Made by a program: the position numbers and the translations under genes. Below are positions 1-64,000 of a stretch of DNA of 64,000 nucleotides, in pieces; within the stretch, counting starts at the first letter, position 1, and each line of letters starts with the position of its first letter. Origin of the DNA: Candidatus Methanoperedens sp. Lineage in GTDB: Archaea; Halobacteriota; Methanosarcinia; Methanosarcinales; Methanoperedenaceae. Under the pieces are notes generated by a model. That model was not told where the DNA came from. It did no database searches and worked only from the letters and a program-made list of their open reading frames with translations. The stretch is taken from positions 1 through 64,000 of the forward strand of contig VEPM01000013.1 in assembly GCA_012026795.1 (NCBI GenBank). The letters run 5' to 3'.

Positions 1-92
1 AGAAAGGGTTATGAAAGGCTTGAGCCGTATGCGGTGAAAGTCGCACGTACGGTTCTTAGAAGAGGGAGAGCGAGTAATCGCTCTTTCTTATT
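1..92 (+). mobile_element. 3' end of a group II intron (domains V and VI)
   Basis: Bases 22-55 fold as a textbook 34-nt group II intron domain V: 22-29 pair with 48-55, 46-47 form the two-base bulge, 30-35 pair with 40-45, and a GAAA tetraloop occupies 36-39. The AGC catalytic triad is at 23-25. A second hairpin (about 63-73 with 78-88) is domain VI. The rest of the intron, including any reverse transcriptase, lies before the window. The splice boundary near 91-93 is inferred from the end of domain VI. Bases 93-196 hold no recognisable gene. Confidence 0.85.
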
Positions 93-196
93 CGGCGTCC
101 AAAAATGCATCCGAATACTCACTCATAACCAATTATGTGCATCGAATCGGTGTGAAAACCAAATGTAGATCAAATTTTCAGACAAGCTCTCAGACA

Positions 197-1378
197 TCAG
201 GCATACTGGCCAGCCACAAACCCGGAAGCCCACGCCCAGTGTAAATTGTATCCGCCAAGCTGCCCTGTCACATCGATAACTTCACCTGTAAAATAGAGAC
301 CTTTGACTTTTTTTGATTCCATTGTTTTAGATGAGAGTTCATCAGTATCAATTCCGCCAAGTGTAGCCTCGGCAGTTTTGAAATCTTCGGTAGTATCCGG
401 TTTGATCTCCCAGTTATGGATATGGTGAGCGATATTTTTTAGTTCCTTTTCATTATATTGATTTACAGGTTTTGACCGGATATTTGAGGCGCACCATATC
501 CTTGAAAGGCGCGAAGGCAGATATTCTGAAAGCAAGTTATGCATATCGATTTTGCTTTTATTAAGCTGTCTTTCCATGAAAATCCCGAATATATCGATCC
601 CGGGCAGCAGGTCAATAACAATTTTATCACCTTCCTTCCAGTATGAGGATACCTGGAGTATTGCAGGACCGCTAAGTCCCCTGTGAGTAAAAAGGATACT
701 TCCCCGGAATTCTATTTTGTTGCATTTGATAGCGCCGTCAATTGAGATACCGCTTAATTCGCTAAATATAGTCCTGTCTTTCCGTGAAAAAATAAATGGA
801 ACAAGCGCGGGTTTTAGTTCAGTGACTTTCAGGCCGAACTGCTTTGCAATATCATGCCCCATCCCGGAAGCACCTATCTGCGGACAGGATAATGCGCCTG
901 TTGCAATAACAAGCGACCCTGATTGAAAAATCCCATTATCAGTGGATACTATAAACGAATCTTCTTTATTCACTTCCATTATACGGCAATTTAATATAAT
1001 TTTTACTGAGACATCATTACTTTCTTTCTCCAGCATTCTTATTATTTCCTCAGCGCTTTTGGCGCAGAACAACTGGCCAGCTTCCCTTTCTTCATATTTT
1101 ATGCCATGTTTTTCAAGAAGGGCAATGAAATCACGGGGGCCAAAACGGGAAAGCGCAGATTTGCAAAAGTGCGGATTGTTTGATATAAAATTTGCAGGGT
1201 GGATATTGATATTTGTAAAGTTGCACTTCCCGCCGCCTGATATTCTAATTTTTTTCCCGATTTTATCAGCATGATCCAGAACAAGAACTGTGCGGCCTCT
1301 TTTCCCTGATTCGACGGCGCACATCATGCCTGATGCGCCTGCTCCTATTATGATGACGTCTTTTTTGATAATATTCAT
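197..1378 (-). CDS. HI0933/YhiN-family FAD-dependent oxidoreductase
   Basis: This 393-residue flavoprotein starts with a Rossmann FAD-binding loop (GAGASG, residues 12-17) and carries the family hallmark GGGKCN at 48-53. Near the C-terminus it has the second FAD contact (FTGEVIDVTGQLGGYN), also typical of the HI0933/YhiN (BaiN-like) family. Length matches the family. The physiological substrate is not known for most members, so only a soluble flavin oxidoreductase can be claimed. It is transcribed alone, away from the gene at 1500. The ATG start sits directly before the FAD-binding strand, as expected. Confidence 0.88.
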   Translation of the reverse strand: MNIIKKDVIIIGAGASGMMCAVESGKRGRTVLVLDHADKIGKKIRISGGGKCNFTNINIHPANFISNNPHFCKSALSRFGPRDFIALLEKHGIKYEEREAGQLFCAKSAEEIIRMLEKESNDVSVKIILNCRIMEVNKEDSFIVSTDNGIFQSGSLVIATGALSCPQIGASGMGHDIAKQFGLKVTELKPALVPFIFSRKDRTIFSELSGISIDGAIKCNKIEFRGSILFTHRGLSGPAILQVSSYWKEGDKIVIDLLPGIDIFGIFMERQLNKSKIDMHNLLSEYLPSRLSRIWCASNIRSKPVNQYNEKELKNIAHHIHNWEIKPDTTEDFKTAEATLGGIDTDELSSKTMESKKVKGLYFTGEVIDVTGQLGGYNLHWAWASGFVAGQYA

Positions 1379-1499
1379 AAATCCTGCAAATTTTATTCAC
1401 CGCAAAGGCTAACGTTTCTTTCTTTTATACCATCCTTATGAGGCCTGGGTAAAATAATTATACTGTAAGGATCATTTGTAAATGGTTGATGAGGTTTAA

Positions 1500-1814
1500 A
1501 TGGTTACAATTGATCCATGTACACGGCTCAAGGTTATTAAGACCCAGCTTATTCCTGCAATCCTTAGAAGCGCAAGGGAAAATACCACTTCTGATATTAA
1601 AGCAGCGATAGAACTAAATCTTCCTTCTCTTGAAGAAAATTGCTATAAACTTGCTGAAAAATGTGAGAAAAATTATCCTGATTGCGGAAAAGAAGTTGAG
1701 TTATGCAGCACCGAAAATATTAAAACAATTTTCGCCCGGACAAGGGAACAACTTGAAAAGATATGGGAAGAGCGGAAGGGACAGGAAAAAGAAGCAACTG
1801 GAACAGATATTTAA
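1500..1814 (+). CDS. Small conserved-looking hypothetical protein
   Basis: This 104-residue protein is not recognised. It is largely helical and charged, with four cysteines in the middle (CYKLAEKCEKNYPDC and ELC) and an acidic/basic C-terminal helix. A GAGG-type ribosome site lies just before the ATG. It stands 83 bases upstream of the superoxide dismutase gene on the same strand and could be cotranscribed with it. No signal peptide or membrane segment is visible. An overlapping ORF in another frame (1630-1878) looks like a shadow. Confidence 0.6.
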   Translation: MVTIDPCTRLKVIKTQLIPAILRSARENTTSDIKAAIELNLPSLEENCYKLAEKCEKNYPDCGKEVELCSTENIKTIFARTREQLEKIWEERKGQEKEATGTDI

Positions 1815-1897
1815 TTCAGTGACTCTACGAAGAAGCAGACAGATAATAAAGTATAAGAAGTTTCGGGTATATGATTAATTACAGGGGTGTTTAAAAT

Positions 1898-2488
1898 ATG
1901 GCATACGAAGCTAAAAATTTTGAGAGCCTGTTAGGTACGAAAGGTTTCAGCGACCAGTTGTTGAAAAACCATTTTACATTGTACCAGGGTTATGTGACAA
2001 ATACAAACAAAGTTGCAGATGCATTAAGTGCAATGGCTAAGGAAGGAAAGACAACGACTCCGGAATACGCCGAGTTAAAGCGCAGGTTCGGCTGGGAATT
2101 TAACGGAATGAGGCTGCATGAATATTATTTCGGTAACATGATTAAAGGCGGGAAAGCAATCGAAAAAAATACAAATTTATATAAGAAAATTGTAGCGGAT
2201 TTCGGTTCATACGAGGCCTGGGAGAAGGATTTCAAGGCAACCGGCGCCATGCGGGGAATAGGATGGGTGATCCTGTATTATGATGGGACAGAAGGACGGT
2301 TATTCAATACATGGATAAACGAACATGATGGAGGGCACCTCAGCGGGGCAAAGCCGCTCATAGTAATGGATGTCTTTGAACATGCCTATATGACTGATTA
2401 CGGATTGAAGAAAGCAGATTATATCGAGGCATTTTTCAAAGCTATCGACTGGACGATAGATCCGGAAATGGATTCATGGATTGAATAA
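1898..2488 (+). CDS. sod: Superoxide dismutase (Fe/Mn family)
   Basis: The 196-residue protein belongs to the Fe/Mn superoxide dismutases, which convert superoxide to oxygen and hydrogen peroxide in the cytoplasm. Metal ligands are visible: His25 (KNHFTLY), His74 (MRLHEYYF), Asp158 and His162 (VMDVFEHAY). The stretch before the DxxxH motif reads NEHDGGH, so the second-sphere residue that is often Gln may be His here; this is a weak alignment by eye. A GGGGTG ribosome site precedes the ATG. T-rich runs after the stop (2507-2560) could end transcription, as is common in archaea. Confidence 0.95.
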   Translation: MAYEAKNFESLLGTKGFSDQLLKNHFTLYQGYVTNTNKVADALSAMAKEGKTTTPEYAELKRRFGWEFNGMRLHEYYFGNMIKGGKAIEKNTNLYKKIVADFGSYEAWEKDFKATGAMRGIGWVILYYDGTEGRLFNTWINEHDGGHLSGAKPLIVMDVFEHAYMTDYGLKKADYIEAFFKAIDWTIDPEMDSWIE

Positions 2489-2593
2489 AACGAGTGATTC
2501 CATTAATTTTTTTATTTTAGTTTTATTTGACATCTATTGAATGATTTTTATTTTTAACCTGTAACATTTGAATAACAACCAATAAAAACAAAT

Positions 2594-2632
2594 ATATACT
2601 ATGCTTTACAACAGATGTAAAGTATAGTATAT
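2594..2632. promoter_or_regulatory. Long inverted repeat, probable operator of the CcdA gene
   Basis: Arms 2594-2610 and 2616-2632 are inverted copies, 16 of 17 positions matching, around a 5-base centre. The inner part reads TTTACA-N5-TGTAAA. It is AT-rich and lies 43 bases before the ATG at 2675, where an archaeal TATA/BRE region and transcription start would be expected, so a repressor site is likely. The core resembles TACA/TGTA-type operators of copper or beta-lactam repressors in bacteria, but the spacing differs and the regulator is unknown. Confidence 0.6.
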
Positions 2633-2674
2633 TTATCTATGCAACATTACCAGTCAATAAAGGCAGGTTAAAAA

Positions 2675-3403
2675 ATGCAACCATCAGAACTCTCAATATT
2701 TATCGTATTTTTAGCAGGAGTGGTTACGATCATGAAACCCTGTTGCCTCCCGCTTGTTCCTGTGATTTTTTCAGGCTCAGGAGGACACAGGCTGCGACCT
2801 CTTGCCATCGTTTCGGGACTGACAATCAGCTTTACTACCATGGGTGTCCTGGTTTCAGCATTTGGCGCCACGTTTGGAGCATATACTGATTATTTACGCA
2901 ACATTGCCATACTGTTCATAATAACTATGGGTTTTGTGCTTTTTGATGAAGATGTAAATATGGAGTTCATGAAGATATCCGGCTCAATCACACAGGGTTT
3001 AAGAGGGATCGGGTTATTCAAGAGTTTCTCTTCCAGAATGCCGGAAGGAAGCCTGGTCGGGGGATTTTTCCTTGGCATGTCACTTGGTGTCCTCTGGATC
3101 CCATGCGTTGGCCCGATACTCGGGGCTGTGCTTGCTCTTGTGGCATCAGTAGGAAATACGACTTACGGCGCATCGATGCTATTCGTTTATTCCGTGGGCA
3201 TGAGCCTCCCCATGCTTTCTATTGCCTATTATGGAAAAAAGCTCACGAACAGGTATAAATGGTTTTCAAGGAACGGAGAGCTTCTTAAGAAACTGTCCGG
3301 CCTTGTGCTGATAGTTATTGGAGTGATGCTGCTCTTTGGTATTGATAAGTTAATGATTAAGTTTCTATCCCCATATTTCCCGACGACGTTTTATGGAATA
3401 TAG
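2675..3403 (+). CDS. ccdA: CcdA/DsbD-type membrane thiol-disulfide transporter
   Basis: This 242-residue protein has about six membrane helices and the two conserved Cys-Pro elements of CcdA: KPCCLPLVP (about residues 21-29) and IPCVGPILG (about 147-155). CcdA passes electrons across the membrane to thioredoxin-like proteins that keep apocytochrome c haem-binding cysteines reduced. That role agrees with the cytochrome gene at 15.6 kb. The first element has an extra Cys beside the redox Cys. The gene has its own promoter region with a long palindrome, and a convergent YHS-domain gene follows. Confidence 0.88.
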   Translation: MQPSELSIFIVFLAGVVTIMKPCCLPLVPVIFSGSGGHRLRPLAIVSGLTISFTTMGVLVSAFGATFGAYTDYLRNIAILFIITMGFVLFDEDVNMEFMKISGSITQGLRGIGLFKSFSSRMPEGSLVGGFFLGMSLGVLWIPCVGPILGAVLALVASVGNTTYGASMLFVYSVGMSLPMLSIAYYGKKLTNRYKWFSRNGELLKKLSGLVLIVIGVMLLFGIDKLMIKFLSPYFPTTFYGI

Positions 3404-3433
3404 GGTTTTCCTATATTGAGACTTAACTCTGAT

Positions 3434-3634
3434 TTACCAGAATTTCCACCAGGGTTTTTTCTCACTTTTCTCACCCATGCCGACAGGTCCGCCTTTGATG
3501 TATTTTTCAGGCTCGGAATCAAATGTTTTCTTGCATCCGGGAGCACAGAAATAATAGGTTTTTCCTTTATATTCTGATTTGAACTTTGCCGTATTTTCAT
3601 CCACCTGCATACCACAAACTGGGTCTATTTGCAT
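3434..3634 (-). CDS. YHS-domain protein
   Basis: The 66-residue product begins MQIDPVCGM and carries the full YHS signature: DPVCGM, then YYFCAPGCKKTFDSEPEKY. YHS domains bind metal (often copper) and are found alone or attached to copper ATPases. The basic, tryptophan-rich tail (KKPWWKFW) is unusual. The start is set at the third possible Met because it lies 11 bases after a strong AAGGAGG site; an ATG nearer to that site is too close. The gene ends 30 bases from the convergent ccdA-like gene. Confidence 0.85.
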   Translation of the reverse strand: MQIDPVCGMQVDENTAKFKSEYKGKTYYFCAPGCKKTFDSEPEKYIKGGPVGMGEKSEKKPWWKFW

Positions 3635-3734
3635 ATTTTTCATTTCCTCCTTAGTTTTTATTAGTATCAATCATATATGTAATTTGTGTGTCAGAAAACA
3701 ATTTAAGCAATAGGATAATGTTTGACCCTGAAAT

Positions 3735-4643
3735 ATGGATGAAGTCAAACGTATAAAGCAGTTAAAAAAAGAGAGAAATGCAATAATCCTTGCCCATAAT
3801 TACCAGCGAGGCGAAGTGCAGGATATCGCGGATTTTGTGGGGGATTCATTCGGCCTGAGCCAGAAAGCAGTTGATAGCGGCGCAGAAATAATCGTCTTTT
3901 GCGGTGTTGATTTCATGGCCGAAAGTGCTGCCATACTGAATCCCGAAAAGACTGTCCTTATGCCTGAAACAAGTGCCCAGTGCCCCATGGCGGCTATGAT
4001 TTCACCAGAGTCCTTAAAGCTTGAAAAAAAGAAATATCCTGATGCTGCCGTTGTCTGTTATGTTAATACTCCGGCTTCTGTTAAAGCAGAAAGTGATATC
4101 TGCTGCACATCAGCAAACGCGGTTAAAGTGGTGAATGCACTCCCGGAGAATGAAATAATCTTTGTCCCTGACAGGAATCTTGCCCTTTTTGTTTCGGCCT
4201 ATACCACTAAAAAAATAATCCCGTGGAATGGCTATTGTCCCACCCATCACCTGATACTGCCGGGTGATATTCTTCTTGAAAAAGAGGAGCATCCCGGTGC
4301 GCAAATTCTCGTTCATCCCGAATGCAGGCCTGATGTGGTATCACTTGCAGACCAGGTACTCAGTACCGCAGGAATGCTAAAATATGCAAAACAATCCGGT
4401 TCCAGGGAATTCATCATAGGCACGGAACTCGGACTTTTGCACAGGCTGCGAAAGGAAAATCCCGATAAGATCTTTATACCTGCTACTAATTTAGCCGTCT
4501 GCCCCAACATGAAAATGAATACTCTTGGAAGTATTATCAGGGCTCTTGAAAATAATCAACATATAATAAAAGTTCCTGAAGATATCAGGATAAAAGCAAA
4601 AAAGTCACTCGACAGGATGCTGGAAGTGGGGCGCGGTGATTAA
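3735..4643 (+). CDS. nadA: Quinolinate synthase A
   Basis: NadA condenses iminoaspartate with dihydroxyacetone phosphate to quinolinate in NAD biosynthesis. The 302-residue length is typical. The three [4Fe-4S] ligands are visible as Cys83 (QCPMAAM), Cys168 (GYCPTHH) and Cys256 (AVCPNMK), together with the AHNYQ motif at 20-24. The iron-sulfur cluster makes it an oxygen-sensitive cytoplasmic enzyme. The prenyltransferase gene follows after 6 bases on the same strand, so the two are probably cotranscribed. Neither nadB nor nadC is adjacent. Confidence 0.95.
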   Translation: MDEVKRIKQLKKERNAIILAHNYQRGEVQDIADFVGDSFGLSQKAVDSGAEIIVFCGVDFMAESAAILNPEKTVLMPETSAQCPMAAMISPESLKLEKKKYPDAAVVCYVNTPASVKAESDICCTSANAVKVVNALPENEIIFVPDRNLALFVSAYTTKKIIPWNGYCPTHHLILPGDILLEKEEHPGAQILVHPECRPDVVSLADQVLSTAGMLKYAKQSGSREFIIGTELGLLHRLRKENPDKIFIPATNLAVCPNMKMNTLGSIIRALENNQHIIKVPEDIRIKAKKSLDRMLEVGRGD

Positions 4644-4649
4644 TGGTTT

Positions 4650-5492
4650 ATGGTCTATCTTGAGCTAATGCGATACAGGAACTGCGCAATGGCAGGACTT
4701 GCAGCGGTTATTGGTGCAGTCATCGCTTACAGCTCGGCTTCAGGAGAACTTTTATGGATAGGGCTTATTTTCATCACGGTTTTCTTAATAACGGGCGCCG
4801 GGAATGCCGTTAATGATTATTTCGATGCCGGTATCGATGCTATTAACCGCCCTGACCGCCCTATCCCTTCAGGAAGAATTACTAAAAATTCAGCTTTACG
4901 GTTTTCGATTGTATTATTTGCCGCAGGTATCATAATTTCATATTTTATCGGTTCCGACCATATTCCTTTTATCATTGCAGCATTCAACTCATTTCTTCTG
5001 TATTTCTACGCATCTTACCTTAAAAGAAAAGTTTTTGTGGGGAATCTGAGTGTCAGTTATCTGACAGGCTCAACATTCCTGTTCGGGGGCGCAGCTTATG
5101 GCGGAAAAGGGATCCAGGTGACTTTGATACTTTTTTTCCTGTCTATGCTTGCCACATTTGCACGCGAGATAGTAAAGACCATCGAGGATATGGAAGGGGA
5201 CAGGAAAGATGGCGCATCAACGCTTCCCATAGTAATCGGTGAAAGACCGGCAGCATATATCGCGTGCGCATTCGGGCTCCTTGCTATCATACTCAGTCCT
5301 TTGCCCTATTTGATGAAATTATTCAATGAATACTATCTGTTTGTCGTGGGGATCGCCGATCTGATCTTTCTTTATGCCATTTTCATGATACTGAAAAAAA
5401 ATCCTGCCGTTTCTTCAAAATATTTTAAAATCGCCATGTTTTTTGCCTTACTCGCTTTTATTGCAGGAAGCCTTCTGAATAATATTTTATAG
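4650..5492 (+). CDS. UbiA-family prenyltransferase, probable digeranylgeranylglyceryl phosphate synthase
   Basis: This 280-residue polytopic membrane protein has both aspartate-rich prenyl diphosphate sites of the UbiA family: NDYFDAGIDAINRPDRP (55-71) and EDMEGDRKDGAS (about 177-188). In archaea the close relatives add the second geranylgeranyl chain to GGGP, making the diether lipid core; the NRPDRPIPSG signature fits this group. A menaquinone or haem prenyltransferase is less likely but cannot be excluded by eye. The ATG is 6 bases after the nadA stop. It is convergent with hisB, only 5 bases away. Confidence 0.88.
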   Translation: MVYLELMRYRNCAMAGLAAVIGAVIAYSSASGELLWIGLIFITVFLITGAGNAVNDYFDAGIDAINRPDRPIPSGRITKNSALRFSIVLFAAGIIISYFIGSDHIPFIIAAFNSFLLYFYASYLKRKVFVGNLSVSYLTGSTFLFGGAAYGGKGIQVTLILFFLSMLATFAREIVKTIEDMEGDRKDGASTLPIVIGERPAAYIACAFGLLAIILSPLPYLMKLFNEYYLFVVGIADLIFLYAIFMILKKNPAVSSKYFKIAMFFALLAFIAGSLLNNIL

Positions 5493-5497
5493 TATAC

Positions 5498-6073
5498 CTA
5501 TAATACACCTTTCGTGCTTGGGATGCCTGACCCTGTTATTTTTACGGCTTTTTTTAAAGCAATTCCAAATGCTTTAAAGAGCGCTTCGGTTTTATGATGG
5601 TCATTCTCTCCTTTAACATCAAGGTGTGCATTGATCCCGGCATTATTTGTCAATGATTCGAAAAAATGGCGCGTATTCTGGGAGCTAAATCCTCCGATTT
5701 TCGCATCTGTGAATTTCCCATTAAATACAAGACAGCTCCGCCCGCTGATATCGATTGCTGCTGTTGCAAGAGCCTCATCCATGGGAACGCACACATCTGC
5801 GAATCTCTCGATACCCTTTTTATCTCCAAGGGCTTTTGCAATGGCCATTCCAAGTGTAATGCCCACATCTTCAACAGTGTGATGGTCATCGACTGTAAGG
5901 TCGCCGCGTGCTTTTACTATGAGATCAAAAGAGCCGTGTTTTGCAAAGGAATTAAGCATGTGGTCAAAGAATGCAATACCTGTATTGATGTCGGTATTTC
6001 CCGATCCATCCAGGTTGATCTTCAGTTCCATATCTGTCTCATTTGTTCTTCTCGATACTTTTGATTCCCTCAT
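5498..6073 (-). CDS. hisB: Imidazoleglycerol-phosphate dehydratase
   Basis: HisB dehydrates imidazole glycerol phosphate to imidazole acetol phosphate in histidine synthesis. The 191-residue monofunctional form carries the duplicated manganese-binding motifs: FDHML, DDHHTVEDVG and NDHHKTEALFKAFG. Length and motif order are normal and there is no attached phosphatase domain. The gene stands alone; hisF is at 11.3 kb on the other strand, so the his genes are dispersed here. Confidence 0.96.
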   Translation of the reverse strand: MRESKVSRRTNETDMELKINLDGSGNTDINTGIAFFDHMLNSFAKHGSFDLIVKARGDLTVDDHHTVEDVGITLGMAIAKALGDKKGIERFADVCVPMDEALATAAIDISGRSCLVFNGKFTDAKIGGFSSQNTRHFFESLTNNAGINAHLDVKGENDHHKTEALFKAFGIALKKAVKITGSGIPSTKGVL

Positions 6074-6154
6074 GGTAGGATTAAATTATTTGTAATTAAT
6101 ATAAAGCTATTGTTAATCCTTCCGGGAAATCAACTCCGGAATACCAGAGTCTGA

Positions 6155-6436
6155 TTACATCTGTGCCAGGATTTTTACAAGCGGATGTAATGATTCCTGG
6201 TTACTAAAATCCGTTTCTGGCGTTTTTTTGAACACTATTCTTCCCTTCCTTGATTCTTCTACCTGTGTAAGTACGGTTCTTGCACTTTCAGAATAGTATT
6301 CCTCTTCGCATTCACAACATTTTACGTATGGCTGGGAACCCTTATCCACTAAAACATGGAAATAGAAATTTTTCGTATCATTATTCCCGCAGATCTCACA
6401 TGGAACAAATTCCTGTATTAATTCACTAATCTTCAT
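6155..6436 (-). CDS. Hypothetical zinc-ribbon-like protein
   Basis: The 93-residue protein has two cysteine pairs, CEICGNND near residue 13 and CCECEEEYY near residue 40, spaced like a zinc ribbon, followed by a basic segment. Family not recognised. No membrane segment or signal peptide is seen. It is divergent from the HARP gene across a 214-base AT-rich interval (6437-6650) that should hold both promoters; a TATA-like TTTTATATTT lies near 6588. Confidence 0.6.
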   Translation of the reverse strand: MKISELIQEFVPCEICGNNDTKNFYFHVLVDKGSQPYVKCCECEEEYYSESARTVLTQVEESRKGRIVFKKTPETDFSNQESLHPLVKILAQM

Positions 6437-6650
6437 AATATCCTCAATAAGTGAAGTGTGTCTTGTATTATATATAATTTATCACTGTCTTAATATAAAT
6501 AATTATTATAATAATGATTCTAATAAGTATAATCATAGCGTTAATCAGATTCATCATTCTCCCATAAATAGTGAACAAGCTAAAGCTTTTTATATTTACG
6601 TGAGAATGATATTATTAAAACAACAAATCAGGATACTATATTAATAAAAT

Positions 6651-7346
6651 ATGATCAGACAAAGATTCGTTCTTGATACAAGCGCCCTGACAGATACACA
6701 GACACGCGAGATTGAAGGTGGGAATTTAGATACCGCAATGGGAGGGATTCTTGCCATCATTGCGGAGGCGCGCCTCCATCTTGGCATTAGCTGCTATATC
6801 CCCTATCCTTCCGTATATACGGAAATGAGAGAATTTGCGAAAAATAACGGGTGCGGTGAGGATACCCTTGCCAGGATCGATACATGGCTGGTTAAAAAAA
6901 CCCCTGACAGGTATGAAGTTAAAATTCCCTCCAAGATATTCTATGATTATGTGGATTTCATGCGCGGGCGCATCAATAAGGGAATGAACGTAGCAGAGGA
7001 TGCTATCTGGGAATCTGCAACAGAATGCCTTTTTAGAACCACCAAAGCAAAAACAAAACACGAAATAGAGCCTGACATAGAGCGAAATGTGATTGGCGGC
7101 ATAATAAATTCCTTCAGGGACAAATACCGGAATGCACTACGTTACGGAATTCTTGACAGCGCCCCTGATATTGATGTTCTGCTTCTTGCCAAAGAGCTTG
7201 ACGCGGCTGTAGTGGCAAGTGACATGGGTATACAAAAATGGGCTGAACAGCTCGGGCTTCGTTTCGTTGAGGCAAAATCCTTTCCTTCAATGATAAAAGA
7301 ATATTTAAAAAGAATAAAACCTGAAAAAGTGGCCAGCATGATATGA
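6651..7346 (+). CDS. HARP, protein-only (RNA-free) ribonuclease P
   Basis: The 231-residue protein starts [13 protein letters not shown], the hallmark of the UPF0278 family, long annotated as RNA ligase partner and later shown in Aquifex to be a protein-only RNase P (HARP). It is a PIN-like metallonuclease; acidic residues in [10 protein letters not shown] and [12 protein letters not shown] are the likely metal ligands, and the helical insert in the middle is typical. It would trim 5' leaders from pre-tRNA. Archaea that have HARP usually also have RNA-based RNase P, as here (27.5 and 44.7 kb). Its stop overlaps the next ATG. Confidence 0.9.
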
Positions 7347-7654
7347 CATCGATTTCAGTATATATCGCAGCATTCGGATTTATTTCCATAATTTTTCTTA
7401 CGCTGCGTGATATCAGGATATATCGGCGCACAAAGCTTGAATCGTACAGGAAAGGGGCGCTTCGCGGGATGATAACAGGGGGGCTTGCATGGATCGGAAT
7501 GATTTTCACAGCAGCAAATCCGGGTTTTGAAACAATCGGACTAACAATTATGCTTGTAGCTATTTATTTTAACAAGAAGGGCAAGCGTGAGGATGTATTC
7601 GGGGATGCGCCTTTGATGAAGAGAGTGCTTGGGGAAACGACGGTCAAGAAATAG
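7343..7654 (+). CDS. Small membrane protein
   Basis: The 103-residue product has an N-terminal membrane helix (about 3-20), a basic loop, and two further hydrophobic segments (about 42-58 and 62-78), then a charged tail. The ATG overlaps the HARP stop codon in ATGA, so translation is probably coupled. The family is not recognised and no catalytic motif is visible. Confidence 0.65.
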
Positions 7655-7693
7655 AAACAATAGCGGTGAAAATGGCAAAATTTTTTTCAAATA

Positions 7694-7960
7694 TTGTCCG
7701 AAGACTCTCTGAATCTCGCTCAAAGCCTGATCGAAAGGACAAGCAGAATATTGAGGAAAGAATTCCCCCATCTCAAAGAGTTTTTTGATGACCATTTATT
7801 GGTTCCAAGCTGCTACCATGAATATGTTAAGAGCGGCTGGAAGGTTGTGGAAAGTATATATCTGGCTAGAATGCACATTCGCAAAAAGCGATATGAATTA
7901 GCCTCGTTCTTTTTACGGGATATAGTGACAGAAGGCGATAGGCGTTGGCTAACTACTTAG
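7694..7960 (+). CDS. Doubtful short ORF, possible gene remnant
   Basis: An 88-residue frame opening with TTG, no clear ribosome site, mostly helical and charged, with no recognised family. An ATG at 7672 in another frame, behind a GGTGA site, gives a product that ends after about 38 codons (stop near 7788), so the two frames together may be one broken gene. It lies between the HARP operon and the HEAT-nitrilase gene. Confidence 0.3.
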   Translation: MSEDSLNLAQSLIERTSRILRKEFPHLKEFFDDHLLVPSCYHEYVKSGWKVVESIYLARMHIRKKRYELASFFLRDIVTEGDRRWLTT

Positions 7961-8119
7961 ATTACATTGAACCTGCATAACCAATTATAGCATTAAAATT
8001 GGGGTGGAGAAAGCTACAAACTGGGCACGTATAATTGCATATTTTCTAATATTTTTCATTAGAGATGCAATAGAAAGAATTTTAACATATAGCTGTATCC
8101 TAATATACGGTGTCTAAAA

Positions 8120-10237
8120 TTGGTAAATCAGAATAAAATTCACAAGATGGGGCGGAGCAAGTATGTTCATGAGCGGAGCGAGGCATTGAAAGGCCTATAT
8201 AATAATTTTACCCTTCTTCCTGACAAAAATCAAGCATGGGAGGATTTACATCGTCTTTCTCAAGACAAAGATTATATTATACAGTGGTGTGCAGCTGAAG
8301 TAATTGGCGCAACTTTTATGTATTTACCTGATAAAGATCAGGCTTGGTCTGATTTGGTTAGGCTCACGCTATCAGAATATAGCGAAGTGCGGGGGAGCGC
8401 AGTAAATGCAATCGGTGTGGCATTTCCCAACATACCTGATAAAGATCAGGCTCAGTCGGACCTGCATAGATTCACGAGGGATGGTGCTCGTATTGTGCGG
8501 TGGCACACAGCGAAAGCAATTGGCGTAGCGTTTTCGAATTTACCTAATAGAACTCAGGCGTGGTCTGACCTACTTCACCTTACTCTGGATAGAACTGGTG
8601 TAGTTAGAGCTGCCTCCTATCATTCCCTTGGGAAAATCTCTATATTAAAGGCAACAAGCGCAGAAGAAGAAAAGGAATTCAAGAATGAATTGGAAGAAGC
8701 TATTCGATATTTTGAAAAATCATCACATGAAATAATAAGTTATAGACCAGCAAAGTTTTGTCTCCCTTTTTACCGATCTTTTTACATGATAGCTTTCAGG
8801 AAAGATGAAATTGATATACAGCGGTATATTGCAGAAGCAAAAAGCGCTGTAGAAGGTTCGGAGAGTAGAGAAAAACTCCTAGAAGCTATTAAAAATCTAG
8901 GAAATGCACTAAAGGAAGCGCAGAAAGTGGAGGATACAGATTTCGACCTCAAGAAAAGCAATCTCAATGCATACATGCTGTATTGCGAGCACGCAGTTGA
9001 ATTACTTGATGCGGTAGAGGAGAAAACGCCTGGAGCAGCAAGGTTAGTCAGGAAAGGGCTGCCGATTATTGATGAAATGATAAAGGAAATAATCACAGAG
9101 ATTCGGGGGAGGGCTAAGGAAATATATGAGCGAACAAAAGACACTCCTTTAAAAGAATTTGGGCAAAAAACCTGTATGCAGACTCAAGATTTATCTTTAC
9201 AAAATCCGCTTGATTTGGAGATTGGACTTGGAAGGATAATTAACACAGCAAAGGAATGGTGCGAATACATCAAGCATGATACCCTAAAAAAATCTGCTTG
9301 TGAAAAACTCAAATCTCTTGAAGGTAAGGAAATTAAAGAAAAAATAATGATTTTTTCTGAAGTCTTTGAATATATTTCACAAAATCTTAATATTCCACGC
9401 ATACAGACGGTTCATTTTTGTGGTTCCAAAAAGGAGACAGTCCGAGTAGCTGTTATTCAATTCTGCTATAAATTAACAAATTCATATCCATTTGTTATTG
9501 AAAATAAGGACGAAGTAAAAGCAAAGATTTTTTCAGGACTTAATATAGCTGAAAGAGAGAGGGCAAATATTGTTTGTCTTCCTGAACTTTGTTTAATCGA
9601 AGAATGGATACTTGATATGGAAAAAAATTATTCAAATATGATTATCGTAGGTGGAAGTTTTTATAAAGATAATAAAAACATTTGCCCTATTATTGCTAAA
9701 TCCAATACAGAAATACCCTCTCAGTCAAAGATTACACCATCAGCCCAAGAAGATCCGGAAATGTGGGAGAATGGAATGATTTTAGGAGATAGAATCTACA
9801 AATATGAAACCCAGTTTGGAAAATTTGTAGTACTTATATGCAGGGACTTTGAAAGATTTGCTCATTATTTCAGGGAAAGTGATGTTGATTTTATATTTTG
9901 TCCAGCCTTCAATGATGCAAATGATAGATTTCATATTGAAGCCAACAACCAAGTTACAAAAACGCCTTCCTATATATTGATAGCAAATACTGGAATTCAT
10001 GGAGGGAGTTCAATTTTTGCACAGATGAATAAAAGTCACTTTAATAGATTGGTAAGTGAAGGTTGTAAAGATGAAGGGGATATATCATTCAAATTGTGTG
10101 AAGCCAAAAAGGGCAAAAACGAAATTATAATTGCGGATTTCAATCTAAATCACAAATCTATTCAAATACCAACTCCATCGGAATCTTCCCAAGAAAAAAG
10201 AAGTGTGACACATATTAGAAAGCTACCAATCCTCTAG
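8120..10237 (+). CDS. HEAT-repeat protein fused to a nitrilase-type carbon-nitrogen hydrolase
   Basis: This 705-residue protein has three parts. Residues 33-171 are four near-identical HEAT-like repeats with an exact 36-residue (108-base) period, each starting LPDKDQAW or a variant. Residues 180-425 are a long helical region, partly coiled-coil. Residues 440-680 are a nitrilase-superfamily domain with the whole catalytic triad in place: Glu489 (CLPELC), Lys537 (SQSKITPS) and Cys574 (VLICRDFE). Nitrilase domains hydrolyse amides or nitriles; one is fused to a reverse transcriptase in the DRT1 antiphage system. HEAT repeats suggest a sensing or scaffolding platform. No signal peptide; likely cytoplasmic. 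The gene is AT-rich and isolated in an accessory patch. An effector or defence role is inference. The start is TTG (or a nearby alternative). Confidence 0.8.
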   Translation: MVNQNKIHKMGRSKYVHERSEALKGLYNNFTLLPDKNQAWEDLHRLSQDKDYIIQWCAAEVIGATFMYLPDKDQAWSDLVRLTLSEYSEVRGSAVNAIGVAFPNIPDKDQAQSDLHRFTRDGARIVRWHTAKAIGVAFSNLPNRTQAWSDLLHLTLDRTGVVRAASYHSLGKISILKATSAEEEKEFKNELEEAIRYFEKSSHEIISYRPAKFCLPFYRSFYMIAFRKDEIDIQRYIAEAKSAVEGSESREKLLEAIKNLGNALKEAQKVEDTDFDLKKSNLNAYMLYCEHAVELLDAVEEKTPGAARLVRKGLPIIDEMIKEIITEIRGRAKEIYERTKDTPLKEFGQKTCMQTQDLSLQNPLDLEIGLGRIINTAKEWCEYIKHDTLKKSACEKLKSLEGKEIKEKIMIFSEVFEYISQNLNIPRIQTVHFCGSKKETVRVAVIQFCYKLTNSYPFVIENKDEVKAKIFSGLNIAERERANIVCLPELCLIEEWILDMEKNYSNMIIVGGSFYKDNKNICPIIAKSNTEIPSQSKITPSAQEDPEMWENGMILGDRIYKYETQFGKFVVLICRDFERFAHYFRESDVDFIFCPAFNDANDRFHIEANNQVTKTPSYILIANTGIHGGSSIFAQMNKSHFNRLVSEGCKDEGDISFKLCEAKKGKNEIIIADFNLNHKSIQIPTPSESSQEKRSVTHIRKLPIL

Positions 10238-10658
10238 ATTGTTGCCTGCATAATGCCATATGACTGCCTTCATGCCCGTTCTTGTTAATGTATACGAAAA
10301 TAGCAAGTGACAATATAAACCCTCATGCGCCCAGTCTGGATGTTCCACACTTTCCAGTGAGGATTGGTCACTACATCCACGTTCGTTATCATGCGCCTGA
10401 AAGACAATGGATAGCCAAAACTACTACTGAAATGATGAAATTCAGGCGTACATTTTGGATGAATTATACCAGCTATATCTTCTTTCGCAACACAAATCTT
10501 ATCCTATCTTGCGCATGAGGTCTGCCTTCATTACTGATAACTATGCAATTCCATTAATGCTATTAATTATAAACTATGCCAAAACAACTTGTTTCTATCA
10601 ATCATATAATTCGAACATAATAAATATATAATCAAAACAGAAGCTTATCTAAGCCTCG
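10238..10658. other. Gene-free interval after the HEAT-nitrilase gene
   Basis: These 421 bases hold only short open frames on either strand (for example 10282-10518, 78 codons) with no ribosome site and no recognisable protein. No RNA gene or repeat was seen. It could contain decayed coding sequence. Confidence 0.5.
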
Positions 10659-11156
10659 CTAATTCCTGGGTGAAATTATTACCTCTTCCACTTTGAAGCT
10701 TACAAATTTCTCTTTAGGTACAGTTATGCTCTTTACAAATATCCCATCTTTTTTGAAAGGTATCATTCCTGTATCATATACACCACCGGAGCTCTTTTTT
10801 AGGAGAAGTCTTATTCCACTGACGTAATAGTCGGCTCTGCTTTTGTTTGTCCAATCATCATTTGTTTTTCTATGCAATAATGTTCCTGAGCCTGACGCGG
10901 GTAAATATTCAAAAGTAACCTTAGTTATCCCGTATCCGGTATTTTTATAATAATCAATGCCATTAATTTGAGGGAATTCTTCGACCAGGATTTCCCAATC
11001 ATTATTTACTACTTCCTTGAAACTTTCCCCACCCTCTATTGCAAGTACTTCGGAATTATTTACTACCCTGACGTTTACAGGTGTATCCAGGCATCCGCCA
11101 GCCATAATGACAATTGTTACCAGGACAATCGTAAACTTGGACCGGTCAACGTTCAT
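10659..11156 (-). CDS. Putative lipoprotein of unknown function
   Basis: The 165-residue product has a basic N-terminus, a hydrophobic segment (about 8-20) and a lipobox-like MAGGC, so it is probably exported and lipid-anchored. The rest is beta-rich with no recognised domain. It is divergent from hisF. Nothing in the neighbourhood indicates its role. Confidence 0.6.
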   Translation of the reverse strand: MNVDRSKFTIVLVTIVIMAGGCLDTPVNVRVVNNSEVLAIEGGESFKEVVNNDWEILVEEFPQINGIDYYKNTGYGITKVTFEYLPASGSGTLLHRKTNDDWTNKSRADYYVSGIRLLLKKSSGGVYDTGMIPFKKDGIFVKSITVPKEKFVSFKVEEVIISPRN

Positions 11157-11270
11157 TTGATAATCACAGCTGAATTATATTTGCATTATCCATAATAAAG
11201 TTAGAGGGGAATCCTGATCATCATGTACAAACAAAAAACTATTTCATTCTTAAGCAACTAGGAAAGACCA

Positions 11271-12092
11271 ATGCTCACAAAACGAATAATCCCTTGCCTT
11301 GATGTGACTCTTGATAAAGCAGGAGGTTGCGTTGTAAAAGGTATTGAATTTGTCAACTTGAAAGAAGCTGGCGACCCTGTGCAACTGGCGAAAAAATATA
11401 ATGAACAGGGAGCTGATGAGCTTGTTTTCCTTGATATAACCGCATCCTGTGAGCGCAGGGGGACCATGATTGATGTGATCGAAAGAACAGCTGATGAGGT
11501 TTTTATCCCTCTTACGGTAGGGGGCGGCATAAGCAGCACCGATGCCATACGCAATATCCTGAGGGCCGGGGCAGATAAGGTATCTATAAATACAGCTGCA
11601 GTCAAGAACCCTGATTTCGTAAGGGAGGCATCGGAAATATTTGGAGCACAGTGTATCGTTACAGCTATCGATTGCAGGCGCAACACCAACACCAGCGACA
11701 ACAAAGACAAGACCATAATAGAGCTTGAAAATGGCACAAAAGCATGGTATGAGGTCGTGATCTATGGAGGAAGGACGCCAACAGGTCTTGATACTGTCCA
11801 GTGGGCAAAGAAGGTTGAAAAATTCGGCTCAGGAGAAATACTACTCACCAGCATGGATAAGGATGGGACAAAGGATGGATATGACCTCCCGATCACAAGG
11901 ATGCTTTCAGAGACACTTGATATCCCGATTATAGCATCAGGCGGAGCTGGCAATATTGAGCATATGTATGATGCATTCACGAAAGGGAAAGCTGATGCTG
12001 CTCTTGCCGCGAGTATTTTTCATTTCGGTGAGTACACGATAGACGAGGCAAAGGAATACTTGAAGAAAAAGGGCGTGGCCATCAGGATTTAG
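11271..12092 (+). CDS. hisF: Imidazole glycerol phosphate synthase, cyclase subunit
   Basis: HisF uses ammonia from HisH to close the imidazole ring, making imidazole glycerol phosphate and AICAR. The 273-residue TIM barrel opens [18 protein letters not shown] with the catalytic Asp in CLDV, and has the second catalytic Asp in [15 protein letters not shown]. Phosphate-binding loops VGGGI and ASGGAGN are present. hisH is not next to it. The 3' end overlaps the convergent gene at 12082 by 11 bases. Confidence 0.97.
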
Positions 12093-12354
12093 ACTTCAGG
12101 GTTTTGATTTTCTTTTTGTAGAAGAGGGAGATGGAGTATGTTTTTTTTTCGAAGTCATAGTTTATGCTAACTTTTGCAAGTTCATCTTTCCGGACCGGTT
12201 GTCCCATATTCTCTAACATTTCGAAAAGATCATTTGGTGTCAATACACCCTGCATTAACCTCAATGCAATATATGAGAAATGAACCGGCTCGATTAGTAT
12301 TATCCCCGGGTTTTTAGGGTCGGTGCCTGATGACCGTATATGTTTTGGACGCAT
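12082..12354 (-). CDS. Hypothetical protein convergent with hisF
   Basis: The 90-residue protein has a basic N-terminus, a helix-rich middle that could form a small winged-helix-like fold, and a strongly lysine-rich tail. No family was recognised. Its stop lies inside the end of hisF on the other strand (11-base overlap). No clear ribosome site distinguishes the start. Confidence 0.55.
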
Positions 12355-12481
12355 CTGTTAATCCATTGATTTGTGATATTAAAAAGCCTTTCTGAAATGC
12401 ATCCTGAGATCAAATCTATGTGAATAAAACCCGGATAACAATAAATTAAATAACCCTCCAGCCAATTAAGCCCCATAAACC

Positions 12482-14197
12482 ATGGCCAAAGTAAAAATTA
12501 CAGATACGACCCTGAGAGATGCCCACCAATCACTCATAGCGACACGCATGCGGACAAGGGATATGCTCCCGATCGCCGGGAAGATGGATGAAGTCGGGTT
12601 CTTTTCACTTGAAGTATGGGGAGGCGCGACATTTGACTCTTCGATCCGGTATCTTAATGAAGACCCGTGGGACAGACTCCGGACGCTTAAGAAGGCCATC
12701 ACGAAAACACCTCTCCAGATGCTCCTTCGCGGCCAGAACCTTGTGGGCTACAGGCATTATTCGGATGATATTGTTGTGAAATTCGTGGAACATGCGGCTG
12801 CTACGGGCATTGATATTTTCAGGATATTCGATGCGGTGAACGATATAAGGAACATGGAAGTCTCCATCAAGACCGCAAAGCGCGTTGGGGCGCATGTCCA
12901 GGGGACTGTTTGTTATACCATCAGCCCTGTTCACCCGATCCCCCTTTATGTTAAGATGGCAAAGGAACTTGAAGAAATGGGATGCGACTCGCTCTGCATA
13001 AAAGACATGGCTGGCCTTATATCACCGCAAAATGCATTTAACCTTGTCAGCGCGCTTAAAGAAGAAATTAGCATCCCGATTGACCTGCACAGCCACTGCA
13101 CAAGCGGCATGGCCCCGATGAGCTATCTTTTTGCCTGCCAGGCAGGGGTTGATATACTCGATACCGCTTTTTCACCATTCGCCTGGGGCACATCGCAGCC
13201 CCCAACGGAAACTACGGTTGCAGCGCTTCGCGGAACGCCTTTTGATACCGGTCTTGATCTTATCCTTCTTACCGAGATAAAAAAATATTTCGAGGACATT
13301 AAAGAAAAATACAGGGGTATCCTTGACCCTATTTCAGAGAGAATTGACACGAATGTCTTAAAATACCAGATTCCGGGCGGTATGCTCTCCAATCTCGTAT
13401 CGCAATTGAAAGAACAGAATGCCCTGGATAAATATGAGGCTGTCCTTGCCGAGATGCCACGTGTGCGCGAAGAACTGGGTTATCCGCCTCTTGTCACCCC
13501 GACGAGCCAGATAGTTGGCACGCAGGCGGTGCTAAACGTATTGATGGGTGAGCGTTACAAAGTCGTTCCTAAAGAAGTAAAGGATTATGTTAAAGGTCTT
13601 TATGGGTGTACGCCTGCCCCGATCAGTAAAGAGATCATGATAAAGGTACTTGGTGATGAAAAACCCATAACATGCCGTCCTGCTGACCTGTTGGCGCCTG
13701 AACTTGATAAATTAACAAAAGAAGCACAGGATCTTGGGATCGTCAAGAAACCGGAAGATATCCTTACATACGCCCTTTATCCTGCAATAGCTCCTAAATT
13801 CCTGCGAGGCGAAACAAAAGAGGAAACGCTTGAAACTCCAAAGCCGAATAATGGAAAAGCAACTGCATCGCTGCCAACGGAGTTCAAGGTTGAAGTTGAT
13901 GGCGACCTGTTCAATGTCAAGATCATTTCGACAGGCGGAGGAATGTCTGTCCGCCCTGCAGAAACAGAGCGCCCGAAAGTGGCTGATGGAGCCATAACCG
14001 CAAGCATGCAGGGCATGGTTCTTAAAGTAAAGGTCAAGAAAGGTGATAAGGTCTCAAAGGGTGATGTGGTGATGATCCTTGAAGCTATGAAGATGGAAAA
14101 TAATATTCATGCGTCTCATGCTGGCGCTGTAAAGGATATCTTTGTCAAGGAAGGCAGCACTGTAAGCGCAGGGGATGTGCTGATGGTGATCGGGTAG
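12482..14197 (+). CDS. pycB: Pyruvate carboxylase subunit B (carboxyltransferase plus biotin carrier)
   Basis: PycB transfers carboxyl from biotin to pyruvate, making oxaloacetate for anabolism in methanogens and ANME archaea. The 571-residue protein starts with the carboxyltransferase TIM barrel (ITDTTLRDAHQS; metal-site LHSHCTSG), has a conserved middle domain, and ends with a biotinyl domain carrying EAMKMEN (biotinylated Lys537). Sodium-pump oxaloacetate decarboxylase alpha has the same architecture, but no beta/gamma subunits are nearby, favouring PycB. The partner pycA is not in the window. The promoter lies in the 127 bases upstream. Confidence 0.93.
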   Translation: MAKVKITDTTLRDAHQSLIATRMRTRDMLPIAGKMDEVGFFSLEVWGGATFDSSIRYLNEDPWDRLRTLKKAITKTPLQMLLRGQNLVGYRHYSDDIVVKFVEHAAATGIDIFRIFDAVNDIRNMEVSIKTAKRVGAHVQGTVCYTISPVHPIPLYVKMAKELEEMGCDSLCIKDMAGLISPQNAFNLVSALKEEISIPIDLHSHCTSGMAPMSYLFACQAGVDILDTAFSPFAWGTSQPPTETTVAALRGTPFDTGLDLILLTEIKKYFEDIKEKYRGILDPISERIDTNVLKYQIPGGMLSNLVSQLKEQNALDKYEAVLAEMPRVREELGYPPLVTPTSQIVGTQAVLNVLMGERYKVVPKEVKDYVKGLYGCTPAPISKEIMIKVLGDEKPITCRPADLLAPELDKLTKEAQDLGIVKKPEDILTYALYPAIAPKFLRGETKEETLETPKPNNGKATASLPTEFKVEVDGDLFNVKIISTGGGMSVRPAETERPKVADGAITASMQGMVLKVKVKKGDKVSKGDVVMILEAMKMENNIHASHAGAVKDIFVKEGSTVSAGDVLMVIG

Positions 14198-14254
14198 CGC
14201 AGGTGTCACTAATCCCGGGTATTATAAGTATTCCTGACAATAGAATGGCAGATA

Positions 14255-15289
14255 CTAAGTCGGGGACTGCGCGCCTGCACCATCTGGTTCAAAGAGAGGA
14301 ATCTTCACATCAGGATACCACATCTGCATGAACGCCAGCAGATGATATTTCATGAAAACGGGCAAAGGTACGGATACTATCAACAGGAATAATATCAATA
14401 CCACTGCTGCGACCAGCCCGTAGGGTATCATCACTGCCCATAATAAGAAACTTTCTGAGCCCTGTCCCGGAGCTGATAGTATAAAATACAATATCAAAGC
14501 TGGTATGAAAAGGATAAAAAATATTATTATGAAAAGTATCAGCGCCACTATACCTACTACAATTGTCCCTGCTATCCAGGCGAAAAACCTGGCCACCCAG
14601 TAGATCACGATCTGTCTCCAGTCTTCTTTGAATCTTCCTGTGACCTTTTTTATGGCCATTACTATGCCCACCCTCTGATATATCACTACAGGTATTGCAA
14701 GACTTATGAACGAATTTATGACCCCGCTGAGAACTGCGAATACAAGCACTACACTAACAAACCACAAAATGCTGCCCAGAATCAATCCGGGAGTAATATT
14801 GCCTGATAGGAGCTGCCGGAACACTGGTAACATTGCCAGGATAAATAATGATAGGAAAACTACCCCCAGAATTATCTTTATTATGAACAGATTGAACCCC
14901 TGGCGCAAGTATTTCCGGAAGTATGTCCTGATGGCAACTTTATTCGTAACCAGGGATTCTACAAATACGAATTCCATGATGCTCGATAATAGGGTGAATA
15001 GCAGTATTATGAAAATGACAAAAGCAAGACCGATCAGAATATATGTCTGGTACTGATACCAGAACTGTGTTATTTTATCGATGATCTCCTGGGTTGAAGG
15101 TGCTTCCATCTTTTGGTCATCATTCTGCCAGCTTGCCGGGAAGTTGTAGTTCGGTATTCCCATACCTCCACCGATAAAGAATATAATGATACCGAGCCTT
15201 ATCCATTTCCAGAAATCGAACGGCTCGGTGAGAGCTTTCTTTGTCCGTTTTATCGCCGAATTAAATGCATCTAAACCATACCAGCCCAT
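14255..15289 (-). CDS. Polytopic membrane protein of unknown function
   Basis: The 344-residue product has six or more hydrophobic helices, an amphipathic N-terminus (WYGLDAFNSAIKRTKKAL) and a short cytoplasmic tail ending in proline/serine. The pattern resembles archaeal multi-pass proteins of the DUF7544 / glycerophosphodiester-phosphodiesterase membrane-domain type, with FxFWKWIRLG before the first helix. No catalytic motif is visible. It is convergent with pycB. Confidence 0.7.
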   Translation of the reverse strand: MGWYGLDAFNSAIKRTKKALTEPFDFWKWIRLGIIIFFIGGGMGIPNYNFPASWQNDDQKMEAPSTQEIIDKITQFWYQYQTYILIGLAFVIFIILLFTLLSSIMEFVFVESLVTNKVAIRTYFRKYLRQGFNLFIIKIILGVVFLSLFILAMLPVFRQLLSGNITPGLILGSILWFVSVVLVFAVLSGVINSFISLAIPVVIYQRVGIVMAIKKVTGRFKEDWRQIVIYWVARFFAWIAGTIVVGIVALILFIIIFFILFIPALILYFILSAPGQGSESFLLWAVMIPYGLVAAVVLILFLLIVSVPLPVFMKYHLLAFMQMWYPDVKIPLFEPDGAGAQSPT

Positions 15290-15532
15290 GATTACCTGTT
15301 ATACTCTCTTTTATAAATAATTTATGTACAATAGTTTTTAGAAATTAGCTACCCAGGATTTAAATCTAATACGGAAAAATTAAAACATGATAATTATAAT
15401 TTATTAATAATTATATATTAGATAGATATATCTATATAGTGCTCTTATATTTTGATGGTAATCCGTGGGTAAAAGTATTATATTTTAATTATAATATTTT
15501 CAGAAGATAAAACCATACTTTAAAAAATCCGA
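15290..15532. promoter_or_regulatory. AT-rich divergent promoter region ahead of the cytochrome gene
   Basis: This interval between the membrane-protein gene and the cytochrome leader is very AT-rich, with several TATA-like stretches (for example around 15400-15425 and 15477-15495). No coding sequence is seen. It probably holds the promoters of both flanking transcripts. Confidence 0.45.
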
Positions 15533-15646
15533 GATGCATGGGGGTTTGCCGCAGGGGTAGTGTGGTCAATGCATCAGGCGCCAAGGTGGGGCGTTATACA
15601 GGGCAGCCAGGGCTATACCTGGATACACCAAACTTAAAGGGAGGAA
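15533..15646 (+). promoter_or_regulatory. Structured 5' leader of the cytochrome mRNA
   Basis: A GC-rich block interrupts an AT-rich region just before the cytochrome start. It contains a perfect 7-bp outer stem (15533-15539 with 15569-15575), a CGCC/GGCG hairpin near 15579-15593, and a CCAGG/CCTGG hairpin (about 15607-15622), then the GGGAGG ribosome site at 15639-15644. The arrangement looks like an RNA regulatory leader. It does not match a riboswitch class that I can recognise. Confidence 0.4.
15569..15637 (+). CDS. Possible 22-codon leader peptide
   Basis: An ATG at 15569 opens a 22-codon frame containing two tryptophans and ending with TAA one base before the ribosome site of the cytochrome gene. 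The position is that of an upstream regulatory ORF. It has no clear ribosome site of its own, so it may be chance. Confidence 0.2.
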   Translation: MHQAPRWGVIQGSQGYTWIHQT

Positions 15647-15652
15647 AAGAAA

Positions 15653-16990
15653 ATGAAAGATACGAGTAATAAAATAAGAAGCGTGGGGCTAATAACTTTC
15701 CTGGTTATATTCTCTTTGCTTCTGTTCAGTCAGCAGGCGTTGTCTACACAGCTATCGACATCCGGGACAATTAGCAACCCCGGGTTTGAATCAGGAATTG
15801 AATCATGGACATTCTACACGAACGGCACAGGAACTTTCACTGTAGTTTCTCCAGGTACCGAGGGGACAAAAGCGGCTAAGGTCTCTTTGACTGGCACTGG
15901 TACGAATATCCAGCTGTATCAGAAAGGGATATCACTGGAGGCAGATACGCGCTATCAGTTGAGTTTTTCAGCATATTCAACGTCCGGGCATGACCTGGAT
16001 GTGAATTTGATCAAGCACAGTTCGCCATATACCAACTATGGCTTAAAACAACATTTTGACCTTACAGGGGACTGGCAGACTTTTACGACTGAATTTGATA
16101 CGACTGGTTTCAAAGGTCCTGTGGATGATGGACGGTTAATGTTCTGGCTTGCACCGTTTGCGAAAGAAGGAGATACATACTACATTGATGATATAAGACT
16201 GGAAGAGATCCAGAACATTGGAGCATTTGAAAAATTGTATAAATTGTTTATGAAAAAATCTCTTCCGGAGTCTTTAGATCAATTCTACGCTAATTCGGTC
16301 CCTGAGGTTCCTTCAAGTGAATGGGTAGGCGAAATGTTCATACTGGCCGGAGCATTTGACGCAACACTGGCAAATATGCAGGAAAATGATATGGCTAATG
16401 CCATTGTTTCCTATGAAGCATTCGCCAGTGAATATCAGAACGTCTCACAGAAAGTTCCGGAATGGAAAGGATATTTCGATATCGCTGCGGTAGATAAACT
16501 CGGAGAAGATCTAAAGAACAATAATACTCCCGAGGCATTCAAAGATATCGGACCTATTGCTGCCACATGCGAAAAATGCATGGGGGAACGAAGGGCTCAA
16601 GTTTGGGCAAAATATTATTGGAAAAGTTTTGACGCTGTAGAAGTAAATGGAATGACATGGAAAGATGCTATGATCTCATTAGCTGTAAGCTTCGGAGGCA
16701 TAGGAACAAATGCTGCGGAAGGTCAACAGAACGAGACGAATAACAGCTTCAACCAGTTTAATGCATCATATAAAGATTTGAAAGATGCTTGTTCCAATTG
16801 CCACGATACCCCAAGATATTACTATGTCAGTGATGATGTATTCACAAGAATAGATCAAATGGGAAAAGACATAAATGATGGGGATCTGAAAGCTGCCCGG
16901 GCAATTCAGCAAGAATTGGGGATCCAGTGCTATAGATGTCATGTTTTACATATGCCGGCCGAAGATATGAAAGATAAGATGGAAAAGTAA
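15653..16990 (+). CDS. Exported c-type cytochrome with an N-terminal carbohydrate-binding-like domain
   Basis: The 445-residue protein has a signal peptide (hydrophobic 12-27). Residues 35-186 form a beta-sandwich like the CBM4/9 or discoidin-like modules (NPGFESGIESWTF at the start). The helical C-terminal part holds two haem c sites, CSNCH (380-384) and CYRCH (426-430), plus a degenerate third, CEKCM (306-310), where Met replaces the haem-ligating His. It would act outside the membrane in electron transfer; many related archaea have large cytochrome sets. A strong GGGAGG site and a structured leader precede the ATG. The gene is followed by initiator tRNA. Confidence 0.82.
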   Translation: MKDTSNKIRSVGLITFLVIFSLLLFSQQALSTQLSTSGTISNPGFESGIESWTFYTNGTGTFTVVSPGTEGTKAAKVSLTGTGTNIQLYQKGISLEADTRYQLSFSAYSTSGHDLDVNLIKHSSPYTNYGLKQHFDLTGDWQTFTTEFDTTGFKGPVDDGRLMFWLAPFAKEGDTYYIDDIRLEEIQNIGAFEKLYKLFMKKSLPESLDQFYANSVPEVPSSEWVGEMFILAGAFDATLANMQENDMANAIVSYEAFASEYQNVSQKVPEWKGYFDIAAVDKLGEDLKNNNTPEAFKDIGPIAATCEKCMGERRAQVWAKYYWKSFDAVEVNGMTWKDAMISLAVSFGGIGTNAAEGQQNETNNSFNQFNASYKDLKDACSNCHDTPRYYYVSDDVFTRIDQMGKDINDGDLKAARAIQQELGIQCYRCHVLHMPAEDMKDKMEK

Positions 16991-17075
16991 ATCCCCATCT
17001 TCTTTTTATTTTTTTCATATACCGAAGACTTTATCATTCATCATCAACTATAAGGGGATACTATTTTTACTCCAG

Positions 17076-17150
17076 AGCGGGGTAGGGTAGTCAGGATATC
17101 CCGACGGGCTCATAACCCGTAGATCAATGGTTCGAATCCATTCCCCGCTA
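17076..17150 (+). tRNA. Initiator tRNA-Met (anticodon CAT)
   Basis: A complete cloverleaf of 75 bases: acceptor stem 17076-17082 with 17143-17149, anticodon loop CTCATAA at 17109-17115, T-loop TTCGAAT. The acceptor starts with A1 paired to T72, and the anticodon stem has three consecutive G-C pairs (GGG/CCC), both marks of the archaeal initiator. CCA is not encoded. Confidence 0.97.
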
Positions 17151-17227
17151 TATAAGAATCTTTTTTCCTAATAAAACTTGTATGAAATAGTAATTTCAGC
17201 AACTTTTATTATAATGCATGGCTGTTT

Positions 17228-18022
17228 ATGATTACTATGCAGGAACAAACGGTAAATTTATTTCTCCGAAAATTAATTTTCCTTTTGCTTTTGATATTAA
17301 TTAGCGGTTTATCAGGATGTATTGAACCTTCTCCTGAAAACAATGTGGAATTATCGGAAAGCAATATTTCGGAAATCAATGCCTCAGGGGCCAATAAGAA
17401 CCAGGGAATGTTCGATAATGCAGACCGCCTTTATGATGAGTACAAATGGAAGTTAGACCTTGTGACTGAAATCCAAAATCGTACTGATGCAATGGGGACA
17501 GCAGCCACAAAAGAAATGTATATCGAATGGAAACGCAGGAACAATGAAGCCATAGATGAAGGAGAAAGGCTTGCGAATTATATAACTGAGAATAGAGATA
17601 TTTTAGGGCAATACTGGACATCTGATATACTGGTTTTAATTGCTAAAAATAAAGTAACATTTGAAAGGGATAACCAGAATCTTGAACAGATAGTTCGTTC
17701 TACGGAAGCACCAGAAATTCAATATAGCTGGAAAATTGATTATTATGGGACCGATGGAGGAGAGGATTTAGGAATAATGGAATTTGAAAATCAGGGAAAG
17801 AACCTTTCAAATATAAAATTCCGATTTGAGTTTTATCAATCAAGTGGAGAACAATATTCAACGAGAGGTCTTCAGATTGGGGATGTTGCTTCGGGAGCAA
17901 CAGTAAGAAAAAAGATATCAATACCAGCCCGATATTACGGAACCTCCTCCTGGAGTACAAGAAAAGTCTTTATTTATATAAATGAGACCTGGAAAGAGGA
18001 GAAATTGGAGGAGATTAATTAG
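17228..18022 (+). CDS. Putative lipoprotein with a FxLYD-like C-terminal domain
   Basis: The 264-residue product has a basic N-terminus, a leucine-rich hydrophobic segment (about 13-28) and a lipobox LSGC, followed by a serine/asparagine-rich linker. The middle is helical; the C-terminal 90 residues are beta-rich and read like the small FxLYD-type extracellular domain common in archaeal surface proteins. Anchoring at the outer face of the membrane is likely. The function is unknown. Confidence 0.65.
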   Translation: MITMQEQTVNLFLRKLIFLLLLILISGLSGCIEPSPENNVELSESNISEINASGANKNQGMFDNADRLYDEYKWKLDLVTEIQNRTDAMGTAATKEMYIEWKRRNNEAIDEGERLANYITENRDILGQYWTSDILVLIAKNKVTFERDNQNLEQIVRSTEAPEIQYSWKIDYYGTDGGEDLGIMEFENQGKNLSNIKFRFEFYQSSGEQYSTRGLQIGDVASGATVRKKISIPARYYGTSSWSTRKVFIYINETWKEEKLEEIN

Positions 18023-18035
18023 AGATCATCTTTCA

Positions 18036-18275
18036 TCACTCATCCTCTCTCGTTATCCAGTAGACCGCTTTGTATTTCTCCGCAAAACCGAAGATATTTT
18101 TGGCCATTACGGCCCTCCCGTATTCTTTGAGGTCGCCACCCTGGTCGTAAATGAAAGTATTTTCACCCAGCTTTGTGACTTTAAATATCTCCCCTTTCTC
18201 TTCTGTCCCCACATGCAGGACATCCCCTATTTTTAAATCCTTGAGATTTGGCCTGACTGTTGTCTTTTCTACAAT
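18036..18275 (-). CDS. Small conserved-looking protein with a probable ATT start
   Basis: A 79-codon open frame reads VEKTTVRPNLKDLKIGDVLH at its start and ends in ITREDE. It is preceded by a strong GAAGGTGAT site, but the only start candidates at correct spacing are two ATT codons (18273-18275 is 5 bases from the site); an in-frame stop lies just upstream. The composition is protein-like (beta-rich, SH3-like pattern). The family is not recognised. An internal GTG would cut off the first quarter. Confidence 0.5.
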   Translation of the reverse strand: MVEKTTVRPNLKDLKIGDVLHVGTEEKGEIFKVTKLGENTFIYDQGGDLKEYGRAVMAKNIFGFAEKYKAVYWITREDE

Positions 18276-18322
18276 AATAAATCACCTTCTTTCTCGTTGC
18301 GTTACTTCATTAATATTAAATC

Positions 18323-19624
18323 TTACCTGATGGTACAGCCTATACCCTTGAGAAGTTTCTCGACATTACCTTGCACAATAGCTGCATCACGATCCCCAAA
18401 TATTGTGAGCCTGTATGTAACGCTCTGTTTATTTTGTTTGTTATAAACATCGATAATTTGGGCGGATACAATACCTTCCCTGCCTGCTATAATGCTTTTT
18501 ATTATCTCTGCGTCGGAGGCAGCCGGAATATAAACTGATAGATCTCGTGTCACATTTTTTAAATTTGCTGATTTCCATGCATATAATTCGTTTTCATTTA
18601 AAAGCCTCATGTTCTCGATAAGGAATTCGATCTTTTTACCGCCCCGTTCCAGGATAACGGTTCTGGGCGTTACTTTTTTTACAATCCCGATATGAATAAC
18701 ACCTGAATAGATATGCTTGATTGCACGCTCGCTGCCTGTTGAACGCACGAGTTCCTCATGCTCGGCAATTTTAGTGCCAATGAGCTTATCCGAGCGCCGC
18801 AGCGCTGATTCCGTATCCCTGAAATGTGCAGATGCTTTTTTCATAAGGCTAACAAAGCCTTCAATATTTTTTCTTTGTACCGTTTCTGCTATCAAGTTAC
18901 ACTGGTCGATATAAGCCTTATGCACTTTTGCCACTTCCGGATTCATCTGTATCATGGCATACAGGTATGGGTTCTGGGCAAGAATACGCCCCACGAGGTC
19001 AAGCATGATATCATACATGGGGCTCATGAACCTGCGCGATTTTGCAACATCGAATTCAAGCTCCCTGAAAACCGTTCCTGTGGTAATATATGCAAAGTGC
19101 GTGAGTCCCTGGACAACTGCCATCATCCTGTCATGCTCCAGGGCATCCAGTATCTCTATATGTGCGCCATTATCCTCATACAGGCTTTTTATTACAGGCA
19201 ACCATTTTGAACTCCTTCCATTGACAGGTGTAAATATCACAATCTGTCCCCTTATATCCGGAATTGAGGGGCCAAACATCGGATGCGATCCCAGTATCTC
19301 AACATTTCGAGGTGCATATTTAATCATCGCTTCCATCGGGCCTGTTTTAATGGACGTAATATCCATGAGAAGACTTCCTGAAGACATTTTGGGAGCAATA
19401 TTTAAGATCGTTTTTTCAGTAATATTTATCGGAACAGATATCATAACGATATCACTTGTCTTTATTTCACTGTCAAGGTCATCCGCAAACACCACACCCA
19501 GATCCTGTGCAACCTCTTTTTTCTTATTGATACCCCATATGGCAACATCAAACCCATGTTTTTTATAAAACTTCGCAAACCACTGGCCTGTTTCTCCGGT
19601 CCCCCCGATTATCAGTATTTTCAT
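18323..19624 (-). CDS. tyrA: Prephenate dehydrogenase with C-terminal regulatory extension
   Basis: TyrA oxidises prephenate to 4-hydroxyphenylpyruvate in tyrosine synthesis. The 433-residue protein has an NAD-binding loop GGTGETG (7-13), the catalytic-domain motif GSHPMFGP, and a helical dimerisation domain. The last 140 residues form an extra domain, not part of the basic enzyme, likely regulatory. The ATG overlaps the aroE stop (ATGA), so aroE-tyrA is an operon. Confidence 0.93.
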   Translation of the reverse strand: MKILIIGGTGETGQWFAKFYKKHGFDVAIWGINKKKEVAQDLGVVFADDLDSEIKTSDIVMISVPINITEKTILNIAPKMSSGSLLMDITSIKTGPMEAMIKYAPRNVEILGSHPMFGPSIPDIRGQIVIFTPVNGRSSKWLPVIKSLYEDNGAHIEILDALEHDRMMAVVQGLTHFAYITTGTVFRELEFDVAKSRRFMSPMYDIMLDLVGRILAQNPYLYAMIQMNPEVAKVHKAYIDQCNLIAETVQRKNIEGFVSLMKKASAHFRDTESALRRSDKLIGTKIAEHEELVRSTGSERAIKHIYSGVIHIGIVKKVTPRTVILERGGKKIEFLIENMRLLNENELYAWKSANLKNVTRDLSVYIPAASDAEIIKSIIAGREGIVSAQIIDVYNKQNKQSVTYRLTIFGDRDAAIVQGNVEKLLKGIGCTIR

Positions 19625-20436
19625 GCAAGTTTCTCCCTGACAGCCTTTTCCATTATGTCAATCGGTGGTGTCGTTCCAGTCCAGATCTTAAACGCCTCTG
19701 CTCCCTGGTACACAAGCATCTTCACGCCATCTATTGTTATTGCTCCGGCTGTTTTTGCCTCCCGGAGCAATCGGGTATTGAGGGGATTATAAACAATATC
19801 AAATACAACAAGGTCACTGTGCATCATATCCGAGGTCATAAGGGTTTCACTTACTTTCGGATACATGCCAATGGCAGTTGAATTTATAAGGATATCACTA
19901 TTTTTGACAAGATTTTTAAGATCATCCAGACTTGCCGCATTTATTTTCCCGATATGCCCCACCTCTTTCGCAAGAGATATTGCTCTTTCTCGTGTCCTGT
20001 TGGCGATGGTCACATTGGCTCCCTCTATCGCAAGTGTGAATGCGATCGCTCTTGCAGCGCCCCCGGCGCCCAGAAGCAGGACATTTTTTCCTTTGATATC
20101 CACACCGCTTTCGGTAAGCGCCATTTTGGCCCCGAGTCCGTCAGTGTTATAACCAATAATCCCTTTTTTAAAATCAACGGTATTTACAGCGCCAATTTGT
20201 TTTGCCAGGTCTGTAGGCCTGACTATTTCAAGAGCCTTCTCCTTCAGGGGAATTGTAAGATTTAAGCCTCCGAAACCGAGCGCATATGCCCCATGGATCG
20301 CATCGTGGAGAGAATCCTTGCTTACCCTGAACGCATGATATTCGCAGTCCATACCGAGTGCTTTAAACGCTGCATTATGCATTACAGGTGAAAGACTGTG
20401 TGATACAGGATCGCCAAGAACGCCGAAAAGCTTCAT
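19621..20436 (-). CDS. aroE: Shikimate dehydrogenase
   Basis: AroE reduces 3-dehydroshikimate to shikimate with NADPH. The 271-residue protein begins GVLGDPVSHSLSPVMHNAAF with the shikimate-binding serines, has the catalytic Lys in NLTIPLKEKAL, and the NADP loop GAGGAARA. Length is normal. It is the first gene of the aroE-tyrA pair. The earlier archaeal pathway steps are at 30-32 kb. Confidence 0.97.
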   Translation of the reverse strand: MKLFGVLGDPVSHSLSPVMHNAAFKALGMDCEYHAFRVSKDSLHDAIHGAYALGFGGLNLTIPLKEKALEIVRPTDLAKQIGAVNTVDFKKGIIGYNTDGLGAKMALTESGVDIKGKNVLLLGAGGAARAIAFTLAIEGANVTIANRTRERAISLAKEVGHIGKINAASLDDLKNLVKNSDILINSTAIGMYPKVSETLMTSDMMHSDLVVFDIVYNPLNTRLLREAKTAGAITIDGVKMLVYQGAEAFKIWTGTTPPIDIMEKAVREKLA

Positions 20437-20488
20437 GCTCTCCTGATTGGAAGTGATGGTTAAAAAATATTATGATTGAGAATAGATA

Positions 20489-20659
20489 TTACGGCCAGAT
20501 TCCATATGATGCATTTAATACAAGAACTGCAAGTCCACTCACTATTGCTACAATAACAACTGTTTTTGGCTCGATCAATACAGCCGTCTCTTCAGAATCG
20601 TAGTATCTCATTAAACCGGCTGAAGACATCAAGCCGCTTCCTTCTTTCTTTTGTGCCAT
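20489..20659 (-). CDS. Preprotein translocase subunit Sec61beta (SecG)
   Basis: A 56-residue protein with the archaeal Sec61beta pattern: a soluble N-terminus MAQKKEGSGLMSSAGLMRYY, then EPKTVVIVAIVSGLAVLVLN, a single C-terminal membrane helix. It is the small third subunit of the SecYE translocon. The frame is short but complete, with stop at 20489 and ATG at 20659. It lies between aroE and a small membrane-protein gene. Confidence 0.92.
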   Translation of the reverse strand: MAQKKEGSGLMSSAGLMRYYDSEETAVLIEPKTVVIVAIVSGLAVLVLNASYGIWP

Positions 20660-20726
20660 GAAAGATACTAATGTTTTTTATAGGATTTTAAGGTATCGTA
20701 AGAAGAGGAAGAAAACCTATAAGCAT

Positions 20727-21107
20727 CTACTTCCTGAACACTTCCAGAAGCATTATGAGGCCGATTACCAGTATCGCTGCTGCCCATATTGAAAATTTGA
20801 ATTCATAAAATGTTGCTAACCCGAACAGCAATCCAAGAGTGCCAAGCCATATAGTAAACTTACTGATATTGATATTCCAGGCAATCCGCAGCAGGTTCAG
20901 CAGAAGCAGGATTACGCCACTTCCTGCATAAATAACTCCCCATTTTTGGGTATAATCTATCTCCTTAAGGCTTTCAAGTATCCAGCTTCCTCCGATAAGA
21001 ATAAAAAATAAAGCCCATGATAATTTTACAAGTTTGAGGTTAAGCATATGCCTGGCGAGGAGCGCCTTTTCATCCATCACGACTTCTACTTTTGCCATGT
21101 GCGCCAT
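20727..21107 (-). CDS. Small membrane protein
   Basis: The 126-residue protein has a charged N-terminus and four hydrophobic helices. No conserved catalytic residues were recognised. The first Met is preferred because a GGAGGT site lies 4 to 5 bases upstream. It is divergent from the cysteine-rich gene at 21186. Confidence 0.65.
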   Translation of the reverse strand: MAHMAKVEVVMDEKALLARHMLNLKLVKLSWALFFILIGGSWILESLKEIDYTQKWGVIYAGSGVILLLLNLLRIAWNINISKFTIWLGTLGLLFGLATFYEFKFSIWAAAILVIGLIMLLEVFRK

Positions 21108-21185
21108 AATAACCTCCTGAACTTTAAGGATTACTCATGCATAACATTGATATGATGTTAGAGTCATTACGGCGGTGGTGATGTT

Positions 21186-21428
21186 ATGAGTGAATGTTTC
21201 CTATGTCATACTGCTCTTGAACCGGTTAACGACGCTGAAATTGAAGGCGTGGACCTATGTGTTGACTGCTGCGAAAATATGGATACTGTAATAAGGGATT
21301 ATATCTCATCGAGCCCGGGCGGGCTTGACCTTGTCCTGGATATAATCGCAGATGAAATTTCAAATCCTGAAAGTAAACTGAGGGATGCCCTGAAAGATGT
21401 TATCCGCGAGGTAGTATCGGAAAATTAA
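21186..21428 (+). CDS. Small protein with an N-terminal zinc-knuckle
   Basis: The 80-residue acidic protein starts with MSECFLCHTALEP and has a second pair CVDCC, so four or five cysteines can bind zinc. The C-terminal half is helical and acidic. A GGTGGTGAT site precedes the ATG. Family not recognised. Confidence 0.6.
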   Translation: MSECFLCHTALEPVNDAEIEGVDLCVDCCENMDTVIRDYISSSPGGLDLVLDIIADEISNPESKLRDALKDVIREVVSEN

Positions 21429-21465
21429 AAAATATTATAATCCGTCTTTTTTTTTAAATTATTTA

Positions 21466-21576
21466 TTAGTTAGGCACTCTATAAAATAAGTACAAAATAC
21501 CTGCTATAATTAATATCACGATCAAAACTGCCAAAATCACCATGGTATCGCTTTTATTGCCGTTTGTTTCATTCAT
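21466..21576 (-). CDS. 36-residue single-helix membrane protein
   Basis: A short frame with a GAGGATG-like site, a polar N-terminus (MNETNGNKSDT) and one strong membrane helix from residue 12 to 31. Such micro-proteins are common in Methanosarcinales. Function unknown. Confidence 0.45.
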   Translation of the reverse strand: MNETNGNKSDTMVILAVLIVILIIAGILYLFYRVPN

Positions 21577-21643
21577 GTTCCATCATCCTCTGGTCTTATT
21601 AGTACTTTTTATCATATATAAATTCATCCAAAAATTTCGGAGC

Positions 21644-23449
21644 TTATCCAGGGGCTTTAATTGCCCTGTTGTAACGTTTTGAAGCCACACTCAACATATC
21701 CCTGGGAATAGAATGCTTATTAACAGCCAGATAATTTTTAATTATGGCAAGTTCGTTCTGGTATGCCGGGGCAATTGATTCTGCATAAAGAAGGCCATCG
21801 TTTGTAAGGACATATTCATAACGCTGCTGCCACCGCCCCTTTTTTTCAAAATACCGCAGATCTTCATCTACCATTCCCATCGCTACAAGGAGCTGGATAT
21901 CCTCGAAAAGCTTATCGCTATATGAAAAGCCGTAACGGGTATGGAACCTGTAATCAAATAAATTTTTTAATTTTTCATCCTTTCCAAGCTCCTTCACGAG
22001 ATAATATATCTTTGCAATATTTCGAAGCCTTGGCATGGTGATCCTACCGTCAGCCTCACTGCTGAACAACCTGTGGGCGCTGTAAAAAATAAGAAGAAGC
22101 CCTTCTATGGGGAGATAGTTTTCATTCCTGATGAAACGTAAAAGGTCAGGAGAAAGATTCTCGATGCCCAGCAGGAAATCAGAGGATGCATGAGTTAGCG
22201 CAGTGTTATCACCTGCCCTTCCAAATACACATAGCGATATCTGGCGCGAGATAGCCCTCACAAGACCATTGGCAAGGGCGGATTCATCATACAGGAAACT
22301 CTCTTCCTCGCCGATTTTTATACGTGTGCTTTTTGGTATCCCGCTTGCGACATCAAGGTCAACAAGAACAGAAGCCCCATATTTATCAGCGAAACGTTTT
22401 GCAAGCCCGTCTTCGAACATTTTCTTCGCAATGCCATTCCTGGCAATGGTGGAAAGCGCCATTCTTGTCCTGGGGTTCAGGTTCTTATGGGTGAATCGCG
22501 CCACTGCGCTGCATATAGAGGCATTTCTAATATTTGCCAGCAGTTTTCTTGATTTTTCATCCCCGTTTGCTTCTATGAAATTCAAAAGATCACTGTCATT
22601 ATATGTTGTAAAAAATTTCAATACTGCTGCTTTTATATCATTCCCTGACTCTTCATATCTTGCAAGCGTTTTTTCAAGAGCATGAAGCAGCATAACTCTG
22701 GCCCCCTGGGTTCCAGGATTATGTATTATTGCAGAATAATGATGTGCCCTGGCGATTAGCATGGATTCGGCAGCAGTAAGAGCCATATCCTCATCATAAC
22801 TGAGGCTTCCCCCAAGAATGATACTATCATTATGTAGCGCCATACTTCCAATGATCTGGTCAACATCAACAAGCCCGAAAGAAACACCGGTATGGTAGGA
22901 ATCACGCAGCAGGAAATCGATCCTGTCAGCGTCTATATCGTCTGAGATTATCTGGGAAAGATATGGTTTTGAAACACCCTCAATATCCCCTGTTGCCATT
23001 CTTGAAATTTCCTGGAAAAAAGAAGCATCTGCATATGCACTAATTTCAGGTTTCGTATGTAAAGAATTCGCGATAATGTGTTTTGTAAACATCTCATGGT
23101 TCAGGAAATTCTTTCCATTTAATACCGGCTGGTACTGGGGATTACGTTTCAGGATGCTTTCCACCACATGCGAAAAAGCGCAATGTCCGACATCATGCAG
23201 GAGGGCTGCAAGCCTCACTTTCACGATTTCCTCTTCGTCCAGCCCCAGCGAGCGGGCGATCTTATCAGCAATGAATAATGTGCCGATGCTATGTTCAAAA
23301 CGCGTGTGGTTCGCACCTGGAAATGAAAGGTCTGCAAGACCGAGCTGCTGGATGCGGCGAAGACGCGACATTTCGGGTGTATGGATGATGAGCTGCTCAA
23401 GTTTGGTTATTGCCACATGACCATAGATCGGGTCGATGAGTGAAGGCAT
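21644..23449 (-). CDS. HD-domain phosphohydrolase, dNTPase/SAMHD1-like
   Basis: The 601-residue protein opens with a SAMHD1/Dgt-like HD domain: RFEHSIG (His53), LLHDVGHCAFSH (His85-Asp86) and SDDIDADRIDFLLRDSYHTG, which supplies the final Asp and the substrate-site Arg/Asp/Tyr cluster. The remaining 350 residues are helical and end in a winged-helix-like segment (YEYVLTNDGLLYAE). Related enzymes hydrolyse dNTPs to nucleoside and triphosphate; the true substrate here is unknown. It is monocistronic and transcribed away from the toxin-antitoxin genes that follow. Confidence 0.85.
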   Translation of the reverse strand: MPSLIDPIYGHVAITKLEQLIIHTPEMSRLRRIQQLGLADLSFPGANHTRFEHSIGTLFIADKIARSLGLDEEEIVKVRLAALLHDVGHCAFSHVVESILKRNPQYQPVLNGKNFLNHEMFTKHIIANSLHTKPEISAYADASFFQEISRMATGDIEGVSKPYLSQIISDDIDADRIDFLLRDSYHTGVSFGLVDVDQIIGSMALHNDSIILGGSLSYDEDMALTAAESMLIARAHHYSAIIHNPGTQGARVMLLHALEKTLARYEESGNDIKAAVLKFFTTYNDSDLLNFIEANGDEKSRKLLANIRNASICSAVARFTHKNLNPRTRMALSTIARNGIAKKMFEDGLAKRFADKYGASVLVDLDVASGIPKSTRIKIGEEESFLYDESALANGLVRAISRQISLCVFGRAGDNTALTHASSDFLLGIENLSPDLLRFIRNENYLPIEGLLLIFYSAHRLFSSEADGRITMPRLRNIAKIYYLVKELGKDEKLKNLFDYRFHTRYGFSYSDKLFEDIQLLVAMGMVDEDLRYFEKKGRWQQRYEYVLTNDGLLYAESIAPAYQNELAIIKNYLAVNKHSIPRDMLSVASKRYNRAIKAPG

Positions 23450-23687
23450 AATTAGTTATTTATGATTGAAGGGTATTAAAATGAATCTTTTTTACTGAAT
23501 ATTAGCGAAGCACCCTTGTCATCAAATAGCCTTTGTCCGGCGTTGCGGGGAATGGATGTTTCCGTAGATCGCAGTTCACTTGTGATGACAGACTGAGGCT
23601 TCTGATATTGATGTATTCAGCGAAGTGTTTTGGAATAACACGCTACGTTTTTTCTTCATATTGGGAGCATACCAGAATAGGTGGATT

Positions 23688-24032
23688 TCAATTCAATCCA
23701 AATAGTTTTCGCAGTTTCTCAACAACTTGTTTTTTCATTTCTGGTGTTAATTCACCCAACTCTCTGCGTATCAATGAAGTAGTAACTGTCATAAGGCGGT
23801 GTAATCGCAGTGCTGATGATACACGCAAACCAGTTACATTGAAATTCTTATCATTACTATCCAGCATAACATCTGTTTCGAGAAATTCCTGATTTGTATT
23901 ACTTGTGACAAATGCTAGAATAACATGGCGATGCTGTCCAATTGGATCAGTCAGGCATACGGCGGGTCGCACTTTCTCAGCCGATAAATCATCAAATGGA
24001 AAAGGGACAAGAACTATTTTATCTTTCGTCAT
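23688..24032 (-). CDS. PemK/MazF-type toxin endoribonuclease
   Basis: The protein (114 residues from MTKDKIVLVPFPFDDL) has the PemK/MazF start: a strand, the FPFDDL loop, then VRPAVCL and VILAFVTS. MazF-type toxins cleave mRNA. The start is placed at the sixth codon of the open frame because it overlaps the antitoxin end by 14 bases, the usual arrangement. The partner is immediately upstream. Confidence 0.82.
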   Translation of the reverse strand: MTKDKIVLVPFPFDDLSAEKVRPAVCLTDPIGQHRHVILAFVTSNTNQEFLETDVMLDSNDKNFNVTGLRVSSALRLHRLMTVTTSLIRRELGELTPEMKKQVVEKLRKLFGLN

Positions 24033-24273
24033 GGAATGGCTTTCCATCAGTCAATGAATAGATGTCTTCTTCCGGTTCTTTCAAAAAATCAAACGATGGA
24101 TCTTTTGCTGCTGCATACAACCATTCCTTCTCATTTATGTCTTCTTCCTCAGCCATAAGTATGATGACACGAACCTTTGCCGGGCCAGCAAAAGGTAGTG
24201 GCTCATCTAAGGAAAGATGATGATTCTTATCTACCGTTCCTGTGGTTTCAATAGCTTTAAATGCACTTTCCAA
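24019..24273 (-). CDS. Antitoxin partner of the MazF-like toxin
   Basis: This 84-residue protein starts with an AbrB-like strand pattern (KAIETTGTVDKNHHLSLDEP) ending in KVRVIILM, then an acidic helical tail (EEDINEKEWL; PEEDIYSLTDGKPFHDE) expected to wrap the toxin. It precedes and overlaps the toxin gene. Such pairs normally repress their own promoter; no operator was identified with confidence. Confidence 0.75.
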   Translation of the reverse strand: MESAFKAIETTGTVDKNHHLSLDEPLPFAGPAKVRVIILMAEEEDINEKEWLYAAAKDPSFDFLKEPEEDIYSLTDGKPFHDER

Positions 24274-24472
24274 AACTGTTTCCTTCCTCTATTTTATGTT
24301 AATTCTATCAACCTATTTTCAAGAAACCATAGTTTCCAAATAACTTATAACTTTCTTCTGATATTTATTCGATGAGATTTCGTAAACCTTCGCCAGCGGC
24401 GGCGCTTCCGCCGGGGTCGCAAATCCCAGCGCCTGAACTTTGATGTTGATAAAAGTGTTAATGCACGTCTAT

Positions 24473-24500
24473 TCTATGCTATCACATCTATGCTATCACA
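24473..24500. repeat. Two tandem 14-base repeats
   Basis: TCTATGCTATCACA occurs twice in perfect tandem at 24473-24486 and 24487-24500, just after the stop of the STAND gene and before the toxin-antitoxin promoter. Confidence 0.8.
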
Positions 24501-24509
24501 TAAAATTTG

Positions 24510-27116
24510 CTACAGTTTCAGCCGTCCATCCAGTTCCTTCACTTCTCCATCCCGCCTGTGATACCCCATTTTCCCGATCATCTCTTTAGCAATCGCCATC
24601 TCCTCCCGCGCCTTCTTCTTTTCCCCCAGGGCAAGGTATAGCCGTGTATATCCCAAGCGGCAGTCAGCCTTATGCAAGCCCATCTCTCCGCGCTCTGCGA
24701 TGGTCATGGCTTCGTCAAGGTCGTGGCGGGATTTTTTGAAATCTTTCTGTGCAATATAAAGCTTTGATCGTGCCAGAAGACCGCGGGGGATATGGTGTTG
24801 CGTCCCTGCCCTATGCAACCAGTTCACAGCCTGATTCAAGTGCTCTGATGCCTTTGAGAGATCGCCTGTGCCCTCGTGCAAGGCTTGAAGGAGATGTACT
24901 CTTCCTAGTGAGAGATGTTCAAGAGCGACAGATAGAAGCGATCCACCTCCAGTTTTTGCCCATTGCAGCGTCTGCTCAGCCCGGCTCAGAACCTCCTTAT
25001 ATTTACCCCTGCCAAGCAGTAGATCGCAGTACTGAAACCCCTGCAACGAGTAAAGAAGCGGGTACTCAGGCTGGTCTTTCTTTTGTATCTTCTCAGCCTC
25101 CTGGAAAAGAGTCTCTGCTTCTGCCAGGGTGCCTGCCTGGTGCAGGGTATTTGCTAATGTCGTCCGAGTGCCCATTCGCTCAAAGGCATCACCGCTTTTG
25201 TCTGCGAATTCAACGCTCTGCTTTGCGTGATCAAGAGCCTGAGCAAGATCGCCCATGGTAAGAAAGAGTTCACTGAGGTTGGAGGCAGTTCTTGCAGCAG
25301 ACTTTAAGTTCTCTTGTGCAATATAGGCATCCAGACCCGCTTTCATGGGTTGTGTCGCTTCTTTCAATCTGCCCAGTGCACGGAGATCCAACCCTACTTC
25401 ATTCAGAATAAAGGCTTTACTATCCTCTTTAAGCTCTGCCGCAGGCAAGCTCCATGGTTCATCAAATAATCCCGATAATGCAGACAGGTCCGCGCCAAAT
25501 ATGCCAAGTTTTCTCCAGCTAAAGGCTTCGTTTCTTTGAATTCTCTTCCTGAATACTTCTTTAAACGCCTTCTGGTTCCTACCCCCCCTACATCCGTGCG
25601 CCACTGCCTTATAAAGTGGTAGCATTTCTTCGATGGTATCCGGATACTCCTTTGACTGAGTTTTGTAGTACTCGTACAGCCTGCCATGCGCCTCTTTCCA
25701 TGATTCAGGGCTATTTTTGAGCTTCTCGCCGAAGTGCTCGCGTATCAGAGGGTGGCAGTCCAGAGTATCCGGCTCATTCGGGTCTTCCCTGGCAAGAAGA
25801 CCTGCCTTCCTGAGATTATCCAGCGCAAAACACCAGTCATCATCGGACAGCTTCTTAAGCTGAGATGTCAGTCCTTTGATGGGTGGGTCGGCTCTCAATA
25901 CTTCAATGGCTCCTCCTTCAGCAGGACTGTCAAAAAGCCCCATCAAACGCAGGATGTCAAGTTCTGGCTTACCTTTAAACCATACCTCATACGACTCCAT
26001 CACCTGAATTGCACGACCCCCATACTTTTCCTCTTTTGTCAGTTTCGCGATCCTGTCGCGCTTTCGAACATCGCCTTTATAGACCTTTGAAAGGTAGGTG
26101 CCAAGCAGGGTGAGCGCAAGAGCATGACCCCCAAAGTCACGGACTGCCTGCTTTATCTCATCATCAGTTCCCTTCACATCCAGATGTTTGAGAAGCTCCA
26201 TTCCCGCTTCATCAGAGAGATGTTCAAGGTGCTGGTTTTCCACTGCATTCCCAATGAAATCCTTGATGTCATCCACATCCATACGTGTGGTTATGATACA
26301 CAGGCCGGGATTATCGTGAGCAAGCTCGCGCACGAGGGTCGAAAGAGCCGGATCTTTGATCTTGCCTGGCTCATGTGAAGGCGCCTGCAGCGGCTCAATC
26401 CCATCCAGGATGAGCAAAGTCTTCTGCTTCTTCACATACTCTGCCAGCCGCTCACCCTTTTCCCAGGGGGTTCCTTTTTCAGGCTCAGGGTCGCCGAACC
26501 ATCTCAGGGCAGATGCGATGAACACGTCAGCTGATGCCTGTTTTCCTTCCGATGCACCCTGGCTATAAAAAGACCAGCCGAACACGCGCTCTGCGCCGCG
26601 GAAATTCTCTGCCCTCATCCTGCCAAGCCATGAGTTGACAAGGGCGGTCTTTCCCACGCCGCCCCACGCTACGAAACATACGATGTTCGTTTTCGGATTC
26701 ACCCAGGCGTCATCAAGGAGCTTCAGTTCTTTTTCGCGTCCAAATAGTTCAGGATTTGTGGAGGGGAGCTTGGCGAGGGATATTCTCTCAGGGGGTAATG
26801 GCAGATATCTGCCTTCTTTAGATATTTCTGTTGCATGCCCAACGATGCCTGCAATTTCCTCGGCGATCGCTGCCAGGTCGGTTTCGATCTGGAACTCGTT
26901 TCCTCCCATGAGCGGTTTTCCATCTCTGGGACGAAGATTCATTCGGGATAACCATTTGACCTGTTTCCAGGAACATGGTCTGATGATTACTGGAAAAATC
27001 CGGAGTCCTTCTTTTTCCCTCCGCTCAAGTAGCTTTGGCACTTCTTCGCCCAATATGAATTTTGAGGTGAGAAAATCTGCCGAAACCAGAAGCACAGCCG
27101 CACTGGCTTTTTTCAA
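24510..27116 (-). CDS. STAND NTPase with TPR repeats (main part of a TIR-STAND-TPR receptor)
   Basis: This 868-residue frame holds most of an NLR-like immune receptor. Residues 1-60 are the second half of a TIR domain (AAVLLVSADFLTSKFILGEE). A STAND/NB-ARC ATPase follows, with P-loop WGGVGKTAL (151-159), Walker B LLILDGIEPLQ (234-244) and a CIITTR sensor. From about residue 560 to the end there are TPR-like helical repeats that would sense a ligand. The apparent TTG start is artificial: the TIR beginning is in another frame at 27113-27301. In bacteria, comparable proteins degrade NAD on phage sensing; that role here is inference. The MazF pair follows downstream. Confidence 0.85.
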   Translation of the reverse strand: MKKASAAVLLVSADFLTSKFILGEEVPKLLERREKEGLRIFPVIIRPCSWKQVKWLSRMNLRPRDGKPLMGGNEFQIETDLAAIAEEIAGIVGHATEISKEGRYLPLPPERISLAKLPSTNPELFGREKELKLLDDAWVNPKTNIVCFVAWGGVGKTALVNSWLGRMRAENFRGAERVFGWSFYSQGASEGKQASADVFIASALRWFGDPEPEKGTPWEKGERLAEYVKKQKTLLILDGIEPLQAPSHEPGKIKDPALSTLVRELAHDNPGLCIITTRMDVDDIKDFIGNAVENQHLEHLSDEAGMELLKHLDVKGTDDEIKQAVRDFGGHALALTLLGTYLSKVYKGDVRKRDRIAKLTKEEKYGGRAIQVMESYEVWFKGKPELDILRLMGLFDSPAEGGAIEVLRADPPIKGLTSQLKKLSDDDWCFALDNLRKAGLLAREDPNEPDTLDCHPLIREHFGEKLKNSPESWKEAHGRLYEYYKTQSKEYPDTIEEMLPLYKAVAHGCRGGRNQKAFKEVFRKRIQRNEAFSWRKLGIFGADLSALSGLFDEPWSLPAAELKEDSKAFILNEVGLDLRALGRLKEATQPMKAGLDAYIAQENLKSAARTASNLSELFLTMGDLAQALDHAKQSVEFADKSGDAFERMGTRTTLANTLHQAGTLAEAETLFQEAEKIQKKDQPEYPLLYSLQGFQYCDLLLGRGKYKEVLSRAEQTLQWAKTGGGSLLSVALEHLSLGRVHLLQALHEGTGDLSKASEHLNQAVNWLHRAGTQHHIPRGLLARSKLYIAQKDFKKSRHDLDEAMTIAERGEMGLHKADCRLGYTRLYLALGEKKKAREEMAIAKEMIGKMGYHRRDGEVKELDGRLKL

Positions 27117-27301
27117 GGCATCTTCAATCTCATTTTTCCGTCCTCACCTGCACCGATGCGACGGTCATCCCATGTATCGAGAAGGCCTTCCTGCGCCAGC
27201 ACTCCGAGATGCGTCACAATACGGTCTTTCCATGACTCGTCTTTATGGCTGTAGCTTATGAATATCGTGGGTTTTGTCAATACATTCTTTTCCACCTGCA
27301 A
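27113..27301 (-). CDS. N-terminal half of the TIR domain, separated by a frameshift
   Basis: This 62-residue frame carries the start of a TIR domain (KPTIFISYSHKDESWKDRI, then DTWDDRRIGAGED) and ends shortly after. The continuation, with the next TIR helix KNEIEDALKKAS, is in the -1 frame. The change of frame falls at a run of five A on the coding strand (27133-27137). One extra A, or a -1 slip there, rebuilds a complete TIR-STAND-TPR protein of about 925 residues. It is therefore a mutated gene, a sequencing error, or a programmed frameshift. Confidence 0.75.
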   Translation of the reverse strand: MQVEKNVLTKPTIFISYSHKDESWKDRIVTHLGVLAQEGLLDTWDDRRIGAGEDGKMRLKMP

Positions 27302-27537
27302 CCTCCATTTTTTAAATCCACAATAACCACTACATCCTGATTATGAACGCATTCATGTTTGTTGATAACGCAATTGTTGTTTGTGTTATCATATAAATAC
27401 TTTGATGAGCGCCTACTTTTGGTTTTGAAAAAAAAGTTTACTATTTCTTATTGTATTTTCTAGCAAAAAACAACCTAAAATGATTAAATACCTGCCATTT
27501 GACATGATTAACAGGATCGGCAGAATACGATTTTAGA

Positions 27538-27870
27538 TGAGTGAGGAGAGTAAGCCCCTTTATGTTCAGTGCAAGGGGCGAGTGCCCCTGTAGCGCTTTT
27601 GCGGCATTCAGCTATGCGCCGTACTCGGACAGGTCTGGACTGCCCTTTAATGCCCTATTTCGGCTTGCACCCGCGTGGATTCGCCGTTCCATCCGCATAC
27701 GCAAAGACCATCATCCTTTCGGAATCATCGCATTAAAAGCGCTGCGGTATCGTTTCTGTTCCAGAGCCAGGATTCTCACCCTACATGCTTGCGCATGTCC
27801 GCGGTCCAGATGGTGAGGGGACTTTCCTCAGCAGACAAGCTGCCGGCGGCCGCTCTTCCTCTCTCACCCT
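27538..27870 (-). ncRNA. rnpB: RNase P RNA (archaeal)
   Basis: On the minus strand the sequence shows the conserved RNase P RNA elements: GAGGAAAGTCCCC (CR-I) near the 5' end, GGAACAGAAACGATAC (CR-IV), and helix P1 closing the ends (5' GTGAGAGAG with 3' CTCTCCTCAC). The length of about 333 bases is normal for archaeal type A RNA. Exact ends are estimated from P1. ORFs called in this interval are shadows. The protein partners Rpp30 and Pop5 are at 44.7-45.7 kb. Confidence 0.95.
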
Positions 27871-27895
27871 ATAATTGGTGAGGCATGGTTTATAA

Positions 27896-28171
27896 TTACC
27901 GACGCAGCAAAAACTCTTTGGAATCTCCCTTGAATTGTTCCCGGATGACTTCTATGCCTGTCACTTTTGCATATTGCGGACCTTCCCTGCACCACTCCAG
28001 CATTTTTTCAATTGCGTCCTTTTCACCTTCAAAAACAGCTTCCACGCGCCCGTCAGCAAGGTTCCTGACCCAGCCGTAAAGACCTAATTTATTCGCCATG
28101 TCCTTAGTGCTTGACCTGAAGAACACACCCTGAACCTTCCCCGAAATAAAAACATGAGCCCTGGAATTCAT
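27896..28171 (-). CDS. acyP: Acylphosphatase
   Basis: The 91-residue enzyme hydrolyses acyl phosphates. It has the phosphate cradle GKVQGVFFR (11-19) with the catalytic Arg at the end, and the second motif LYGWVRNLADGRVEAVFEG with the catalytic Asn. Size and motif order are exactly those of the family. It lies between the RNase P RNA gene and a phosphoribosyltransferase gene, 11 bases after the latter's stop. Confidence 0.96.
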   Translation of the reverse strand: MNSRAHVFISGKVQGVFFRSSTKDMANKLGLYGWVRNLADGRVEAVFEGEKDAIEKMLEWCREGPQYAKVTGIEVIREQFKGDSKEFLLRR

Positions 28172-28182
28172 TATTTATCCTT

Positions 28183-28851
28183 TTAAGGTTCTACTTTTTC
28201 CCATAATATCTTTTTGTTTTTTCCACTTTTTTTGATATATCTCATTTTGTGAAAATCATTCAGCATTTCAAGAAGATCTTTTCTTGAAATTGTTATATTA
28301 AAATTGTCCAGAAGACCTTTTTTGATCTCTTCATTGGTTGCTGGTTTAGCCAGTAATTCTTGAACGAATCCGGCCAGGTCTTCATAAAAAGCCCATGGAT
28401 ATATTATCCAGTTCCATTCATCAAGTTCTTTGCCCCAATAATCCGGAACTACAGTTGAACTGGTTTTATAATGGAGAACCGCAGTCCTGATTTCCATGGG
28501 ATTTTTTTGTTTCAGGTAATCCAATATTACAGAAAAACTATCCCCTGTATCTGCAACATCATCCACAATAAGTACATTTTTCCCGGAGATATCCGTTTCT
28601 TTAGGAAGCGAGAATTTTATCCTTGCAGTCTCATGTTTTGAAGCGATTCCCCAGTGTTCTGTCCTTATTGATGCAAGGTCGTCCAGCAAAAGAAAATCGC
28701 ATATCATACGCGCTGGAACAAGCCCACCTCTTGCGACCCCTATAATAATATCAGGATTATATCCTGATTCAATTATTTTATGTGCAAGCGTTCTTGCAAG
28801 CCTGTAAGCTTTATCCCAGCTTACGGTATAACATTTAATAGAATTATCCAT
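28183..28851 (-). CDS. Phosphoribosyltransferase (purine/xanthine type)
   Basis: The 222-residue protein has a type I phosphoribosyltransferase fold with the PRPP-binding motif VLIVDDVADTGDS and the loop VARGGLVPAR. The short flanking motifs (YWGKELDEWNWIIYPWAF) are those of archaeal xanthine/hypoxanthine-guanine phosphoribosyltransferases. An extra C-terminal segment of about 65 residues has a winged-helix look (NITISRKDLLEMLNDFHKM). It would salvage purine bases with PRPP. It probably shares a transcript with acyP. Confidence 0.85.
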   Translation of the reverse strand: MDNSIKCYTVSWDKAYRLARTLAHKIIESGYNPDIIIGVARGGLVPARMICDFLLLDDLASIRTEHWGIASKHETARIKFSLPKETDISGKNVLIVDDVADTGDSFSVILDYLKQKNPMEIRTAVLHYKTSSTVVPDYWGKELDEWNWIIYPWAFYEDLAGFVQELLAKPATNEEIKKGLLDNFNITISRKDLLEMLNDFHKMRYIKKSGKNKKILWEKVEP

Positions 28852-28878
28852 TAATATAAAAAAGAAAGAGAATGGGAT

Positions 28879-29739
28879 CTACAGGAGTCCCGATCTTTGC
28901 AGTAGCATCAAATCCTCGGTATTCAGTTTCTCACCAAGTTTGAACTGGGCATATACCTCTTCAGCTTCCTTCTTGGCCTGCTCTCGTATGGATTCGTCCT
29001 TACCTTCTTTTGTCTTCCTCTTTAATCCGATGATCACTTTATTGATCTCCCGGATTTCTTTCTGGGTCTGGATGAACAACCTGTGCTGTTCATCAGCAGC
29101 TTCCTGGGCTTTCACAAATTCCTTATGTGCGGCATCAGATTCTGCTCTTATTGTATCAGCTTCCTTGAATATCACGATCATCTTATCATGATACTGCTGT
29201 GCTGCATCAGCAAATTCCTTGACTTTGTTATGATGCACCAATGCTTCATCGCGAAGAGCCTGGGCCTGTTCAAGTAAGGTCTTTAATTCGGTATTGCCTT
29301 CAAGCTGCTGTTTTTTGTGCTTGAGCTCATCTGTCAGTTTTGTTATACTATCAACAAGTTCCCGTTCCTTTGCAGGTGTCATTACCTCGGTCTGCTGCCT
29401 GAATTCCAGCCCGTCGATCTGTTTTTTTAATTCTTTAAGTGAAGGGCCGTCACCGAGATTGAGGCCTTTGCGGATCTTATCGATTTCCGCGTAAATTTTA
29501 TTAGCTTGATCATTTAATTCGTCGCGCTTGAGTTTGGATTGGGCAACCTGTTCGTTATTCTCATCACGCAACTTTTTAAGTTGTTGTGCCTCTTCAATAA
29601 GCTCTTTTGTGCGTTTGTTTAAATCATTCCTTTTCGCAGCACATTTACTCGCTTCAAGATTGAATTCATTTCTTTTTTCCTTATACTCTTCCGACTTGTC
29701 TTTTAAGTCACCTTTTCTACCCTGTAATTCATTTAGCAA
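28879..29739 (-). CDS. Archaeal long coiled-coil protein
   Basis: Nearly the whole protein is charged heptad coiled coil (E, K, Q, L rich, from LLNELQGRKGDL to the C-terminus). It matches in style the conserved archaeal coiled-coil family sometimes misannotated as phosphoserine phosphatase (DUF7121-like). I place the start at TTG 29739 because a perfect AAGGAGG lies 8 bases before it. The open frame continues to an ATG at 29847, adding a cysteine-rich stretch of 36 residues, which I consider untranslated or unproven. Confidence 0.75.
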   Translation of the reverse strand: MLNELQGRKGDLKDKSEEYKEKRNEFNLEASKCAAKRNDLNKRTKELIEEAQQLKKLRDENNEQVAQSKLKRDELNDQANKIYAEIDKIRKGLNLGDGPSLKELKKQIDGLEFRQQTEVMTPAKERELVDSITKLTDELKHKKQQLEGNTELKTLLEQAQALRDEALVHHNKVKEFADAAQQYHDKMIVIFKEADTIRAESDAAHKEFVKAQEAADEQHRLFIQTQKEIREINKVIIGLKRKTKEGKDESIREQAKKEAEEVYAQFKLGEKLNTEDLMLLQRSGLL

Positions 29740-30014
29740 CCTATAGTCCTCCTTTTCCAACAACCGTTGGGGATTATGCATTTCATCATGCACGATACAT
29801 GTCCCGGATAACCCGGAACAGCCTTGCGGCTCATCACATTTATACAATGATTGTGGGCATTGTTGCCAGATTAATATTTTGAATCTTCAAAATAATTATG
29901 TCCGGAGATGAACTCCAAATCACTGCATTATGAGTGAATGATTTCTCCTCATGCTATCACATTCCTTTTAACCTTTTCGGCAGGGAAAAAAGAAACCAGG
30001 AAGTGAAATAAAAC

Positions 30015-31148
30015 TCACTTCTCAATAATCGTTTCCTCTATCTTTATCCCGAAATGCCTCGCTGTCGCCTCAAAATAAACCATAACCTCATCGCCTTCTT
30101 TAAGCGCGGTCACGGGAACGGGTTTCCCATCGCTTCCTACAAGCTTTATGGTCTCAGCATTCTGAAGCAGCGTCTTAATCCTTGTCCCTTCAACCTCTGC
30201 TTCCACAAGCATCAGCGGGCGGCGCTCTATCTTGACCCTTCCCACGACAGCAGGACGTGTTTCGCCCTTCGAATCCACTATCAGGACCTCATCACCCGAT
30301 GCAAGCTCCGAGAGGTAGCGAGTCTTTTCTCCAACCCTGATATAAGCATGCACAGCACCTGCATTGACCCTGAACGGGCGCGCTGCTACATACGGGCTTT
30401 CCTCGGATTCCGAATGCACAAGAAATAATCCGTTGCTTTGCGAACCAATGAGCATTCCTTCACCAGGTACCATCAGGGAGGCGGTATCCACGCATACCCT
30501 GTCACCCATTCCGACGGGTTTCACTCTGGTCACAGTGGCTTTAACCAGGGGGATATTTTCCATTCCCGACCTGTCCCTGACAGCTGTAACTTTCTTTATC
30601 TCGGAAAGATTATCAGTATCAAGAAGCACTCCATCCGAGCCATGTTCAAGCGTTTCAAGGGCAAGTTTTGCTTCTTCTGCATTCTGTACGCCTGCTATTA
30701 TCTCAACATCAAGTTTCTGCAAACCAGCGATCAGGTTCTCAAGAGGAATGACTTTCCAGTCCGTTCCGATCACAACAAGGTAATCACATGATTTCCCAAG
30801 CTCGACCGCGAATTGCTCATATTTCTTGTTCTTGATTACCACGTAACCTGCCACTGTTTTGCCTTCTCTCGTTAAATGCTGAGCCTGTGCAATATCCCCG
30901 GAATCTGCATAGTCTGAGGGAAGTTTGGTTGTTCCATCACCTTCGCTCCCTTTACCAACGATCACTATGTCGGCCTCTTCAGACGGCGCAGCGATCTTGA
31001 TATTTCCCAGTTCCCGGACTTTCGAAATATCGTCTGCATTCAAAAATACAGCGTCAGCCCCGGATTCAAGGCCAGTGGTGATGCGAGGCTTATTCTCTTC
31101 CCAGGAACTTGCGTCTGCTTTTATCCACACTGATTTGGCTTTTTTCAC
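30015..31148 (-). CDS. 3-dehydroquinate synthase II (AroB')
   Basis: This 377-residue enzyme belongs to the archaeal family (MJ1249 type) that oxidatively deaminates and cyclises 2-amino-3,7-dideoxy-D-threo-hept-6-ulosonate to 3-dehydroquinate with NAD. Recognisable segments are KSVWIKAD at the start, [17 protein letters not shown] in the middle and [10 protein letters not shown]. It replaces bacterial AroB. Its ATG overlaps the stop of the ADH synthase gene, which supplies its substrate, so the two are one operon. Confidence 0.94.
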
Positions 31149-31942
31149 CGCACAGCCTCCATGGCATCTTCCACACTCAGGCCTTTATGAACCACAAGTG
31201 TCAGTGCACGGGTCATTGTTGTTGGATTTTCGTGCTGGAATACATTACGTCCTATCGCAACACCGCGCCCGCCTGCATCAATTGCTCCGCGGACCATTTC
31301 GAGGAACTCCTCATCAGTATTGGTCTTCGGGCCTCCTGCCATAACGACCGGCGCAGGACAACCTTCCACTACAGCCCTGAACGTGTCAACATCGCCTGTA
31401 TAATTTGTTTTTATGATATCCGCACCCAATTCAGCGCCAGCTCTTGCCACATGGGCAACAAGTTCAGGGTCATTTGAGTTCTTTATGCCTTTTCCGCGCG
31501 GATACATCATCGCTATCAGGGGCATCCCCCAGGCATCGCACTGCTCTGAGACCGAGCCAAGTTTTTGCAGCTGGTCGGCTTCTGTTTCAGAACCAATGTT
31601 AATATGAACGCTTACCGCATCTGCTCCCATTTTGATCGCTTCTTCTACTGTGCACACCTGTACCTTGTCATTGGGGTCAGGCCCAAGCGCCGTGGATGCG
31701 CTCATATGAATGATCAGGCCGATATCCCGTCCGTAGCCGCGGTGGCCGTGTTTTGCCATCCCTTTTTGTAAAAGGACCGCGTTTGCACCCCCGTCTGCAA
31801 CTTTGTTCACCATTTCCGCAAGATTTACAATTCCGGTTATCGGTCCCATGGAAATCCCATGGTCCATAGGAATTATTACCATGTTCCTGCTTTCCCTGTC
31901 CATGATGCGTTCAAGTCTTATTTTCTTACCAATTTCTGACAT
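31145..31942 (-). CDS. 2-amino-3,7-dideoxy-D-threo-hept-6-ulosonate synthase
   Basis: The enzyme (MJ0400 type, fructose-bisphosphate-aldolase-like) transaldolises a methylglyoxal-derived sugar phosphate with aspartate semialdehyde in the archaeal aromatic pathway. It starts [18 protein letters not shown], has MDHGISMGP, and the Schiff-base Lys in [18 protein letters not shown] binds phosphate. The start is the ATG at 31942, 6 bases after AAGGTG; an earlier GTG lies inside that site. A palindrome sits over the likely transcription start upstream. Confidence 0.94.
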
Positions 31943-31967
31943 TATAATCACCTTTTAATCAATTTTA

Positions 31968-31990
31968 TGTTAGTATGTGACACACTAACA
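31968..31990. promoter_or_regulatory. Near-perfect 23-base palindrome at the promoter of the aromatic operon
   Basis: The arms 31968-31978 and 31980-31990 match at 10 of 11 positions around a single central base; the outer half-site is TGTTAGT. On the minus strand a TATA box (TTTATATA) lies about 25 bases upstream of its centre, so the palindrome covers the expected transcription start. That is the position of a repressor operator. The regulator is unknown. Confidence 0.65.
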
Positions 31991-32057
31991 TGGTAATGAC
32001 GATATATAAATTTAACGATTTTGGTTTGTCAATGAAAGATACCAAAAGAATTGATCG

Positions 32058-32954
32058 CTATCTGTAGAAAAGTCTCTTCTGTTCTTCCATCTTCACAAAT
32101 ACCCAGGGGACAAAAAAAACTGATGAAAATCCAAGTGCAACATATTTTACATATGCAAAAACAGGAAATGTTAAGGATAATATCCATGAAATTAAGTAAA
32201 TCGAGCCCAAAAATAAAATGCCAATAGATGCCCTCCTAACCTTCTGTTCCTTATTTTTCGCATCTTTAAATCCGATCTTTTCCTCCTCCAATAAATAACC
32301 TACTCCTATAGAAGCCATTACAAGCCCCAATTCGATCTGTTGTTCCAAAAGACTTCCCTGCAAAGATGCTGCTAAAATAAGTATTAACGGGAGAAACAAA
32401 GCAATAAGATATTTTGAATTGAGACTTTGTTCATTAATTATTTTGAGCATTTTCGGCTCTCCTTTGTGTGAAATAAATGCGACCATGAGACCAAAAATAA
32501 TACCCCCGGTCACATCGCCCGGATAATGGACGCCAAGATATAACCGCGACAATGAAACAAGGATTACCATAACAGCGCCGACCATGATGATCCGTTTTTT
32601 CTTGCTTCGGATTCCCAGGTAACCCCAGAAACCCGATGAAACCTGCGCATGACCGCTGGGGAATCCAAAATTATTTTCTGTAACTTTATGAAGGTAGTCA
32701 GGAGGTCTTGGCATACTGAACAGGCTCTTGGCAATTAGCGCCGTGTATGCAGAAAACATAATTAAATACATTGCCCTGATGCCTGTTTTTTTGTTAAGGC
32801 ACCAGAAGATGAGCGATGCAAGAAATATATATACAGTCTCACTGCCTGCATTAGTTATAATCTTGAATAATATATCCAGTAAAGGAGTGCCAATATCGCG
32901 AAAAAATATATTGATATTTTCGTTGAAAAGGAATTGGACAGGGCCTGAATCCAT
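32058..32954 (-). CDS. PAP2-superfamily membrane phosphatase
   Basis: This 298-residue multi-helix protein has the three phosphatase motifs of the PAP2 family: KSLFSMPRP, PSGHAQ and SRLYLGVHYPGD. Family members dephosphorylate lipid phosphates or polyprenyl pyrophosphate at the membrane surface. The last 130 residues add four more hydrophobic helices not needed for catalysis. The gene is monocistronic. The substrate cannot be told from sequence. Confidence 0.88.
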   Translation of the reverse strand: MDSGPVQFLFNENINIFFRDIGTPLLDILFKIITNAGSETVYIFLASLIFWCLNKKTGIRAMYLIMFSAYTALIAKSLFSMPRPPDYLHKVTENNFGFPSGHAQVSSGFWGYLGIRSKKKRIIMVGAVMVILVSLSRLYLGVHYPGDVTGGIIFGLMVAFISHKGEPKMLKIINEQSLNSKYLIALFLPLILILAASLQGSLLEQQIELGLVMASIGVGYLLEEEKIGFKDAKNKEQKVRRASIGILFLGSIYLISWILSLTFPVFAYVKYVALGFSSVFFVPWVFVKMEEQKRLFYR

Positions 32955-33023
32955 ATCTTTAAACCAGAATAGATGGATTCAGAAAAGTAATCCGCATATA
33001 CAATCCTTATATTCAAATGATAT

Positions 33024-33072
33024 TAACCGCAGAACGCGGATAAACACAGATTGGTATCTGCGTTCATACTGA
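33024..33072. repeat. Degenerate copy of the CGCAGA/CACAGAT repeat family
   Basis: The sequence from ACCGCAGAACGCGGATAAAC onward, through CACAGAT and then ATCTGCGTTCAT, forms a small hairpin (CAGAT/ATCTG around TGGT). It resembles the CACAGATGAA-type repeats that bracket the GxxExxY gene at 59.3-59.7 kb. Confidence 0.45.
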
Positions 33073-33079
33073 TTATTAT

Positions 33080-33259
33080 TTATGATCCTTTTACAATAGC
33101 TTTTGGTGAGCGTGCTATCTTCTTGCGCTTTGCGCCTTCAGAAGTATATCGCTGCATCGGGCCGGGGCGTTTGTGGGTGAGTTCGGCTTCGGGGACCATT
33201 ATTATGTTCCCTTTTCGTCCTTTGACTCTGCCCCATTTTGTTATACCTGTTTTTCCCAT
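33080..33259 (-). CDS. Small basic protein, DUF5350-like
   Basis: A 59-residue, strongly basic protein (GKTGITKWGRVKGRKGN at the start; AKRKKIARSPK near the end). It resembles the DUF5350 family found in methanogens; function unknown, though the charge suggests nucleic-acid or ribosome contact. The start chosen is the second Met, 11 bases after a GGAGG site. Confidence 0.7.
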   Translation of the reverse strand: MGKTGITKWGRVKGRKGNIIMVPEAELTHKRPGPMQRYTSEGAKRKKIARSPKAIVKGS

Positions 33260-33311
33260 GAAATTTATATCCTCCAATGATTTAGTTTGGCTTCAGAATA
33301 CTTCCGTTTAT

Positions 33312-34331
33312 TCATAAACCTTTCCCCGTTTCAACGTCATACTCATCGAAAATTTCTCCAACAAGTTCTTCCAGTATATCTTCAATGGATACTAATCCGA
33401 TAACCCTCCCATTATCGTCCACTACTACTGAAATATTCATTTTCTTTTGCTGAAGTTCTTTCATGATCGGATAAATTTTGCGCCCGCCTCTTACGACCAG
33501 GGTCGGGCGCAAAACCTGACGAATTTTTATCCAGCTCAGCTCATGATCATTGAACTTCAGGAAATCTTTTGCATAAACCATCCCTGTGATATTATCAAGC
33601 GTTTCTTTATAAACAGGTATCCTTGAATGGCCGGATTCATTAATTAAAGCAAGCGCAGTATCGAGGGTATTTGATTCCTCAATGCACACTATTTTTTCAA
33701 GCGGAGTCATCACTCCTGTTGCTTTTGTGTCAGATAATTCAAAAACATTGTGTATTATCTCCCTTTCGTGTTTTTCGATCGTCCCTTCCTTTTCCCCGAC
33801 TCTTAGCATCATTTTAATTTTTTCTTCTGTGACGAAGGGATGCTGCACACGTTCCTTTCCGCCAAAGCGTACGATCAGGAAGTTTATGGATTCGGTTAAA
33901 ACCCAGACAAGCGGGCTTAAGATAAATATCACCGTTCGTATGGGTTTTGCTACATGCAATGCTATCGATTCGGGATGTCTTGAAGCAAGAGTTTTAGGAA
34001 AAACTTCCCCGAAAACAAGAATGAACATAGTCATGACTGCTGTAGCTATTGCGATACCACTGTTTCCAAAGGTATGAAGCGCTGCGTCTGCTGCCAGCAC
34101 TGAAGCGCTGATGTTGACGATATTGTTGCCGATCAGGATCGCGGTAAGGAACTGTTCAGGATTTTCAAGCAATTCTAATATTACTGTTGCATTTTTATTC
34201 CCCGTATCTGCAAGATGCCTGATCCGTATTTTATTTATTGAGATAAGTGCTGTCTCTGAACCGGAAAAAAAAGCAGATAGTACAACCAATATCGATATAA
34301 TAAAAATTTCAATTGCTAACGGGAAATCCAT
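33312..34331 (-). CDS. CNNM/CorC-type membrane protein with CBS pair
   Basis: The 339-residue protein has an N-terminal CNNM (DUF21) domain with about four helices (SAFFSGSETALISINKIRI; GEVFPKTLASRHPE) and a pair of CBS domains (GVMTPLEKIV; VDDNGRVIGLVSIEDILEELVGEI). It lacks the CorC_HlyC C-terminal domain. Relatives are Mg2+ or divalent-cation exporters with nucleotide-sensing CBS modules. It ends the hemA-side transcript, 3 bases from the hemA stop. Confidence 0.9.
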   Translation of the reverse strand: MDFPLAIEIFIISILVVLSAFFSGSETALISINKIRIRHLADTGNKNATVILELLENPEQFLTAILIGNNIVNISASVLAADAALHTFGNSGIAIATAVMTMFILVFGEVFPKTLASRHPESIALHVAKPIRTVIFILSPLVWVLTESINFLIVRFGGKERVQHPFVTEEKIKMMLRVGEKEGTIEKHEREIIHNVFELSDTKATGVMTPLEKIVCIEESNTLDTALALINESGHSRIPVYKETLDNITGMVYAKDFLKFNDHELSWIKIRQVLRPTLVVRGGRKIYPIMKELQQKKMNISVVVDDNGRVIGLVSIEDILEELVGEIFDEYDVETGKGL

Positions 34332-34334
34332 CAG

Positions 34335-35588
34335 TTATTTGACCTTTTTTCCATTTAATTTAAATAACTCTGAAACCGTATCCAAAAATCTTTCATCGTC
34401 ATGTTCCGCTGCATTCCTGAGGATCTTTGTTGGTTCTGCAAGGATCTGTTTGGCAAAAGAATTTGTCATATCATCCAGGACTTCACGCTCTATATCCCCG
34501 ATCGTATGTCTTGACTTAAGTTTATTTATTGCAGCTTCCCGCTCTTGTTCCCGAATTTTTTCAACTTTAGAATAAAGTGCCGAAATGATGCTGTCCGCCA
34601 TCTGACGCTTATACTGTCGTTTAAGAAGAGCAAGTTCTTCTTCAATAATGAGCTCAGCTTTTTTTGCTTCAGCCCTTCGTTTATCAAGGTTTGCGTCGCT
34701 GATGCTTCTTAAACTGTCGATATTATAAAGGCTCACACCCGGCAGGTCGCCTGAACTGCTTTCGATATTCCTGGGGTTGCCAATGTCTACCAGCATGATA
34801 CTCTTTTTTCGTTTTTCCAGTAGTCTTGACATTATTTCCTGTGTTAAAACAAAATGAGGTGCCTTCGTAGCGCTTATTACAACATCGGATCTGGGAATAT
34901 ATTCTTCCATTTCCTCATACGGCACGGCTTCACCCTGTAATTCACACGCCAGGGCCTTTGCTTTATCAAATGTCCTGTTAGCCACGTAAATAACCTTAAT
35001 ATCCTTATTAGCAAGCGCTTTTGCAACAAGTGTTCCCATCTCTCCTGCACCTATTACCATTACTGTTTTTCCGTCAAGCCCGCCTAACTCCTTTTCAGCC
35101 AGTTCCACTGCTGCCGAACCAATAGATACCGAACCTTTGTTTATCCCGGTCTCATTCCGGGTACGCTTTCCAACCTGTATCGACTTATTGAACGCAGTAT
35201 CAAGGACCTTTCCAACGGCCCCTGCCTTCTTTGCCATCTGGAACAATTCTTTTACCTGCCCGAGGATCTGGTCTTCACCCACGATCATCGATTCAAGACC
35301 TGAAGTCAGGCGCAAAAGATGCCGGAGTGATTCTTCATGGTCTAGGAAATCAATGATCCTTGAAGAAACTTTCATGTGTTTTGCAAATTCAAAAAGTACT
35401 TTGCTTCCTTTTGGCGAAACAACATAAACTTCGACACGGTTACAGGTTTTAAGTACGGCGCATTCCTCTACAAGTTCATGTGATTTAAGATGTACCAGAA
35501 GCTGGTCTATGCCTCCATGCCATGCGCTTTCCATTTCCACAATGGTCGCTTTGGTATGAGTGATAAGCATGCTTGATATTTCGGTCAT
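34335..35588 (-). CDS. hemA: Glutamyl-tRNA reductase
   Basis: HemA reduces glutamyl-tRNA(Glu) to glutamate semialdehyde, the first step of tetrapyrrole synthesis. The 417-residue protein has the catalytic Cys in VLKTCNRVEVY, the GEDQILGQVKE motif, an NADPH loop GAGEMG, and the C-terminal dimerisation helix. The pathway serves haem, cobamides and F430. It follows sirC and ahbB on the same strand, making a tetrapyrrole cluster. Confidence 0.97.
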   Translation of the reverse strand: MTEISSMLITHTKATIVEMESAWHGGIDQLLVHLKSHELVEECAVLKTCNRVEVYVVSPKGSKVLFEFAKHMKVSSRIIDFLDHEESLRHLLRLTSGLESMIVGEDQILGQVKELFQMAKKAGAVGKVLDTAFNKSIQVGKRTRNETGINKGSVSIGSAAVELAEKELGGLDGKTVMVIGAGEMGTLVAKALANKDIKVIYVANRTFDKAKALACELQGEAVPYEEMEEYIPRSDVVISATKAPHFVLTQEIMSRLLEKRKKSIMLVDIGNPRNIESSSGDLPGVSLYNIDSLRSISDANLDKRRAEAKKAELIIEEELALLKRQYKRQMADSIISALYSKVEKIREQEREAAINKLKSRHTIGDIEREVLDDMTNSFAKQILAEPTKILRNAAEHDDERFLDTVSELFKLNGKKVK

Positions 35589-35620
35589 TGATTGTCCCTG
35601 TTTTTATGTTCGTTTTAACA

Positions 35621-35669
35621 TATATGCTTTGATGCAGCAATTTTTACCTTATATGCTTTGATGCAGCAA
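35621..35669. repeat. 20-base direct repeat at the end of sirC
   Basis: TATATGCTTTGATGCAGCAA occurs at 35621-35640 and again at 35650-35669. The second copy encodes the last residues of SirC (IAASKHI); the first lies just after its stop codon. This is a small local duplication. Confidence 0.85.
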
Positions 35670-36279
35670 TAAATGCTTTTTGATATGATTCTTCAAATCC
35701 TTTCCAAACAACATCATCATTAATTATATTCCATAAGATCTCTTTGCGTTTTTTCCGGTCATCCACAGAGGATTTCAATATTTCCCTGATTTCATTTTGA
35801 AGCCCTGACATTTGTGCAAATTCAGGTGTTATCACTTCTTCTACTTTTTGGCGAATATATTTTGAAAGGGCAGGACTCTGGCCTGCTGTGGAAATACCTA
35901 TCACAATATCGCCCCGCCTGATAACTGACGGGACTATAATATCTCCGATATCATCCACACGATTTACAAATTTTCCCTCATCTCTTGCGATTTTTGCTAT
36001 TCTCTCATTAAATACAGCGTCATTGGTAGCCGGAATTACAATAAAGGCTTTTTTCAGGTAAGAGAGAATGTCTTTTTCGGTAATATCTTTAACTTTTATC
36101 GATTTTATCTTTCCCAGCTCATAAAATCTATTCAATCCTGATGTAAATTCCTTGCTTATGACAGTCACTATAGCATGTTCACAAAAAAGAGATGCTTTCC
36201 GCTCACCTACTTCTCCACCTCCAAAAATTATGACCTCTTTTTCCTTAAGGTCAAGCATAAGAGGTAAAAAATCACTCAT
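35644..36279 (-). CDS. Precorrin-2 dehydrogenase / siroheme synthase
   Basis: The 211-residue protein has the Met8p/CysG-B fold: LPLMLDLKEKEVIIFGGGEVGERKA, then VIPATNDAVFNE and GISTAGQSPALSKYIR. It oxidises precorrin-2 to sirohydrochlorin and may insert iron. No methyltransferase domain is attached. Siroheme is the entry to the archaeal haem pathway, which fits the adjacent ahbB. The ATG overlaps the ahbB stop. Confidence 0.93.
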   Translation of the reverse strand: MSDFLPLMLDLKEKEVIIFGGGEVGERKASLFCEHAIVTVISKEFTSGLNRFYELGKIKSIKVKDITEKDILSYLKKAFIVIPATNDAVFNERIAKIARDEGKFVNRVDDIGDIIVPSVIRRGDIVIGISTAGQSPALSKYIRQKVEEVITPEFAQMSGLQNEIREILKSSVDDRKKRKEILWNIINDDVVWKGFEESYQKAFIAASKHIR

Positions 36280-36734
36280 AGCCTCACGCCTGTTTTTTTG
36301 AACTCCCTTTCGCTGAAAAGTATGCTGTAATCCTTTATGCCCGTAGCAAGAGAGATCTCTTTTGCTATTTTTTCACATTCCTCGCGCGAGTATGCATGTA
36401 CCATGGTAAAAAGGTTATATTTCCAATCTGAATATCTGGGTCTTTCATAACAATGTGTAACTTCCGGAAAGCCTGCCATTATGGCTCCAAGTTCTTCCAC
36501 TTTTTCATCAGGAACATTCCAGGTGCACATGGCATTAGCCGTTATTCCTATTGCCCTGTGTCCGATCGAAGCGCCAAAACGTCTTATGACACCTTCTTTT
36601 GTCATGTTGTGTACACGCTCAATAACATCTGTTTCAGAAAGCCCGACTTCTTTTGCAATATGCTTGAAGGGTTCGGATACAATTGGAATTCCATCCTGGA
36701 TCGTTTTTAATAATTTCAAATCAATTTTGTCCAT
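36276..36734 (-). CDS. ahbB: Siroheme decarboxylase subunit AhbB-like
   Basis: The 152-residue Lrp/AsnC-like protein has an HTH-like N-terminus (VGLSETDVIERVHNMTKEGVIRR) and the RFGASIGHRAIGITANAMCTWNVP and VTHCYERPRYSDWKYNLFTMVH segments of AhbB. With AhbA it decarboxylates siroheme to didecarboxysiroheme in alternative haem synthesis. The tail of this class is not a transcription factor. Its place before sirC and hemA supports the call. AhbA is not in the window. Confidence 0.88.
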   Translation of the reverse strand: MDKIDLKLLKTIQDGIPIVSEPFKHIAKEVGLSETDVIERVHNMTKEGVIRRFGASIGHRAIGITANAMCTWNVPDEKVEELGAIMAGFPEVTHCYERPRYSDWKYNLFTMVHAYSREECEKIAKEISLATGIKDYSILFSEREFKKTGVRL

Positions 36735-36851
36735 GTTATATCAGATGAGTTATTTTAGAAATATTCATATATATGTTCATTGTTATGTTCATTGCTTACG
36801 TGTATGGATAGGAAATAAATCAACTGAATATGTAAATGTAGATACTTTAAT

Positions 36852-37217
36852 ATGATAGATATTAAAAACGTTTTAGAAGTAATAAATGAGGTGCTTGTTT
36901 TGCCAATAGCGGTTATTACTTTTTTTCTATTGATTTATATAGTAATATATTTATGTAGGAAAGATCCTGATGTGATCAGGTCAAGAATTTTCTTAAAATA
37001 TAATGAAATTAAAAAGGCTTTTATTTTGTTTGCAGCATTTGCCTTTATATTAATCTTACATGTATCTTTAATATATGTGCCACATTTTTTTTCACTGGAT
37101 TATTCCTTTATTAAAGATTTACAACGGATTTTTGGATTGGTTCTTATTTTAATAATGATAACTTTTGTGTATATTATATTTGGAACTGTTCGAAAATCAA
37201 ACGAAATTGTTAAATGA
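36852..37217 (+). CDS. Small three-helix membrane protein
   Basis: The 121-residue protein has hydrophobic helices at about 13-34, 52-75 and 92-112 and few charged residues otherwise. AT-rich codon use stands out from neighbouring housekeeping genes. No family was recognised. Confidence 0.55.
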   Translation: MIDIKNVLEVINEVLVLPIAVITFFLLIYIVIYLCRKDPDVIRSRIFLKYNEIKKAFILFAAFAFILILHVSLIYVPHFFSLDYSFIKDLQRIFGLVLILIMITFVYIIFGTVRKSNEIVK

Positions 37218-37237
37218 TCAATAAATTTCTGATTGCA

Positions 37238-37396
37238 TCATCTGTTCATCCTGATATTTATGTTCTTCCAATCATCACCAACCCCGCGAAGGGTTTCAAT
37301 TGAGCCTTTGAACATCCCGCACAGGATTTTTTTAACAAAATCATTCATAGGTATTTTTTTCCCGTCAATCTCGAGAACCATTTCTATATCTTCCAT
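37238..37396 (-). CDS. Small conserved archaeal protein
   Basis: The 52-residue product reads MEDIEMVLEIDGKKIPMNDF at its start and has LRGVGDDWKNINIRM near its end, a pattern familiar from short conserved methanogen proteins of unknown function. The longer open frame upstream runs antisense into radC and is spurious; the ATG at 37396 has GGAG 7 bases before it. Confidence 0.65.
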   Translation of the reverse strand: MEDIEMVLEIDGKKIPMNDFVKKILCGMFKGSIETLRGVGDDWKNINIRMNR

Positions 37397-37496
37397 ATTC
37401 TTTCTCCATACCCAATATGTGAGATTCTTAATATAGTTCTGTTGTTTGACCCTTGTTCGGGAAGATTTTAGAAGTATGAAAATAATTATACGGGCC

Positions 37497-38183
37497 ATGC
37501 AGGAATACAAAATAAGGATCCATGATCTGCCAAAGGACGAAAGACCACGCGAGCGGCTCATAAAGAATGGCGCTTCGGCATTGAGTGATTCGGAACTTCT
37601 TGCAATAATATTGAGGACAGGTTCAAAGCAGGAAAACGTCATAAACCTATCCCAGAGAATTTTAAAGGAATATAACATTAAACAGCTCTCACAGATCAAT
37701 TTAAAGCAATTGATGAAAGTCCATGGGATCAAGGAAAGTAAGGCTGCACAGATCGCAGCCTGTTTTGAGATCGCTCGGCGCCTGGAATCTTTCAAAGATG
37801 AGGACAAGCAAAAGATCAACTCCCCTGAAGATGTTTACAGGCGGATATATCCAAAAATAAGGGAGCAAAAAAAGGAACTTTTCATCGAAATTTGTCTTGA
37901 TACAAAGAACCAGATCATCAAAGAGGAGACTATTTCGATAGGTTCTTTAAATGCCAATATCGTTCATCCAAGAGAGGTTTTCAAGCTTGCACTGGCAGAA
38001 TCCGCAGCGCATATAATTGTGGTTCATAATCATCCGTCCGGGGATCCGACGCCAAGCCGGGAGGACATTGAAATTACAAAGAAACTCGTTGAGACCGGGA
38101 ATATAATGGGGATCACTCTTCTTGACCATGTGATAATCGGGGATGGAAGGCATTTCAGCATGAAAGAAGCCGGGCATATATAG
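37497..38183 (+). CDS. radC: RadC-family JAB-domain protein
   Basis: The protein begins KIRIHDLPKDERPRERLIKNGA, continues with a helix-hairpin-helix-like segment (LMKVHGIKESKAAQI) and ends with a JAMM metalloprotease-like motif HNHPSGDPTPSREDIE. RadC proteins were once linked to DNA repair, but their activity is uncertain. The start is placed at the Met that precedes the conserved region; ATG 37476 and a TTG at 37446 are alternatives. mobA follows 4 bases later. Confidence 0.9.
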   Translation: MQEYKIRIHDLPKDERPRERLIKNGASALSDSELLAIILRTGSKQENVINLSQRILKEYNIKQLSQINLKQLMKVHGIKESKAAQIAACFEIARRLESFKDEDKQKINSPEDVYRRIYPKIREQKKELFIEICLDTKNQIIKEETISIGSLNANIVHPREVFKLALAESAAHIIVVHNHPSGDPTPSREDIEITKKLVETGNIMGITLLDHVIIGDGRHFSMKEAGHI

Positions 38184-38187
38184 GGAA

Positions 38188-38802
38188 ATGAATATGGCAT
38201 ATTCTGCAATTATCCTTGCCGGAGGAAAAGGAAAACGTATGGGTTACCGGGAAAAGGCTCTTATGGCCATTAATGGTAAACCCCTTATCAGCTATGTTAT
38301 CGAGAGCCTTGAAAAGGCTGTTGACAGCATTATAATTTCCGTTCGTGATAAAGCACAGGGAAAAATGCTGGATTCAGTGTTGCCAGGATACACTTACGCA
38401 TTTGATGAATATGAAAACACAGGTCCTCTTGCGGGAATACTTTCAGGGCTTACGATTTGCAAAGATGAATTTTGTTTTATCGCTGCATGCGACATGCCTT
38501 TTATAAATGAAAATGTAATAAAGCTGCTTTTTAAGTCCTGTGAGAATCACGATGCAGCCATCCCGCGCTGGGAAGATGGTTTTCTTGAACCCCTGCATTC
38601 TGTCTATAAATGCAAACCCATGATATTTGAGACAAATAAAGCTATCAGGAAGGGAGAGAAAATAGTTCTTGCTCCGATTCGAAAATTAAAGGTCAATTAT
38701 GTGGAAATGGAAGATATCAGGAAAATCGACACGAATTTAAGAACATTTATCAATATCAATACCCCAGAAGAGATGGATATAATTAAAAATTTATCCTCTT
38801 AA
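38188..38802 (+). CDS. mobA: Molybdenum cofactor guanylyltransferase
   Basis: MobA attaches GMP to molybdopterin. The 204-residue protein has the nucleotidyltransferase loop LAGGKGKRMGYREKALM, the central ACDMPFI and a C-terminal NINTPEEM. It is the first of three Mo-cofactor genes (mobA, fdhD, mobB) on this strand, which would equip formate dehydrogenase or related molybdo/tungsto-enzymes. Confidence 0.93.
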   Translation: MNMAYSAIILAGGKGKRMGYREKALMAINGKPLISYVIESLEKAVDSIIISVRDKAQGKMLDSVLPGYTYAFDEYENTGPLAGILSGLTICKDEFCFIAACDMPFINENVIKLLFKSCENHDAAIPRWEDGFLEPLHSVYKCKPMIFETNKAIRKGEKIVLAPIRKLKVNYVEMEDIRKIDTNLRTFININTPEEMDIIKNLSS

Positions 38803-38845
38803 CTTACTAAAATATATCATCTTAACCAAATAAATAATCTTAGCA

Positions 38846-39598
38846 ATGTATACGAAAAATTATCCTGCACTTGATCTGAAATGCGGTGTACAGCATGAAA
38901 AAATCCATACAGTAGCTATAGAGAGTACGATTGAGATTTTCATAAATAAAATTCCGATCGCCTCAATACTTGCTACACCTGAAATGATAAAAGAGCTTGC
39001 TATCGGGTATCTTATATGCGAAGGACTTGTAAAAGATCCGGATAGCATAAAAGATTTTAAAATGGACGGGAACAGGATATATGCCGCAATAGAAGAGAAC
39101 GAGCATATTGAAATCTGGCGTGAATTAAGGTCATCGGGCTGCGTTGGTGTACGATGGGAAGAAAATGAAAATATCTCCGTTAATTCCGATGCAAAATTCA
39201 GCATGGATATAATTGGGAAAAGTCTCAGATTCCTGGAATCTGATATATACAGGGAAACGCGGGGGACACATGCAGCCTGCCTTATGAATGCCAGGGGTGA
39301 ATGCGTGGCAAAAGCGATAGATGTGGGAAGACATAACGCTTTTGACAAGGTCGTAGGATATGCATATATGAATGGGATTGATGTAAGGGAGCATTTCATC
39401 ATATCAACCGGACGCCAGTCTGCAGGAATGATATTAAAAGCCGCAAGGGCCGGGATTCCCCTTGTTGCCACAAAAACCGCACCGCTTAATTCAGGCATTG
39501 ATGCTGCCCTTCAGACCGGTGTTTGCCTTGTTTGTTTTGTTTCGAATGATAAAATGTCAGTTTTTTCACACTATGGGAGGCTTTTATTCCACCTGTAA
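38846..39598 (+). CDS. fdhD: FdhD sulfurtransferase for formate dehydrogenase
   Basis: FdhD carries sulfur from a cysteine desulfurase to the molybdenum/tungsten cofactor of formate dehydrogenase. The 250-residue protein has LAIGYLICEGLV, then SSGCVGV (Cys99), AACLMNARGE, DVGRHNAFDKV and STGRQSAGMI. The E. coli enzyme has a CxxC pair; here the second Cys is replaced (Val102), leaving a single Cys. mobB overlaps its 3' end. Confidence 0.92.
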   Translation: MYTKNYPALDLKCGVQHEKIHTVAIESTIEIFINKIPIASILATPEMIKELAIGYLICEGLVKDPDSIKDFKMDGNRIYAAIEENEHIEIWRELRSSGCVGVRWEENENISVNSDAKFSMDIIGKSLRFLESDIYRETRGTHAACLMNARGECVAKAIDVGRHNAFDKVVGYAYMNGIDVREHFIISTGRQSAGMILKAARAGIPLVATKTAPLNSGIDAALQTGVCLVCFVSNDKMSVFSHYGRLLFHL

Positions 39599-40059
39599 TT
39601 TGTATCGTGGGAAGCAGCAAAACCGGAAAAACAAGGTTAATGGAAGAATTGATAAAAGAATTGAAAGTCCGGGGTCTGCGGGTAGGCACCTTAAAATATC
39701 ACAAACATGGTGATTTTGAAATGGATGTTGAGGGCAAGGATACATGGAAATATGCCCTGGCCGGGGCTGATACTGTTGCTATATCCTCATCTGTGAAATT
39801 TGCACTTATCAAAAATGAAAATGTCACGACTGATATTGATGAGATTTGTAAAAACTATTTTGGCGACACGGATGTTGTTCTGGCAGACGGGTTCACTCAA
39901 TCCGATAAGCCACGGATAATCGTAGTGGAAAAAGAGAGGGATGCAACAATTTTCGAACGCGGATGCAGGGTTATAGCGGTTACGGATGAAAAAATCAACG
40001 ATATGGATATTATTATAGAAAAAGTGCTTGAATTCCTGGATCGTACAGAGTCAAAATAA
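39586..40059 (+). CDS. mobB: Molybdopterin-guanine dinucleotide synthesis protein MobB, probable ATT start
   Basis: MobB is a small P-loop GTPase-like protein that assists MobA. The frame reads (start)PPVICIVGSSKTGKTRLME with the P-loop GSSKTGKT, exactly how MobB normally begins, and ends with FLDRTESK. The first codon in that position is ATT at 39586, 5 bases after a GGGAGG site; the nearest standard start, a GTG inside the P-loop strand at 39607, would delete the beta strand. It overlaps the fdhD stop by 13 bases. Confidence 0.85.
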   Translation: MPPVICIVGSSKTGKTRLMEELIKELKVRGLRVGTLKYHKHGDFEMDVEGKDTWKYALAGADTVAISSSVKFALIKNENVTTDIDEICKNYFGDTDVVLADGFTQSDKPRIIVVEKERDATIFERGCRVIAVTDEKINDMDIIIEKVLEFLDRTESK

Positions 40060-40094
40060 TATATATTATTCAGGTTCATTTAAGGTTTAACAGA

Positions 40095-41051
40095 TCAACA
40101 ATTCAGCGATTTCTGATTTCTATACCACTCGATCGTGTTCTTCAGACCTTTATTCATATCATATTCCGGTTTAAACCCGATCTTACTTATTTCTGTAATA
40201 TCAGCAACGCTATGCTTGATATCCCCGCTTCTTTCTTTTTCATGTATGATAGTTGATTTTGATCCTGTTTGCTTTATAATCTTTTCTGCTATTTCATTAA
40301 TTGAAGTGGCAATGCCATTAGCAACATTAAATGTCTTCCCGTCTCCCTTTGACATCACTAATTCATTTGCATGAACAACATCATTGACAAAAACAAAATC
40401 ACGCGTCTGCATTCCATCACCATAAATCCGGATTTCCTGATTCTTCAAAGCCCTTTGTAAAAATATGGGGATTGCAGCAGCATATGGCGATGTCGGGTCC
40501 TGTCTGGGGCCGTAAACGTTAAAATAGCGCAAGGAAGTGGTTTTTAATCCATATTCTTCAAAATATATTCTTGCAGCATATTCACAATCAAGCTTTGAAA
40601 TGGCATAAGGAGATTTTGGAACAGGGATCATACTCTCTTTTTTGGGAAGCAACGGCGAGTCACCATAAACTGCTGCCGATGATGCAAGGATCACTTTTTT
40701 GACATTTCCGGATATGGCTGCCTCCAGGATATTGAATGTGCCTATAGTATTGATCTCAATTGTCCTGGCAGGATCTTTCATGCTCTCAACAACAGAAACA
40801 AGAGCAGCTTCATGGAAAATGTAATCAATGCCTGTTATTGCTTTTTCCAGCAATTCCCTGTTCCTGACATCCCCTTCTATCAATTCAAAGTTATTATTTT
40901 CTAAAAAAGGAGAAATATTTCCTTTCTTGGTATTGATATCATAGGTCGGGTCAAAATTATCAAGGCAGATTGTTTCATATCCGCATTCAAGCAAATGCCG
41001 GATGATATGTGAACCGATGAACCCGGCTCCACCTGTTACAAGACATTTCAT
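40095..41051 (-). CDS. NAD-dependent sugar-nucleotide epimerase (UDP-glucose 4-epimerase-like)
   Basis: The 318-residue short-chain dehydrogenase has TGGAGFIGSHI at the start, the SSAAVYGD motif, and the catalytic SPYAISKLDCEY (YxxxK). Family members interconvert UDP-sugars for surface glycans. The substrate is open: UDP-glucose or UDP-GlcNAc/GalNAc epimerase. It is convergent with mobB. Confidence 0.88.
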   Translation of the reverse strand: MKCLVTGGAGFIGSHIIRHLLECGYETICLDNFDPTYDINTKKGNISPFLENNNFELIEGDVRNRELLEKAITGIDYIFHEAALVSVVESMKDPARTIEINTIGTFNILEAAISGNVKKVILASSAAVYGDSPLLPKKESMIPVPKSPYAISKLDCEYAARIYFEEYGLKTTSLRYFNVYGPRQDPTSPYAAAIPIFLQRALKNQEIRIYGDGMQTRDFVFVNDVVHANELVMSKGDGKTFNVANGIATSINEIAEKIIKQTGSKSTIIHEKERSGDIKHSVADITEISKIGFKPEYDMNKGLKNTIEWYRNQKSLNC

Positions 41052-41178
41052 TGCTGTTAAAGATGGAGTGGATATTATTTATATATAATCTTTGAAACTG
41101 TTTGGATCTGAACATAGTAGAATAATATTAATATGCGTATGCTCTCAGTAATTGCCTGAAAAAATATGAGGATAGAAA

Positions 41179-42117
41179 ATGAGTTCAAAAAAAAGGAATA
41201 CTAAATTAAAGAAAGCCGAAAAGAAATCTTCTGTTATTTCAAGTATTTATGTTGTAATCGGTATATTCATACTTCTTGTCCTGGTTTATTATTTTATCCC
41301 GCAGGGAAGCGATAAATGGGCTGTGAGTGATAAAGGAATTCTCTCGTATCCTGAAAACAGGGGCAAGGTTGATGTCAAAATCCTGGAAACCGAACCAGGA
41401 CCTGATTATATTCTCAAAAACATTTCTTTCTCGAGCAAGGATTATAATGTCGAAGGACTCCTTCGCATTCCTGTTGCAGGAAAAAAAGTACCAGGAGTTG
41501 TGATCCTGCCCGGAGCAACTGTCCCGAAGGAAGGAACACAAACTCTTGCCGATATTTTTTCCAGTATGGGATATGCAAACATCGGTATCGAGCAGCGAAA
41601 CCGTGGTGGGGTGGATACGAATTATGATTATGGTCTCTGGAAAAAGGAATTAGAACCTGTAGAACATAAAATGGTATTTGATGCTCTGCGGGCTGTGGAT
41701 GTGTTAAGGCAGGAGCCGTCGATCGACCCTGATAGGATAGCAATCGTGGGTGAAAGCAATGGAGGGCGCTTTGCGATAATTGCAACGGCAATTGACCCTG
41801 GAATTTCCGGGGTGATCGGGATCAGCACAAGCGGTTATGACATCGAGTCACAAATTAATGATATCAGGGATGAGAATATCATAAGATTCTTTCGCTCAAT
41901 TGATCCTGGAACCTATCTTGGGTTTATTCCCCCAAGAAAATTTGTGATGATCCATTCTGTAAATGACACAATCATTCCTGTACAGCTTGCCCGGAAGACA
42001 TTTGAGAAAGCTAACGAGCCAAAGCAGTTTTACACTGTAACCACCGGAACCCACGGATACAGCGAAGGAATGAAAGAGCCGCTGGAGAATGAATTAAAGA
42101 GTATGTTCAAGGAGTGA
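41179..42117 (+). CDS. Membrane-anchored alpha/beta hydrolase
   Basis: The 312-residue protein has a lysine-rich N-terminus and one membrane helix (about 20-42). The alpha/beta hydrolase domain has the nucleophile elbow GESNGG (Ser nucleophile) after DPDRIAIV, a later Asp in HSVNDTIIP and His in TTGTHGYS, giving a complete triad in S9-peptidase-like order. It would hydrolyse esters or peptides on the outer face. The TGA stop lies inside the right end of the neighbouring IS605-type element. Confidence 0.87.
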   Translation: MSSKKRNTKLKKAEKKSSVISSIYVVIGIFILLVLVYYFIPQGSDKWAVSDKGILSYPENRGKVDVKILETEPGPDYILKNISFSSKDYNVEGLLRIPVAGKKVPGVVILPGATVPKEGTQTLADIFSSMGYANIGIEQRNRGGVDTNYDYGLWKKELEPVEHKMVFDALRAVDVLRQEPSIDPDRIAIVGESNGGRFAIIATAIDPGISGVIGISTSGYDIESQINDIRDENIIRFFRSIDPGTYLGFIPPRKFVMIHSVNDTIIPVQLARKTFEKANEPKQFYTVTTGTHGYSEGMKEPLENELKSMFKE

Positions 42118-43206
42118 ACTGCTCCCCGCTAAAGCTGGGGAGCTTCCTGCTTCATTGCTTCTTTATTGAGATTGCTCAGGCAGGCTTGAAATTTCTGCTT
42201 TGGACTTTGTTAAATTAATTAACTGTGACCATCCTGCATCGTATATGGATTTAGCAAGATGATGATTCTGTAACATGTTTTGTACTTGTAAATCCTCAAA
42301 TACAATATGATCATATTTCTTAACAAGATTTTTACTTAATTTTTGATTGAAATCCTTCCTTTGATTCCTGATTCTTCGATGTACTTTTGCTACTATGATT
42401 CTCTGATTATCCCGGTTCTTTGAACGAAGTTTCTTTTTTGATAGATGTATCTGTTCCCTTGATAGTCTTTTTTCAGATGCTCTTAGAAATTCAGGTGGTT
42501 CTATCTGTGTCCCATTGCTCATTGTTACTATGGAACTCAATCCGACATCAATTCCTGTTTTGGTCTTGATCTCAACAGGTATTACGGGTATATCGATTTC
42601 ACAGGAAAAAGTAACATACCATTGGTCAATATCCTTCTTGATCGTACAGGTCTTGATCGTTCCTTCGATTGCTCGATGTAATATGATCTTGATAGCTCCG
42701 ATTTTCGATAGGTTGGGTTTCCCGTCTTTAAATCCAAAGCCGGATTGTGGATATGTGAAACTATTATACCTATTCCTTCCCTGAAATCGAGGATAACCGA
42801 AGCCATTAAAGAAATTCTTGAAACTTCTGTCCACCCGTTTCAGGACATTTTGGAGAACTTGGGAGAATACATTTTTCTGGAAGTCTGTCTTTGATCCTGA
42901 CAGGCTATTAGCCTGATCATAATAATTTAACCATTATAGTTTTCCCCAGGGAGTTATACTAAATGTTCTTTCCAGTTCGTTAAGTTCTGCTTGCCTCTTT
43001 CGTTCTTATAGAGAATCATTATAGAGGTGTCTGCATGTAGAAAGTGTTCTATTCAGGGTTACTTCTTGGTTTTTAGTAGGGTATATTCTGAATTGAAACG
43101 TTTTCTTCATACTTACTCTGAACAATCTTTATATGTCTTTGATACTATATATCAGTATGCCTAACCCTTAAATCTTATTCTGAACAAATACTTTTTTGGG
43201 TTAGGT
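42112..43206 (-). mobile_element. Degenerate IS605-family (IS1341-type, tnpB-only) element
   Basis: The element consists of a tnpB pseudogene bracketed by terminal hairpins. The right end, on the minus strand, is GAAGCTCCCCAGCTTTAGCGG continuing to GGGAGCAGTTCAC (about 42114-42146), the classic tnpB right-end hairpin. The left end has an 8-bp CCTAACCC/GGGTTAGG stem (43160-43167 with 43198-43205). No tnpA is present. It sits between a hydrolase and agmatinase. Confidence 0.75.
42163..43110 (-). pseudogene. tnpB RNA-guided nuclease pseudogene
   Basis: One frame reads MKKTFQFRIYPTKNQEVTLN at the start, through NYYDQANSLSG, to the RuvC-I region TGIDVGLSSIV and RuvC-II VFEDLQVQNM. It is interrupted by two TAA codons (near the ends of NDSL and WGKL). 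After SKAE the sequence jumps to a short tail, so the zinc ribbon and RuvC-III are deleted. It cannot make an active nuclease. The longest open part (42163-42834) would give 223 residues. Confidence 0.88.
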
Positions 43207-43279
43207 ATTACAATTTCAAGGGGTACGATTCATCTCAACTCTAAAGATATCGAGTTTTCTCTACACCTTGACCCCGACG

Positions 43280-44146
43280 CTATAAGTATAAATGCGCTTT
43301 TGCGCTGGCAGCGATAAAATCACGCACAAGCTTTGCGCCAAGTACTGCCGTCCCACCTGAATCATAAGCAGGGGCGATCTCGACAAGGTCAAAACCCACA
43401 ATCTGGGGTGCAAGGCATGATATTACATCCCTGACATCACGCGGTGTTATCCCGTACGGCTCCGGGGTGCCAAGAGCAGGCGCATAAGCAGGATCGATCG
43501 CATCCATATCTATAGACAAATAAACAGGCCCCCTGATATAATCGCGAAATTCTGAAACAGTTTTTTCAATGCCGTTTGAATAAACATCTTCCGCCGTGAA
43601 CATATTTATTTTATTTTCACGGACATACTCATATTCTTCCCGGGTTCCGCTCCTTATCCCTATTGAAACATATTTATGTGTCAAATCATCAATGACATGC
43701 TTTGATATGCATGCATGGCTGTTCTTCTCACCGTGAAATTCATCTCTCAGATCCATATGCGCATCAAGGACCACGAATCCCAGTTCCGGATATTTATTTT
43801 TACAGGCTTTTACAAACGGGTATGAAAGGGAATGTTCCCCTCCAAGCATTACAGGGATCTTCCCGTCGCTGACATATTTATCTGCATATTTTGAAATCAC
43901 AGAAAGCGTATCATCGATATTTTCAGCCACTTCAAGGTTGCCAGCATCATGGATGTCCGCATCTGTAAGGTCAAAACCAAAAAAACTGCTATAAGTCTCA
44001 AAGTTATATGATGCTGCCCTCATTTCGTCAGGCGCAAACCTGCTCCCGAGCCTGAAACTTGAGGTACCGTCAAACGGCACCCCGCAAATCACGTAACGGG
44101 CTTTTTCGTAATCGGAATCGGCATCAGCAAAAAAAGCCTGATGCAT
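43280..44146 (-). CDS. speB: Agmatinase (ureohydrolase)
   Basis: The 288-residue enzyme hydrolyses agmatine to putrescine and urea. Manganese ligands are in GGEHS, VLDAHMDLRDE and SIDMDAIDPAYAP. It starts 1 base after the aIF5A stop on the same strand. That pairing makes biological sense: aIF5A carries hypusine or deoxyhypusine, whose aminobutyl group derives from polyamine. Confidence 0.95.
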   Translation of the reverse strand: MHQAFFADADSDYEKARYVICGVPFDGTSSFRLGSRFAPDEMRAASYNFETYSSFFGFDLTDADIHDAGNLEVAENIDDTLSVISKYADKYVSDGKIPVMLGGEHSLSYPFVKACKNKYPELGFVVLDAHMDLRDEFHGEKNSHACISKHVIDDLTHKYVSIGIRSGTREEYEYVRENKINMFTAEDVYSNGIEKTVSEFRDYIRGPVYLSIDMDAIDPAYAPALGTPEPYGITPRDVRDVISCLAPQIVGFDLVEIAPAYDSGGTAVLGAKLVRDFIAASAKAHLYL

Positions 44147-44533
44147 TTAAGTACGGATGTCTATTTTCATTTTACCCATGGCGACCAGATATGAAACATC
44201 TTTTCCAGCTTCAATCAGTCCCTTATATTCTTCGGGTATTTTGAGTTCCAGTGTGGAATAGTCGGCGTTATCCATTATCTGGCATATATCGCCTTTTATA
44301 GCCAAGACCTGTCCATTCTTCCTTTCTACGACAGGGACATACGTCTTATCCGTAACTGGCTGCACGATTGAGCGTTTTGTACCGTCAAAAATACCTATGG
44401 CATCGATCCTTGCTTTTGCCGAGCCATGTTTTCCCGTTTTTGCATGAGAAATGCTTTTGATGACACAGGGTTCATCATCAATTAAGACATATTTTCCTTC
44501 TTTTAATGTCCGAACTTCAACTTGATCCTTCAT
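44147..44533 (-). CDS. eif5A: Translation factor aIF5A
   Basis: The 128-residue factor has the N-terminal SH3-like domain with the hypusine loop SHAKTGKHGSAKARI (modified Lys35) and a C-terminal OB domain. It rescues ribosomes stalled at proline stretches. Its gene is divergent from rnp3 and directly followed by agmatinase; an AT-rich promoter region lies between 44534 and 44672. Confidence 0.97.
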   Translation of the reverse strand: MKDQVEVRTLKEGKYVLIDDEPCVIKSISHAKTGKHGSAKARIDAIGIFDGTKRSIVQPVTDKTYVPVVERKNGQVLAIKGDICQIMDNADYSTLELKIPEEYKGLIEAGKDVSYLVAMGKMKIDIRT

Positions 44534-44672
44534 TGTTAATCTCCTTTCCTCATGATAGCTTCTTATATATTAAACCTTTCTAAAAGTATATATTTATTTT
44601 TATTAGTATATTCATACTCTTGAGACTTAAATAACATAACTATATCACTTTTAAGTATTATTAAGCCGGATA

Positions 44673-45323
44673 ATGTCGCAGTTTGACTCTAAATTCTATG
44701 ATTTTTTCACGCATCCCGATAGCCCCGAACCAATGGTAACACTTGCAAAAAAGTATGGCTATTCAGGAATAGTTGTTACGAACCTGAAAGTCAATGACAT
44801 AATTCTTCCGGATGATTTTTCCATATACAAAGGTGTCGAGATCAGGACAAAGTCATCAAGGATCAGGGAAGAAATAAAGAAATATAGGGACTCAAATATT
44901 ATTTCCATAGTCAGGGGGGGAGAAGAAGACATAAATCGTGCATCTCTTGAATCAGATGGTCTTGACATACTTTTACAGCCATCTGAATTTAATAACGTAC
45001 TTGCTAAAGCTGCGAGTGATAATTCCATAGCTATCGGATTCAATCTTGGTTTACTCATCAGGCAAAGAGGAGATGCGCGGATAAAGGAATTAAAGAATAT
45101 GAGGATAATTCTTAAACATGCAAGGAAATACAAGCTCAAAATGATCCTCACAAGTGATTCCGGTTCAATCTATGATCTTCGCTCCCCCAGGGAAATGGTT
45201 GCAATTTCAAGCCTTTTCGGGATGACACCTTCCGAAGCTATTGATGCAATGAGTGCGACACCGGAAAGCATACTTCGAAGAAAAAGCCCCGATTATATTA
45301 AGGAAGGCATCGAAATAATATGA
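44673..45323 (+). CDS. rnp3: RNase P protein subunit p30 (Rnp3)
   Basis: The 216-residue protein is the archaeal Rpp30 homologue, a TIM-barrel subunit that binds the RNase P catalytic RNA with Pop5. Recognisable parts are KKYGYSGIVVTNL, the KGVEIR strand, the NLGLLIRQRGDARIKEL segment and DLRSPREMVAISSLFGMTP. It opens a long operon. Its stop overlaps the rnp2 start (ATGA). Confidence 0.93.
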   Translation: MSQFDSKFYDFFTHPDSPEPMVTLAKKYGYSGIVVTNLKVNDIILPDDFSIYKGVEIRTKSSRIREEIKKYRDSNIISIVRGGEEDINRASLESDGLDILLQPSEFNNVLAKAASDNSIAIGFNLGLLIRQRGDARIKELKNMRIILKHARKYKLKMILTSDSGSIYDLRSPREMVAISSLFGMTPSEAIDAMSATPESILRRKSPDYIKEGIEII

Positions 45324-45691
45324 AAACCATGCCCACCCTGCGTGATAAAAAGAGATATATCGCATTTGAAATAAACTCAGAGAAGGTGATAACCCGACAG
45401 GAACTTGTCAGGGAGATATCGAATTCTGTAATCTCTTTGTTCGGGGATAAAGGAGCAAGTGAAATTAACCCTTCGCTCATGTCATTTGAAGGAAGATCCG
45501 GGATTCTTCGCTGCAACCGTGAAAAAACAAATGAAACAAGGGCGGCCCTTGCCTGCATAAATAATATTCACGGAACGCTCGTTTCTATTCATGTCCTTGG
45601 CATATCCGGCAGTATTAAAGGCGCAACGGAAAAGTTTATACAACAATCACTCGTTAAAGAGTCAGAACCCGAAAAAAGGATAAAGAAATAA
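45320..45691 (+). CDS. rnp2: RNase P protein subunit Pop5 (Rnp2)
   Basis: The 123-residue protein has the Pop5 start RDKKRYIAFEI and the LFGDKGASEI, GRSGILRCNREKTNETRAALA patterns. It pairs with Rpp30 to stimulate RNase P RNA, whose gene is at 27.5 kb. Two nearby ATG codons (first and fourth) are possible starts. psmA follows after 45 bases. Confidence 0.92.
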   Translation: MKTMPTLRDKKRYIAFEINSEKVITRQELVREISNSVISLFGDKGASEINPSLMSFEGRSGILRCNREKTNETRAALACINNIHGTLVSIHVLGISGSIKGATEKFIQQSLVKESEPEKRIKK

Positions 45692-45736
45692 AGAATATAA
45701 GTAATTACGGTTTTTCATATATAAGGAGATGATATA

Positions 45737-46510
45737 ATGCAAATGGCACCACAAATGGGATATGACAGGGCAATCACTGTTTTTAGTCCTGATGGAAGAT
45801 TATTTCAGGTAGAATATGCTCGCGAAGCAGTTAAACGCGGAACAACGGCAGTTGGAGTAAAGGCCGTTGATGGGGTGGCACTTCTGGTCGATAAGCGTGT
45901 TACGAGTAAATTACTTGAAGCTGAATCAATTGAAAAAATATTCCAGATCGATGATCATATAGGAGCTGCCACATCAGGTCTTGTTGCAGACGCCAGGGCT
46001 CTCATTGATCGCGCCCGCGTTGAAGCCCAGATAAATAAAGTTACTTATGATGAACTCATAGGCGTTGAGGTTCTCTCAAAGAAAATATGCGACTTCAAAC
46101 AATCATATACACAATACGGTGGTGTCAGGCCTTTCGGGACAGCTCTCCTTATCGCAGGTGTTGATGACCATCGTGCGCGCCTTTTTGAAACAGACCCAAG
46201 CGGCGCCCTGCTTGAATATAAGGCCACAAGCATTGGTTCGGGAAGAACAGAGACCATGGAGGTCTTCGAGAAGAAATATACAGATGATATAAAGCTGGAA
46301 GATGCAATTATCCTTGGCCTGGATGCACTTCACAGCACGACTGAGGGAGTTTTTAACGCTTCTACTATCGAAGTCGGTATAATAGAACTTTCAACCAGGA
46401 AATTCAGGAAACTCACCCCGGCGGAAGTGGAGAAATATGTGGAACGGGTAATAAAGATGCACGCTTCTGAAACCAGGGGAAAGGATAAGAAAAAGAAGAC
46501 AGAAGAGTGA
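45737..46510 (+). CDS. psmA: Proteasome subunit alpha
   Basis: The 257-residue protein starts with the alpha-specific helix [27 protein letters not shown], followed by the proteasome fold. Alpha rings gate the 20S core and dock the PAN ATPase; the catalytic Thr of beta subunits is absent as expected. The lysine-rich tail (KDKKKKTEE) lacks an obvious HbYX docking role. A GGAGATG site precedes the ATG. It is within the exosome superoperon, as in many euryarchaea. Confidence 0.97.
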
Positions 46511-46517
46511 GGAAAAT

Positions 46518-47213
46518 ATGGTCACTCTTGATGAGTCCATAATTGCGCGTCTTAAGACACATGGAAAAACTTTTGAGGTTTTTGTAGAACCTGAGGGAGC
46601 ACTGGCATATAAAAAAGGCGACCCTGTGAAGATCGAGAATATCCTGGCAGTGGAAGAAGTCTTCGAAGATGCTAAGAATGGTGACAGGCCAAATGAACAG
46701 GACGTTATTAATGCTTTCGGGACGACCGATGCATTGAAGATCGCTGAAAAAATAATCACGGATGGAGAGCTTCATCTTACAACCGAACAGAAAAAGAAGA
46801 TACAGGATGAAAAAAGGCATCGTGTAATAAGCATCATTGCGACCAATGCCATCAATCCCCAGACAAAAGGTCCGCATCCGCCAGCACGCATTGAAGCTGC
46901 CATGAATGAAGCTGGTGTGCATATCGACCCGATGAAAAACGTGGATGAACTTGTAGAGATCGCGATGAAAGCGATAAGACCTATTATCCCGATACGATTT
47001 GAGGAAGTAAAGATCGCTATTAAGCTTCCGGCAGAATACGCTGTAAAATCCTATGGAAGCGTTGCAGGATTTGGAACCCTGACAAAGCAGGAATGGCAAA
47101 ATGACGGTTCCTGGATCGGTGTTTTAACTATTCCGGCAGGAAGACAGGATGAATTGTACAGCCTCCTGAACCGGGTGACAAAAGGGAGTGCGGAAACAAA
47201 GTTCTTAAAGTGA
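46518..47213 (+). CDS. Ribosome maturation protein SBDS (Sdo1)
   Basis: The 231-residue protein is the archaeal SBDS homologue: MVTLDESIIARLKTHGKTFE at the start, an N-terminal FYSH domain, a central helical domain, and a C-terminal ferredoxin-like part. SBDS helps release aIF6 from the large ribosomal subunit. The gene is 7 bases after psmA and 5 bases before rrp4. Confidence 0.96.
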   Translation: MVTLDESIIARLKTHGKTFEVFVEPEGALAYKKGDPVKIENILAVEEVFEDAKNGDRPNEQDVINAFGTTDALKIAEKIITDGELHLTTEQKKKIQDEKRHRVISIIATNAINPQTKGPHPPARIEAAMNEAGVHIDPMKNVDELVEIAMKAIRPIIPIRFEEVKIAIKLPAEYAVKSYGSVAGFGTLTKQEWQNDGSWIGVLTIPAGRQDELYSLLNRVTKGSAETKFLK

Positions 47214-47218
47214 TGTAA

Positions 47219-48061
47219 ATGGATAAAAAATTAGTAATTCCGGGTGAATTCTTATCAGATGATATAAAGCTTGCTGATGAGGGTACATATGTTGAAGATA
47301 ATAAAGTATTTTCATCTGTCTTTGGTATAGCATCATTGAAAAACCATATCAAAGTCGTGCCGCTGTCAGGAAAATATATACCCAGACATGGCGACCTTAT
47401 TATAGGCATAATAAGCGAAGTCTCTTTTTCGAACTGGATAGTTGATATCCGGTCCCCTTATGAGGGTTTATTGCATATATCCGAATTTCCAAGACGAATA
47501 GATAACTCCGAAATGTCAAAATATCTTAAAGTCGGCGATTCAATAATGACGCTTGTTAAGGACGTTGACCAGAGCATGAAGGTCGAACTTACATTGAATG
47601 ACCAGAGACTGAGGCAGATAAAAGACGGCCGTGTCATTGAAGTAACACCTTCCAAGGTGCCAAGATTAATAGGCAGAAGCGGCTCGATGATCGCTATGCT
47701 GAAAAATGAGACTAACTGCAATATATTTATCGGGCAAAATGGCAGGGTATGGCTTACAGGTAAAGATAAGAATCTCGATCTTGCAGTACGGACGATCCAG
47801 AAGATCGAAAAAGAATCTCATATTCCGGGTTTGACAGACAGGATAGTTAACTTCCTGAAAGAAGCAAAAGGGATACCAGTCAAACAACAGGTAAAAAAGA
47901 AAACGAAAAAAGAAGAGGACAGGTGGCACGAACAGGAACCTGCAGAGGAAACTGTCGATGAAAAGATGACAGAAGAAACGGTCATGGAAGATGCAGAAGA
48001 ACCTGAGAACGTTGAAGAGAATAAATCCGGCGGGATTCTGGATGAACTGCTGGATAAATAA
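47219..48061 (+). CDS. rrp4: Exosome RNA-binding subunit Rrp4
   Basis: Rrp4 caps the exosome ring and feeds RNA to it through S1 (PRHGDLIIGIISEVSFSNWIVDI) and KH (VPRLIGRSGSMIAMLKNET) domains. The 280-residue protein is longer than usual (about 230-240) because of a charged, glutamate-rich tail after residue 220. Rrp41 and Rrp42 follow. Confidence 0.95.
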   Translation: MDKKLVIPGEFLSDDIKLADEGTYVEDNKVFSSVFGIASLKNHIKVVPLSGKYIPRHGDLIIGIISEVSFSNWIVDIRSPYEGLLHISEFPRRIDNSEMSKYLKVGDSIMTLVKDVDQSMKVELTLNDQRLRQIKDGRVIEVTPSKVPRLIGRSGSMIAMLKNETNCNIFIGQNGRVWLTGKDKNLDLAVRTIQKIEKESHIPGLTDRIVNFLKEAKGIPVKQQVKKKTKKEEDRWHEQEPAEETVDEKMTEETVMEDAEEPENVEENKSGGILDELLDK

Positions 48062-48113
48062 TATGTCTTGTATAAAATTATAAGGAACGAGGAAGAAAGA
48101 GAAGAGGAATCAT

Positions 48114-48845
48114 ATGGTAAAACCAGAAAAGTTAATTGAAAACGGTATTCGCCTTGATGGCAGAAAACCAGATGAAATAAGACCCATCAAAATAAAGGTG
48201 GGCGTTTTGAACAGGGCTGACGGTTCATGTTATTTTGAATTCGGAGGAAACAAGGTAATTGCAGCAGTATACGGGCCGCGGGAAGTACATCCCCGGCACC
48301 AGCAGAAATCAACAAGCGCAGTTGTTCGGTACAGGTATAATATGGCATCGTTCTCGGTTGAAGAACGAAAACGTCCCGGACCTGACAGGAGAAGCATTGA
48401 AGTCTCAAAGGTGAGCAGGGAAGCCCTCGAACCTGTTATCTTCCAGGAATATTTTCCCCGTTCAGCCATAGATATCTTCGTAGAAGTCCTCCAGGCTGAT
48501 GCAGGTACAAGGACGGCAGGAATTAATGCCGCATCCATAGCTCTTGCAGATGCGGGCATACCAATGAGAAGCCTGGTTTCGGCCTGCGCGGTTGGTAAGA
48601 TCGATGATACCCTTGTTCTTGACCTGAATAAAGATGAAGACAACTATGGGCAGGCTGATATGCCAATTGCCATGACCCCGGATGGGAAGATCACACTATT
48701 GCAGATGGACGGTCATCTTACCAGGGACGAATTCAGGGAAGGTCTTGAAATGGCAAAGAAAGGATGTCTTGAGATAGCGCAATTGCAAAGAACCGCACTT
48801 ATGGAAAAATATTCCCCCCTGATAGAAGGTGAAGTCAATGAGTAA
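48114..48845 (+). CDS. rrp41: Exosome catalytic subunit Rrp41
   Basis: The 243-residue RNase PH-fold protein is the phosphorolytic subunit: [15 protein letters not shown] at the start, [16 protein letters not shown], and the catalytic [18 protein letters not shown] with acidic active-site residues. It degrades or tails RNA 3' ends in the hexameric Rrp41-Rrp42 ring. Its stop overlaps the rrp42 start region. Confidence 0.97.
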
Positions 48846-49617
48846 TGAAATAATGTCGGAGCTTCGTAAAGATTATATTTATAATCTGATGATCAAAGGG
48901 GAAAGAGAGGATGGGCGAAAATTTGATGAGTACAGGGAGATAACAATTGATACAAATGTTATTGAAAAGGCAGAGGGCTCCGCACGCGTCAAACTCGGGG
49001 ATACACATGTGGTTGTCGGCGTTAAGATCCAGCCCGGCGCGCCTTTTCCTGACACGCCCGACAAAGGGGTGATCATTACAAATCTTGAACTTATCCCTCT
49101 TGCTTCACCTGTATTTGAATCAGGCCCTCCGAGGGAAGATGCCATAGAACTTGCCAGGGTAGTTGACAGGGGCATCCGTGAATCAGAGTCTATTGATCTT
49201 TCAAAGCTGTGTATAACACCTGGAGAAAAAGTATGGATGGTTTTCATTGATGTTCATGTCCTTGATGATGGAGGGAACATTATGGATGCTGCATCCCTGG
49301 GAGCCATAGCGGCTTTAATGACAGCAAAATTACCGGCACAAAGATTTGGTGTGGGAGAAGACACGCCTGTTCCCATGAGGGACGTACCTGTTGCCGTAAC
49401 TGCGGTTGAGATCGGCGGAGCCATTATGCTTGACCCTTCACTTGATGAACAAAGCATATCAGGAACAAAACTGACCGTAATTTCCAACCAGGATGGCGGA
49501 TTATCAGGCATGCAAAAGAGCGGTGTTTCGCCACTTACAAGTGAACAGATAAATTATATAGTGGATATTTCAATTGAGAAGGCAAAAGAATTAAGAGAAA
49601 AATTCCTGGAGATATAA
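48838..49617 (+). CDS. rrp42: Exosome subunit Rrp42
   Basis: The 259-residue RNase PH-fold protein pairs with Rrp41; it has [12 protein letters not shown] at the start, [21 protein letters not shown] and a non-catalytic active-site region. The start is placed at ATG 48838 with AAGGTG just upstream; a GTG at 48829 is inside that site. It overlaps the rrp41 stop. Confidence 0.96.
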
Positions 49618-49619
49618 TC

Positions 49620-49925
49620 ATGGCAAAAATCAGCTCAAAAGGACATAAATCAAGATCTGCCGGAAGATTTGGAACAAGATACGGAACAAAGGCCAGAAAA
49701 ATTATTGGCGATACTGAAGAGAAAATGCGGGCCGAATACACATGTTCCAAATGCGGCGCAAAGAAAATAGCAAGGATTGGTACAGGAATATGGCAGTGCT
49801 CCAAATGTGAACACACATTCGCCGGAGGCTCATATGTTCCACAAAGTCCTGCTCATACAACAGTCTTAAGAGCAGTTCAGGGTGTAAAAGCTGAAATTAA
49901 TAAACAATTAGATTCAGCAAGATAA
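49620..49925 (+). CDS. rpl37ae: Large-subunit ribosomal protein L37Ae (eL43)
   Basis: A 101-residue ribosomal protein with basic N-terminus SSKGHKSRSAGRFGTRYGTK and a zinc ribbon CSKCGAKK...WQCSKCEHTFAGG. Its position 2 bases after rrp42 is common in euryarchaea. Confidence 0.96.
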   Translation: MAKISSKGHKSRSAGRFGTRYGTKARKIIGDTEEKMRAEYTCSKCGAKKIARIGTGIWQCSKCEHTFAGGSYVPQSPAHTTVLRAVQGVKAEINKQLDSAR

Positions 49926-49934
49926 GGATACAGT

Positions 49935-50072
49935 ATGGTTTATAAATGTACCCGTTGCAAGCGGGCAGTGGAAATAGACTATGAATATAGCGGTGTCCGT
50001 TGCCCTTATTGCGGCCATAGAATCCTTGTCAAGGAAAGACCTGTAGTTGTAAAACAGGTCAAAGCCGAATGA
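49935..50072 (+). CDS. rpoP: RNA polymerase subunit Rpo12 (RpoP)
   Basis: A 45-residue zinc-ribbon protein, [20 protein letters not shown] then [14 protein letters not shown], the archaeal Rpb12 equivalent, part of the RNA polymerase assembly platform. It is easily missed because of its size. Its TGA overlaps the ATG of the Brix gene. Confidence 0.96.
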
Positions 50073-50509
50073 TCATTACCACTGCACGAAAACCATCATC
50101 AAAAACACGAACATTCTGCAAACATTTAGGCAGGTTCACGGGCTGGAAATATGTGACCCGCGGAAAAGCCAGCCTTCAGGAGTTTGCAGATAAATCTTTT
50201 TTATTAGTAGGTGAATACAAAGGAAACCCTGGCAGTTTTAGTTTTTTTTTTAAAGAAAAGTGTGTCCTCTCGATTCGTGCCAATGTATCACTCGATAAAG
50301 ATATTGGAACCGGGATTGAACCTGTAATCCAGGGAAATAATTCCCTTGCGCTTGATCTTGGTAAAGTGACAGGATTAAGAACCGGAGAAGGGGAAAAATC
50401 AAACAGGATTATTATGGTCGATGATAATATTGAATTTACAAGTGATGGTGAATACTATATTAAATTAAAAGTACTGGAAGTACGAGGCGAGGGTAGTCAT
50501 AGTGTTTGA
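50069..50509 (+). CDS. Brix-domain ribosome assembly protein
   Basis: The 146-residue protein starts [22 protein letters not shown], the archaeal Brix/Imp4-like family involved in pre-rRNA processing or large-subunit assembly. It follows rpoP with overlap. The ATG of the next gene lies within its last codons. Confidence 0.9.
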
Positions 50510-51449
50510 CCTGTTCAAGAAAGAAGAGATCAATTCCCTGAAAGCAAGAATATCACAGCTTGAGGAAGAGAACAGGGTACTCTCCCTGCAGCTTGGTAAA
50601 AGGGATGAAAAAACAAAAAAAACGATCGCAATAAAACAGGATGTCGATCGGGAATTAAATGAAGCCATAAATAAGATATCTTCACTTACTAATGAGATAC
50701 AGGCGCTCAAAAAAGAAACATCACAGGAGTTTAAATTGAAATTATCCGAAAGCATGTCCAAAAACAGGCTTGAGGAAATAATTTTCTTTATCAGCACAAT
50801 GAGGTCGAAGATTTCGACATTAATAACAGTTTACCTGGGAAAAGATAAGGCGCTTGCGGATGTGGCAGGAGAAACGGTAAAACTTTTTGACAGTCCATCT
50901 TTGCACCTTATTGAAAAAATAGAATCATCCACTGGAAAAATAATTTTTTACGATACCAACGGGATCGTTGGCCTGGTAATAATACCGGTTTTCCCAATCC
51001 TTACTTCAGAATGCATTCTAAGCACACAATTCGATCTTGAACCTTTAAAACAAAATCTTGAATATGAAAAAATACTTGTTATCAATACCCATGCAGGTGA
51101 GACCATTATAGGAATTGTCGAAGCTGATACTTTTGTGGAGCATGAGATCGTAAGAAGCAGCGTTATGGGGAAACATAAACAGGGAGGATGGAGCCAGAAG
51201 CGATTCCAGAGCCTGGTTGAAGAGGATATCAAACATCATGCGAATAAAGTGAGGTCTGCACTTGACCCGATTCTTTCAAAGCATAAGGATATCCAATATG
51301 TCCTTGCAGGCGGTGAGGGTAAATTGATAAAAATGATAACGGAAGGATATGATTTTCCCCTGGTTATGAAGAGTATGGATACAATTTCAAATAAGAATGT
51401 TGATCAGGTCTTGAGGGATGTACTGGCAGTCAGATGTTACTGGTTTTGA
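50502..51449 (+). CDS. Vms1/eRF1-like peptidyl-tRNA release factor (archaeal VLRF1 type)
   Basis: This 315-residue protein has a coiled-coil N-terminus (residues 8-85) and an eRF1-like domain: VINTHAGETIIGI, then GKHKQGGWSQKRF (GGW at 228-230, Gln232), then LVEEDIKHHANKV. The GG.SQ loop is the catalytic feature of Vms1/ANKZF1-type factors, which cut nascent chains from tRNA on stalled ribosomes. Family placement is by motif; the residue before the Gln differs from classical GGQ. Cotranscription with Brix, exosome and L37Ae fits a ribosome quality role. Confidence 0.8.
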   Translation: MFDLFKKEEINSLKARISQLEEENRVLSLQLGKRDEKTKKTIAIKQDVDRELNEAINKISSLTNEIQALKKETSQEFKLKLSESMSKNRLEEIIFFISTMRSKISTLITVYLGKDKALADVAGETVKLFDSPSLHLIEKIESSTGKIIFYDTNGIVGLVIIPVFPILTSECILSTQFDLEPLKQNLEYEKILVINTHAGETIIGIVEADTFVEHEIVRSSVMGKHKQGGWSQKRFQSLVEEDIKHHANKVRSALDPILSKHKDIQYVLAGGEGKLIKMITEGYDFPLVMKSMDTISNKNVDQVLRDVLAVRCYWF

Positions 51450-51507
51450 TACCAGAAACAATTAACCTGCCATGTATAAATATGAGGATGTAAATAGTTA
51501 AAGTGTC

Positions 51508-51771
51508 TTGAGGATAAAAAATTCGAACCAAAAAAAGGATATTCAAATAGACGAAGATACCTTAAAGAATACTACTAAATGCAAAAAAGATTTTTCCTGC
51601 ATATCCGATAGAAAAGATAAACTCTGCAAGGTTGAACTTAGTGTCGATAATAAAATACATTTTGTGAAATGCATGAACAATGAACCCTGTAATTACAGGG
51701 TACCGTTTGGTTATTCTTTTGTTTGTGTATGTCCTGTGAGGAAAGAACTCTTTAATCGCTATAATATCTAA
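51508..51771 (+). CDS. Cysteine-rich small protein
   Basis: The 87-residue product has seven cysteines arranged KCKKDFSC, LCKVE, KCMNNEPC and VCVC, a metal-binding or disulfide pattern. TTG is the only start at this position; no strong ribosome site is seen. Unrecognised. It follows the superoperon and may be its last gene. Confidence 0.5.
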   Translation: MRIKNSNQKKDIQIDEDTLKNTTKCKKDFSCISDRKDKLCKVELSVDNKIHFVKCMNNEPCNYRVPFGYSFVCVCPVRKELFNRYNI

Positions 51772-51909
51772 TTATTCTAATATCTGATGTCAGAATATGC
51801 ATGACCTTTGCCTTGAGCAGGATTCGGAAATCGTGCAGTCCCGAATATAAAAATATATATGTATCATGTCCTATCTTAGACGATTAATAGTGCGAAATGA
51901 GATGCAAGA

Positions 51910-53199
51910 ATGACTAAAAAGATCAAACTCTCTGAACTTGGAAGCCTGATTGGTGGCGATATTGAAGCCCTTGAAGGAGTAAGAATAGAAGGCGATGTTG
52001 AAATAGACCTCGGACAAATGGGTATGAATCCCCAGATGGCATATGCATTAGGCCATGAAACTGCGCAAATGGCTCTTCACTTGATGAATATTTCAAGAAT
52101 ATTGGGTTATCCCATTGATCAGGTATTAGGAGGCCAGCAGGTTGCGGCCCCAAAGAAGTTAAGTAAATTAACCGAGTCGAAATTCAGCGTTGGAACAATA
52201 GAGGAATGGAAAACTCCTATCCAGGAAGTCGTGCTGGGAGCAACTTCATCAGACGGTGGAAGCAGGAAGAGTACTATAACACTTGGAGGGGAAAAAGCCC
52301 TTCCTTATTATTTTGATAGCCCGATGCCGCATCGCAATCATATCACTATGGATGTTTTTGATATGCCCATCAACATGGCAAAAGCAGTAAAATCCAACTA
52401 TGAGGACGTTATCAACAGTCCGGCAGAATGGGCAAAGAAAGTTGTCCGGGATTTTGGCGCTGATATGGTTACAATTCATCTTATCAGTACTGATCCTAAC
52501 ATCAAGGACACATCCCCTGCGCAGGCTGCAAAAACCGTGGAAGAAGTCCTGCAGGCAGTGGATGTGCCTATTGTAATCGGCGGTTCGGGTAATCCTGAAA
52601 AAGATCCTGCTGTTCTTGAGAAAGCGGCTGAGGTCGCTGAAGGTGAACGATGCCTTCTTGCGTCGGCCAGTTTGAACCTTGATTATGCAAGGATTGCTGA
52701 GGCTGCCAAGAAATATAATCATGTTGTGCTCTCATGGACGCAGCTTGAGATTAACGCACAAAAAGAACTAAACCGGAAGCTTATGAAACAATGCGGGGTG
52801 GCGCGCGAAAATATATTGATGGATCCGACAACCGCAGCTCTTGGATACGGGCTTGATTATGCTTACACGAATATGGAACGGATCAGGCTTGCAGGCTTGT
52901 CCGGTGATACTGAACTGAATTTCCCCATGTCAAGCGGTACTACAAATGCCTGGGGAGCGCGCGAAGCATGGATGACAGCATCACCTTTGAAAGAAGATTC
53001 CGACTGGGGACCCCGTGAATACCGGGGACCTATCTGGGAAATAATCACGGGTTTGACATTATCGTTAGCGGGTAACGATCTTTTCATGATGATGCACCCC
53101 ACCGCAGTACAGGTCTTAAAAGAAATTACACAGACATTGTATGGTTTGAAAGAAACAGAGCAACTTAATATCGATAACTGGATAACGGCGGTGGTATAA
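51910..53199 (+). CDS. cdhD: Acetyl-CoA decarbonylase/synthase delta subunit (corrinoid)
   Basis: CdhD with CdhE forms the corrinoid iron-sulfur component that moves the methyl group between tetrahydro(methano/sarcina)pterin and the A-cluster. The 429-residue TIM-barrel protein has the dihydropteroate-like [16 protein letters not shown] and [15 protein letters not shown] segments and ends [16 protein letters not shown]-like AAAATATATATG lies near 51850. The cdhE ATG overlaps its TAA. The CdhA, B and C subunits are not adjacent. Confidence 0.96.
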
Positions 53200-54608
53200 T
53201 GAAAGTAAATAGCCCGCTTCAGGTCTATAAGTACCTGCCGCAGACAAACTGCGCAGAATGCGGCGAAACAACATGTATGGCTTTTGCGTCCCATCTCATT
53301 GACAGGTCAAAGAAAGTTGATGATTGCCCGCCCATACTGAAGGAAGGATTTAAGAAAAAATACATGGAATTGGTGACTCTTCTTGCTCCGGAGATACGTG
53401 AGGTCACGATCGGTACAGGAGAAAATGCAAAAAGAATCGGAGGGGATGATATCCTTTACCGCCACCAGTTGACCTTCTTTGACCCGACCGCCTTTGCTTA
53501 CGATGTATGGGATACAATGCCTGAAAATGAACTTGTGGAAAGGGTGAATAAGATCCAGAATTTCAGGAAATTCTATGTCGGGAAGTTCCTTAAAGTTGAC
53601 ATGGTAGCCATAAGATGCGTTTCCGGTGATGCCCTTAAATTTGCAGCAGCGGTAAAAAAGGTAAATGAAATCACAAAACTTCCACTCGTACTCTGCTCCC
53701 TGGATCCTGCAGTCCTCAAGGCCGGACTTGAAGTTGTTAAAGATAAGAATCCTCTTATATATGCAGCAAATGAGAAAAACTGGAATGAAGTATCAGAGCT
53801 TGCTTTGAATTATAAAGTCCCGGTTGTATTGTTCTCACCGGACCTTGATAAACTTAAATCCCTTGCCCTGAGCTTCGGGGAAATGGGCATCAGGGATATT
53901 GTTCTTGATCCTGGTACCTATCCGCAGGGTAAGCAATTGAAGGAAACTTTTGAACGGTTCATAAAACTTCGCCGCTCTGGAATAAAAGAAGGACAAAAGG
54001 ATATAGCTTACCCGATCCTGGCTGTTCCACTTAATGCCTGGCTTGTTTATAAGGATACAGTTACTGCCTCTTACTGGGAAACGGTACTTGCCTCAGTATT
54101 TACTATAAGGTACGGTGACATCATGATACTTCATAGCCTTGAGCCCTATGCCATGCTTCCTGAGGTTCACATCAGGGATACGATCTATACCGATCCCCGG
54201 ACACCGGTGAAAGTGGCTCCGGGTGTAAATGAAGTTGGTTCTCCGACAAAGGATTCACCTGTGATAGTTACAACGAATTTCGCTCTTACTTACTATACCG
54301 TGGAGAGCGACCTTTCTTCCAACAAGGTGAACTGTTATCTTGCAGCGGTTGATACAGACGGTATTGGGGTTGAAGCCGCGGTTGCGGGTGGGCAGCTTAC
54401 GGCAGCCAAGATAAAAGATACTTTCCAGAAGGCCAGTTTCGAGTTCAAGGATAAGACTTCCCATAGTACTGTTATTCTTCCGGGTCTTGCTGCAAGGCTG
54501 CAGGGGGATGTGGAAGATGTGACAGGGCTTCGTGTGATGATCGGTCCGCCTGACTCAGGAAGAATTCCGGGCTGGATGGAGAAGAACTGGCCTCCAAAAC
54601 CGAAATAA
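53199..54608 (+). CDS. cdhE: Acetyl-CoA decarbonylase/synthase gamma subunit (corrinoid FeS)
   Basis: The 469-residue subunit starts with the [4Fe-4S] module TNCAECGETTCMAFASHL (Cys18, 21, 26, and 43 in DDCPP), then a TIM-barrel and a C-terminal B12-binding domain ending near GPPDSGRIPGW. It carries the methyl-corrinoid. It is translationally coupled to cdhD by TAATG. Confidence 0.97.
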   Translation: MKVNSPLQVYKYLPQTNCAECGETTCMAFASHLIDRSKKVDDCPPILKEGFKKKYMELVTLLAPEIREVTIGTGENAKRIGGDDILYRHQLTFFDPTAFAYDVWDTMPENELVERVNKIQNFRKFYVGKFLKVDMVAIRCVSGDALKFAAAVKKVNEITKLPLVLCSLDPAVLKAGLEVVKDKNPLIYAANEKNWNEVSELALNYKVPVVLFSPDLDKLKSLALSFGEMGIRDIVLDPGTYPQGKQLKETFERFIKLRRSGIKEGQKDIAYPILAVPLNAWLVYKDTVTASYWETVLASVFTIRYGDIMILHSLEPYAMLPEVHIRDTIYTDPRTPVKVAPGVNEVGSPTKDSPVIVTTNFALTYYTVESDLSSNKVNCYLAAVDTDGIGVEAAVAGGQLTAAKIKDTFQKASFEFKDKTSHSTVILPGLAARLQGDVEDVTGLRVMIGPPDSGRIPGWMEKNWPPKPK

Positions 54609-54724
54609 AAATATTTTCACACCTTATTTCTCCTTTTACACACGTTTTTATCAATCAAATCTATATACTTTAACAGTGTAATCAGTAGAGAGACCAATAA
54701 TGTGGTTCGAAAGAGGCATTTAAC

Positions 54725-55705
54725 ATGGTTAACGAAAAGTTAGCAGAGTTTGTAAAGACGTCAAAGCCATCAGTGGCCGTCGTCGGGCTTGGTGGCGCAG
54801 GATGTAACATAACGACATGGATAGCAGAAAAAGGAATGGCGGGCGGAAAGATCGTCGCAGCTAATACCGATGTAAACCACTTATCAACAATGAGTAAAGC
54901 TGATAAACTGGTACTGCTTGGTGAGAAATTATGTAAGGGACATGGGTGCGGGGGATATCCGGAAATGGGTGCCCAGGCAACCAAAGAAAACCTCACAGAA
55001 ATCAGGGCCGAACTTGAGGGAACAAATCTTGTTTTCCTTGTAGCGGGATTGGGAGGAGGAACAGGTACAGGAGCAATACCTGTAGTTGGTGAAGTAACAA
55101 GAGAACTCGGCTGTCTCACAATTGCTTGTGTGACAATTCCATTCAAGATCGAACAGTTCAGGAGAGAGAAAGCCAGGGAAGCTATTAAAGCGCTCTCAGC
55201 AAGCTGCGACGCAACGATTGTCATTGACAACGGAAAATTGAGAGAAGTTGCAGGCAACCTTCCTTTAAAAGAGGCACTTGCAGTAGCAAATGCACTCATA
55301 GGAGCATTTGTCAAGAACATTACCGAGACGATCACACAGCCAAGCTTGATAAACCTTGATTACGCAGATCTTCGCGCAGTAATGGAGAGAGGCGGAGTCT
55401 CAGCAATAGGCATTGGCGAAGGCGACGGCGAGGACAGGGTAGCAAAGGCAGTTTCACAGGCACTTGCAGTCCCATTGCTTGATATTTCAGATATGTCAGC
55501 AACCTATGGCGTATTGATCCACATAGTCGGTGGCGAAGACCTGACACTCGAAGAAGTAGCAGTTACCGGCGAATTGATCATGGACAAGGTCCCGAACACC
55601 AAGAGGGTTATCTGGGGCGCAAAAGTCGATGACCAGCTCACAGGCAGAGTACGTGTAATGGCAGTCTTGACAGGAGTCAAGAGCCCATTCATGGAAGGCG
55701 AGTAA
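54725..55705 (+). CDS. ftsZ: Cell division GTPase FtsZ
   Basis: The 326-residue tubulin-like protein has the nucleotide loop VVGLGGAGCN (20-28), the tubulin signature GGGTGTG (110-116) and NLDYADLRAVM (T7 loop). It ends soon after the core (SPFMEGE), with no long C-terminal linker. It polymerises at mid-cell. A TATA-like element lies near 54662. A hairpin terminator follows. Confidence 0.95.
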   Translation: MVNEKLAEFVKTSKPSVAVVGLGGAGCNITTWIAEKGMAGGKIVAANTDVNHLSTMSKADKLVLLGEKLCKGHGCGGYPEMGAQATKENLTEIRAELEGTNLVFLVAGLGGGTGTGAIPVVGEVTRELGCLTIACVTIPFKIEQFRREKAREAIKALSASCDATIVIDNGKLREVAGNLPLKEALAVANALIGAFVKNITETITQPSLINLDYADLRAVMERGGVSAIGIGEGDGEDRVAKAVSQALAVPLLDISDMSATYGVLIHIVGGEDLTLEEVAVTGELIMDKVPNTKRVIWGAKVDDQLTGRVRVMAVLTGVKSPFMEGE

Positions 55706-55715
55706 TATATTTTAC

Positions 55716-55758
55716 GTGATGTGATTATTCACATCACACATTCTTTCTTTTTTTTATC
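55716..55758 (+). terminator. Hairpin plus poly-T terminator of ftsZ
   Basis: A perfect 9-bp stem (55716-55724 with 55729-55737) with a TTAT loop is followed by a T-rich run (TTCTTTCTTTTTTTTATC). This is a bacterial-style terminator 11 bases after the ftsZ stop. Confidence 0.85.
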
Positions 55759-55881
55759 TCTCTGGCATTTCCCCTGGTAGTTGCGGTCTCGACTGCCATC
55801 TCTGCAAGCAACGGTCTTTTGATACGGGATTACAGATAAACGGATCGAGAAGCCCTCCTTCCAGGTCTTGAGAAGTAGTAC

Positions 55882-56045
55882 TTATTTTAGCTTATCCGGA
55901 TTTATCCTGATTACCCGGTCATCGTCCTCAGCTGGTACACCCCTGCCATCCCTGTTGCTTGTAAGGATATAGAGATAACTATCCGGACCTGCTACGGCAT
56001 CACGCAACCTGCCAAAATCCCTGTTGAGATGACGGCGAAATGTTC
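55882..56045 (-). pseudogene. C-terminal remnant of a PQQ-type glucose/sorbosone dehydrogenase
   Basis: The minus strand reads DFGRLRDAVAGPDSYLYILT then SNRDGRG and DDDRVIRINPDKLK and a stop, the end of a GSDH-family beta-propeller dehydrogenase. No start or the other 90 percent of the gene is present; coding-like sequence fades out upstream. The rest of the 55760-56204 interval holds no other recognisable feature. Confidence 0.75.
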
Positions 56046-56204
56046 CTTTATTTTTACTCCATCTCCATGTTTTTGATGGCTGACAATTTAGATAAATGTT
56101 TGTCTTAATTATCTCCGGAGCCGGTCATATTAGCAACCTTGAAAAACCCGCCCTTTTCACTCGTTGGTTTTGATGAGTATTGTCAATGAATGGTTCAATA
56201 GCAT

Positions 56205-56462
56205 TTAATGCTTATTCATTTCTTCTTCAATAATATCTTCCAGGCCAATATCTCCCTCTACATATTTTTTAATAATGGATTTTTGTTTTGACTCTGTTAG
56301 AGAATCCCAGTATTTTTTAATGTCTTCTGTAGTATCAAAAACAAAATCACCATCAGGAGCGGCTATAGGTATGCAGCTCCCTTCTGAACAGGCTGCTATT
56401 TTTTCCAGTTTTTCAGCTATTTTTCCTCTGACTATTCTTTTTCTAACTAAAATTTTGACCAT
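56205..56462 (-). CDS. Hypothetical small acidic protein
   Basis: This 85-residue protein has a basic N-terminal strand-helix (KILVRKRIVRGKIAEKL), a middle SCIPIAAPDGDFVF and an acidic helical tail. It could be a toxin-antitoxin component, but nothing proves that. It is divergent from the gene at 56551. Confidence 0.5.
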   Translation of the reverse strand: MVKILVRKRIVRGKIAEKLEKIAACSEGSCIPIAAPDGDFVFDTTEDIKKYWDSLTESKQKSIIKKYVEGDIGLEDIIEEEMNKH

Positions 56463-56550
56463 AGCCTTAATTTATCTTAATATCAATGCTAAAATTTATC
56501 GGTAGGAACATTTATTTGAATAGACTTACAATCGTATTGTTGTGAGTGGT

Positions 56551-57690
56551 ATGAATACAAAATCTCTCTTAAAAATATTAATCGTTTTGTTCATTTCTGG
56601 TATCATTTTTTCCTCAATTGCCAGTGCTTCAGAATTCAAGTCCGGGGATAACCTCATCATCGCGAAAGATGAAGTGATAAATGATGATCTTTATTTTGCA
56701 GGAAATTCGATAACAATAGACGGTACTATCAACGGTGATCTTATTGCTGCAGGTTCTGAAATAAAAGTCACCGGAACAATAAATGGTGGGATTATTGCGG
56801 CTGGAGGTTCCATAATCGTTACCGGGAATGTCACGAATGATATCAGGGCAGCGGGTGGCGAAGTCAGGATTGATGGTAATGTCGGGGATAATATTCTTGT
56901 TTTTACCGGGAACCTCGTTTTAGAGAAAAATGCGAGAATAGCCAGGGACTTAACATTGGGTGCAGGAACTGCTACTATTGATGGTATTGTGAATGGGAAT
57001 ATCAATGGAGGAGCTTCCAATATGGAAATGAGAGGAGTGACAAAGGGAAATGTGGCTATTAGAATAGATAATAATATCAAGCTCTCTCCTGGAGCAATCA
57101 TAGGCGGGAACCTGGAATATACGGCCCCCCGTCCGGGTGAAATTTCAGGAATTGTTTCAGGAACGACTACTTATAAAGAAACACCTGTAAGAAGGGAAAA
57201 TTTCATGTCCCGGTTACCGGGTGAGGTACTGGGATATTTATGGCTTTTATTGATCGGGATAGTATCCCTGATACTCGCTCCCGAATTAACTCAAAGGATT
57301 TCAGATAATATTTCAGTTAAGCCGTTAAAGAATCTTTTGTGGGGACTCCTATTCCTGATAGTTACACCCATTATTGCGGTATTACTTTTAGTAACCGTAA
57401 TTGGAATTCCACCTGGTCTGATATTACTAGCTGTTTATATCGTATTATTATATATAAGTAGAATTTATATCGGGTTATGGGTTGGACAATATGTATCAGG
57501 GAAGTTGAAGCAGGAAACCAAGTCCAGGGTATTAGCAATGGCTTTAGGTTTGATTATCGTGGTTATAGGTATAAATCTGCCAATTATCGGGGGATTTGTT
57601 CATTTTATAATTATTCTTCTTGGACTCGGAGCCATTATATTGACAGTATATAATAGCTACAAGAAATTAAAAGAGCAAAAAGCCATCTGA
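56551..57690 (+). CDS. Exported bactofilin-like repeat protein with C-terminal membrane helices
   Basis: The protein has a signal peptide (hydrophobic residues 9-27), then a beta-helical polymer-forming (bactofilin-like) domain built of short repeats such as GTINGDLIAAG, GNVTNDIRAAGG and GIVNGNINGG, and finally about four membrane helices. It would form a surface-anchored beta-solenoid; role unknown. Start is taken at the second Met (ATG 56551); the first codon of the open frame is GTG. Confidence 0.8.
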   Translation: MNTKSLLKILIVLFISGIIFSSIASASEFKSGDNLIIAKDEVINDDLYFAGNSITIDGTINGDLIAAGSEIKVTGTINGGIIAAGGSIIVTGNVTNDIRAAGGEVRIDGNVGDNILVFTGNLVLEKNARIARDLTLGAGTATIDGIVNGNINGGASNMEMRGVTKGNVAIRIDNNIKLSPGAIIGGNLEYTAPRPGEISGIVSGTTTYKETPVRRENFMSRLPGEVLGYLWLLLIGIVSLILAPELTQRISDNISVKPLKNLLWGLLFLIVTPIIAVLLLVTVIGIPPGLILLAVYIVLLYISRIYIGLWVGQYVSGKLKQETKSRVLAMALGLIIVVIGINLPIIGGFVHFIIILLGLGAIILTVYNSYKKLKEQKAI

Positions 57691-57708
57691 TCGTTATATA
57701 TCAAAATT

Positions 57709-58638
57709 TCATATATCAAGAATTGACCTGAATATCAGCAAAATATTGCGTTTCCGTTCCCTTATCCTTCGCACGGAATACGGAAACCATTTTTTGCCAT
57801 AAGGGATATAATCAACAACTACAAATCCTTTTTTTACAAGCCTGTTCTTCAACTCTTCCCTGACCCCATGAAGCATCTGGAATTCGATCTTCTTTTTATG
57901 AGCCTTGTTGGCTTCAATTGCCTCATTGACCAGGCGGTCATCATGTGTAGCAATAGCAAAAAACGGGCTCCTGTAGAACAGGAATCCCATGAGTTTTGAG
58001 AAATTTATTGTTACATCTGCGCGGCTTGAATATGCTATTTTACTATTTTCTTTATAAGCGCCTTTTACGAGGCGTATGATGCCGCCCATTGATATAATTC
58101 TTCGGATATCGCTTTCACTTCTTTTAAGGTTTGTCTGGATCGCTATTCCTGTGTTTTTGTATTTCTTAAAAATAGTAAGGTAAATATCGATCGTATCCTC
58201 TGTGTAAGGCGAGTTCTCCATATCGATCCATACGAAAATATCGTTAGCAGCGCTTACAATCGTTTCCACATGGGATAAGCACAGGTTTTTATCGATCCCA
58301 AGCCCAAGCTGCGTGAGTTTTATGGAAAGTGAGGAGTTCAGTTTTGCATCTTTAATAGCCCGCAGGATTCCAAGGTTCTCGATCTTGTTTTTCTCGGCCT
58401 CTTCTCTATCTTTTACATGCTCGCCAAGAAAATTGATTATGGCGCCAATGCCCCTGTTGTTTGCCTTTTTTGCGCTTATGATGGCGTCATCTAAGGTTTC
58501 ACCAGCTATCCATTGGCGTGCAAACCTGATGAAGAAACTCATAACCCTTGTTAGAAATTGGGGTTGGGGGTACTTAAGGGCTGTGTTACCCAAAATAATC
58601 ACCAAAAATCCAATATAGCGTATGACATAGTGAATCAT
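57709..58638 (-). CDS. Proline dehydrogenase
   Basis: The enzyme oxidises proline to pyrroline-5-carboxylate with FAD. The barrel contains SIKLTQLGLGID, VWIDMENSPYTEDTID, GIAIQTNLKRSESDI, RLVKGAYKE, AIATHDDRLV and the C-terminal FVVVDYIPYGKKWFPYSVRR. The N-terminus (about 20 residues) is hydrophobic. The start chosen, 58638, is the Met that lies 7-8 bases after GGTGAG; a longer open frame to 58767 is antisense to the neighbouring gene. Confidence 0.85.
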   Translation of the reverse strand: MIHYVIRYIGFLVIILGNTALKYPQPQFLTRVMSFFIRFARQWIAGETLDDAIISAKKANNRGIGAIINFLGEHVKDREEAEKNKIENLGILRAIKDAKLNSSLSIKLTQLGLGIDKNLCLSHVETIVSAANDIFVWIDMENSPYTEDTIDIYLTIFKKYKNTGIAIQTNLKRSESDIRRIISMGGIIRLVKGAYKENSKIAYSSRADVTINFSKLMGFLFYRSPFFAIATHDDRLVNEAIEANKAHKKKIEFQMLHGVREELKNRLVKKGFVVVDYIPYGKKWFPYSVRRIRERKRNILLIFRSILDI

Positions 58639-58710
58639 GCATATCTCACCAGAAAGGAAACGATACAACAAACCGCAAAGGACGCAAAGAACACAAAATC
58701 CAGAGATAAT

Positions 58711-58983
58711 ATGAAAAAGAATGACGAATTCAAGGATGTGTATGAAGATGTTGTAATTATAAACCATCCTGATTCAATACATAAAATAGAGAAGGGACTA
58801 AAAGCCGCGCTTGGAGTTGCTCCCAGAGGGCAGACTTCATACAAAAGAAAATTAAGTGAGAGCGGGGAAATATTGCTGCTGCGACTGCCAAAAGAGCTTA
58901 GAGAATCATATCATATTGAAAAAGGCACACATGCCCTGGTTACTCCTATAGGGCCGAAAAAAGCTATTGTAGAGTTCGAGTGA
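58711..58983 (+). CDS. Hypothetical small protein
   Basis: The 90-residue protein starts MKKNDEFKDVYEDVVI and ends GPKKAIVEFE; the tail has an AbrB-like strand pattern (ELRESYHIEKGTHALVTPIG). The open frame extends upstream through a repeat (CCGCAAAGGACGCAAAGAAC at 58671-58690) that is probably not coding. Unrecognised family. It is divergent from proline dehydrogenase. Confidence 0.55.
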   Translation: MKKNDEFKDVYEDVVIINHPDSIHKIEKGLKAALGVAPRGQTSYKRKLSESGEILLLRLPKELRESYHIEKGTHALVTPIGPKKAIVEFE

Positions 58984-59200
58984 TTTCAGAACTTCCAGTT
59001 TTTCACCTTCAATAAAAATGTTTTTCGTATCGTCAAAACCGAAGGATTCTTCCTTGCATGGAACAAGAGTTACAGTGGTGGAAGACTGTAATACCCGGAA
59101 AGCGTCGGACTTGCCTGCCCAGTTTAAAACATAGCGTTCGTTTTTAAATTCGATAGCCTTACCAAGAGTGATTTACAGTTTTTCCCAGTCGATTTTGCCT
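58984..59200 (-). pseudogene. Fragment of a type III-like DNA methyltransferase (Mod)
   Basis: The minus strand reads NERYVLNWAGKSDAFRVLQS, then LVPCKEESFGFDDTKNIFIE and GEKLEVLKS, which is the conserved N-terminal region of site-specific DNA-methyltransferases of the Mod type, just before the catalytic motif. A TAA in frame precedes it, and the continuation into the catalytic domain is missing, replaced by the gene at 58711. It is a decayed restriction-modification remnant. Confidence 0.75.
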
Positions 59201-59258
59201 TAAATCACATTATACTAACAACGAATATTTTCAGTGAAGTATTTATGGTACTGTAATT

Positions 59259-59675
59259 ATGTTGAAAGCTATGGTATCTGAAGAAACGGAACCACAGATG
59301 AACACAGATAAACACAGATTGAACGCAATGTCTGAGCGGATCATAGGGGCTGCTTTTGAAGTAAGCAATGTTCTTGGAGCAGGTTTTCTGGAAAAAGTCT
59401 ATGAAAATGCTTTGAATATTGAGTTAAATTTGAGAGGATTACAAACCTTTCAACAGGCACCATTAAAGGTATATTATAAGGATGAATTGGTTGGCGACTA
59501 CATAGCTGATATTTTGGTTGAAAATGAGATAATAATTGAAGTTAAAGCGGTAAAAGAAATCGATGCAATTCATTTTGCTCAATGCTTAAATTATCTTAGA
59601 ATAACTGGGCGTAAACTTTGTCTTTTGTTGAATTTCAGTAAACCAAGAGTAGAAATTAAAAGAATCATGATGTGA
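59259..59675 (+). CDS. GxxExxY protein (PD-(D/E)XK-like)
   Basis: The 138-residue frame includes the family motif GAGFLEKVYENAL (GxxExxY) and the nuclease-like DYIADILVENEIIIEVKAV with D..ExK. Family function is unknown, but the fold is PD-(D/E)XK-like. The N-terminal residues EPQMNTDKHRLN are read through a CACAGATGAA-type repeat; Met14 or Met24 may be the true start. Inverted copies of the repeat flank the gene. Confidence 0.8.
   Translation: MLKAMVSEETEPQMNTDKHRLNAMSERIIGAAFEVSNVLGAGFLEKVYENALNIELNLRGLQTFQQAPLKVYYKDELVGDYIADILVENEIIIEVKAVKEIDAIHFAQCLNYLRITGRKLCLLLNFSKPRVEIKRIMM
59291..59320 (+). repeat. Left inverted repeat of the GxxExxY unit
   Basis: A 30-base sequence with an internal period of about 10 (ACCACAGATGAACACAGATA, then AACACAGATT). 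It lies in the 5' part of the GxxExxY frame. Its inverted partner is at 59695-59726. Confidence 0.85.
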
Positions 59676-59694
59676 ATCAAATTCCAATGAAACA

Positions 59695-59726
59695 AATCTG
59701 TGGTTCATCTGTGTTCATCTGTGGTT
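59695..59726 (-). repeat. Right inverted repeat of the GxxExxY unit
   Basis: Reverse complement of 59291-59320 apart from one substitution and one or two inserted bases. It lies 19 bases after the GxxExxY stop, so the two copies bracket the gene. Confidence 0.85.
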
Positions 59727-59792
59727 AATAAATTTCCAAAAACAAAATAACCATATTTCACAAAAATATGAAAACGATATGCTAAGATACTA

Positions 59793-60866
59793 TCAGGATG
59801 AATCCGCCCCTAAAACCTGAAATCTCATCATCCCCACATAAAGCACAACCGCCACAGCCGCATACATCCCGCAATAAACCAGTGCCTGGGCGCCAATAGA
59901 ATCGGCTGACAGCCTTGTCACAAGGTTAAAAGGGGAATTTGTGAACAGATATCCCATGAGGAACATCAATATCAGCACAAGTGAATACAAATACTGTGAG
60001 ATCATCCTCTTTTTATATTTTACTGCTATCATCGCCCCGATAATAACAACGATCGCTCCAGTTATTCCTGACAGAAGTAGTATTAATCCGGTGTTGTAAA
60101 CCACCACTCCATTTAACCTGACAAGAAGAAGCCACAAAAAAGCCTGTGCAGGGACAATAACAACAGCAGTGATCATCTTTCCATTCAATATCCGGGAAAA
60201 TGACACTGGTGTTACCAGCAGCAAATCCATGGTCTTGCGTTCATATTCCTCGGTCAGCATATCGATAATCAGGCCACCGGAAATGAAAACGGGTGTGAAT
60301 ACAAGAAGCGGGATAAGTATCCCGAATATGAATTCAAAATAGGTCGATGTTTTTTTCGGAATATTATCTACATAGAGTTTTATTGGTTCAAAACCGATCC
60401 TTGCACCTCTTATATCCCGGACATAGCCTTCATATTCCTCCAGGGGTTTCTTTAGCTCCAGTGTTACGAAAGTGCCCCTTATATCTGATTTTGGAAGATA
60501 GATCACCAGATTGATAATTTCATTGCCTCCCGACCCTTCTTTCGGGATAACGATGATGGCATCAATCTTATTATTATAAAAATCAACAAGTGCCGCGTCA
60601 ACATCTGTATAATAATGCGGGTTTACCTGGCCTTTTTCAATGAATTGCCTTAATTCACCCTGCCCGACAATTCCCACATTGGCCCTGGGAGCGTCATATT
60701 TGCTCAGAGAGGACGGATCAAAAAATGAAGCAAGACCAATAACGATCAAAGATGAGAAAGATGCAATTAACAATTGTACGATTATTGCAAGTATTAGTGT
60801 TTTCTCAAACAGGAGGGATTTAATCTCCTTTTTCACAATAACCCCTGTATCAGCCAAAAACAACAC
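59793..60866 (-). CDS. ABC-2 type transporter permease
   Basis: The 357-residue membrane protein starts with a cytoplasmic helix (VKKEIKSLLFEKTLILA), a long extracytoplasmic domain (residues 50-185), then five membrane helices with MLTEEYERKTMDLLLVTPVS, the ABC-2 permease coupling signature. It probably acts with the permease upstream (overlap 17 bases) and the ATPase at 62721. Substrate unknown. Confidence 0.85.
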   Translation of the reverse strand: MLFLADTGVIVKKEIKSLLFEKTLILAIIVQLLIASFSSLIVIGLASFFDPSSLSKYDAPRANVGIVGQGELRQFIEKGQVNPHYYTDVDAALVDFYNNKIDAIIVIPKEGSGGNEIINLVIYLPKSDIRGTFVTLELKKPLEEYEGYVRDIRGARIGFEPIKLYVDNIPKKTSTYFEFIFGILIPLLVFTPVFISGGLIIDMLTEEYERKTMDLLLVTPVSFSRILNGKMITAVVIVPAQAFLWLLLVRLNGVVVYNTGLILLLSGITGAIVVIIGAMIAVKYKKRMISQYLYSLVLILMFLMGYLFTNSPFNLVTRLSADSIGAQALVYCGMYAAVAVVLYVGMMRFQVLGADSS

Positions 60867-62628
60867 TCCTTACCAGATAAAGATTATAAGCTGCATGAAC
60901 AATCGATGCCAGGATAACACAGGCAAGATACTCCCGATGCCCCAGGTATCTCATACCCAGTGATGCTGCTGTTGTGGAGCTGACATGTAAAAGCAAAGGA
61001 AAAACAAGAAGTCCGATCCCCATCACTGACCCGAATGCCGAGCCTGCAATACTGGCAATGACCACAAGAAGCAGGACTTTCTCACCTGCAAAAAAACCAA
61101 ACCCTGATAATATCCCGAATTTCAGGGCATTACCTGTCGTGACTTCAGCCATTTTCCTGGAAAATACCGTATAGATACCGGCTGATTTTACCAGTTCTTC
61201 AACAAAAGCAGCAACAATAATAAATAATAATATCCCGATGCGAATCGGAAAATTAAACATCAAGACAATAAGCATCAACTGGATCGAAAATACAAGAGGG
61301 AGAAGGGCAATGCTGAGTGAGAATAGCGGAGCTGGAACCCGTTTAATAAATTCCTGGATCGAATCAAGAAGCTTTTCCTTGATGGATTTTTGTGTGAACA
61401 GGTCTTCTTCCCTGTAAATGAAAATGCCGAATATGAATATCAGGATGGATAACAGGTAAAACGGAAGTGTGGAAAACATATAATCGCTTACCGAAACAGT
61501 CTCATTTTCAAGAAGCCTGACAACAAGTGTTATCGGGGAAATGATGCTGATGGCATGGATATTTGCGAACATCGCGGGAAAGAAAATATAACCGGACAGG
61601 AAAACAGAAAGGAAAATAAGCACAAAACTGAGTTCTTTAAAACTGCGTGCAATTATTGCGCCCAGGAAGGATGTTGAAAGGAACATCAGGGAAACAGGCA
61701 GGAGGGTCAGGATTATCCATGGGCTTCCTCCAAGCTTAAATGTCATTATTGCCACAAGCGCAATCGAACCCAGAAGATACGGTAGAAGCTTTCCAAGGAC
61801 TATCTGGTAAGGACTGGCAGGTGTTACAAGCAACAGTTCACCTTTTCTCTTTATTCTTTCATCCATAATGCTTGATGAAAAAAACTGTGCGATAAAAAAA
61901 ATAGGAAATATAAATATAAAACTCAGGACAACGGATTTAAAAGGGATAGACGGGTTAAAATGAGATGGTGTTGCCAGAGTTTGTTCATTAATGGGTGAAA
62001 TTATTTTATTTTCCGTTATTTCCCTGGCAGAAGGAATTTGTATATTCTTAGCAGATTCATCCGGCATATTTCCTGTTCCTTGCTTTTCGGTGACGGGCGC
62101 AGAGACTTGACTTGCCCCCGGAGCCGCCTGCGCTGGCATATTCACAGGAATATTATTGATAGACGGCGCCTGGAAAGCCTGTTCACGGGGGATGTTTTTT
62201 ATTTTGATCCACACAGGAAAAGTATTATTCAGGTCATTATATGACAAAAGCCTTGATTCATCATATTTTTTTATGGCCTTATCAAGAGCATCAAGAGCCG
62301 ATATTGATTTTTCATTATTATGGTAATAAATTTTATCGCCATTTATGAGAATATCTATTCCTTCATTCTCAAAAAGAGATTTAGCCCCTCTTTCACCTGC
62401 AATTACAACTTCGAATTTAGCCTCGTTTTGTAAAACCCTTGCAAGGGATGCATCCGTCACAACAACCCTGTAAATATTATCATTTATATGAAGACCTGAC
62501 TGGGCTGCAAAAAAAGAAGCAGTCCCTATCAGGATTAAAATTATGAAAGAAAAAAAACGGGTTTTAAGACTGAAATTTGACTTTGTCCTCCTTAATTCCC
62601 ATCTGGCTATTGTAAATATTTGTCCCAT
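60850..62628 (-). CDS. ABC-2 permease fused to a PrsW-like membrane peptidase domain
   Basis: The 592-residue protein has an ABC-2 permease half (residues 1-415: first helix, 200-residue external domain with a proline-rich spacer, FSSSIMDERIKRKGELLLVTPAS, then five helices) and a C-terminal half with PrsW/CAAX-protease-like motifs: FVEELVK (Glu477-478, Lys481), GFFAGE (Glu516), His548 and HAAYN (His578). Intramembrane proteolysis is suggested by the motifs but unproven. The two ABC-2 permeases lie in one operon, divergent from the ATPase gene. Confidence 0.8.
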   Translation of the reverse strand: MGQIFTIARWELRRTKSNFSLKTRFFSFIILILIGTASFFAAQSGLHINDNIYRVVVTDASLARVLQNEAKFEVVIAGERGAKSLFENEGIDILINGDKIYYHNNEKSISALDALDKAIKKYDESRLLSYNDLNNTFPVWIKIKNIPREQAFQAPSINNIPVNMPAQAAPGASQVSAPVTEKQGTGNMPDESAKNIQIPSAREITENKIISPINEQTLATPSHFNPSIPFKSVVLSFIFIFPIFFIAQFFSSSIMDERIKRKGELLLVTPASPYQIVLGKLLPYLLGSIALVAIMTFKLGGSPWIILTLLPVSLMFLSTSFLGAIIARSFKELSFVLIFLSVFLSGYIFFPAMFANIHAISIISPITLVVRLLENETVSVSDYMFSTLPFYLLSILIFIFGIFIYREEDLFTQKSIKEKLLDSIQEFIKRVPAPLFSLSIALLPLVFSIQLMLIVLMFNFPIRIGILLFIIVAAFVEELVKSAGIYTVFSRKMAEVTTGNALKFGILSGFGFFAGEKVLLLVVIASIAGSAFGSVMGIGLLVFPLLLHVSSTTAASLGMRYLGHREYLACVILASIVHAAYNLYLVRSVVFG

Positions 62629-62671
62629 ATTTAGCTTATTCCTTCCATTTTTCTCATTTATTTCATCATAA

Positions 62672-62705
62672 TACTTATAATGTTTATGAGATAAATAAGT
62701 ATTTA
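62672..62705. promoter_or_regulatory. 9-bp inverted repeat between divergent ABC transporter genes
   Basis: AATACTTAT at 62672-62680 and ATAAGTATT at 62697-62705 are perfect inverted copies 16 bases apart, between the permease start (62628) and ATPase start (62721). The AT-rich block probably carries both TATA boxes; the repeat may be a shared operator. Confidence 0.4.
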
Positions 62706-62720
62706 AAATAGGTATTTATT

Positions 62721-63602
62721 ATGAATGAAATCGAAGTAAAAGGGCTCAGGAAAGAATATGGAAGTTTTACTGCTGTTGAGTCCCTGGATTTTGAGGTCAT
62801 GAAAGGCGAAATTTTCGGTATTGTCGGGCCAAACGGCGCAGGAAAGACCACAACTCTTAAAATGTTGAGCGGATTGATTATCCCAGGTGGTGGCAGTATA
62901 AAAATACAGGGACTGGATATCAGGAAACATTCCCGGGAAATCAAGCAAAAACTTGGTTTCCTGCCTGAGGAAAGCCCATTATATGAGGGAATGACTGCAA
63001 TTGATTACCTCATGTTTTTCGCAGAGATTTATGGGATCGGGAAGGAAACTGCGCTCACCCGGATCAGGGGACTGCTAAATGCGCTTAAACTTGATGCGAG
63101 AGATAGAAAGATAGGCGAGATGTCAAAGGGTATGCAGCGAAAAGTGGCAATAGCAAGAGCTTTGATAAACGATCCCGAATACCTTATCCTTGATGAGATG
63201 ACCTCAGGTCTTGATCCTACAACTTCCAAATATCTGTCTGATTTCGTGTTAGAGCTAAAAAAACAGGGAAAAACCATAATTTTTAGCGCACATAACCTGT
63301 ACCAGGTTGAGAGCATATGCGACCATATCCTGATAATGAACCGGGGAAAAGTGGTTTCTATCGGAACCATGCCCCAGATCAGGAAAATGTGCGGGGCAAT
63401 TGAATATTCAATCGAGTTCAATGTCAGGGATAACTTTGATTTTGCAGCCCGGAAAAATAACGGGAATTTTATCACAACAACGCACGATATTGATGAATTT
63501 AACAACATTACAGGCTGGGTGGCAAAGCACAACGGGAAAATAATCAATATAAAAACAGTCGAGACATCACTTGAAGATATATTCCTTAAGCTGATGAATT
63601 GA
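62721..63602 (+). CDS. ABC transporter ATP-binding protein
   Basis: The 293-residue ATPase has Walker A GPNGAGKTT (39-47), a Q-loop LGFLPEESPLYEGM, ABC signature SKGMQRKVAIARAL, Walker B YLILDEMTSGLD and the His switch FSAHN. A 70-residue C-terminal extension is typical of ABC-2 exporters. It would drive the two permeases encoded divergently. Confidence 0.95.
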   Translation: MNEIEVKGLRKEYGSFTAVESLDFEVMKGEIFGIVGPNGAGKTTTLKMLSGLIIPGGGSIKIQGLDIRKHSREIKQKLGFLPEESPLYEGMTAIDYLMFFAEIYGIGKETALTRIRGLLNALKLDARDRKIGEMSKGMQRKVAIARALINDPEYLILDEMTSGLDPTTSKYLSDFVLELKKQGKTIIFSAHNLYQVESICDHILIMNRGKVVSIGTMPQIRKMCGAIEYSIEFNVRDNFDFAARKNNGNFITTTHDIDEFNNITGWVAKHNGKIINIKTVETSLEDIFLKLMN

Positions 63603-63651
63603 AAATATTATCGATATATTAAATACTTTTCACCGCACACACAGTCCTGAT

Positions 63652-64000
63652 ATGATCTTACTTACAGGAGCAACGGGTTTTATCGGAAGTCGTGTTTTGC
63701 AGGCCTTATCCCTTAAAAACCTGCAAGTGAGATGCCTTGTCAGGAAACCAAAATCATCCGATAATCCGAACATCACTTATATCACAGGGGATGTCCTTGA
63801 CCGCGATTCGCTTGTTACTGCGACAAAAGGTGTCGATACCGTGTATTATTTCATTCACATGATGGGAAACCAGCCGAAAGGCGAACAGAAAAGATTCGAT
63901 GTTCTTGACAGGACTGCAATAGAAAACATGGTAGATGCATGCAAACTCAATGGTGTCAAAAGGATAATTCATCTCACGGGAATGAGAAATCCGAAAGAAA
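63652..64000 (+). CDS. NAD(P)-binding epimerase-like protein (incomplete at window end)
   Basis: The first 116 residues are visible: LLTGATGFIGSRVLQALS, the NAD(P) loop; GDVLDRDSL; then VYYFIHMMG and RIIHLTGM. This is the atypical SDR group related to NDUFA9 and DUF2867-type epimerases. The gene continues past 64000. Confidence 0.85.
   Translation, partial: MILLTGATGFIGSRVLQALSLKNLQVRCLVRKPKSSDNPNITYITGDVLDRDSLVTATKGVDTVYYFIHMMGNQPKGEQKRFDVLDRTAIENMVDACKLNGVKRIIHLTGMRNPKE

Follow-up and report, generated by a model that had tools for sequence, protein, structure and literature searches.

GxxExxY genes are, as a general rule, bracketed by paired inverted arms built of short tandem units, the arm motif follows the protein tree, and gene-less copies of the same motifs are dispersed through genomes; at orthologous sites, gene and arms are present in some genomes and absent from others. 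The gene and the dispersed repeats probably form an undescribed gene-plus-repeat element. We put at about even odds (a probability of roughly 0.5) the reading that gene and flanking arms together make up a single selfish unit within a two-part system, in which the nuclease would act on palindromes in a RAYT/REPIN-like manner.

The features of one such locus, and of related repeats elsewhere in the window (the whole 64-kb stretch of Candidatus Methanoperedens DNA that was analysed), are as follows.

59259..59675, + strand: GxxExxY reading frame, 138 aa (TIGR04256, PF13366; AlphaFold2 pLDDT 92.6)
59328-59669, + strand: conserved PD-(D/E)XK domain of the GxxExxY frame (profile matches)
59290..59319, + strand: left arm, with three CACAGAT-type units at a spacing of about 10 bp, doubling as N-terminal codons (EPQMNTDKHRLN)
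59694..59726, - strand: right arm, again with three units, matching the left arm in reverse complement
59005..59798, no strand: variable interval containing the element, with other, unrelated sequence at the orthologous interval in five relatives
33026..33072, no strand: decayed gene-less palindrome of the window's arm motif
58671..58700, + strand: single arm whose motif (CGCAAAG) belongs to another class, one characteristic of a different GxxExxY subfamily

The left arm (59290-59319, AACCACAGATGAACACAGATAAACACAGAT) and the right arm (59694-59726, AAATCTGTGGTTCATCTGTGTTCATCTGTGGTT) share an ungapped core of 24 nt (59290-59313 and 59703-59726) that is 96% complementary, and this is the top inverted repeat with copies up to 700 bp apart in the 64 kb window, the next seven being at 70–80%. 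A preliminary description of this DNA had a 30-base inverted repeat enclosing the GxxExxY frame; the arms are confirmed, but the left one lies inside the longest reading frame (59259-59675), where it is translated as EPQMNTDKHRLN (the arm-derived stretch in related loci reads PQINTDEHRLNELSEK and similar), and the arms enclose the conserved domain (59328-59669) rather than the whole of that frame. The single ORF between the arms encodes the PD-(D/E)XK protein, without a DDE transposase. Two further repeats mentioned in the same description are also real. The degenerate copy near 33024-33072 lies at about 33026-33072 and has 1 mismatch to CRCAGATRAACRCAGAT at 33035-33051, and the repeat near 58671-58690, which had been called similar, contains CGCAAAGGACGCAAAG at 58674-58689 (0.01 expected by chance), but its motif belongs to the arms of a different GxxExxY subfamily.

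The element occupies a variable spot whose contents differ from genome to genome, and the orthologous site in five relatives provides no clean empty site for the window's own element. In one locus orthologous to 58363-59800 (L104, G004:C79) the 5′ region of the proline dehydrogenase gene is partially duplicated, and different genes, one of them apparently PIN-like, are found where the window has GxxExxY. We also note that positions 20-96, where the window has only just begun, match the group II catalytic intron RF00029 (63.5 bits), and there is no rRNA match in the window.

The window protein matches TIGR04256 with 142.5 bits (cut-off 35) and PF13366 PDDEXK_3 with 139.9 bits (cut-off 22), and these are its only matches, an HUH tyrosine transposase (TnpA_REP) domain being absent. 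It belongs to the family by its GxxExxY and D...ExK motif residues, which are invariant or nearly so, and the catalytic D, ExK and downstream Q are conserved across GxxExxY proteins. The AlphaFold2 model has a mean pLDDT of 92.6 and a pTM of 0.84, and the nearest solved folds in a search with this model are the Cas4 protein SSO0001, lambda-type exonucleases, and other PD-(D/E)XK nucleases (TM about 0.5), with the PD-(D/E)XK homing endonuclease I-Bth0305I as a weak match; no solved structure is matched by sequence, and nothing credible by profile. The nuclease-like fold suggested in the preliminary description is thus borne out by profile, model and fold search alike, and GxxExxY is, as modelled, a minimal PD-(D/E)XK nuclease of the Cas4/lambda-exonuclease kind. 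There is no match to the defence families of PADLOC-DB at E values up to 1, and a single query (E 1e-5) finds GxxExxY in 6 of 72,556 plasmid records (i.e. nearly but not wholly absent) and in none of 50,697 phage records. Among open-licence papers mentioning GxxExxY, PF13366 or the motif strings, we found neither a description of the association between gene and repeats nor a described function for this widespread 'hypothetical' family. A partnership with reverse transcriptase was considered and rejected: the only paper with GxxExxY beside a reverse transcriptase places it where Cas4 is expected.

The generality of the bracketing is apparent from 80 GxxExxY loci, those most similar to the query, taken from named genomes of archaea and many bacterial phyla. 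Defining paired arms as an inverted pair scoring at least 14 within 300 bp, we find them at 48 of the 72 loci with enough flank and at 4 of 865 shifted control windows, which have the same geometry and were moved 0.9 to 2.7 kb within the same loci (Fisher p about 2e-57); by the score used, about a third of the loci have no clear pair. The possibility raised at the outset that most GxxExxY genes lack such repeats therefore does not hold. In the host's own family the corresponding figure is 21 of 31 GxxExxY loci with enough flank. Among windows around other ORFs of 100–220 codons in these loci, 8 of 499 have a pair; two of these eight (L149, a strong tandem-unit repeat) fall on a single additional GxxExxY gene that had been overlooked, and a third (L137) falls on a four-helix-bundle gene, such that this blind control rediscovers the phenomenon. 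With the overlooked gene (L149:1196-1628), this planctomycete locus has two GxxExxY genes, and the arm motif of the overlooked one (CACGACGG) differs from that of the other.

The arms have a common grammar, with about three 7-bp cores, one every 9–10 bp, whose order is mirrored across the gene. Of 48 left arms, 43 have a period of 8, 9 or 10 bp, and in 34 of the 48 the periodicity is individually significant. The cores seen are CRCAGAT, CRCGGAT, ACAGGAT, CACGAAT, GCAAAG, CACAGAG, GCCAAG, GTTCGT, GCAGGAA and ACGAAA. Proteins of higher identity have more similar arms (Mantel 0.37, p 0.0005), and in a maximum-likelihood tree built from 67 proteins the motif class changes 18 times compared to a shuffled mean of 43, with none of 200 shuffles as low, although the clustering derives in part from near-copies and some deep forks are not settled by the tree. 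The CACGAAT, GCCAAG, GCAGGAA, GTTCGT and ACGAAA classes form one clade each. By record titles, the CACGAAT clade includes loci of Gallionellaceae, Cloacimonadota, Acidobacteriota and Neomarinimicrobiota, and members of the CRCGGAT group come from archaea, Chloroflexota, Bacteroidota, Desulfuromonadales and Armatimonadota; because one motif class extends across several phyla within a protein clade, the motif tracks the protein, not the host. Judged by these sequence comparisons, repeat and protein have co-evolved. Two loci are of separate note: L124 (2545-3106) has a 281 bp tandem duplication spanning the left arm and the start of a GxxExxY gene, and at L169 (365-912) an apparent PIN-domain gene (VapC-like by eye, with no NCBIfam match) has flanks that have the CGCCAAG arm motif in common.

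Arms also occur away from the gene. Pattern searches of the 3.59 Mb host genome find 57 copies of CACAGATRAACACAGAT with up to 2 mismatches and none of the pattern read backwards, and many of these copies pair inverted, at spacings that range from a hairpin loop of about 15 nt to a few hundred bp; the repeats are present in 32 of 34 genomes of the host family. Gene-less copies had been envisaged in the preliminary description as independent repeats at random intergenic sites, and they do occur, but they are non-random, being palindromes of the same motif. Read as associations among related genomes that are not fully independent, the copy numbers go with the gene: in 37 genomes searched, CACGAATNNACACGAAT has 9, 56 and 15 copies in the three that have GxxExxY with that arm (G121, G122 and G125) and 0–5 in nearly all others, the exception being G116 with 13 (p 9e-4); CRCAGATRNACRCAGAT has 13–96 copies in seven of the eight genomes that have this arm type, and 0–5 in 26 of 29 others (p 2e-5); and archaeal family members with the window's subfamily, intact or broken, have 17.7 copies per Mb versus 7.6 in the others (p 1e-4). 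Genomes (MAGs) without a detected GxxExxY gene still hold 2.5–16 copies per Mb. Gene-less palindromes of the ACAGGAT class have 26-bp arms and loops of about 6–20 nt, and are found in more than 10 different contexts. We also note that at L204, L207 and L212 palindromes of one motif class are nested within those of another, with CRCGGAT hairpins lying between paired CRCAGAT copies, and that the dispersed hairpins of the AGTTCGTT class (L215-L223) are oriented opposite to the gene-flanking arms (L090, L117, L118).

Comparison of loci between genomes reveals gain and loss. First, an insertion of about 690 bp with a GxxExxY gene at G000:C17 is absent from G004:C36, where the flanks abut (93% and 97% identity), and recurs in G012:C5 at 93% identity with unrelated flanks. 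The homology between these two copies runs past the arms, and both lie within a MITE-like carrier (L110:6128-6823, which is G000:C17, and L265, L266 and L267) with terminal repeats of its own (ACCCATATTTCGCAC / GTGCGAAATATGGGT); the outermost ends of the G000:C17 insertion are TIR-like (ATTTCGCAC / GTGCGAAAT). The same carrier in G012:C17 and G024:C64 contains, instead of the gene, an empty GACAGGAT palindrome with a 13–15 nt loop. As the gene-in-palindrome rides in this carrier, which is found in one subfamily only, the move is not creditable to GxxExxY and may be the carrier's doing. Secondly, a site between two conserved genes contains the gene and arm motif in G017, G025 and G026, has the gene mostly deleted in G000 (G000:C30), and is empty in about 15 to 20 other relatives, in which the two conserved genes nearly abut. 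Thirdly, copies of one subfamily in G001 and G030 share 488–494 bp at 91% identity amid unrelated flanks, with the ends of the shared segment coinciding with the arms. At L206 an arm pair encloses only the first codons of a GxxExxY gene, and both this locus and G000:C30 are, from what is left of them, remnants of deletion between arms. The gene with its arms is thus a unit, and the earlier suggestion that it is small and mobile or self-maintaining is supported by the commonness of paired arms, by the empty sites, and by the same arms and gene amid unrelated flanks. The search for empty sites and target duplications proposed with it gave the former, but no exact target-site duplication could be established at the two empty sites inspected (G000:C17 and G000:C30).

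Because motif and protein are matched across phyla, recognition and cutting by GxxExxY would be the simplest explanation, and for binding, cleavage, autonomous movement and the route of copying we infer the following scheme. The nuclease would recognise its own arm motif in a palindrome, whether as duplex, cruciform or single-strand hairpin, and would cut there; the result would be the copying or movement of palindromes bearing that motif, whether or not the loop contains the gene, in the manner of RAYT transposases with their REPINs. The non-autonomous partners would be the gene-less palindromes, some of them remnants of internal deletion. Counting against this scheme are the repeat copies in genomes where no GxxExxY gene is detected, the loci lacking a clear arm pair, the homology that runs past the arms in the carrier-borne copies, the failure to find an exact target duplication, and one subfamily in which gene-flanking arms and dispersed palindromes are oppositely oriented.

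RAYTs are low-copy chromosomal genes with flanking inverted repeats that also occur as non-autonomous inverted pairs, and, according to published reports, they are inherited vertically and do not occur on plasmids (PMC3116915, PMC8049555). The GxxExxY system resembles them in having a gene flanked by inverted motif copies and a motif dispersed as short inverted pairs, both of which we looked for and found, and also in the matching of motif to protein variant, the low copy number per genome, the vertical inheritance of some loci and the near absence from plasmids. It differs in that the protein is a PD-(D/E)XK nuclease, in that the arms are tandem 9–10 bp units rather than single REPs, and in its presence across archaea and many bacterial phyla. 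GxxExxY is not a RAYT, because the defining HUH domain is absent, and we regard RAYT/REPIN as the closest working analogy.

The same architecture surrounds a protein unrelated to GxxExxY. Genes of the four-helix-bundle family TIGR02436 (S23-like) have arms at 22 of 30 loci from many phyla (L224-L253) and at 1 of 229 controls, the arms consisting of different, mostly 7-bp tandem units (e.g. GGTATCA and AGTGGGT); a search of the host's class gave no such genes, and it was repeated in 35 genomes of other phyla. The 23S rRNA intervening sequences, in which an S23/IVP ORF occupies the loop of a stem of about 28 bp, are regarded as selfish (PMC4990558). The GxxExxY element shares with them a small ORF (about 120–140 codons) in the loop of an inverted repeat of about 28–30 bp, for a total of about 430–560 bp, but it lies outside rRNA, encodes a different protein fold and has tandem-unit arms. 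We therefore raise, tentatively and as a possibility well short of even odds, a broader class of mobile palindromes, hitherto undescribed, with GxxExxY proteins as its enzymes, each with its own 7-bp core per helical turn, S23-like genes as a second, non-homologous enzyme, and the 23S rRNA intervening sequences as a special case. Each subfamily would read its own core, cut, and drive the copying of both gene-bearing and gene-less forms.

Homing offers a different account, in which the nuclease would cut an uninterrupted gene-less palindrome and repair would copy the gene into the loop, splitting and thereby protecting the site, with the palindromes being spread by something else. The MITE-like carrier with its loop either empty (G012:C17, G024:C64) or filled by the gene (G000:C17, G012:C5) speaks for this, a motif that follows the protein also fits target specificity, and PD-(D/E)XK homing endonucleases are known, I-Bth0305I among them; as with these, GxxExxY is a small nuclease presumed to recognise a site interrupted by its own gene. 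However, it is not in an intron or intein, its site family is dispersed in many copies, and it has no sequence match to a solved structure. Homing also leaves both the spreader of the palindromes and their enrichment where the gene is present unexplained, and the gene remnants at L206 and G000:C30 reveal the reverse direction, loss, at least sometimes. We consider it unlikely.

It is also rather unlikely that unrelated transposases move MITE-like elements of which the arms are the ends or passengers, with GxxExxY as cargo serving, for example, in defence or repair. Here too the carrier with terminal repeats that also exists without the gene is in favor, as are the four-helix-bundle genes with the same architecture and other motifs, and like MITEs the system has gene-less short forms with matching ends, internal-deletion derivatives and empty sites. 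But cargo should not set end sequences, and the arm motif tracks protein phylogeny within multi-phylum subfamilies; the carrier is confined to one subfamily, PADLOC gives no defence match, and unlike MITEs the element has end sequences varying by subfamily within a tandem-unit grammar, no DDE transposase and no fixed target duplication that we could find.

Least probable of these, and in our view distinctly improbable, is an element acting as RNA, in which the arms would be a long stem around a coding loop for processing, stability or termination, spread by rare recombination: the architecture equals that of the S23/IVP intervening sequences (PMC4990558), free S23-like genes have arms as described above, and arms of the same locus match better than same-type arms of different loci (0.81 versus 0.60, partly a selection effect), but in the window's subfamily translation runs through the left arm, a stem has no need of a 9–10 bp tandem grammar, and DNA recognition agrees better with the helical-turn spacing of the units and with a nuclease whose relatives act on DNA (Cas4, lambda exonuclease). 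A chance origin of the arms is rejected by the 57 versus 0 motif copies, by the 48 of 72 versus 4 of 865 paired windows, and by the rank of the arm core as best inverted repeat in the window.

The GxxExxY family thus gains a concrete substrate to test, in the form of subfamily-specific arms and of motifs scattered through the carrier genomes. Intergenic repeats of a kind that we met in organisms ranging from archaea to Planctomycetota and Bacteroidota are thereby explained as well. Should the nuclease indeed act on palindromes, the system would be a non-homologous counterpart of RAYT/REPIN, with a readable code between protein subfamily and DNA motif.
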